Below are positions 1 to 34,364 of a stretch of 34,364 nucleotides of DNA, one piece after another. A program made the position numbers and the translations under genes. The notes under the pieces were generated by a model. That model made no database searches. It was given only the letters and a program-made list of their open reading frames with translations, and was not told the origin of the DNA. Location of the stretch: the NCBI GenBank assembly GCA_003552465.1, contig PULQ01000098.1, positions 1 through 34,364 of the forward strand, in the 5' to 3' direction. This stretch comes from Dehalococcoidia bacterium. GTDB lineage: Bacteria > Chloroflexota > Dehalococcoidia > GIF9 > AB-539-J10. Every line of letters starts with the position of its first letter. Within the stretch, counting starts at the first letter, position 1.

Positions 1-102
1 CGACGGTACGGCTGTCAGAAAATCCTGCCAGGCGAAACCGGTGAACTCGCCAGGCCATTGCTCCTTGAAGGTCGACGGCATACACGGAAACTCTTTCTTC
101 AT
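1..102 (-). CDS. Partial CDS (5' end only, runs off the left edge); weak resemblance to flavin reductase-like proteins
   Basis: Reverse strand reads MKKEFPCMPSTFKEQWPGEFTGFAWQDFLTAVPS with a G-rich stretch (GGGGGATTACT) before the ATG. Too short for firm family assignment. Confidence 0.35.
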   Translation of the reverse strand, partial: MKKEFPCMPSTFKEQWPGEFTGFAWQDFLTAVPS

Positions 103-273
103 AGTAATCCCCCAGCATTATCATCACTAATCATACCATGAGTGTTACCTATGCCTCGGCCTCCTTGACCGTATTCCGTTGCAGCGTTCGCCGGGGAATC
201 CTTTCGGTTCGAAACAACCAGCGACGGGAACCTTAGAGATACAGCCGCCCATTGCCAAAGACCCGCGCTCCTG

Positions 274-1515
274 TTGTCACTGGCACTTAAGATCCGCCAC
301 TTGTGGGCAGATCAAATGCCGCCAATCGTAAGGAGTTACAAGCTACTCCATCTGGTTTGTCCCGTCAAGGCCTCATCGGCCTGCTTGCTGAACATTACCG
401 AGGACTGGCCAGAATGGAGACACAAGATTCAGGAGTTGATTCCGTGGATATGCGGCTATGCGTACGATGCTGTCGGCGAGAAAGCTGTACCGGATCTCAG
501 GCTTGTGAGGAGTCTGAACGTAGAACGTGTGCACGGACTACAGGTGATCTGTGGAATAAAGTATGAGGGCGACCTGATAGAGGGTAGCCAGATCTCGGAC
601 TCCTGCTGCCTTGAGAAGACTACCGCTGGTGCTAGTCTATACTTGGACGCGATGTTCGATGACAAGAACAACGCACATCTGCAGTTCCTGTCTAGCCTCA
701 TGGTTACGCTCCTCGATCCCCACATCGAGGTCCGACGAGTTGAGTGGATCATGGTCCTGAACCAGTACTTTAGGCAAGGCGAGATCAGCGGCATAAACCC
801 GTACAACCCACAATCCTCTGGAGGACCAGCGCAAACGACCGAACCCGTAGGCGAAGAAGAGGGACCCAGTGAAGGAACCGGCGAGGAGGCTAGTGAAGAA
901 GGGGGCGAGGTAAAGGTCACAGCGGAAGACACCCCGATGGATAGTGTCGAGGCTGAAAGAGGGAGAGGTACCTATGGGCGAGCTACGGAGCCCGCGGACG
1001 ACGGGCTCAATGAAGCCCCATCCATCGGAAAACAGAGATCAGGCCGCCGAAAGACCTTCGCGCCGAGCTATCGAGGGGGAGGAGCGGTGAAGCCACATGC
1101 TGTTAACTATGCGTATGAGAGAGACTGGGTGAGGAAGGAGGCGCAGAACTTCTGCCAGGTCTGTGTACTCTCTTGTGAAAGCTGTGGCAGTAGGCAACAG
1201 GGGCAGTGTTCATGTGAGGTAAGGAAGAACGCAGAACGTGCACTAGTGCACCACCACCTGCAACCTTATGGAGGAGACTGGAAGCGGGATGTGCGAGGAA
1301 ACCTGATAGTACTCTGCGCATACCATCACAAGCAATTGGACGGCACCGACGTGCGGTTAGGATATCTCAGAGGCAAAGCACTCCTGGAAACACGGGCAAA
1401 CGATCTGGTTCTGTCGGTGTATCCCAAGAACAAGGACGAGACAGAGGTCAAGATCAGACTCTCGAAGAGCCATTTCGACGAGTTCGTAAAGTATACACGG
1501 ACTGGCGCCCAATAA
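274..1515 (+). CDS. HNH-type nuclease domain protein (C-terminal domain), possibly the tail of a larger protein
   Basis: 413-aa ORF. C-terminus has CQVC, CESCG and HHHLQPYGGDWKRDVRGNLIVLCAYHHKQLDG (HNH-like). Acidic low-complexity linker at about residues 190-220. TTG start with no clear RBS. Confidence 0.6.
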   Translation: MSLALKIRHLWADQMPPIVRSYKLLHLVCPVKASSACLLNITEDWPEWRHKIQELIPWICGYAYDAVGEKAVPDLRLVRSLNVERVHGLQVICGIKYEGDLIEGSQISDSCCLEKTTAGASLYLDAMFDDKNNAHLQFLSSLMVTLLDPHIEVRRVEWIMVLNQYFRQGEISGINPYNPQSSGGPAQTTEPVGEEEGPSEGTGEEASEEGGEVKVTAEDTPMDSVEAERGRGTYGRATEPADDGLNEAPSIGKQRSGRRKTFAPSYRGGGAVKPHAVNYAYERDWVRKEAQNFCQVCVLSCESCGSRQQGQCSCEVRKNAERALVHHHLQPYGGDWKRDVRGNLIVLCAYHHKQLDGTDVRLGYLRGKALLETRANDLVLSVYPKNKDETEVKIRLSKSHFDEFVKYTRTGAQ

Positions 1516-1794
1516 CAGTGAAGGCAGATGTCAATGCAGTGGTGCCATCTGATATGCGTGCGATATTCATGGTCATCCGCAATGCAATGCCGGACTGAGG
1601 GCCGCGACCCCGTTCATGTGATCCCGTCCTCCTTGACCCGTTGCAGCAGACCCCTGTTGTTGGTGATGCGCCATACTCACTTGCAGCAGGTCTGTCTGGC
1701 ATGGGGTCTCCAGAGTCCTTGGGCCACGGTTGGTTCGCTGACGGGGACTGTCCCTCATAAGCTTCGCGGAGGCCCGGAAGATCATGCAGTCTAT

Positions 1795-2412
1795 CTACTG
1801 CACAAGTATGCCGCAACCTTGCGACAGCTCCACAAGCTTGGCATGTTCCTGCGCAGTGAGAGGTCTGACTGCATTGATACCTTGGAATAGCTGGCCAGTT
1901 GTATCTACCTTCATGTTACCCCGGAAGAAGTGTAGCTCGCGAATGAGTTGCTCAGCATCCGGGCCAGTCTCTACGTCAAAGTAGCGACAAGCTTGGGGAT
2001 TCCCAAGCGCACAGTATTTGCCATATCTGGCACCCTGATCACCAAACTGGTTCCGGCGGATGACGTCCACTACCAAGTCCATGGCCAACACATAAGTCGT
2101 CTCATCCCTGCGAGTGAAAGCCCAGATGTGATCTCGTCTTCTCAGTGAACGCATCAGTCCGTTGTCGTGATTAAGCTGATACGTCATGCCTAACAGCCGC
2201 ATGTCACTCTCATAGTTCTTCCACGTCCAGAAGAAGAGCAGAGAGCTCGCCGGAGGAATCCTGAGAGGATCCGAACTCTGGTACAGTACCCTGTCGAGTC
2301 TACCTACGGCAGACGACGGCACCACGAGGCCTGTGCTGCAGTCAATCCACTGTCCACTCACGCGCCTGTAGAGCTTGTCATCAATCTCTACTTGTTCTTG
2401 GCTATCATCCAT
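1795..2412 (-). CDS. Hypothetical protein (205 aa)
   Basis: Intact ORF with ATG start and non-repetitive globular-looking sequence; no family recognised. Confidence 0.6.
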   Translation of the reverse strand: MDDSQEQVEIDDKLYRRVSGQWIDCSTGLVVPSSAVGRLDRVLYQSSDPLRIPPASSLLFFWTWKNYESDMRLLGMTYQLNHDNGLMRSLRRRDHIWAFTRRDETTYVLAMDLVVDVIRRNQFGDQGARYGKYCALGNPQACRYFDVETGPDAEQLIRELHFFRGNMKVDTTGQLFQGINAVRPLTAQEHAKLVELSQGCGILVQ

Positions 2413-2502
2413 CTGTTACCCCACTGCTCGCCTGCTAGATGCACATGAGGCCGACTGCGGCACTACTCACCTCTGTGGCGTCTTCCATCACCAGGCCTTA
2501 GC

Positions 2503-2521
2503 ACTCGTGTGTTACACGAGT
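2503..2521. repeat. Perfect 8-bp inverted repeat (actcgtgt-gtt-acacgagt)
   Basis: Read directly; lies between the genes at 2609-3640 and 1795-2412. No T-tract on either side. Confidence 0.55.
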
Positions 2522-2608
2522 CACATACGGACAGGAACCTACAGACCCAACAGGATACTGCGTTTCGCACCCGGGAGTCCTCATTTCTCAATGGGATGAC
2601 CGTCACAG

Positions 2609-3640
2609 CTATACTCCCTTCCTGAAGTACCTTGCATCCATGTACTCAATCCAGTTCTTGTATTCGGGGGATTTAGCATGTTGCTTCACCGTGCTCCAAA
2701 GCTCATCCGCGTAGATGGATCGGAAGATGACCGGCTCTGCAAACAGGTGTGCTGCGATCTCAGATACGGTCTCATTGCTTCCATACTTGTCTTTCAGCCA
2801 GGGAGACGTGATCCTCCTGCCAAATGCCAGGTTATGCCGCGGATAGACAGGGATCACATACACCTGATCGAGTTCCCTGTCCTCGAAGATCATCTTCTGC
2901 CCAAGCAACCCCATCCTGAGTATCTGATAGAACGGCTCGTAGAGAACAGCATCCAGAGGTATCTCTCTTGAGAACACCGATCCACGCGCCTCAAGATACG
3001 GCGTGTAGGTCTCCCTTCGCGTCCTCCCTGCACTGCCGTCGCCGAGAAAGTCCCCTCGATACTCCTCCACCAACTTCCACTCAAAGAAGAACCCGACCCT
3101 TCTGCCTTTAGCAATCCCACTGACAAAGGCATCGATGCTGGTCGCATTCGCACCCCTTGAGTATCTCTTCTTCTCCAGCGTCTCCTTGGTCCCGACCCAC
3201 TCGAACTCAACAAGGCTCTTGAGTTTCCGACCTTCCTCACGACCAGTACTGCTGATCTCAGTCACGCTATCCACGCCGGGTTCAATAGACCTCAAGAGGG
3301 CACTCAACAGCCCTACATCGTCCTTGATCGGATACCAGAAGTTCACACAAAACACCTGAGAGCTTGCCATGTTCCTGGTAGGACCGTCCCTGGAGAAATC
3401 ATCGCCACTCCTGGCTGACTTCCACCACTTGATTCTCCGATCTGCGAAAAACCTCATTGCCCGTTCATCGCCCCGGATTCCCGGGAAGAGGTTCTCCATC
3501 TCATGGCCATGCGCCAGCAGATGGGGGTTTCGCCGTCCCTTCAAGTCACTCTCCACGGGCTGCCTGGCCCGAGCGGAGATGGTTGGGGAGGCGTCCCGGA
3601 AGCGCGCTTGTGCCTCTCTTATCTTCGTCCCGAATGTCAT
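2609..3640 (-). CDS. PGN_0703-like putative restriction endonuclease (PD-(D/E)XK type)
   Basis: Start trimmed to MTFGTKIREAQ at 3640, preceded by CAGGAGGATAGC. GANATSIDAF...RVGFFFEWKLVEEY fits a D...E-x-K nuclease core. Confidence 0.65.
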   Translation of the reverse strand: MTFGTKIREAQARFRDASPTISARARQPVESDLKGRRNPHLLAHGHEMENLFPGIRGDERAMRFFADRRIKWWKSARSGDDFSRDGPTRNMASSQVFCVNFWYPIKDDVGLLSALLRSIEPGVDSVTEISSTGREEGRKLKSLVEFEWVGTKETLEKKRYSRGANATSIDAFVSGIAKGRRVGFFFEWKLVEEYRGDFLGDGSAGRTRRETYTPYLEARGSVFSREIPLDAVLYEPFYQILRMGLLGQKMIFEDRELDQVYVIPVYPRHNLAFGRRITSPWLKDKYGSNETVSEIAAHLFAEPVIFRSIYADELWSTVKQHAKSPEYKNWIEYMDARYFRKGV

Positions 3641-3929
3641 GCTATCCTCCTGTCTGACGATGATCCTGGGTTGCCTGCAGCAGGTCTCGCCGTCGTGTAG
3701 GCCCGGCCGACCGGCTTGCGAGCAAATCGGTGACGTGCAGACCAGAGGTTGCTGCAAGCGAGAGCGTGAGTACTGTTGTTCTAGGTACTGCCCCCGGTCT
3801 GCTCTGCAATCCCAGTTTAAGCAACTCTCCTTAGATGGATCTTACTCGAATAGTATATTGGCCGAGGCAGCTCGGCAATCACCCAAAGGTACCATGTGGG
3901 TTACACCCTGGAGATTGCCTCCGCATATC

Positions 3930-4661
3930 TCACCCAAGTGCTGCCCACTGCACCAGAGTCTCAGATGATGGAAGGCCGATTCTTCTCCCATCTTTGCGAG
4001 GCACCGTCACCCAGGCATACTCATTGATGAGCTCTATCACAGTCGACTCCGGTCGCCCCAGCCTGTGTGGGAGATCCTCTATCCCAAAGCCATGGTTCCG
4101 ACAGAGATTGTCCACGTGTAGAGTCAGGTCTCGCATGGAAAGGAGATAATCGAGATACCTTCTGAGGCTACGCTCCTGCTTGAGCGCGGTTCTCATCGCA
4201 TCATCCCAAGGCATCAGTGCCCTCGGCCGGATAGCGAACAGGATCTTAGAGGCTGCGGTCTGCCCAATCCGAACCTTACGTCTCCCACCGTCACGAACAC
4301 GCCATGCCCCCAGCCTGCCCTTGAGAGACGCATAGGCACTGGAGGCCGCAGATAGCTCCCCATGGTCGGCCTGCCAAAGAGGCTTCTCCTCTTCGAGTAA
4401 TCTGGCACTGGCTGCCTTATGCCACGCAAGAATGCTATCCGCCGCGGTGTCATGATAGTCTTCCGACAGGTGTCTGCACCCCCAATCGTTCAGCCAACGA
4501 ACTACCGCATTGCAGTGTTCCTTGATAGAGAGATCCACGCGATTGCCCGTAGCATCCCTCAACTTGGACAGCGAAGTATTGTAGGGGGTCAAAGACCTGA
4601 ACAACAGACCGGCTATTGCCAGTCGGCCCAGCGTAACGTGATCGACATTCATGAACTGCAA
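3930..4661 (-). CDS. Hypothetical protein (243 aa) with a 'TAASKILFAIRPRALMPWDDAMR' motif
   Basis: Intact ORF ending 27 nt downstream of the Mrr-like gene's stop; shares a motif with the CDS at 31434-32282. Confidence 0.6.
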   Translation of the reverse strand: MQFMNVDHVTLGRLAIAGLLFRSLTPYNTSLSKLRDATGNRVDLSIKEHCNAVVRWLNDWGCRHLSEDYHDTAADSILAWHKAASARLLEEEKPLWQADHGELSAASSAYASLKGRLGAWRVRDGGRRKVRIGQTAASKILFAIRPRALMPWDDAMRTALKQERSLRRYLDYLLSMRDLTLHVDNLCRNHGFGIEDLPHRLGRPESTVIELINEYAWVTVPRKDGRRIGLPSSETLVQWAALG

Positions 4662-4688
4662 GACAACCGTACCTATAGCGTGGGGCTG

Positions 4689-5690
4689 CTATCCTGTTAC
4701 AAGCGCCCATATCCTCTTGAGTGGCAACTCAGCCTTCAGGACATCGTCAAACCGGTCATAGTACTTGAACACTTCCCCGAGGAGAGTACCCTGGTCCCAT
4801 AACCTGATGGCAAAGAAAGCATCGCTTGCCTCTTTGATACATGCGCCGTTAAACCCACCCCATGCCACTAACAGTCCTTGTTCCGCCCTGACGCGCGACA
4901 TCACTCCCTGCAATTCCCTGAGGACCCGAACATCCACTTGAGAAGAGGAAGACTTGACCTGCACGCAGAGCCAGGGTTTATTGAACCCCAGAGGGCCTGA
5001 TGCTGCGAGGATATCAATACCCCCATCCGGGCCAGGGGATGACCTTCTGGTTACATAGCCCTGTGCGTGCAGGATCGCCTCGACCAGCCTGGCAAAGTCA
5101 TGTCCCCTGAATCTGGTTCCGATATACTTGGTAATCTGGTCTCTGGCTGACTCTTCTATGTCTACCGTCTCTTCGGTGATGACCTCCTCCGGCTCCTCTG
5201 CCTCAGGTTGCTCCTCTGACTTCAGCAGGCTCAGAACTCTGTTCTCGGCATCGTGTCGCTTGATTCGGCAGACTGTCATGAAAGCTCCCAACGAGTAAAG
5301 AATGTCCTGGTCAAAAGCAGAACGCCTTATCGTCTTCAGCCATCTGACTCGACGAATGTGCTTGATGTTATCGGCAAGCTCTTTGTACTCGTATGTGCCT
5401 TCAACCCTACCAATGGCTATGGCCGCTTGGGTCTTAAGGGGTAGTGCCACCAGGTCCCCAACCTGTATCTCACGCGCGAATCTCCATACCTGCCCAACCT
5501 CGTTGGCGATCTGATTCTTCTTTGCCTTTGGATGGATCTGCGTGTACAGCCTGGTAAGTTCGCTCCTACTCTTCAGGCGCGAGAGGTCTGGCAACTCGTT
5601 CCAGCCGATCGTCACAACGTCGTTATCCAGCGCCCCCTGTTCCTGCTCTCCATGTCTTCCTGCCCTTACCAGCCATAAGCTCATAGACAC
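4689..5690 (-). CDS. Mrr-like restriction endonuclease with an N-terminal possible PUA/EVE-like domain
   Basis: C-terminal FRGHDFARLVEAILHAQGYVTRRSSPGPDGGIDILA...WLCVQVKSSSSQVD matches the Mrr_cat pattern (G-x-D-x-G-x-D ... Q-x-K). Confidence 0.8.
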   Translation of the reverse strand: MSMSLWLVRAGRHGEQEQGALDNDVVTIGWNELPDLSRLKSRSELTRLYTQIHPKAKKNQIANEVGQVWRFAREIQVGDLVALPLKTQAAIAIGRVEGTYEYKELADNIKHIRRVRWLKTIRRSAFDQDILYSLGAFMTVCRIKRHDAENRVLSLLKSEEQPEAEEPEEVITEETVDIEESARDQITKYIGTRFRGHDFARLVEAILHAQGYVTRRSSPGPDGGIDILAASGPLGFNKPWLCVQVKSSSSQVDVRVLRELQGVMSRVRAEQGLLVAWGGFNGACIKEASDAFFAIRLWDQGTLLGEVFKYYDRFDDVLKAELPLKRIWALVTG

Positions 5691-5708
5691 CTCCTGTGCA
5701 TAGCAGTG

Positions 5709-8700
5709 CTATCGCTCTGATGCTTCCTCCACCAGGGCTATCTCTTCCTCGGTTAGCCCGTAGAGCTTGCATACAATCGCATCAACTGACTCCTGTAGCA
5801 TCTGGAGTTCTTGCCTGAGCCCCGAGACTGCTTCGACAATGTGTTGCTTCTTGCGCTCGAACTCGTTATGGTCTTTGGGTACTATAGGCATGTCCCTGAT
5901 CGAGGACCAGAGAACTCCCTCATGATTGGTGAGGATGTCCCCGATGGTCTTGAGCAGATCCTTATCTCCTGTCAGCGTAACAGCCCTTCTGCCCTTGCCG
6001 TGAAGTCTCAGTTCTGCCTCACCCGAGGTTACTGAGACCTCACCAACCCTGCTCAACACAAACTGCGGCTTTTCCAGATCCTGCTCATGCTCGACTTCGA
6101 TCCCGGGATGAGTCCTGAGAGAGAATCTGTTCTCAGGAGATAGGCACTCAGCGATGGACTCGAGATCAAGATCGGGCAGAGGGTCCTTATCTTTCAGACG
6201 GGTCAGTCTTGTCCCGCGAGAATACCTTGAGTAGGCGGCAAGTTCGCCCATCTTACTCCTGATCTTCGTGACCCGCTCCACAATGTCATCGTGTAACCTG
6301 ACATCTTTGGGGTCATCGAAATCTATGCGGCGTATGGGGATCCTAGAAAGCGGCGTACCTACATACTCTCTTGCCTCACCTTTCGCCTTTCTGGTCTCGG
6401 AAAACCAGAAATCCATTAGCGTGGAATTCAGGATGGCCAAAACATATGCGAGTCTTATGCCTTGAGTCGGACAACCGACGAAAAACACGTCCGACATTGC
6501 ATACAAGGGTGTGCTGTCAAACGCGAATGTGTTGCGGGGCGCTCTGTTGGGCGTAACAAGCTTCTCTGTATCGAAGATTGTCTGCTCCCTCTCGCGATGC
6601 AGCCTGTACCACGGGTAATCCTCTCCATAGGTGCTGAGTCGATTCTCCAGAATCGGTCGAAACTTCTCTAAGTGGGCTCGGATAGCAGGATACTTGTGAA
6701 TGTCCGTATCGTTTGTCGTGTAGATGATGAACCGCGGATTCTCCGAACTCCTGTTGACGTAATAGCGGTCAATATCTGAGTTCTTACAGAAAGGCTTCAC
6801 CAACGCCCTCTCCTCATCAGATAGGTTCAGTGCGTTCAGTTCACCTTCGTTCAGAACAAAGATGCCGTCGCCAACTCTGATGTTGTGGCGAGAAAGCAAT
6901 TCCTGGGGTATGAGTTTGATGTTCTTGCTACTAACTCTGTCTGCTCCTGACAGTATCCCTTGACTAACTCCGCAGATGTCACCGAGGGGGAACCCTTGTC
7001 GACTGATCTTACCCTGGATCTTCTGAGCCTCACCACTCTGTGTGAAATGCCATGCCTTGTGACTCAAAGCCCCTTGCTCTGCCGTGTTCAAGAATACCTG
7101 GATGTACTCGTCCTGCCACTTGTCTCTATCAATGTGCTCCTCAATATGTCGAGTTAGTAACCTTAGCTTTTCCCTGATCGTATCTCCTTGCAGGTCTTGG
7201 GGACCAGCCACGACCCGGACAATCTTGATTCGGTTGTCGTCCCTTTCAGCTCTTCTGCCCGCTGAACACTTCTCCAATGTGAACACCATGTTGTGCTGCC
7301 CCTTGGCGTGCTCGAATACCTTCACATCTTGGAAGAATATCATCTCCCTGATCTTTGCATTTTCCAGGATGTAGGTGCGTAACTTGGAGGCGCCGTCTGC
7401 AGTTGGCCAGTAGTCGGTGGTTATGAAGCCTAGCTTGCCTCCTTCCTGTAGTTTGGAGAGCCCTAGTACAATGAAGAAATACAGGTAATCCATCTTACCC
7501 TGATAGAAGTTTCGCCAATACGGAAAACGCGCCAGAGTTGCTCGAAAGAGCTCCTTGTTTCCCTTTTCTCCCACATAAGGGGGATTGGCGCAGCAGTAGG
7601 AGAACTCGCCATCGCAGATCTTCTTGATCTTCTGATACATAACCTGCTTCTGGCTTTCCACGGGCAGCAAATCTCGTGTCTGGTCGAAGTTACAGTCCTC
7701 AGGCTCAAGAGCAAGCTGCTCGGGATTGTAGAGGGACAGAGCATCAACCGGGATGACACCCATAGCCGGAGTGCCTTTTGCCACGACCCCTTTCTTCATC
7801 TCCATCATGCGCTTGATAGTGGGAGTAAGCTGGATCAGAAGGTTCACCTCAGTGATGTAATAGGGAAAACGAGAGATCTCGCTACCGAACACACCAGTCA
7901 GAATGCAGGTGCGAAGGTCCAGCAGATCATCGAAATCGTTGCTGTCTATCCTGGATTCCTCTCTCATGCGCCTAACCGCCTCAACCAGGAAACCGCCAGA
8001 ACCCGTGGCAGGGTCGAAGATAAGCCTTGGCTTACGCATCCCTTCTCTGTATGCAAAGAAATCCTCGTCTCTGGTGAACCCTACTCTGTTCCAGATGAAC
8101 TCAACTATCTCCCTCGGCGTGTAATACTGCCCCTTCTGTTTCTTATCTACCTTATCGATATACGCCTCATAGATTGAGCCCAGAACATCCTGATCGAGCT
8201 TTCCCAAGTGGAAATTTGAGAGTTCATAAAGCGTCTCAATAAGGGTCTCGTCTGAGGGTTCATACCAGGTGTAGTTGTTGTCCACATTGAAGAGCCATCG
8301 ATAACGCTCAGCTGCCAGTTGGAACGCGTATTTCAGTACCCGGCGAATCTCCCTGTTGAAGCTCTCATACCACCTCGCGAGGCCCCCGTCGTACAGGGTC
8401 TGATCAACAAACCCGATGTCTTCCCACGCCCTGGCTAGAAGCAGCTTGGTCATCGCGAAATACCCGATCCGGAAGAAGAAGAGGTCCAACGCTCTCCCTA
8501 ACACGCTCGGGGGTTGGGCATCGAGAATCTGGCAGAACGTCTGCAGTGTCACCACCTCCATCTCTCTTCCGCGCTCGATTTCCGAGGCAATCATCTCCAC
8601 CTCTTGGGCAATGGCGATTGCCCTTTCCGGCTCATGTTCCTTCAAGAAGAGAAGCTCCTCTCTTCTTGAGCGTACATCATCGTAGATACGTTCTACTACG

Positions 8701-9347
8701 TAGTGCAGACGCCTAGTCAGGAGGTCGATGTTAAGTAGTTCGCTTCCCGTCCACTGCTTGGCCTCCGCAACTCTTCGGAGTTTCTGCTCAATCGTTAACG
8801 GGGTGTACTGGAAAGACTGGACGAACCGGAGAAAGCGTCTGGTGTTCTGACTCTCAAGAACACCAGTTCGGTTTCCTTCAAAGTCCCTGTGCAGTTCGAC
8901 GAAGCTGAAGCTGAACGATTCTATCGGTTCTGAGGATTCACACGTATATACCCCAAGGTCGCGCATATTGACCAGAATCCCGTACTTGAGGTCCTCCATC
9001 TCGATGTAGCTCTTGATCTGCCCATGCCATTTGGAGAGGTCGGCCGTGTCCATCCCTTTGCAGTCAAACAGGAACGGGTGAGTACGGGTATCGGCAGGGA
9101 CGAAATCGGGAGTGCGTCCGCCGGCTACTGCTTCCTCAACACCAACAGTCTCACCAAGGGTGAACCCGAGTATCTGCTCCAATAGCTTAGGGAACAGTAT
9201 AGGCGCTATGAGCTTTCTCTCGTCAGCCCAGCCGCCGGAGACATACTCAAGATAGGTACTGGCTTTGCCGTCTGAGTAGCGCTTGTAGTCTACAGAGTTG
9301 AGAATGGATACAGTTGCCCTTATGGTGTCTATCTCTGTCTGTGCCAT
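5709..9347 (-). CDS. Single-chain type IIG (Eco57I-like) restriction-modification enzyme
   Basis: 1212 aa. N-terminal PDFVPADTRTHPFLFDCKG nuclease-like motif; methyltransferase motifs FDPATGSGGFLVEAVRRM and NPPYVGEKGNKELF; C-terminal TaqI-like specificity region. Confidence 0.88.
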   Translation of the reverse strand: MAQTEIDTIRATVSILNSVDYKRYSDGKASTYLEYVSGGWADERKLIAPILFPKLLEQILGFTLGETVGVEEAVAGGRTPDFVPADTRTHPFLFDCKGMDTADLSKWHGQIKSYIEMEDLKYGILVNMRDLGVYTCESSEPIESFSFSFVELHRDFEGNRTGVLESQNTRRFLRFVQSFQYTPLTIEQKLRRVAEAKQWTGSELLNIDLLTRRLHYVVERIYDDVRSRREELLFLKEHEPERAIAIAQEVEMIASEIERGREMEVVTLQTFCQILDAQPPSVLGRALDLFFFRIGYFAMTKLLLARAWEDIGFVDQTLYDGGLARWYESFNREIRRVLKYAFQLAAERYRWLFNVDNNYTWYEPSDETLIETLYELSNFHLGKLDQDVLGSIYEAYIDKVDKKQKGQYYTPREIVEFIWNRVGFTRDEDFFAYREGMRKPRLIFDPATGSGGFLVEAVRRMREESRIDSNDFDDLLDLRTCILTGVFGSEISRFPYYITEVNLLIQLTPTIKRMMEMKKGVVAKGTPAMGVIPVDALSLYNPEQLALEPEDCNFDQTRDLLPVESQKQVMYQKIKKICDGEFSYCCANPPYVGEKGNKELFRATLARFPYWRNFYQGKMDYLYFFIVLGLSKLQEGGKLGFITTDYWPTADGASKLRTYILENAKIREMIFFQDVKVFEHAKGQHNMVFTLEKCSAGRRAERDDNRIKIVRVVAGPQDLQGDTIREKLRLLTRHIEEHIDRDKWQDEYIQVFLNTAEQGALSHKAWHFTQSGEAQKIQGKISRQGFPLGDICGVSQGILSGADRVSSKNIKLIPQELLSRHNIRVGDGIFVLNEGELNALNLSDEERALVKPFCKNSDIDRYYVNRSSENPRFIIYTTNDTDIHKYPAIRAHLEKFRPILENRLSTYGEDYPWYRLHREREQTIFDTEKLVTPNRAPRNTFAFDSTPLYAMSDVFFVGCPTQGIRLAYVLAILNSTLMDFWFSETRKAKGEAREYVGTPLSRIPIRRIDFDDPKDVRLHDDIVERVTKIRSKMGELAAYSRYSRGTRLTRLKDKDPLPDLDLESIAECLSPENRFSLRTHPGIEVEHEQDLEKPQFVLSRVGEVSVTSGEAELRLHGKGRRAVTLTGDKDLLKTIGDILTNHEGVLWSSIRDMPIVPKDHNEFERKKQHIVEAVSGLRQELQMLQESVDAIVCKLYGLTEEEIALVEEASER

Positions 9348-9420
9348 TCCCGACAGACCTCCTAAGCGATCTAGGTCTCTAGACTAACAGCCAGCAAGCC
9401 CTGACTCTCGGCCACAGCTA

Positions 9421-9481
9421 GCACACAGTCAGTTGTTATAGCTAACCAGAGACATTTCAGACAGGGCCACCGACTGTGTGC
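9421..9481. repeat. Perfect 10-bp inverted repeat flanking a 41-nt spacer upstream of the type IIG gene
   Basis: gcacacagtc at 9421-9430 and gactgtgtgc at 9472-9481. Confidence 0.55.
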
Positions 9482-9645
9482 CACAATCAGGATGGTGCCC
9501 TCCAACCATGGTCATTATAGCATGGCATATCGCTCAATCGGGTCAGCGTCACAAGCAACCATCCGTCACCGTATGCGATGCTGGCAGATAGACAAGAACA
9601 GCCACTGCAACCACGATTGGCGACAAGCTGCGCCGATGCCTACAC

Positions 9646-9927
9646 CTACTCGTCAAGCTGATATAGCCTTACATACAGTTTGAACCCCTTGTCCGGGTTT
9701 CTCTTCCCGAAGCGTGCATCGATCTCTATGTGGTTCCTTTTGTGCTTCTTAGCGTGACTCAGACAGGCGACCAGGTCTTTTCGTAGTTTGTCTGCGTTCT
9801 CCAGGTTGAGCACAAGCTTGACGCCATAAGGACCTCCCTTGCTCTTGATAAAATCCACGGCCTGGTAACGATTGTGCCATATCTTGCCTGCGCCGTATGG
9901 CAGCGGTCCCGAATCAAGATGCTTCAT
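9646..9927 (-). CDS. Small hypothetical protein (93 aa)
   Basis: Intact ORF, ATG start preceded by AAGGAGGACACATGAAG-like RBS context; basic composition. Confidence 0.55.
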   Translation of the reverse strand: MKHLDSGPLPYGAGKIWHNRYQAVDFIKSKGGPYGVKLVLNLENADKLRKDLVACLSHAKKHKRNHIEIDARFGKRNPDKGFKLYVRLYQLDE

Positions 9928-10029
9928 GTGTCCTCCTTAGATACTGTTGTATGAGATAGTCTACCCCAGGCGAGTAACCTCAGGCAAGAGGCAAACTGGT
10001 TGCCCGAACACATTCAAGCCGACTGCTCA

Positions 10030-10650
10030 TCAGTCAGCAACCCTTAACGGGGGGATCAGCGCCTGCTGGAACCTCCGGCATGCTTCACCGTTCGATACGT
10101 CGAGTATTCTTCCCTCCACCATAAGCCGATCTGCTTCTTCGACCGGCACATCGATCGTTATCAGTTCGCTGTTCTGGGGAATCGACAGACTCAACAACGA
10201 GGGTGCCCTGTCCCTCCACTCGATCATCGGAAGGTACAGTCCCTCCTGACCATCGTAGGAGTAGTACAGCTTGAGCAGCTTCCCGCGGAACACCTGCAGA
10301 CAGGGAACCGCGTCCTCAGGCATCGGCTCTCGGCCAGCATGTACCTTACCGTGCTCTATCGGCTGCAACGCCTTGCTCAAAGCCTGTTCTATCAGTGCGC
10401 CGGGATATGCGGGCGTGACGAAGAGGAAGACCTCCGCCCGGCGGCGGGCCGTTCCACGAACCGTAACCCAGAACGTTATGGGCACCTCCCTGATCTTCGC
10501 AGCCTTTCGCCCGGCTATCGGCTCCACTGCCGGCACCAGTACATCGTGTATCCAGTCGGCGTCGGGGTTATCCTTGATCTCCTCACCGGGGAAGTAGCTG
10601 ACCAGCCCCACATCTTTCCGGCTTAACTCGATGAAATACCGTTTTCCCAT
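10030..10650 (-). CDS. Hypothetical protein (206 aa)
   Basis: Intact ORF beginning 3 nt after the stop of the TPR gene, with RBS (GAAAGGAGAC) inside that gene's end; probably translationally coupled. Confidence 0.65.
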   Translation of the reverse strand: MGKRYFIELSRKDVGLVSYFPGEEIKDNPDADWIHDVLVPAVEPIAGRKAAKIREVPITFWVTVRGTARRRAEVFLFVTPAYPGALIEQALSKALQPIEHGKVHAGREPMPEDAVPCLQVFRGKLLKLYYSYDGQEGLYLPMIEWRDRAPSLLSLSIPQNSELITIDVPVEEADRLMVEGRILDVSNGEACRRFQQALIPPLRVAD

Positions 10651-10653
10651 TTT

Positions 10654-11604
10654 TCAGTCTCCTTTCTCACAGTCGCCGCTGCCCGACCCCGATCGCTGGT
10701 CCTCCAGGCCCGCTGCAGTCCACACCCGGTTGGCGTAGGCCACTATGTCGTTGGGGTTGAGCGACAGCTCGTAATCGAAGTCCGCGACCGCCTTGTCATA
10801 TTCGCCCAGCTTTGCATACGCTTCTCCGCGGCTGTTGTGAAGCTCACGGAGGTTCGGGTCAAGCTCGATGGCCCTGTTGAAGTCCGCAATGGCCACATGG
10901 AGATCCTTCTTCCAGCAGTGAGCCAGTCCGCGGTTGGCGTGAAACATCGCTATGTCGGGGTCCAGCTGAATGGCCGTGTCATAGTCAGCGATTGCCTCGC
11001 TGATCAGGCCCTGCCTGTAGTACGACAGCCCCCGGTTGTTGTAGGCGCCGGCATAGTCGGGCTCGAGTTCTATCGCCCGGTTGAAGTCGGTGATGGCTTC
11101 GTCGTAGCGTTCTGCCCTTCCGCAGGCAATGCCACGCCGGTCGTAAGCAGCGGCGTTATCCGGCTCAAGCTCGATAACACTTGTGAAGGCGTTGATTGCC
11201 CGCTCCCAGTCTCCCTCCCCCAGGAAATGGATGCCCAGTGAATAGTAGAAACGCGGCAGATCGGCTTCGCCGGGTTCGTGTTCCTGGCCGGTGGTCTGTT
11301 GCTTCATCTTCTCGGTGTTCTCCGAGGCGATCTGTCTGTGCTTCTCCGCCTGTTCCTGTCTGCTAGCTCGATGCGGCATCATCAGCCTCGGGTCCCTGGT
11401 AATGGCCCGGCTGAGCAGCACCGCAGCGCACCCCTGGCACAGGGTGGAGACTGTGCCTGCCTCCGTTATCTCCACCGCACCATCGTCAGTCGGGCTCTCC
11501 AGTGTGAGCGACAGACTCACCATCTTCTCGCCTGCCTCTATGAAGTCTCCGCACCTCAAGCAGAAGAAGCTGTGCGTCCCCTTACTGATCTCGTAGTCTT
11601 CCAT
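10654..11604 (-). CDS. Zinc-ribbon plus TPR-repeat protein
   Basis: Start trimmed to MEDYEISKG at 11604 with AAGGAGG RBS. N-terminal CLRCGDF...CQGC; then tandem TPR units (AAYDRRGIACGRAERYDEAITDFNRAIELEPDYAGAYNNRGLSYYRQG...). Confidence 0.85.
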   Translation of the reverse strand: MEDYEISKGTHSFFCLRCGDFIEAGEKMVSLSLTLESPTDDGAVEITEAGTVSTLCQGCAAVLLSRAITRDPRLMMPHRASRQEQAEKHRQIASENTEKMKQQTTGQEHEPGEADLPRFYYSLGIHFLGEGDWERAINAFTSVIELEPDNAAAYDRRGIACGRAERYDEAITDFNRAIELEPDYAGAYNNRGLSYYRQGLISEAIADYDTAIQLDPDIAMFHANRGLAHCWKKDLHVAIADFNRAIELDPNLRELHNSRGEAYAKLGEYDKAVADFDYELSLNPNDIVAYANRVWTAAGLEDQRSGSGSGDCEKGD

Positions 11605-11627
11605 GTTCGATACCTCCTTGATTGGTC

Positions 11628-11642
11628 CGGATCTCTGATCCG
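11628..11642. promoter_or_regulatory. Inverted repeat cggatc-tct-gatccg in the 5' region of the TPR gene, next to a TATAAT box (11648-11653, minus)
   Basis: Read directly; TATAAT on the minus strand places a transcription start near 11641. No consensus -35. Confidence 0.35.
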
Positions 11643-11819
11643 CTCCTATTATAAGAGTTAGAAATATTTGCCTCGGTGGGTCGGCCCGACCGAACAGGAC
11701 GAGTCCCAACGATCTGTGCAGTCCGGCCTGGCTGTTCAACGATGACTATAGGGGGTGCTTTCTGCGCCCCTGTCGGTGGTGTAGAATAGGATCCGCGAGA
11801 CAAAAAAGGAGTAGCAGCC

Positions 11820-12596
11820 ATGCTGGGAGCGATTGCAGGGGACATCATAGGGTCAGCCTTCGAGTGGAACCGAACCAAGCTCTACGACTTCAGACTGTTC
11901 TCACCAGCATCCACATTCACAGATGACACCGTGCTGACGGTAGCTGTGGCGGACTGCATCCTTCACGGGAAGGACTACGCAACCACCTTCAGGGAATACG
12001 GTCTCCGCTATCCCCACGCCGGCTGGGGAGGGATGTTCTTTCAGTGGCTCTTCAGCAACGATGCTGGGCCGTACAACAGCTTCGGCAATGGATCAGCAAT
12101 GCGCGTAAGCCCGATAGGCTTCGCCTTCGACACTCTGGAGGAGGTTCTGGCCGAGGCCACATGTTCCGCGGAGGTCTCTCACAACCACCCCGAGGGCATC
12201 AAGGGCGCCCGGGCAATTGCTTCGTGCATACTCCTGGCCAGGCAGGGCGAGAGCAAGGACGATATCAAGAGGTTCGTCGAGAACGAGTTCGGCTATGATC
12301 TGAGCCGAACGCTCGACGCTATTCGCCCGGGCTATCAGTTCGACGAAACCTGCCAGGGGTCGGTTCCGGAGGCGATCACAGCCTTACTGGAGTCGACCGA
12401 CTACGAGGACGCAGTGAGAAAGGCCGTCTCGCTGGGCGGAGACGCCGATACCCTGGCCTGCATGACCGGCGGCATCGCCCAGGCCTACTACAGGCTGATC
12501 CCCGCTCACATCGTGGCCGAAGCCAGAAGACGCTTGCCCGACGACTTCATTGCCATCATCAACGAGTTCGAGGCACGATGTTCCTGTCCACAGTAA
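11820..12596 (+). CDS. ADP-ribosylglycohydrolase (DraG-like) family protein
   Basis: MLGAIAGDIIGSAFEW..FTDDTVLTVAVAD...SFGNGSAMRVSPIGF...EVSHNHPEGIKGA...SLGGDADTLACMTGGIAQAYY are hallmark motifs. RBS AAGGAG. Confidence 0.93.
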   Translation: MLGAIAGDIIGSAFEWNRTKLYDFRLFSPASTFTDDTVLTVAVADCILHGKDYATTFREYGLRYPHAGWGGMFFQWLFSNDAGPYNSFGNGSAMRVSPIGFAFDTLEEVLAEATCSAEVSHNHPEGIKGARAIASCILLARQGESKDDIKRFVENEFGYDLSRTLDAIRPGYQFDETCQGSVPEAITALLESTDYEDAVRKAVSLGGDADTLACMTGGIAQAYYRLIPAHIVAEARRRLPDDFIAIINEFEARCSCPQ

Positions 12597-12740
12597 CCTC
12601 CTGCCTGCGTCAGGTGTTGACAGGGAGCATCAGATGGTAATCGGTCAGCGAGTGTAACTCCAGGGAGACGCTCATGGAAACCCGGACGGCCCTTAGAGCC
12701 TGCTTTTGGTCATGGCGAGGTCACTACGAACCTTCGGTTT

Positions 12741-15161
12741 CTAGTCTCTCCAATCATAGGCCAGATTACCGCACTTGCACCTGATCTTGCTCTCCACACT
12801 ATCGAAGTACTTAGTCGAGATTATCGTCTCGCAGTCGTTGCAGTAGAATGTCCCGATAGTCTCACAGATGCCTTCCCACATCACTGCCAAGTCTTCAACA
12901 CCTGCATTGAACTTGCTGTCGTGCGAAGCGATGTTTGCAATGAACATTGGCATTCTCTTCAACCTCGGAATATCAGCTATCTCCTTCAAGCCACTCCCCT
13001 TCCTTGAAACGCGACTATGTACAGCATCCAATAGCTCAGAAGCCATCCTCTTTTCGTTATGTTCATTGTACCGAAAAGCTACCTGAGCATCTATGTTGTT
13101 GGAAATCTCCTTCATCACTCTTTCAGTGTAAATCCTCATATCATTGCCAAGTCCATCAATGTTCTTATCCCGAAACTTGTTCTGGATTCTTTCTCTCAGG
13201 TCTGCCACTCCATGTTCAATGCTCGATCCATTGTCTTCTGACCACACAAACCGTCGAATCAGCCAACCTTTGCCCTTGACCTCACTGGATACTAACTCAA
13301 AGAACTCCTGCTCATGTGTAAGCAACAAGATCTGATAGTCGCTGAACTCGCCCGTCAACAACTGAGTAAACCTTGTTCTATGCGCCCTATCGAAACTGGA
13401 AATCACGTCATCAAGCACAATGAACCTATTCTCTTTGTTGAACGCTCTTACAGAAGCCAGGAAGAAAGATAGGCCAAGACAGTTGACGTGGCTTTCGCTC
13501 AGATATGCGCTTGGTCCCTTTTTGGTCTCATCGAAGAATCTATACTCGATTGAGATTCCGGCCAAGTCATTGTTCTTATCTTTGACTGTAACCAAGTTGA
13601 TGTCCTCAACTCTTTCGCCCGGGTTCATTGCGGTATAGTAATCATTGATGTTGGCGGAGAACATGGTCAGAAACGAGTTCAGGGCCTGTTCTTGTCTTCT
13701 GATGAGATCGGCAAAGAGGGCCTCAAACGTCACTTGTTGCCTTGTCAACACTGCCTGCATCTTGTCGATCCTCTGATACTGCTTGTAAGCGGTGACTGAT
13801 TGGAACAGCTTGGTGTAGATCTGAAACTGGACATTGGACGTCTTACTCTGGATAAGCGCTGCTGCCGTTTCCTGCGCCTTCTTGACAAGAGCCAAAACCC
13901 CCGCTTTATCAATACGGACTTTGCTCGGTTCCTGAACCGGAGTTTCGTGGTTCAGGTCCTTCTTCAGTTCATCAGAGAGCGTCTGCAAAGCGGTTCTTAC
14001 ACCCACAACCTTGTCAGCAAGCTTGCTGTTCTGTTGCTCCTTGAAACCCCTCTCTTTCAGCAATTCATCAACCGTACTGATGTTACCTCCCAGGGCATCC
14101 TTCAGATCCCGCCCCTGCTCGTCTGATCTGTCTTTCTCTCGCTCCAGTTCCTCCAGTTCTTTGACCCTCTCATTCAACTCCGCAATCAACTCGATCTTGC
14201 TCTTTTCTTGTCGGCACAGAGGGCAGTAGTCATCTTGCACAACATCGTTGACCAAGATGCTTTGTCCCTCCTTAAGCAGGGCGAGGAGTTGAATCTTCCC
14301 AAGCTTGCCTGGGTCTTTTCGAAGCGCCGTATAGGTCCTGTGGTATACTTGGTAGCTTGCGTTTATGGCATCAACATTGCCAGCAACTTCATCTAAGCGT
14401 TCTCCAACTCTCGTCTGGAAACTGATTTCCTCAAGTAGAGCAGTGTCTTCCTTGGTCTCAATCGTCACTAAAGCCTCTTGAATGTCCTGCAGCGATTTGA
14501 TTGCCTTGCCAAGTTTCAATGGTCTTATCAACTCATTGGCTCCTGCAAAGAGCTGTTTGTTGGTATAGGCGTTTTGACCCAGGTTTTCGAGGACAACTGC
14601 TTGTTGGGCGTTCTTCTGATTATCATAGTTGGCTGATTTGATGCTCCGTGCAACTCGTCCCGCGGACTTCTTCAGCAGATCTCGAACGTCGGCCACCTCA
14701 CCAAAACCGATGATTCTTTGCAGGGTCTTCAGTCTCTCGGTCTTCGGGGCAATGATGAACCTAACCAAGTCTGTATAGCGAAGGATCAGGTTCTCCGATT
14801 CACTGGCGACCATGTACTCATCGAACTCATCTGATCTGTTGGAGTCCGATGTCCTGAATGAACTGTCTAAGGATTTTTTCGAGTCTAACGTGCTATTGGA
14901 ATACTGAATCGCGATGTAGGCATCTTCTTCATCCGGAATGCGTAGATTGCGTAACGCTCCCCTTCCTTTCGTTGACTCTATCTCTTCACTGACCAGATGC
15001 TGAATACCGTCTGAATAGTACCACTCAATGGCGTCAGTCAAAGAGCTCTTTCCTGAGCCATTCTCACCAAACACCAGAACTGAACTACCGTTCAGGTCTA
15101 GGGGGGGAGATCGCCTGATGCCCCTGATCCCGCTTATGTCGATTGATCTAATCTTCACCAT
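12741..15161 (-). CDS. SMC/Rad50-like AAA ATPase with CxxC zinc hook and C-terminal zinc finger
   Basis: Start trimmed to MVKIRSIDISGIRG at 15161. Walker A FGENGSGKSSL; YLSESHVNCLGLSFFLA signature; FIVLDDVISSFD Walker B; zinc-hook-like CPLC in the coiled-coil region; C-terminal CNDC...CKCG. Confidence 0.85.
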   Translation of the reverse strand: MVKIRSIDISGIRGIRRSPPLDLNGSSVLVFGENGSGKSSLTDAIEWYYSDGIQHLVSEEIESTKGRGALRNLRIPDEEDAYIAIQYSNSTLDSKKSLDSSFRTSDSNRSDEFDEYMVASESENLILRYTDLVRFIIAPKTERLKTLQRIIGFGEVADVRDLLKKSAGRVARSIKSANYDNQKNAQQAVVLENLGQNAYTNKQLFAGANELIRPLKLGKAIKSLQDIQEALVTIETKEDTALLEEISFQTRVGERLDEVAGNVDAINASYQVYHRTYTALRKDPGKLGKIQLLALLKEGQSILVNDVVQDDYCPLCRQEKSKIELIAELNERVKELEELEREKDRSDEQGRDLKDALGGNISTVDELLKERGFKEQQNSKLADKVVGVRTALQTLSDELKKDLNHETPVQEPSKVRIDKAGVLALVKKAQETAAALIQSKTSNVQFQIYTKLFQSVTAYKQYQRIDKMQAVLTRQQVTFEALFADLIRRQEQALNSFLTMFSANINDYYTAMNPGERVEDINLVTVKDKNNDLAGISIEYRFFDETKKGPSAYLSESHVNCLGLSFFLASVRAFNKENRFIVLDDVISSFDRAHRTRFTQLLTGEFSDYQILLLTHEQEFFELVSSEVKGKGWLIRRFVWSEDNGSSIEHGVADLRERIQNKFRDKNIDGLGNDMRIYTERVMKEISNNIDAQVAFRYNEHNEKRMASELLDAVHSRVSRKGSGLKEIADIPRLKRMPMFIANIASHDSKFNAGVEDLAVMWEGICETIGTFYCNDCETIISTKYFDSVESKIRCKCGNLAYDWRD

Positions 15162-15357
15162 CTCGCTCCCCGATGTTACCGAGTTCTTCTTGAAGCAGTT
15201 GCTCCATTGCATTCCGGATGTTGGTGTCGGTCAGTCTCTTCTCACTGTGCAACGAGATTAGCTTCTCAACTATCTTACTGTCCACCCCTTCAACATCCCG
15301 AATCCCTACGAAGAACTCATCAACTACCACTCTGCCGCTCTTTGTTTCATCAGTCAT
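15148..15357 (-). CDS. Small hypothetical protein (69 aa) overlapping the start of the SMC-like gene
   Basis: ATG preceded by GCTAGGAGGTATGCAGA; 14-nt overlap with the downstream CDS suggests translational coupling. Confidence 0.65.
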   Translation of the reverse strand: MTDETKSGRVVVDEFFVGIRDVEGVDSKIVEKLISLHSEKRLTDTNIRNAMEQLLQEELGNIGERDGED

Positions 15358-15383
15358 TCTGCATACCTCCTAGCACTGGCCAT

Positions 15384-15854
15384 TCATTCGAAATAGGGCC
15401 AGTCAATTATGAAATCAGCCTTTAGCTCCTTTTCCAATATCTCATACCCAGATTTGTTGTTACAGATGGGGTATACTCCATACTTTTCCACAAAATCCAA
15501 GAGGAAGTAATTCTCAAGGTCTTCTATCCTGTAACTCCATAGGCTGTGAAGCATCTCGAAGTTGATGTATGTGAAAAGCAGTCTTTCGGCCTTGCGATAG
15601 TTCACTAGTCCCAGATTCTTGCTTCTTCCTTCAAAGTGCCCGATCAGTCGGCTTCTCATACCATGTGTCTTCTTCTCACTCATCCCGATGTACAAGAGCC
15701 GTGACTTCTTGAATGGATACTGGATCTTCATCCTTGCCGTGAAGATGAAGTACAGTCCTATGAGTCCCGATAGTGGTTGGATGCTCTGTGTCTCAAATGT
15801 CCTTGGTCGGTCAAAGAATATCTTCAGTTCTGCCTTTTCCCGGTTCATCATCAT
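15384..15854 (-). CDS. GIY-YIG-like nuclease domain protein (156 aa)
   Basis: GLIGLYFIFTAR...RLLYIGMSEKKTHGMRSRLIGHFEG and a downstream E (LENYFLLDFVEKYGVYPICN) match GIY-YIG topology, with GLY-YIG as the motif. Confidence 0.65.
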   Translation of the reverse strand: MMMNREKAELKIFFDRPRTFETQSIQPLSGLIGLYFIFTARMKIQYPFKKSRLLYIGMSEKKTHGMRSRLIGHFEGRSKNLGLVNYRKAERLLFTYINFEMLHSLWSYRIEDLENYFLLDFVEKYGVYPICNNKSGYEILEKELKADFIIDWPYFE

Positions 15855-15945
15855 TGTCCTGTAGATTAGGGCCTAGTACCAACCCATTGTCAACCATCTG
15901 ATGATCATTACGTGAACCCCACGAACCTGGAGTCAGTCAGGCCAC

Positions 15946-16311
15946 TCATAGGATACTCCATTCTGCCCTTTTTGCATAGGCGAGTGGACTATGTTGAGGC
16001 AGAGCCCGGTGCCGCCGGTCCTCGTTACAGCACGCGCAGCGGGTTTGTCGACCCGTAGCATCGCTTGGACGAGTTCACGATACTCATGGCGGCAGGGCTC
16101 TCCTGCAATGGACCTATCAGTGCACGGACTCGACCCATAAGGCTGTCCCTAAGGCATCTTGACTCAAGCCTACTCCAGCCTGACGTCTAGCAGCCGGGCA
16201 GCCCCTTGAGAGACGATGTGTCGTGAACTGTGATCCTCTATCCACCATTGTTATCGGACAGTGGCCTACGGCGCTCTGCGGAGGGTTAGCATCCAGGGTA
16301 CACCATACCAA
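15946..16311 (-). pseudogene. Decayed rve-type (IS3/IS481-like) transposase C-terminus
   Basis: Reverse-strand fragments in shifted frames: VDRGSQFTTH...AGVGLSQDALGTALWVES; CRHEYRELVQAMLRVDK; CNEDRRHRALPQHSPLAYAKRAEWSIL*. These resemble DRGSQFTS... and FYNEERPHRALG..TP..Y. Confidence 0.55.
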
Positions 16312-16428
16312 TCATGCCAACCACAAACAAGGTATCATGTCCCTGGAGTATCAAGCACAAAGACCAATGACTTGCTAATCTGACGACACCCAGCCTCAAA
16401 TGGCCCCTCTGCGTCAGTAACCGCTGCT

Positions 16429-17013
16429 CTATCTATGGGTGAGATGGTCTTCCAGCCAATCCACAATCGCCTTCGTGACTTCACCGATAGTATCATCGGT
16501 TACTGCAAAGAGCGACAGTTCGTCAAACTCCACATCCGCGCTGCCTCTCTTGCTCATCAACCTGACACCGCGGACTTCCAGGGGTTTCTGCTCACGCTTC
16601 TCCGAGATCTCGTACATGAAGGGTTCGTGCTCCATGACCTGATTCTCCCCCCAGTTGATGTCGGTAAGGATACCGTAGATGACTCGTGGCGGTTGCGCCT
16701 TGCGCGTTAGCAGCGAGAAGAGAATGAACGGTGCCGCTTCGGGAGGTATGTGTCTCGCCTTCGAGGCGGTGAATACCGTATAGCCATACCGTCTCAGCAT
16801 CCACGACTCGGCGTCGGTGAGTCGACCATACTGGTTGATGTAACTCGCACTCTGGCTGTTCCACCCGCGACTCACCTTCAGGCCCAGCTGTTCGCCGACA
16901 TCCGCTGATAGTCTTTCGTGAGCGATGAATGCGAGGTCATAGATCCTCTTGGTAGCCTCAAACGCGTTTCTGGCTGTAGTCTCCGCCTTCCGGATTTGGT
17001 CTTCTGACACCAT
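16429..17013 (-). CDS. Hypothetical protein (194 aa), second gene of a two-gene cassette
   Basis: Intact ORF starting 6 nt after the end of the upstream gene; GGGGGTAAACTGCT before ATG. Confidence 0.65.
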   Translation of the reverse strand: MVSEDQIRKAETTARNAFEATKRIYDLAFIAHERLSADVGEQLGLKVSRGWNSQSASYINQYGRLTDAESWMLRRYGYTVFTASKARHIPPEAAPFILFSLLTRKAQPPRVIYGILTDINWGENQVMEHEPFMYEISEKREQKPLEVRGVRLMSKRGSADVEFDELSLFAVTDDTIGEVTKAIVDWLEDHLTHR

Positions 17014-17019
17014 AGCAGT

Positions 17020-18084
17020 TTACCCCCTTTGTTCACTCAGGATTCTGATCGCGTCTGGTCGTATAGATCTCCGTGCCAGATCGTCGGTCATGTCCGGCAT
17101 GAGCTTCGCAGCCGGTATGTCTGTCGGGTTCATTCTGCTTCCTTCGAACGCGTCCGGGTCCCACTGCAGGCTCTTCTCTCTTACCCGGAGTAGAGGGATA
17201 TCTCCTGGATCAACGTCTGGCAAGCAGTCTTCCCATGCCGGGAAAAGGCCAGTTGCCGGAACAAGATCGTAGTCTTCAACTACCACCTCATCTGGATCAT
17301 CGGCCCGATAGACTCGCACAGGGGAATAACCCTCCCTGTCTGTCATCTCCTTAAAGCCTGATAGGAATCGCGAGATGATCATTGACACCCTATCTTGCCT
17401 GTGCCCATACACTTCTATCACCTCTTCCGCGAGCTTGCCAATGTGATGCCAGCTAACCCACAGAAACCTGCGACTTACCTCATCAACATCACATGCTTCA
17501 CCCAGCATTCTGGCGCGTTTCTCAATATACCGGGGCACCGAATCACCGGCTGACACTGCGATCCCGGTGCTCTCGTCGGTGGCAGTAATGCGACAGGCAG
17601 ACGGGCGCATCTGATCCGTGTTGATTAGCACGGTATACACCTTGCGTCTGCCTTGTGTCGGAGTTACGAACATCCGCTGCCCGATCATATACTGCTGAAA
17701 CAGTTGCTCGGCTTCTATCGAATGTGACTTCTCGGCCTCCACTATGAATGTGTAGTGACCAACGATAAGCACAGCGTCGGGGACAATGTAGTGCTTGCTG
17801 CGCCTTCTCTCGGCCGGGATATCCGGACGGTTGAACTGCGTACGCCATTCTTTCGGGATTTCGTAGTCCGGCCACAGCAAGACCTCTGCCTGTTCGAAGT
17901 GCTGAGGTCTGATGTCTCGGTCAGGGTATTGGCGCTGGATCAGATCGAGGAACGGGATGAGAACAGCCTCGTCTGGCAAATGCCTCATGAGGCCGAAGAA
18001 GTCCCCGGTCAGGTCGTCCTCACTCACTCCCCACGGATAAGCAAACACTCCGACTCCTTCTTCCTGGTTGACTGGCGGGCACAT
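17020..18084 (-). CDS. Hypothetical protein (354 aa), possible PD-(D/E)XK nuclease
   Basis: HYIVPDAVLIVGHYTFIVEAEKSHSIEAEQLFQQYMIGQR resembles a PD...E-x-(K/E) core. Exact start uncertain. Confidence 0.6.
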   Translation of the reverse strand: MCPPVNQEEGVGVFAYPWGVSEDDLTGDFFGLMRHLPDEAVLIPFLDLIQRQYPDRDIRPQHFEQAEVLLWPDYEIPKEWRTQFNRPDIPAERRRSKHYIVPDAVLIVGHYTFIVEAEKSHSIEAEQLFQQYMIGQRMFVTPTQGRRKVYTVLINTDQMRPSACRITATDESTGIAVSAGDSVPRYIEKRARMLGEACDVDEVSRRFLWVSWHHIGKLAEEVIEVYGHRQDRVSMIISRFLSGFKEMTDREGYSPVRVYRADDPDEVVVEDYDLVPATGLFPAWEDCLPDVDPGDIPLLRVREKSLQWDPDAFEGSRMNPTDIPAAKLMPDMTDDLARRSIRPDAIRILSEQRG

Positions 18085-18570
18085 CTGCAGATGTCGGCGC
18101 AGCCAGCGACTGCTTCAGGGCACACCGCGCACCATGCAGAACCATACCAATCATCCTCACCATGCGTCAAACACCCAGTCTCGAGGGCAGCGGTTGGCAC
18201 TACACGATCCGTTGCACTGTGCAGGAGTCGCTCTGGGGTCCCTGACATCATGACACTACTGCCCGAGATCCGGCACACAGCAGCCGCCTGATGTCGTGCG
18301 CTCCAACTGATCCCGCCGGCCGGGCGTAAGCGGAAGATGACAGAGAAGCTAGTCCCTGGCCCCGCCCAGACATCGCCTGATTTGGTCGCAAATCTTGACT
18401 CTACATAGAGAATCTGCAGCGAGAATGGTCAGGTCGATATCAAGATACTGCCGGTGGGAAATCGGTGTCAGAATCCCTGGTAAAACGCATCGGCAGCTCC
18501 CCTAACGCGGAGGATGGAGATGGGTTCATGCATCCCAAAGCGATCAGCCGACGCAGGCTGTCCTTCAGTA

Positions 18571-18993
18571 TCAGGGGCGTCGCCGAAACCGCACCGACCT
18601 GCCCTTCTTAACAGCGTTCAGTAGCCCATCCTGCGTTAGCTTCCTCAAGTTCGCTCTAACGCCAGTGTCTGTGAAGGTGAGCCCCGCGTCACTCAATCGT
18701 TGTTTGATCTCTGCAGTAGAGCGAGGCTTGTCAAAGAAGCCCGCCTCCAGATCGTCCCGCATCGTCGCCATGACAGTAGCCGGTTTTCGCGTGCGCGGCT
18801 TGGCAACCGCTGCATTCCTCTTCTGGGACACGCGACTGGCTTTCTCCGGTACGGCTACAGTATCCTGCGGCAAGCCCAGCAGTCCTCTGATGCCGGGCCC
18901 GTACATGTCAAGACAGTGTCTTACGAAATCAGCAGGACCCTCGATCTCAATGATGCCTTCCTTGAGGTTTATCACGACCTTTGCATCTTCCAT
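18571..18993 (-). CDS. Hypothetical protein (140 aa) with a likely C-terminal winged-helix domain
   Basis: MEDAKVVINLKEGIIEIEGPADFVRHCLD N-terminus; C-terminal STAEIKQRLSDAGLTFTDTGVRANLRKLTQDGLLNAVKKGRSVRFR is wHTH-like. RBS GCAAGGAGGG. Confidence 0.7.
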   Translation of the reverse strand: MEDAKVVINLKEGIIEIEGPADFVRHCLDMYGPGIRGLLGLPQDTVAVPEKASRVSQKRNAAVAKPRTRKPATVMATMRDDLEAGFFDKPRSTAEIKQRLSDAGLTFTDTGVRANLRKLTQDGLLNAVKKGRSVRFRRRP

Positions 18994-19042
18994 CGGGTTT
19001 CCCTCCTTGCACTATTGCACGAATCGTATCTGTGCTTTACTC

Positions 19043-19048
19043 ATTATA
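19043..19048 (-). promoter_or_regulatory. Candidate extended -10 promoter (TGC-TATAAT) for the 140-aa gene
   Basis: Reverse strand reads GGTGCTATAATGAG, about 50 nt upstream of the ATG at 18993. Confidence 0.45.
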
Positions 19049-19123
19049 GCACCAAGATCATAGTGCCGGAGGATAACTCCAACCCAACTCTTCATCGTCT
19101 GCTGTGATCTGACCCACTACCTT

Positions 19124-20689
19124 TCACGCCTCGCGGATCTCCAGTATCCTGTCAACCCGGAAGACTCTCTCTTCTTTCCGCTTGAGGCAGAAGGCGCGCA
19201 CGCCGATGTAGCTCTTGCCGGAGTACTCCATCTCTCCAACTACCTCTGGTCTGATACGCCTTCTTGACTTCTCATCATTGGGTTTTAGGTATGTTATGTC
19301 GAGCAGCGCCTCGTGCTCGATTGCCTGCCTGATCACCTCAACCTTATCATCAACGGGGAGGGCGCGTGCGGCCTTTCCGTATTGATACTTCGTCAAGAAC
19401 TTGACCACCCGGTAATCGGTCCAGATATGCTTTTTCAGAATCGGCTTCTTCAGGACAATGCCATCCAGCGTAGTGCATCGGCTCAACGCCACATAGGTCT
19501 GCCCGTGAGCGAACGCCCCTCGTCCGATATCAATGATCACCCTGTCGAACGTCTTGCCCTGGCTCTTGTGGATGGTCACCGCCCAGGCCAGCATAAGTGG
19601 GTATTGCTTGAATCTGCCGATGACTTCGGACTCAAGATGACCCTCCCGGACTGAGAAACTGTAGATCTCCCAGGTATGAGGCGTAATGTCTACAGTCTGA
19701 CCGTCGGCCAGTTCAGCCACTATGATGTCTTCGCCATTCTCTCGGATCACATCGATGATCTTCCCAACACTGCCATTAACCCAGCGACCATAGGGGTCGT
19801 TACTGACCATCATGATCTGCGCTCCCACCTTTACCACAAGGTCAACCGATGTGGGGAGATACTCGGCGGTGAACCTTCCTTCGATCTGTCCGGTAAAGGT
19901 ATAGGGCGTAGCATTCAGCCTTGCCAGCTCCCCAGTGTTGATCTCCTCAGCCAGCTTGTTGACTGTGGTCAGATAGACGTAGAAGTCATCGGCGGGTGGC
20001 TCGAACTCCGGCATGTGTCTGTCATTGAGGAGAGCTAACTCCTCCTCAGTAACGGAGTTGTTACGGATGGCGTTGAGCAGGTTGATGAAGTGCTCGTCAC
20101 GCTGGCGATAGACCTTCTCCAGTTCCACGAACTCCATGTCCAGCGAATCAAGCACCCTGGCGCTGTAGAAGTACGGAGTCTCGTAGACCGACCCGAACAC
20201 TTCCTTCTCAGTGCCTACGACAACGGGTGGTAACTGGTAGAGGTCGCCGATGAACACCATCTGAACCCCGCCGAAGGGCTTGCTGGCCCTCGGCCCATTG
20301 AGCCGTAGAAACGCATCCACGCAGTCCAGCAGGTCCGCTCTTACCATGGAGATCTCGTCAATGACAATGGCATCAAGGTTCCTGTAGATGCTCCTGGTCT
20401 CGGCATCAGGGTGGGTCTTCTTGACCTGGTCAATGGTTATGCCAGGCCTGAACCTGAAGAAGGAATGGATGGTCTGCCCCTTGACATTGAGGGCGGCAAC
20501 GCCAGTCGGAGCTAGCACCGCCACCTGCTTCTTCGTGGCATGCTGAAAGTAGTCCAGCAGTGTCGATTTGCCCGTTCCTGCCCGCCCTGTGATGAAGATG
20601 TTCCTGCCGGTGTGCTCCATGGTATGCAGAGCATGTTCAAACTGCTCGTTCAGCTCTATTGTCGCCTGTCTACGTCGTGGCTGCTGCAT
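19124..20689 (-). CDS. PIF1-like DNA helicase with a C-terminal WYL domain
   Basis: ITGRAGTGKSTLLDYF, LAPTGVAALNVKGQTIHSFF, IVIDEISMVRADLLD, IGDLYQLPPV, TIHKSQGKTFDRVIID, YVALSRCTTL; C-terminal VIRQAIEHEALLDITYLKPND...GKSYIGVRAFCLKRKEERVFRVDRILEI is WYL-like. Confidence 0.9.
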   Translation of the reverse strand: MQQPRRRQATIELNEQFEHALHTMEHTGRNIFITGRAGTGKSTLLDYFQHATKKQVAVLAPTGVAALNVKGQTIHSFFRFRPGITIDQVKKTHPDAETRSIYRNLDAIVIDEISMVRADLLDCVDAFLRLNGPRASKPFGGVQMVFIGDLYQLPPVVVGTEKEVFGSVYETPYFYSARVLDSLDMEFVELEKVYRQRDEHFINLLNAIRNNSVTEEELALLNDRHMPEFEPPADDFYVYLTTVNKLAEEINTGELARLNATPYTFTGQIEGRFTAEYLPTSVDLVVKVGAQIMMVSNDPYGRWVNGSVGKIIDVIRENGEDIIVAELADGQTVDITPHTWEIYSFSVREGHLESEVIGRFKQYPLMLAWAVTIHKSQGKTFDRVIIDIGRGAFAHGQTYVALSRCTTLDGIVLKKPILKKHIWTDYRVVKFLTKYQYGKAARALPVDDKVEVIRQAIEHEALLDITYLKPNDEKSRRRIRPEVVGEMEYSGKSYIGVRAFCLKRKEERVFRVDRILEIREA

Positions 20690-20896
20690 CTGGCGCCCAT
20701 TATACCTGCGTTGTCACATGGACAAGAAATCGGCGGCAGGAAAAGGAGAGGGGAGTCATGCTACTCTGTGAAGCTGCTCGTGAACTCACCTTCATGGTTT
20801 GACGGCACCGACTGGCTGCCTTACTATGGACTTAACTGAGCGCGAGGGCGACTGCAGGATCCGAGGCTGGAACAGATAGGAAAGGAGCCTGGAAAC

Positions 20897-21055
20897 ATGG
20901 AGATCATACTCGTCAAAGAGAAGGAGACACCGGGTACCTGGAGGTACAAAGAGAAGAAAGAAGACCGTCCTATGACGGTCTACTTGACGAAAGAGCAGGT
21001 CAAAGAACTGGGCAACCCGGACTCCATCAAGATCACGATAACAGCGGCGAAGTAG
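20897..21055 (+). CDS. Small hypothetical protein (52 aa), not in the supplied ORF track
   Basis: MEIILVKEKETPGTWRYKEKKEDRPMTVYLTKEQVKELGNPDSIKITITAAK*; AAAGGAG RBS upstream; ends 5 nt before the next ATG. Confidence 0.65.
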   Translation: MEIILVKEKETPGTWRYKEKKEDRPMTVYLTKEQVKELGNPDSIKITITAAK

Positions 21056-21060
21056 AGTAG

Positions 21061-22005
21061 ATGGTGCAATCAAAGACGGTAGAGATTGCCGGCGTTGGAC
21101 CGGTCCTCTTTGAGCGCAGCAGAAAGGCCCGGCGGTTGATCATCTCCGTGAGGCCATCGGCACAGGTTCGTGTCGCTGTGCCCTATGGATCATCCTTCCA
21201 GAGAGCCGAGGAGTTCGTGCACGCCAAGGTGGACTGGATACAGGGGCAGTTGGTCAAGATGAGGGCGCATTCACAGAGCGAAGGTTCTACCAAGCCTGCC
21301 GTCGACATCATCGACAAAGAAGAAGCCAGACGGAAACTCATAGCCAGGCTGGAGTACCTGGCTGCCCAACACGACTTTAGCTATAACAAGGTGTTCATCC
21401 GCAATCAAAAGACGAGGCTGGGCACCTGCTCCAGCAAGAACAACATCGGCCTTAACATCAAGGTTAGCTGCCTGCCCCAAGAGCTAATGGACTATGTGAT
21501 TCTGCACGAGCTTGCTCACACCAGGGTCAAGAACCACGGCAAGGAGTTCTGGATGCTGATGGATAAGCTGGTGGGAGACGGAAAGGCTGAGGCAAAGAGG
21601 GTACGTGAATACAGCATCCGCCATCTTCTGGGGTCTCCGCAAATGCCGGTCGGCCAGCCAACGACGAAGGAGGGAAGAGTGATAGAAAGCTATGAACTGT
21701 TGGCCAGTGCCATATTCTGTACGCCGGTCAGAGCAGCGGACATTCGTACGCTCAAGGAAACCGCGGACACTCTAATCGAGCAGCTGCCCATTGGCCTGCC
21801 GCAGTATCACTCCCGCAACCAGGCTGTTCTGCGTGCCCTGTTCGGGCTGGACGGTGAGCCCAAGAGTCGAGCCGAGATCGGCAGCGAGGTGGGGCTATCG
21901 CCAGAGAGGATCAGGCAGATAAGGAATCAGGCGTTGCGAATGCTCAGACATCCATCAAGAAGTAAGGAGCTATCCAGGCTGATTGTGACGGCTGGACCTA
22001 GGTAG
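21061..22005 (+). CDS. YgjP-like (DUF45) zinc metallopeptidase fused to a C-terminal sigma-70 region 4-like domain
   Basis: ARRLIISVRPSAQVRVAVPYG...LPQELMDYVILHELAHTRVKNHGKEFW (HELAH); C-terminal NQAVLRALFGLDGEPKSRAEIGSEVGLSPERIRQIRNQALRMLRHPSRSKELSRLI. Confidence 0.88.
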   Translation: MVQSKTVEIAGVGPVLFERSRKARRLIISVRPSAQVRVAVPYGSSFQRAEEFVHAKVDWIQGQLVKMRAHSQSEGSTKPAVDIIDKEEARRKLIARLEYLAAQHDFSYNKVFIRNQKTRLGTCSSKNNIGLNIKVSCLPQELMDYVILHELAHTRVKNHGKEFWMLMDKLVGDGKAEAKRVREYSIRHLLGSPQMPVGQPTTKEGRVIESYELLASAIFCTPVRAADIRTLKETADTLIEQLPIGLPQYHSRNQAVLRALFGLDGEPKSRAEIGSEVGLSPERIRQIRNQALRMLRHPSRSKELSRLIVTAGPR

Positions 22006-22202
22006 CCAGACGGCCCAACATTTCTGACTTCTGTGCAGCCCCGTCAACTGAAATGGAGAGCCAGACTTTGCAACTAACCTGCTGGGTCTTGTCAAACAAT
22101 GCATGCCATGATAGACTCTGCAGCGCAGATGATCCCTTATTGCAGAGCGGGTGATTTGCTGTTCACTACGGAAACGAGTCATTGGAGCTGAAAGGAGCAA
22201 AC

Positions 22203-22898
22203 ATGTCTGTTGATGCACAGCTGGTCCGTAAGTTGGTCGAGTGCCTCGACGAGGTTGCCAAGGAGTTTCATGTGGAGGGCGACAGTGGATTCTGGTGTGA
22301 AGCCGATGCCCTGAGCAGGCTATTTCATCTTCTGCGATCTGACAGCACCATGATCAGCCAGTCGTATGGGCAACGACAGGTGGCCGTGCCCTTGATTCAC
22401 ATGCAGGTTCCCGCACGGGTGCTTCCTCCTGGCAAGCGAACGAAGTGGTATGATCTTGTCCTGTTCAACTCCGAGAATGCCTGCAGAGTCGGAGATGAGG
22501 ACATGCGGTACCTAGACTACAGCAGGCAAATCGCCAACAAGAGAGGTGCCTTGGCAGTTGTTGAAGCGACGATGTGTGGTGATACCGTTCAGCCAGGCAA
22601 GATCAGCAAGATATCAAACGACATCGAGAAGATGCGACTCAACATACTTGCAGGGCAGATTGACTACGGGTTTGTGGCTGTGTTCTGCTGGACATTCTCC
22701 GCACCTGGCAGTAGTCAGAAGCCCCGGACATCGCGTCGAGTGTCCAAGTTCGATGATGACATAAAGAAGCTCAGTATGCTACTGGACCGAACATGCCCCG
22801 GCGAGGAGCTTAGGGACAGAGTCTTCATACTCTATGCGTCTGACAGCGGAAACGATCCACCGTTAACGTGGCTTCCGACTAGGCCGTCGCCATGCTAG
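22203..22898 (+). CDS. Hypothetical protein (231 aa), possibly nuclease-like
   Basis: Start trimmed to MSVDAQLVRKL at 22203 with AAAGGAG RBS. GFWCEADALSRLFHLLR and WYDLVLFN...LAVVEATM recall a divergent nuclease core. Confidence 0.6.
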   Translation: MSVDAQLVRKLVECLDEVAKEFHVEGDSGFWCEADALSRLFHLLRSDSTMISQSYGQRQVAVPLIHMQVPARVLPPGKRTKWYDLVLFNSENACRVGDEDMRYLDYSRQIANKRGALAVVEATMCGDTVQPGKISKISNDIEKMRLNILAGQIDYGFVAVFCWTFSAPGSSQKPRTSRRVSKFDDDIKKLSMLLDRTCPGEELRDRVFILYASDSGNDPPLTWLPTRPSPC

Positions 22899-23150
22899 CA
22901 GCTTGGATGGGACTGCCCTCTTCAGCGGGACGTCGCCAGTCACAATCTCCCTTCAGTTCACCATCTGCTATCGCGTGACCACTGGGTAGGGTCGATCTGA
23001 GGCAGATTGCTGGCCTGACCTCCAATGGATTACTTGGTACTCAACATCTTCACCTTAGTCTAATCTCAGTTTCTGACCCGCTCACAAGGTGATGCGCGCA
23101 CCAGTACCCTGGCACTCTATCATCGATACCCGCCGCGATTACTGTTGCAC

Positions 23151-24995
23151 CTAAGGCCACATGAGCTTCACTAGTTTGAGCAGGACCAGTTGGCGTTCGT
23201 CTATGGCCTCCTTGCCATATACATCATACGGTCTGAAACCGAGTCCGTATTTGCTGTTGAACTCAAGGAACCTCTTCTTATTGTGATAGAGATCGGGGTG
23301 AAGAGTCTGGTTCCAAAGTAGTGAACCTGCGTAGGTCCTCATCTTCTTCGCGAACGGCTCATTGCTTGACGCTTCATTGTCTTTGCCCCTCAAGAGAAGA
23401 AGCGCTCCCAGCCTGTTTCTTTCCAGACGAAACAGCTCATCATCATTGCCAAACAGCGTTCTGTTCTCGTCGTTATTGGCTAGTATATGCTCAATGTGAA
23501 AGCCGTAAACTGGCCCGGTGTTCCTAGCTGTGTTGTAGAAGTCGGCGGTGGACATGCCGGTTTCTGACGCGATGAAGCGATCGACTCGAGCGAAGAAGTA
23601 TCGGACAAACTTCTCTCCAAGAGTAAGTCTGCCGGCATCTTTGAAGAAGTTCCAGTCGTAAGGATCATCAACCTCAGTGCCCTTCGCCTGGGAAATATCC
23701 TTGATGATCTGAGAATTGTACACTTCATCGATCTCGTCGAGTGGTTTGCTCCTCAACCTGGTTGTGAGATCAATCAAACTCTCTGTGAAACTGTTACTAT
23801 TGTATGAGTCTGTCAGTTGTAAGAGCGAGAAGTGCTTGTCGAAGAGGCGCGAGATCAGCTTGACCTTCTCTTTGTCCATTGCGTCATTGAGAGCACAGGC
23901 TGACAGGATGAGCAAGGCTTGCCTATCCTGCCCATTAATGCCATTGTAGTAAAGATACGGACCATACTCAGAGTCAATGGTCTGTGACTCGTTCATGATT
24001 CTTACGTAGAGATCGGCGTAGTAGCTGAGATCATGCGTGATGAACCTCTTCGCTTCTAAGGGATTCTGCTTAAGTCTGATCATCTCATTCCATTTTGGCT
24101 CATAGATGGTCTTGTGATAGTCGCCGTCGAACTCACGGTACTCGGCATGAGTACGAACATACCTGGCCCGAAAGAGCGTGCGAAAGAAGTCATCTACATA
24201 ACTCTCGTCACTACTTTGGATAGCATAGACGTGTTCTTGCCAAGTAGGATGATATGTATCTATCTCTTCCTTCGGGATTTGGCCTAGCAACTTGCCTTTT
24301 AGCACCTCATAGGGTTTCAGTCTCTCACCCCGGTCGTTGATCACCTCGAACACCATAGGGACATCTTGTGTCTCTGAGATATCGATCTGCACCAGCATGA
24401 CCCGCTGCAGGAACCATAACGAGAAAGCCTCTAGTCTGTGTGAATCTGTAAGCTGTGCGCCCAACTCTCGGTCAATCGTATTGTAGTTCTGATATATGTT
24501 CTTGATGCTCAAATCCTGCGAAGGACTCGAACCACGCTTAGCATTGTCATTTAGGTATAGATCCCCAAGGGCTGCCTCTCTGTCGTTATGGCCCATCCAG
24601 TACTCACGCCCAGTCGTGGTCTTGCCGGCAATCCGGTCCGAGATGAAGTCGCTAAGGGGATTCAGCTCGGTGTACTGCCTTGTAAGGTGGTAGAGCTTAA
24701 TGAGTATCAAAGTCAGAGACGTGAACCTCTGTTGGCCGTCAACTATGAAAGTGTGCCCATTGTAGACATTCGTGACGTAGGTATTGAGATAATACCAATC
24801 GTAATGGCTAATGGCTTCCTCATTGGTGTCTCGCTCCTTACGATAGTCTAAGCTGAACCTGTAGAACAGATCCTCTAGTAGCTTTTCAATATGTCCCTTG
24901 GTCCATTTATAGTCACGCTGATAGAAGTCGATGTAATATGGTTTGCCGGTTGAGAAGAGTGCTGTGATGTCACGTTTCTGCGGAAGAATACTCAT
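23151..24995 (-). CDS. DUF262/DUF1524 protein (GmrSD-like, putative type IV restriction)
   Basis: Start trimmed to MSILPQKRDITALF at 24995 with AACAGGAGG RBS. FYQRDYKWTKGHIEKLLEDL, FIVDGQQRFTSLTLILIKL; C-terminal GFHIEHILANN (HNH-like). Confidence 0.85.
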   Translation of the reverse strand: MSILPQKRDITALFSTGKPYYIDFYQRDYKWTKGHIEKLLEDLFYRFSLDYRKERDTNEEAISHYDWYYLNTYVTNVYNGHTFIVDGQQRFTSLTLILIKLYHLTRQYTELNPLSDFISDRIAGKTTTGREYWMGHNDREAALGDLYLNDNAKRGSSPSQDLSIKNIYQNYNTIDRELGAQLTDSHRLEAFSLWFLQRVMLVQIDISETQDVPMVFEVINDRGERLKPYEVLKGKLLGQIPKEEIDTYHPTWQEHVYAIQSSDESYVDDFFRTLFRARYVRTHAEYREFDGDYHKTIYEPKWNEMIRLKQNPLEAKRFITHDLSYYADLYVRIMNESQTIDSEYGPYLYYNGINGQDRQALLILSACALNDAMDKEKVKLISRLFDKHFSLLQLTDSYNSNSFTESLIDLTTRLRSKPLDEIDEVYNSQIIKDISQAKGTEVDDPYDWNFFKDAGRLTLGEKFVRYFFARVDRFIASETGMSTADFYNTARNTGPVYGFHIEHILANNDENRTLFGNDDELFRLERNRLGALLLLRGKDNEASSNEPFAKKMRTYAGSLLWNQTLHPDLYHNKKRFLEFNSKYGLGFRPYDVYGKEAIDERQLVLLKLVKLMWP

Positions 24996-25191
24996 TGCGA
25001 TACCTCCTGTTACGGCGTCAAGGCCTACCATGGCGATTATACCCATGGCCACACGGTTCAGGCAATAGCGCTGATGCGTATGCCACACAACTGATCCGGG
25101 ATCCATGCCTATGTGTGCCATAACGAAGTGGGGGCGTTGACTCTCGGGGCATTAGGTCTTCAGCACGGAGACGGCTTCAATCCATGAGTGG

Positions 25192-25608
25192 TTAGCCAGG
25201 CCCGTGCCTCATATCTTCTGCCAGCGCATCACGAAACTTGATGTACCTCACCAGTTCGTCCATGTCGAAGACGTAGTGGGTGCCGGGCGCATAGTCACAT
25301 CCGGGGCAGTTCTCGATCCCTCTTATCTGTCCGCCGGGATCGATCCAGTCGAGTATCTTCCCGCTCTTGACCAGTGAGAAGGGGAAGTACCAGGCCATGT
25401 ACCCGATCTGCATATCGTGGTACAGTAGGGGCCTGTCAATGAAGGAGGCTGTTCTGCAGCGAGGACAGACGAACAGGTTTGTCTTCCCATTCAGCAGAGC
25501 TGTCTTAGCTTCGGGGTTGACCTGGGCGTTGATGGTATCCCAGACCAGCGCCTCATCCTCTGCGCTGCAGTTGGGGCACTTTATCTCCATGTATCTGTGC
25601 AGAGTCAT
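25192..25608 (-). CDS. CpXC-domain-like zinc-binding protein (138 aa)
   Basis: MEIKCPNCSAEDEALVWDTINAQVNPEAKTALLNGKTNLFVCPRCRTASFIDRPLLYHDM is typical of CpXC proteins. Confidence 0.75.
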   Translation of the reverse strand: MTLHRYMEIKCPNCSAEDEALVWDTINAQVNPEAKTALLNGKTNLFVCPRCRTASFIDRPLLYHDMQIGYMAWYFPFSLVKSGKILDWIDPGGQIRGIENCPGCDYAPGTHYVFDMDELVRYIKFRDALAEDMRHGPG

Positions 25609-25619
25609 CTCGTATCTCC

Positions 25620-26213
25620 TTAGAGTGTTTTTCTCAGGTATGTGCTAAGCGACGGGGTCGGGCTACGCGTCGGTGGCCGGCGTGGTGGTGGCTCTGATCT
25701 GGCCAGTGGGCAGATTGCCGAGTGCAAGAAGACCGCGGAAACGGCCCAGCCATAAATGAGAATGTCGGTGACCGAGAACACGGACATCGCTCCCATGATG
25801 TAGGCGCCGTAGTAGCTCCCCTCCAGGTAACCGATGGCGAACTGGATGGAGGCAAGCACGACCGTCACGAGTCCCAGCGACCAGCAGAACGGCGACGGCT
25901 GGCGGCGGTATCTCCGTGCCCAGTGCAGGAGGTAGAAGAGAAGAAGTCGGGCGCCAGCGGCAAGGCCGCCGGCATAGCGCACTATCGTGCGTGGTGTGCC
26001 GACAAACCACTCGGGCAGGGTCACCGACGGGTTGATGCCGAGGAAACCGGGCTGGAGTTCGCCCAACGGCACACCGAGGGCCAGCGCGGTCACGATATGG
26101 GCTGCCTCGTGGGCAAGGACCGAGGCCGCCGCTATCGCCACTGTGTACAACATCAGCTTCATGGCCTCCCGGCGGCTGAGCCTCAATCCTTCAGGTCTTC
26201 TAATGCGGAGCAA
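25620..26213 (-). CDS. Integral membrane HExxH metallopeptidase-like (M50-type) protein
   Basis: MKLMLYTVAIAAASVLAHEAAHIVTALALGVPLGE and RYAGGLAAGARLLLFYLL. ATG at 26162, with a possible TTG start at 26213 behind AGGAG. The longer ORF in the track overlaps the upstream 48-aa gene. Confidence 0.65.
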   Translation of the reverse strand: MLRIRRPEGLRLSRREAMKLMLYTVAIAAASVLAHEAAHIVTALALGVPLGELQPGFLGINPSVTLPEWFVGTPRTIVRYAGGLAAGARLLLFYLLHWARRYRRQPSPFCWSLGLVTVVLASIQFAIGYLEGSYYGAYIMGAMSVFSVTDILIYGWAVSAVFLHSAICPLARSEPPPRRPPTRSPTPSLSTYLRKTL

Positions 26214-26227
26214 TGCCTGCTCCTCTC

Positions 26228-26374
26228 CTATCCTTCCACATAGCCCGTGCCGTCGCAGACCGGGCATTCGTCGGTCTGGCGGACTCCGATCGCCCCTTTC
26301 AGCAGAGGCGGGAGGTCCTTCCTGGGCACCTGTCCGCTGCCCTTGCACTTGGGACACTTCACCGGATGCTTCAT
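26228..26374 (-). CDS. DnaJ-type cysteine-rich (CxxCxGxG) small protein, 48 aa, not in the ORF track
   Basis: MKHPVKCPKCKGSGQVPRKDLPPLLKGAIGVRQTDECPVCDGTGYVEG*; GGAGGTGAAAGCT before ATG. Confidence 0.75.
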   Translation of the reverse strand: MKHPVKCPKCKGSGQVPRKDLPPLLKGAIGVRQTDECPVCDGTGYVEG

Positions 26375-26379
26375 AGCTT

Positions 26380-26583
26380 TCACCTCCTTCCATTGCGCTT
26401 TTTGCCCGGGGACATGACCATCCTTACAGCCGTCACGGGGATTCCGATGACAACGGCGACCATTATGAGCCTGGTGGTGATCGACACCAGCAGGTCGAAG
26501 TCCCTCAGGCCGATCAGCACGAGTACTGTGACGCCGAGCAGCAGCGAGGGCATGATGATCACCAGTAGCACCTTCCTCAGCAC
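26380..26583 (-). CDS. Small membrane protein (67 aa, two predicted TM helices)
   Basis: MLRKVLLVIIMPSLLLGVTVLVLIGLRDFDLLVSITTRLIMVAVVIGIPVTAVRMV; start overlaps the 3' end of the AAA+ gene by 7 nt. Confidence 0.7.
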   Translation of the reverse strand: MLRKVLLVIIMPSLLLGVTVLVLIGLRDFDLLVSITTRLIMVAVVIGIPVTAVRMVMSPGKKRNGRR

Positions 26584-27986
26584 CGGTTCTCCTCCGGTGC
26601 CGTCAGGAAGGCTATGTGGTCACCGTTGTGGTTGTTGCCGATATCGAATCCCAGGCGACGTCTGTTTCTGCCGTTGATTCGTGAGATCACCAGGTCGACG
26701 TCCTCCTTCGTCACGTCGAGTTGGTGCGAAGATGCCTGAGCAGGTTCCTCCGGGTATTCAATGGCCAGGCCGTACACGATCTCCTGAAGCTGCGCTGGAG
26801 TGCAGTCGTGTGCCCTGCAGGCTATGTAGTCCTGTATCTGCCCATCTATGGGGATCCTCCGGCACAGGAGTCCCACCAGTTCCCGGCGCTCTTCCTCTGT
26901 GGGGAGCGAGAGCTTGACTACTCGGTCGAACCTCGATGGTCGCCGGCTGATGGCCCGGTCCAGTGCCTCCCAGTTGTTGGTCGTGGCCACGGTAACCACC
27001 TCCTGCCTTTGCTCTACTCCATCCAGCACATTGAGCAGGGAGAGCAGTGCCGGTCCGTGCTGATAGTGATACTCCTCCCGGTTTAGCCCGATCAGGTCTA
27101 TGTCCTCAATGAACACGATACAGGGACTGAGGTCCTGCGCCATCTCGTAGAGGTCGGTGATGTACTCGTCCATGCACATCTTGTAGGCGTTGACCGTGAT
27201 GCAGGTGATGCCTTCGGATTCTGCCATCAGCGCCCTGCAGATCAGCGTCTTGCCCGTGCCCGGCTCGCCCGCTAGCAACACCCCTCTCTTGCTAGGTATG
27301 CCGTATTCCACCCAGCGTTCTCTGCCCCTGAGAAAGTCTACGGTGTTGGCCCTGACCTCCCCCTTTGTCGCGGGATCGAGTATGATGCCGTCCCATGAAG
27401 TGCCCCTGACGTTCAGGAAGTGGACCCGTCCGGAGAACTCGACATTCTGTCCGCGGTAGATGTTCTCTTTCTTGGCGATGTTCATGAGGCCATCGATAAA
27501 CGACTTGACGCGCTCTTTCTTGTCTTCCGGGCCTTGCACCTGCACTGACCCAACATATCTGGGGTTGAGGTCGATGGTGACGATGAAGCGGTCGAGACCC
27601 TTCTCCACGAGCAACTGAGCGCAGACCGGCAGGTTCTCCCGTTCCCCGTAGGCGGTGCTGACGTCAATGTAGACCGGCTCGGCCGCTTCGTAACCTATGA
27701 TGTCTACGACGTTCCACTGTTCTCGCTCCATGTGGCGATGAAGAGCCCAGGTGAGAAGCTCGATGTAGTACCTGGGCATGATGCCCACCGCGGTTGCCCG
27801 CTGTCCCGACCCGAGGAACTCATCCATGATTACCTGGTGCTTGCGCAGGATCTTCTGCCTTTGTTTGCGCCTCCAGCTTGCGAAGGAGGGCACCTCGTCA
27901 TCGTCGTCGTCACCGTCCAGCATCGCTTCCGCCAGTTGCTCCTCTTCGTTCATGTCTTGCTCGCTACCTCCTTCACCGTCGATCAT
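26577..27986 (-). CDS. AAA+ ATPase (Cdc48/FtsH-type AAA core) with a novel-looking N-terminal domain
   Basis: Walker A LLAGEPGTGKTLICRALM; Walker B CIVFIEDIDLIG; sensor VATTNNWEALDRAI; SRRPSRFDRVVKLSLP. Confidence 0.88.
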   Translation of the reverse strand: MIDGEGGSEQDMNEEEQLAEAMLDGDDDDDEVPSFASWRRKQRQKILRKHQVIMDEFLGSGQRATAVGIMPRYYIELLTWALHRHMEREQWNVVDIIGYEAAEPVYIDVSTAYGERENLPVCAQLLVEKGLDRFIVTIDLNPRYVGSVQVQGPEDKKERVKSFIDGLMNIAKKENIYRGQNVEFSGRVHFLNVRGTSWDGIILDPATKGEVRANTVDFLRGRERWVEYGIPSKRGVLLAGEPGTGKTLICRALMAESEGITCITVNAYKMCMDEYITDLYEMAQDLSPCIVFIEDIDLIGLNREEYHYQHGPALLSLLNVLDGVEQRQEVVTVATTNNWEALDRAISRRPSRFDRVVKLSLPTEEERRELVGLLCRRIPIDGQIQDYIACRAHDCTPAQLQEIVYGLAIEYPEEPAQASSHQLDVTKEDVDLVISRINGRNRRRLGFDIGNNHNGDHIAFLTAPEENRC

Positions 27987-28008
27987 TGCGGTACGAGTTT
28001 AGCAGGAG

Positions 28009-28028
28009 GATGTGACACATCATGTCAA
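28009..28028 (-). promoter_or_regulatory. Candidate promoter/operator of the AAA+ operon: TTGACA followed by palindrome gatgtg-t-cacatc
   Basis: Reverse strand TTTTGACATGATGTGTCACATCCTCC; 6-1-6 inverted repeat at 28009-28021; -35-like TTGACA at 28023-28028. No good -10. Confidence 0.4.
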
Positions 28029-28076
28029 AACTGCCACGTATCTGCGCGCATTTCACGATTGAGAACGAAAGGGCTA

Positions 28077-28106
28077 TTGACATTTCTGGCGGGCAGGTTG
28101 GATAAT
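28077..28106 (+). promoter_or_regulatory. Sigma-70-type promoter of the WYL regulator gene
   Basis: TTGACA (28077-28082), 18-bp spacer, GATAAT (28101-28106), ATG at 28138. Confidence 0.6.
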
Positions 28107-28137
28107 ACGGTTGATGATTATTCCAGGGGAGTCGCTC

Positions 28138-29109
28138 ATGGAAGATAAGGTTCGGAAGACGGAACGGCTGATCCAGATATGGGTCCTGCTGGCGGACAAT
28201 CCGAACGGCTTTAGCATCAAGGAGCTTGCCAGCAGGTTCGGGGTTAACATCCGCACCGTCTACCGCGACATGACGTCGCTGGGAACCGATCTGCACGTGC
28301 CCGTTCGTGATGATAAAGGGCGGTGGAAGATCGAGCCAGGGTACCGGCTGCCTCCGATTCAGTTCACGTTGTCCGAGGCGCTCAACATCTTCCTTGCCGC
28401 GAGGCTGATGCTGCGGTACTCCAACCGCTATGATCCGAACACCGACGCCACCTTCACCAAGCTCAGCGCGGTGCTACCGACTACGCTGGCGGAACAGGTG
28501 CGCAAGACCATGGCATGGATGCAGAAGCTCGAGAAGAACGAGAAACACCTGCGCATCCTGTCGACTGTGGCCGAGGCCTGGGTGTCCCAGCGGAGACTGA
28601 AGATCGAGTACAGGTCGCTGCCGGCGAAAGCGGCAGTCGAGCGGATCATCGAGCCCTACTACATCGAGCCTGCTGCGCCAGGACATGCCAGCTATGTGAT
28701 CGCTCACTGCCACCGCACCGGAAAGCTGCGCACCTTCAAGATCGAACGGATCGAGTCGGCCGAGCTTACCAACCAATCTTATACGGTCCCGGCTGACTTC
28801 GATGCCAACGAGTTCTTCGGCTCATCGTGGGGCATCGTCGTGGAAGGCGAGGTCCAGACTGTGAAGCTGAAGATCGAGGATAGGGAACTGATCAGGCTTA
28901 TGAGCGAGACAGTGTGGCACCCGTCGCAGGTGCTGGACAAGAAGAATGACGGCTCGATGGTGATGACGCTCCGGGTGACCGATACTGTCGAGCTCTACTC
29001 CTGGATACTCGGTTGGGGTGAGTATGTGGAGGTGCTGGAGCCAAAGGAACTGCGGCAGGAGATCATAGATACAGCTAAGAACGTGGTGAAGCTTTATGAG
29101 AAGGGGTAG
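28138..29109 (+). CDS. WYL-domain transcriptional regulator (HTH + WYL, YafY-like)
   Basis: KTERLIQIWVLLADNPNGFSIKELASRFGVNIRTVYRDMTSLGTDLHVPVRDDKGRWKIEPGYRLPPIQFTLSEAL, plus WYL-type C-terminus. Start could also be 28111. Confidence 0.88.
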   Translation: MEDKVRKTERLIQIWVLLADNPNGFSIKELASRFGVNIRTVYRDMTSLGTDLHVPVRDDKGRWKIEPGYRLPPIQFTLSEALNIFLAARLMLRYSNRYDPNTDATFTKLSAVLPTTLAEQVRKTMAWMQKLEKNEKHLRILSTVAEAWVSQRRLKIEYRSLPAKAAVERIIEPYYIEPAAPGHASYVIAHCHRTGKLRTFKIERIESAELTNQSYTVPADFDANEFFGSSWGIVVEGEVQTVKLKIEDRELIRLMSETVWHPSQVLDKKNDGSMVMTLRVTDTVELYSWILGWGEYVEVLEPKELRQEIIDTAKNVVKLYEKG

Positions 29110-29170
29110 GAGGTTTTGACACGCGGGGTCCAGGAGGAGAGAAGAGAAGTAGATCGCAAGGAGGCCACAG

Positions 29171-29479
29171 ATGGGATTCTCATGGGATACTGTACAACGT
29201 GTTTGGAGCAGGCAAGATGGACTGTGTGCACATTGCGGCAAGCGACTTGTGAAAGCCAACTATCAGAGCGGTACCTGGGGCGCATGGCATGCGCATCACC
29301 GCATACCGGAGAGAATGGGAGGCTCTCACTACTTGGGCAACTGCGTGCTGCTATGTGTTAATCAGCCGAACTGCCATCTGTATGTCGGGCACGACGGCAA
29401 CTACTCGAATCGCGTTGTGATACACCGCGAAGATCTACCTTATCTACAGGGCTATGATGGACCGTACTATATTCTCTAG
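29171..29479 (+). CDS. HNH endonuclease domain protein (102 aa)
   Basis: CAHCGKRL...WHAHHRIPERMGGSHYLGNCVLLCVNQPNCHLYVGH; RBS AAGGAGG. Confidence 0.8.
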   Translation: MGFSWDTVQRVWSRQDGLCAHCGKRLVKANYQSGTWGAWHAHHRIPERMGGSHYLGNCVLLCVNQPNCHLYVGHDGNYSNRVVIHREDLPYLQGYDGPYYIL

Positions 29480-29703
29480 TGTCGGGTTTTACGGGAGAAG
29501 CACAGACCATCCACTGTGATTCTGGAGCGAGCGCCAGCCGGTGGCGCCGTGCAAGAGATGCCGGGGGGCGGATGTGCAACGCTACCCCCTGCGTATAGTT
29601 GGAGATGCGTGCAGAGGTGAATGCATGTCAACCGCCCAGAACAGAAATGGCTGCTATGGCCTGAACAGGAAGGAAAGGAGTAATACCAATTTAATATAAT
29701 ATC

Positions 29704-30825
29704 ATGTCGAACAAGGAATACGTGAAGTATATAGCTCCTGATCTGGCAGCTAAGCTGGCCTCGGACCTCCACTCAAGTGCTGAGGAAAACGTCATATCCT
29801 CGATGTTAGCGGCATCCCTGAATGAATCTGAGCATTTCATGAAGTGGTTGTGTCGGGGCAAGGCAGGCTTCATGCGTCGTAAGAGGGATTTCGGGGAGCT
29901 ATGGGCAGCTGCAAACGATAGAATTCCGCAAATAGTCACGGATCACGCGCCAGCGTGTACGTACCAGCATCCAGACATACTGATTTGGCATAAGCAGGAC
30001 GAAGGTGATTGGGACGAGGCCTTCAAGGCGAAGACTCCCGACGATAAGAAGGCTGCTATGCGCAGAGTGCGCGCCGTGTTCATTGAGGTCAAGAAGACCT
30101 CTCTAGGTGAAGATGAAAAGGAGAAGTACAAGCAGTTCGTTGAATGCATTTCCCACATGTGGAGGGGCGAGAAGTCTGAACTCGTCAGGTTCGTCATGAT
30201 ATCGTCCCATGACGCGTGGACTGCCGAACGGATTAAGAGTGCAAGCCGACGAGATCGACGCAGGGCGGACGAGAAGCGCTGGAATGAAGTCCTCAAGTAT
30301 CGGAGAGGGCGGGTCAAACCGGTCCATGTCACATTTCACGATATCTTCGGTGAGCTCAAACAGAACGAGAGAGCGTATAGAGGGTGCAGCGTTATTCCGC
30401 TGTTCAGGAGTTATCTGGCACTGTATACTGCGCAAGTTGATGATATGTCCTACAGGAAGAGTTGGGAGTACCTGGTGAAGTATCATGGACATGATCAGTC
30501 GGGGCTAAGAAGGGAGATCGTCAACTCGATAAGGGAACTAGCAACGATAATGGGCATCTCACCGGAAAGAGTATGGAACCTTGAACAGAAGATGAGGAAG
30601 ACAAAACTCATCACGGTTATCGAACATGCAGCAGATAAGTATCGCCTCAGTCTGCATGATGAGGCCGCTTATGCGGTTCCCGAGGATGAGCTTCATCTGA
30701 GGGTCTTGAAGGGAAGGAAGCCGATCAGATTCTATCTTCGTGACGCATCGGCAGGCAGCATCACAGAGAAGATGCGACATGTTAGGAACCGACTGCGCAA
30801 ACTGCGGGAGTGTCAGAGTGAATGA
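29704..30825 (+). CDS. Putative PD-(D/E)XK nuclease-like protein (373 aa)
   Basis: HPDILIWHKQ...RAVFIEVKKTSLGEDEKEKYKQF is a D...E-x-K core; C-terminal helix-rich and basic. Confidence 0.6.
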   Translation: MSNKEYVKYIAPDLAAKLASDLHSSAEENVISSMLAASLNESEHFMKWLCRGKAGFMRRKRDFGELWAAANDRIPQIVTDHAPACTYQHPDILIWHKQDEGDWDEAFKAKTPDDKKAAMRRVRAVFIEVKKTSLGEDEKEKYKQFVECISHMWRGEKSELVRFVMISSHDAWTAERIKSASRRDRRRADEKRWNEVLKYRRGRVKPVHVTFHDIFGELKQNERAYRGCSVIPLFRSYLALYTAQVDDMSYRKSWEYLVKYHGHDQSGLRREIVNSIRELATIMGISPERVWNLEQKMRKTKLITVIEHAADKYRLSLHDEAAYAVPEDELHLRVLKGRKPIRFYLRDASAGSITEKMRHVRNRLRKLRECQSE

Positions 30826-30900
30826 ACCGATTGCACGTGTTCGCGCTCTTGGGTGCGAGCGGGTTTCAGACGGGAGTCGCTGCCTTAAGGTGCAAACGGC

Positions 30901-31410
30901 ATGGTAAGCACGACAGACGCCTATCTCGACATCGAAACCACCGGCCTCTCCTGGAAGGATGCCGGCATAACCGTCATCGGCATCTACCTGGTCAATGGCG
31001 TGGATGACAGGCTGGTGCAACTGGTGGGTATGGATGTGACTGCCGACAATCTCCTTGAGTCTCTGGCCGGGGTGAAGGAGATCTACACCTATAATGGGAG
31101 CGGCTTCGATCTACCCTTCATCCACGGCTCGCTCGATGTAGATCTGGAGGGTCTCTTCAACCATCACGATTTGATGCTTGACTGCTGGCGCCGCAACCTC
31201 TACGGCGGTTTCAAGGCAGTTGAGCAGCAACTGGGCATCCCGCGCCAGCTTCAGGGCATCAGCGGATTGGATGCGGTGCGGCTGTGGTGGAGATACCTGG
31301 AAGGTGGCGACCTGGATGCCTTGGCTACGTTGCTTGAGTACAACCGGGAAGACGTGATGAACCTCAGGGTTCTGAGGGAGAGGTTCGATGGGTCGCAACG
31401 CCGTGCTTAA
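30901..31410 (+). CDS. RNase H-like exonuclease (YprB/RNase_H_2-type)
   Basis: AYLDIETTGLSWKDAGITVIGIY, IYTYNGSGFDLPFI, HHDLMLDCWRR, LLEYNREDVMNLRVL (DEDD-type motifs). Confidence 0.85.
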   Translation: MVSTTDAYLDIETTGLSWKDAGITVIGIYLVNGVDDRLVQLVGMDVTADNLLESLAGVKEIYTYNGSGFDLPFIHGSLDVDLEGLFNHHDLMLDCWRRNLYGGFKAVEQQLGIPRQLQGISGLDAVRLWWRYLEGGDLDALATLLEYNREDVMNLRVLRERFDGSQRRA

Positions 31411-31433
31411 TTAGTGAATGCAGAAAGGAGCGA

Positions 31434-32282
31434 ATGATGGACTATAGCAGCTTCATCAAGGCCGTCGCACTAGCGCGTAACGCGCACTCGGTAAGAAGAA
31501 AGCCCCTGCGCAAGCCCAAGTGTCAGAGGTACACCGATTTCAGCTACTCTGCCCTGAGACAAAGAGGGGCTGCGTATTGGCTGCATCTTGATAGGATGGA
31601 TGAAGTAACTCTCGGGCAGGAGATAGTAGACTGTTTCTTGAATACCAGCAAGTGGTCTTGCCATCTCCCAAGACCTGATACGCCCAAGGGGAGGAAGATG
31701 CTATGCAACCTACAATGGGCTCTGAGTAGGTTGCCGCCGTACTACCACGCTGTCGCGCATATGAGAGTCACGAACATTGGATTTGGCGGACTGGCTAGTC
31801 TTCAAAATGTGATGACTCCCACAACTGATATCATTGACTCCATATACTCCATGTTTCGCCAGGTCGGGCAGCAGTTCAGCAGAGTAGCATCATCGAAGCT
31901 GATGCACATGGCACTTCCCGAATTGTTCATGATGTGGGACAAAGACATCATTCATGCCTATGACGTACCGAGACAAGACCTCGATCCCCTAACACGGCGT
32001 GTACGGTCATACACGGCGTTTATGGTGTTGATGCAAGAGAACACTCGCCATCTGAAGGAAACTCATCCTAGTGGTAGCGGGATCGCTGATGTTCAACTTG
32101 CACACGGGATCAATGTGCAGTGTGGATGTACAGGTCTGCCCATGACAAGGCTGCTTGATCTCGCCAATTTCGCTGTTGCCCGCCTGGGAGTTAGTAGGTG
32201 TTCCGCATGTGTGCAGGCCGCGAACGTCAAGTTAGATTCACTAGAGTGGTCTCAGCAGAACAGAGTGGGGCAGTTTCGATGA
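31434..32282 (+). CDS. Hypothetical protein (282 aa) with 'VASSKLMHMALPELFMMWDKDI' motif and C-terminal CxC..CxxC
   Basis: Intact ORF with AGAAAGGAG RBS; motif resembles the CDS at 3930-4661. Confidence 0.65.
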   Translation: MMDYSSFIKAVALARNAHSVRRKPLRKPKCQRYTDFSYSALRQRGAAYWLHLDRMDEVTLGQEIVDCFLNTSKWSCHLPRPDTPKGRKMLCNLQWALSRLPPYYHAVAHMRVTNIGFGGLASLQNVMTPTTDIIDSIYSMFRQVGQQFSRVASSKLMHMALPELFMMWDKDIIHAYDVPRQDLDPLTRRVRSYTAFMVLMQENTRHLKETHPSGSGIADVQLAHGINVQCGCTGLPMTRLLDLANFAVARLGVSRCSACVQAANVKLDSLEWSQQNRVGQFR

Positions 32283-32468
32283 TTGTGGCACTCGGGCGAA
32301 CTGTCACTTGCCTATCATCGTCATTCACGGCTAAGCATTCTTCTGAAACTGCCCGCTTACGTGTGAAATAGGCCATGGGATGGCATCAGAGGCCACCGCA
32401 AGTGTCCAGGCTATCATTAATGGACTCAAGGCGGGCGAACCATGTTAGACGAACCGTAGACTAGGCAC

Positions 32469-34364
32469 TCATCTCCTTCGCGTGTGAGGCCAACGCCGCA
32501 CGTCTGATCCTTGCAACAGTGTACACACTTTGCCCGCATCTGTGAACAGTAGTTGGAGCGTGACATCCGAAGGCTCGATCTGCAGCATTCGGGCAAGGGC
32601 CTTTCCGTATAGCGCGAGTTGGGGACGGTAGTATTCGGCGATATCGGCCAGTTCGGTGTCATCTGCAATCTCGTTGCTCTTGAAGTCGAGTATCGTAGCC
32701 CGTGAGGGCCTGCCACTTGGACCGCGCACTATGGTGACCCGGTCGAAGACACCGGTTATCCACTGGTCTTCAAGCACGATCTCGAAGTGCTTTTCACGCC
32801 ACAGGGAGACGTCTCCCTCCGGTTTGGAGAGTGCCTGTCTGACCTCATCCGAAGCCATGGCCTGCCGGAGTTGCTCGACTGACCTCTGCTCTATCTGTAC
32901 TGGAGCAGATGATTCGTTATGCCACTCTTCGATCAGACCCTCAACATCTACCTCATCTAACCACGATACCTTCTCGAAGAGTTCGTGTATGGCTTTGCCC
33001 AGCTCCATGCTGTCGTGAGTTACGTGGGTGAACAGCAGGTCAGCCCGGATCGCTCTTCCCTCGATCGTCGATGGCGATACTCCGAGCAGCCTTCGCCTGA
33101 GTGATGGTTGCTTGCTATATTCGCCAGGTAGTTGAACCCATTCAGGGGGCGTGGCAGGCTCAGCCTTCGATGGCGTCTTCAGGTACCAGTCGCGCTCTCC
33201 AGTCTCGTAGAGACATGTGAACTCCTCGCTGCCTATCTTCATGCTTGTACCACCGGTCGGCTTAGGCTCTCCCGCCAGCCGGTTCTTCAGCAGAGCCGCG
33301 GCCGATACCATCTGTGAGGTCTTACCCGGAAAGCCGGTTACAATGTACTTGGCCTGCTTTGCCCGGGTCAGTGCCACGTAGAGCAGGCACAGATCGTCAA
33401 AGCATGCGATCTCATCGCAGATCTGCAACTGCTCTGCCAGGGTCGGCTCGATAGTGGCTACGGTCCGGGGCGGTGTCTTTAGCGCCCACAGAGGCCGATC
33501 GGTGTCTGCATCGCGGGCAACCAGGAACCCCGGCTTGCTCGCTTTCGCAATGCTGTCGGACTGCAGGTCGGGGAGGATAACGATGTCGAATCCCAGCCCC
33601 TTGGACTGGTGTATCGTCATGACGCGCACCGCGTTGGCGGCAGCGAGTTCGTTGAGTTGGTAGCTGTCGATGAAGCGGAGGAAGTCGTTGCAGCCTGAGC
33701 CTCCGGCCCTGTCGAACTCACCTGCCGCGTCTATCAGATCCTGCAATCGCTTGCTGCCGAAGTCATCAAGCTGCTCTGCTTCGTTGAGGTGTGCACCCCA
33801 AGTGCGTATGAAAGGCTGGAAGCCGCAAGCCTGTATGTCTCTGAGCAGGATCAGGGGCAGATGATCCCTGCCCAGATCGTGTTTGGCGAAGTGGCTGTTG
33901 AGGGGACTCATCTGAAGGTGGCGCCAGGCGAAGGTATCGCCCGGATGTGCGGCGAACCTGACCAGCGACATCAGGACCGAAACGACGGGGTTGTCCTTGA
34001 TTGCGGCCCTGCCCTCGTGGATGATGGGCATCCCGGGGCATTCGGCGCGAAGATGATCAACTATGCTCTTGCCGGTCTTGTTATCGCGTACCAGGATCGC
34101 TACAGAGAGCCCGCGGTCGAGCGGCCTCATCTCGTTGAGCAGAGCGGCGATCAGGTGATATCTGTCCTCGCTGGCAGGCTTGTACTCACCACCGTCACAG
34201 GGTGGCTCGAGCAGCGCGGCGTAGCCGTGTTCGGGTACAACGTCTTCCTGACATTCATGCTCCTGCCAGATCTTCTCCCATTCAGCGACAGCCTGCTCGG
34301 GGAGTTGCTCGCCCGAGAGGTCGCCGAACACGCGGTTGACGGTATCGATGACAGGTTGACATGA
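32469..34364 (-). CDS. UvrD/AddA-like helicase with C-terminal RecB-type nuclease domain (5' end off the right edge)
   Basis: VMTIHQSKGLGFDIVILPDL, LCLLYVALTRAKQAKYIV; C-terminal GVFDRVTIVRG...ATILDFKSNE (D...D-x-K). Frame stays open to the window end (SCQPVIDTVNRVFGDLSGE...), so the start at 34331 is unlikely to be real. Confidence 0.88.
   Translation of the reverse strand, partial: SCQPVIDTVNRVFGDLSGEQLPEQAVAEWEKIWQEHECQEDVVPEHGYAALLEPPCDGGEYKPASEDRYHLIAALLNEMRPLDRGLSVAILVRDNKTGKSIVDHLRAECPGMPIIHEGRAAIKDNPVVSVLMSLVRFAAHPGDTFAWRHLQMSPLNSHFAKHDLGRDHLPLILLRDIQACGFQPFIRTWGAHLNEAEQLDDFGSKRLQDLIDAAGEFDRAGGSGCNDFLRFIDSYQLNELAAANAVRVMTIHQSKGLGFDIVILPDLQSDSIAKASKPGFLVARDADTDRPLWALKTPPRTVATIEPTLAEQLQICDEIACFDDLCLLYVALTRAKQAKYIVTGFPGKTSQMVSAAALLKNRLAGEPKPTGGTSMKIGSEEFTCLYETGERDWYLKTPSKAEPATPPEWVQLPGEYSKQPSLRRRLLGVSPSTIEGRAIRADLLFTHVTHDSMELGKAIHELFEKVSWLDEVDVEGLIEEWHNESSAPVQIEQRSVEQLRQAMASDEVRQALSKPEGDVSLWREKHFEIVLEDQWITGVFDRVTIVRGPSGRPSRATILDFKSNEIADDTELADIAEYYRPQLALYGKALARMLQIEPSDVTLQLLFTDAGKVCTLLQGSDVRRWPHTRRR

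Follow-up and report, generated by a model that had tools for sequence, protein, structure and literature searches.

The DNA that we analyzed (34,364 nucleotides; hereafter, the window) is a single contig, G000:C163, of a 1.8-Mb draft genome that consists of 167 contigs. Between positions 25192 and 29109, the window carries five minus-strand genes and a divergently transcribed gene for a WYL regulator, and all six are open and tightly packed (Table 1). The arrangement reported in the initial annotation, five closely spaced and partly overlapping minus-strand genes facing away from the WYL gene, was confirmed, with the TM67 reading frame starting within the region of the AAA stop codon. The length of 48 aa proposed for the CxxCxGxG protein (ZnJ) is upheld by its ATG, and the near-consensus WYL promoter was recovered by the consensus scan.

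Table 1. Genes and regulatory features of the AAA/WYL locus and the adjoining genes in the window
Feature	Position	Strand	Remarks
AAA ATPase, 458 aa	26577..27953	-	N-terminal alpha/beta domain and one AAA domain; ORF 26577-27986
TM67, 67 aa, two hydrophobic segments	26380..26583	-	Start overlaps AAA stop
ZnJ, 48-aa DnaJ-type zinc protein	26228..26374	-	Motif CPKCKGSG...CPVCDGTG; ATG 26374
M50-like integral membrane protein, HEAAH motif, 197 aa	25620..26213	-	TTG start 26213
CpXC protein, 138 aa	25192..25608	-	PF14353 67.7 bits, cut-off 25.4
WYL regulator, wHTH-WYL-WCX, 323 aa	28138..29109	+	ATG 28138
Candidate WYL operator TGTGACACATCATGTCAAA	28011..28029		9 bp upstream of AAA -10
WYL gene promoter TTGACA-18-GATAAT	28077..28106	+	Consensus scan, 11/12
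HNH nuclease gene after WYL	29171..29479	+	PF01844 E=9e-6; possibly same transcript as WYL
373-aa protein	29704..30825	+	No notable Pfam match; retained after WYL in the C38 copy; homologue in L285
RNase H-like exonuclease (PF13482)	30901..31410	+	PF13482 E=3e-35; recurrent neighbor

Ribosome-binding sites and alignments of homologues were used to refine start codons. For the AAA gene, both the alignment and the ribosome-binding site AAGGAGGT indicate that translation probably begins at Met12 of the 469-aa open reading frame, at 27953, and this start is favored because a transcript from the -10 element (TAAACT, 27996-28001, minus strand) would have hardly any leader if translation began at 27986. 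The Ka/Ks ratios between copies of the locus were 0.04-0.15 for ZnJ, 0.23-0.61 for TM67, 0.15-0.20 for the M50-like gene, and 0.21 for the CpXC gene. These ratios (0.04-0.61) mark the small open reading frames as real genes. As judged from these comparisons, every gene compared between copies is under purifying selection, ZnJ the most and TM67 the least.

The N-terminal part of the AAA protein is an alpha/beta domain that spans residues ~55-205 of the 469-aa reading frame. One AAA domain follows (Pfam PF00004, E=2.9e-25), which is nearest to that of VCP/CDC48 by sequence; its Walker A, Walker B, and sensor 1 motifs are intact, as is the arginine-finger segment RPSRFDR. Alignment revealed a six-residue gap opposite the VCP pore loop 1, in a region that is uniform across the family, and an aromatic threading loop of the FtsH/VCP type is absent family-wide. 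Hydropathy analysis predicted no hydrophobic or transmembrane segment in the AAA chain, and no protease domain was found after residue ~410. The best PDB matches of the full-length predicted model (pLDDT 77, pTM 0.73) in Foldseek were YjoB (7.5e-18) and Bcs1, ahead of FtsH and PAN, with 400-470 columns aligned and low TM-scores (0.36-0.52). The N-terminal domain alone (model pLDDT 86) had no significant structural match, and Bcs1 recurred there at E values of 0.012-0.027. The module AAA protein resembles Bcs1 and YjoB in having no threading-type pore loop, and it may share with them the combination of an N-domain with a single AAA domain, but its AAA sequence is nearer to VCP and the likeness of its N-domain taken by itself is not significant. 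It also differs from Bcs1 in that each Bcs1 subunit has a transmembrane segment, whereas the module encodes a separate two-TM peptide. Bcs1 moves folded protein through a concerted, non-threading cycle (PMC11143374, PMC12219900), and we take this cycle as a lead for the mechanism of the AAA protein rather than as proof of membership in the Bcs1 family.

The two small proteins encoded downstream recur as a pair, which follows the AAA gene in G000, G022, and G057. TM67 has hydropathy peaks at residues 6-24 and 39-57, matched no Pfam family, and has homologues at five loci (L031, L032, L034, L155, and L277). ZnJ matched the Pfam family DnaJ_CXXCXGXG with E=1.7e-6, below the cut-off, and its copies are 73-98% identical to one another. 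At L277 (G137:C75, 3230-3720), the operator described below stands before homologues of TM67 and ZnJ and a gene for a zinc-ribbon protein. Because G137 lacks the AAA gene, TM67 and ZnJ may not be partners of the AAA protein.

The initial annotation described the fourth gene product as an M50-like membrane protein with a HEAAH motif. The HExxH motif is indeed kept in all nine homologues, with the HEAAH form found in the window and close copies, and seven of the nine match PF02163 (Peptidase_M50) weakly (best 6.7e-5); the window protein itself matched no Pfam family. H35, E36, H39, GG82-83, and E131G132 are invariant across the nine. Class-wide 'M50' matches of 89-95 aa (L160, L172, and L174) were left out, being fragments or lacking HExxH, and no M50-like relatives were found in viral contigs. 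The assignment of the fifth product to the CpXC family was borne out well above the Pfam cut-off (Table 1). The CpXC gene follows the AAA gene in G000 and G055, a homologue lies directly after the AAA gene at L158, and CpXC homologues are also found alone. A gene for an ADP-ribosylglycohydrolase similar to the one at 11820-12596 of the window adjoins a stand-alone M50-like homologue at L168.

The source genome contains further copies of the locus, which may be strain variants within the draft assembly. The second, on contig C159, has an AAA gene whose product is 68% identical to that of the window and a truncated CpXC gene. The third is split between C69 (an AAA fragment with 96% identity, TM67, ZnJ, M50, CpXC, and GmrSD) and probably C38, where the order is WYL, a zinc-ribbon gene in place of HNH, the homologue of the gene at 29704, and the RNase H-like gene. 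On C69 (L032, 1-2958), GmrSD is cut short beside IS21-type istA/istB, and the frames from the AAA fragment through CpXC are still open. Another RNase H-like copy (83%) at G000:C164:31306-31788, with a fragment at 28399, possibly marks another related island.

The close AAA family has a patchy distribution: among 393 Dehalococcoidia genomes in 225 genera, 18 genomes from 16 genera have it. AAA matches below 1e-100 in the phylum sample were confined to Dehalococcoidia, with distant relatives at 1e-36 to 1e-50 in other Chloroflexota, and among the matches listed in the GTDB genome scan there were at least eight near-full-length relatives, all from Dehalococcoidia or Chloroflexi. A search of plasmids and phages returned generic AAA proteins only, below ~36% identity. 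Viral contigs (L175-L199) carry distant AAA relatives, 25-33% identical, in which, as in distant relatives from other Chloroflexota, the similarity extends into the N-domain. The near-identical contigs L035 and L155, from genomes of different families (G005 and G057), were counted once; their near-identity may reflect misbinning or recent transfer.

Upstream sequence of 1 kb or more was available for 19 AAA loci, of which 14 carry a divergent WYL gene of one subfamily; two of the five that do not have only about 1 kb of sequence. AAA distances are correlated with WYL distances (r=0.78, n=14, uncorrected for shared ancestry). The genes downstream of AAA vary. Elsewhere, the AAA gene is followed by a zinc-ribbon membrane protein (G134 and G051), by another CxxCxGxG protein (G370), or by nothing alike; at L033 (G018:C112, 1233-3098), a gene for a ClpA/B-like ATPase follows it. 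This varied cargo indicates that the theme is an AAA protein with small membrane and zinc proteins and that the exact five-gene set is local. The neighborhood survey found the full gene order only in copies inside the source genome, and we therefore rejected the five-gene set, which had been put forward as one conserved system, as a conserved unit. Rare adjacency of the AAA and HExxH genes had been named in advance as counting against that system, and this is what was observed: the M50-like gene lies downstream of AAA in three genomes (G000, G015, and the distant G083), is absent from most AAA loci, and has several homologues that occur without AAA. By sequence comparison, the recurring unit is the AAA gene with its divergent WYL gene.

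This linkage extends to the DNA between the two genes. The WYL protein contains, in order, HTH_11 (19-79), WYL (149-218), and WCX (248-325) domains. The WYL/AAA gaps share a palindrome, TGTGACA-N5-7-TGTCACA (19-21 bp), that lies over the AAA promoter, and 12 of the 14 gaps contain a match of 12/14 or better, each equaled in at most 1 of 300 shuffles. The weaker gaps are those of L164, with a score of 11, and L038, a WYL/AAA pair without an operator, which scores only 9. The window site matches TGTGACA-N5-TGTCACA at 13 of 14 positions, which none of 300 shuffles equaled, and nothing else in the 34 kb reaches 12/14. Since the motif was first spotted by eye in these same loci, the shuffle values are descriptive, and the genome-wide positions provide the fairer test. 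In 19 genomes, the strict pattern occurred at 13 sites, nine of them at AAA/WYL loci, and the reversed control gave two. With one mismatch allowed, the source genome has three operator places, all in AAA/WYL loci, namely both AAA promoters and, on C159, the region before the NOV_C gene that follows WYL; the reversed control yielded two as well, so that the weight lies in where the places are rather than in their number. Because the palindrome in the AAA promoter is conserved and goes along with the regulator, the link between WYL and AAA is firmer than adjacency alone would make it. The regulatory unit composed of AAA, WYL, and the candidate operator is well supported by these comparisons. The initial annotation's expectation that a WYL-linked AAA module would recur among defense-type genes holds in many genomes.

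The operator is also found away from the AAA promoter. On the other side of the WYL gene, it precedes the RNase H-like gene (G314 and L046) and uncharacterized genes (G022, G057, and G137); elsewhere it stands before a PD-(D/E)XK gene (G055), a CpXC gene (G240), the TM67-ZnJ pair without AAA (G137), and cas3 (G160). The close AAA gene is absent from G137, G240, and G176. At L278 (G240:C209, 3407-6694), a row of genes beside WYL consists of RNase H-like, CpXC, and DUF2779-type members, with the operator at the RNase H/CpXC junction. The sequence of the recognition helix is not a clean predictor of the operator among the WYL proteins: L159 and L165 differ in the helix yet have the site, and L282, L283, and L290 share the helix and lack the site.

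One could envision that the genes have no shared function and that the AAA-WYL pair simply travels with unrelated cargo as part of a variable island, which would fit the cargo that differs by locus and the M50 and CpXC homologues that occur alone. We consider this quite unlikely, because one operator type stands before AAA, CpXC, TM67-ZnJ, and nuclease genes across genomes and because TM67 and ZnJ travel as a pair. Another scenario is membrane proteolysis, in which the AAA protein would feed the M50-like HEAAH protease in the manner of FtsH or IetAS. The HEAAH gene downstream of AAA in three genomes, including the distant G083, and the top PADLOC match of the AAA protein, IetA (66.5 bits), are consistent with such a pair, and IetAS likewise comprises an AAA ATPase and a protease, a combination of genes sometimes seen here. 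The IetA alignment, however, is limited to residues 200-405, the AAA domain only; the protease here is an M50-like metalloprotease rather than a subtilase, and no subtilase IetS was recognized in the module or the flanking genes scanned. FtsH is an AAA domain fused to an M41 HExxH domain and has an aromatic pore loop, whereas the module AAA protein has neither. Since most AAA loci lack the protease, it is not essential to the family. FtsH-like or IetAS-like proteolysis was therefore rejected as very unlikely, and the membrane AAA/protease module of the initial annotation is weakened by the optional protease and by an AAA protein with neither a predicted transmembrane segment nor a threading pore loop.

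The surroundings hold restriction and nuclease genes. The window encodes an Eco57I-type methylase, Mrr, an LmuB-like SMC protein, GmrSD, and HNH, and the RNase H-like gene is found close to AAA or WYL in seven genomes (G000, G022, G314, G057, G055, G083, and G240). The same island also encodes a PIF1-like helicase with a C-terminal WYL domain (19124-20689). PADLOC matched no complete gene set of a known defense system; it reported weak IetA/TRIP13 matches for the AAA protein and a generic match for the WYL protein, and none for TM67, the M50-like protein, or the CpXC protein. No description of the AAA/WYL module was found in the literature searched. The closest parallels are the regulators BrxR (BREX) and CapW (CBASS), which have the same wHTH-WYL-WCX architecture, lie in defense islands, and bind similar ~20-bp palindromes over the promoters of adjacent accessory defense operons (PMC9122588, PMC9122601). 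The locus described here differs in its targets, a new AAA module and nucleases rather than BREX or CBASS, in its candidate operator, which is a different site, and in its divergent layout, in which sites often flank the regulator on both sides.

SiwR, PafBC, and DriD, which act in genotoxic stress, are likewise WYL transcription factors that adjoin their target genes; the targets differ. In an alternative reading, the locus belongs to a DNA-damage response regulon rather than to phage defense. The WYL protein would then sense single-stranded DNA as DriD, PafBC, or SiwR do, and the AAA module and the nucleases would aid repair or protein quality control. Binding of single-stranded DNA and a response to genotoxic stress are known for several WYL regulators (PMC10693628). 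The gene for the RNase H-like exonuclease is near-universal and single-copy in most genomes tested, which fits repair as well as defense. More distant members of the WYL subfamily adjoin type I CRISPR-Cas genes (Cas3, Csd1, or Cas6), which speaks for the reading put forward below; that these relatives lack the operator speaks for a damage regulon. The patchy distribution, the several copies in one genome, and the restriction and nuclease surroundings argue against a damage regulon, as does one operator upstream of cas3, a perfect palindrome ~330 bp from the type I gene (L300, G160:C145, 1501). We regard a damage regulon as possible, with some doubt.

The reading that we put forward, to which we give about an even chance, is that of an AAA remodeling module that is inducible, is recruited to the membrane, and belongs to a WYL regulon that also includes nucleases, serving in nucleic-acid stress or phage defense. 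A dimeric WYL protein would bind the ~19-21 bp palindrome that overlaps the AAA promoter. In many loci, it would also occupy another site, ahead of the gene (often for a nuclease) that flanks WYL on the side away from AAA. Infection or DNA damage might be sensed by its WYL domain through a nucleotide or nucleic-acid signal, whereupon both sides would be switched on. The AAA ring could then remodel folded proteins as Bcs1 and YjoB do, with no threading or unfolding; TM67, translationally coupled to AAA, may recruit the ring to the membrane, and ZnJ may be an adaptor for the substrate or the ring. The M50-like and CpXC genes would be optional add-ons, and the nucleases of the regulon would attack or process DNA. 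The genes, their pairing, the operator motif, the loss of the pore loop, and purifying selection are read directly from the sequences. Binding by the WYL protein, the direction of control, the signal, ring formation, recruitment, and the target are what we infer, and the same holds for a role of the AAA/WYL module in phage defense. A narrower version, in which the module would be a split Bcs1, that is, a non-threading AAA ring whose membrane part is the separate two-TM peptide, with the 48-aa zinc protein as adaptor, switched by WYL together with nucleases and directed against phage, seems unlikely.

The class Dehalococcoidia includes organohalide-respiring bacteria. If the proposed module is real, the class would gain a WYL regulon whose operator can be read, and further members could be found by sequence alone. 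A single switch would join several nucleases to two very small conserved proteins and an AAA family not described before, and the role of a non-threading bacterial AAA protein would become directly testable.
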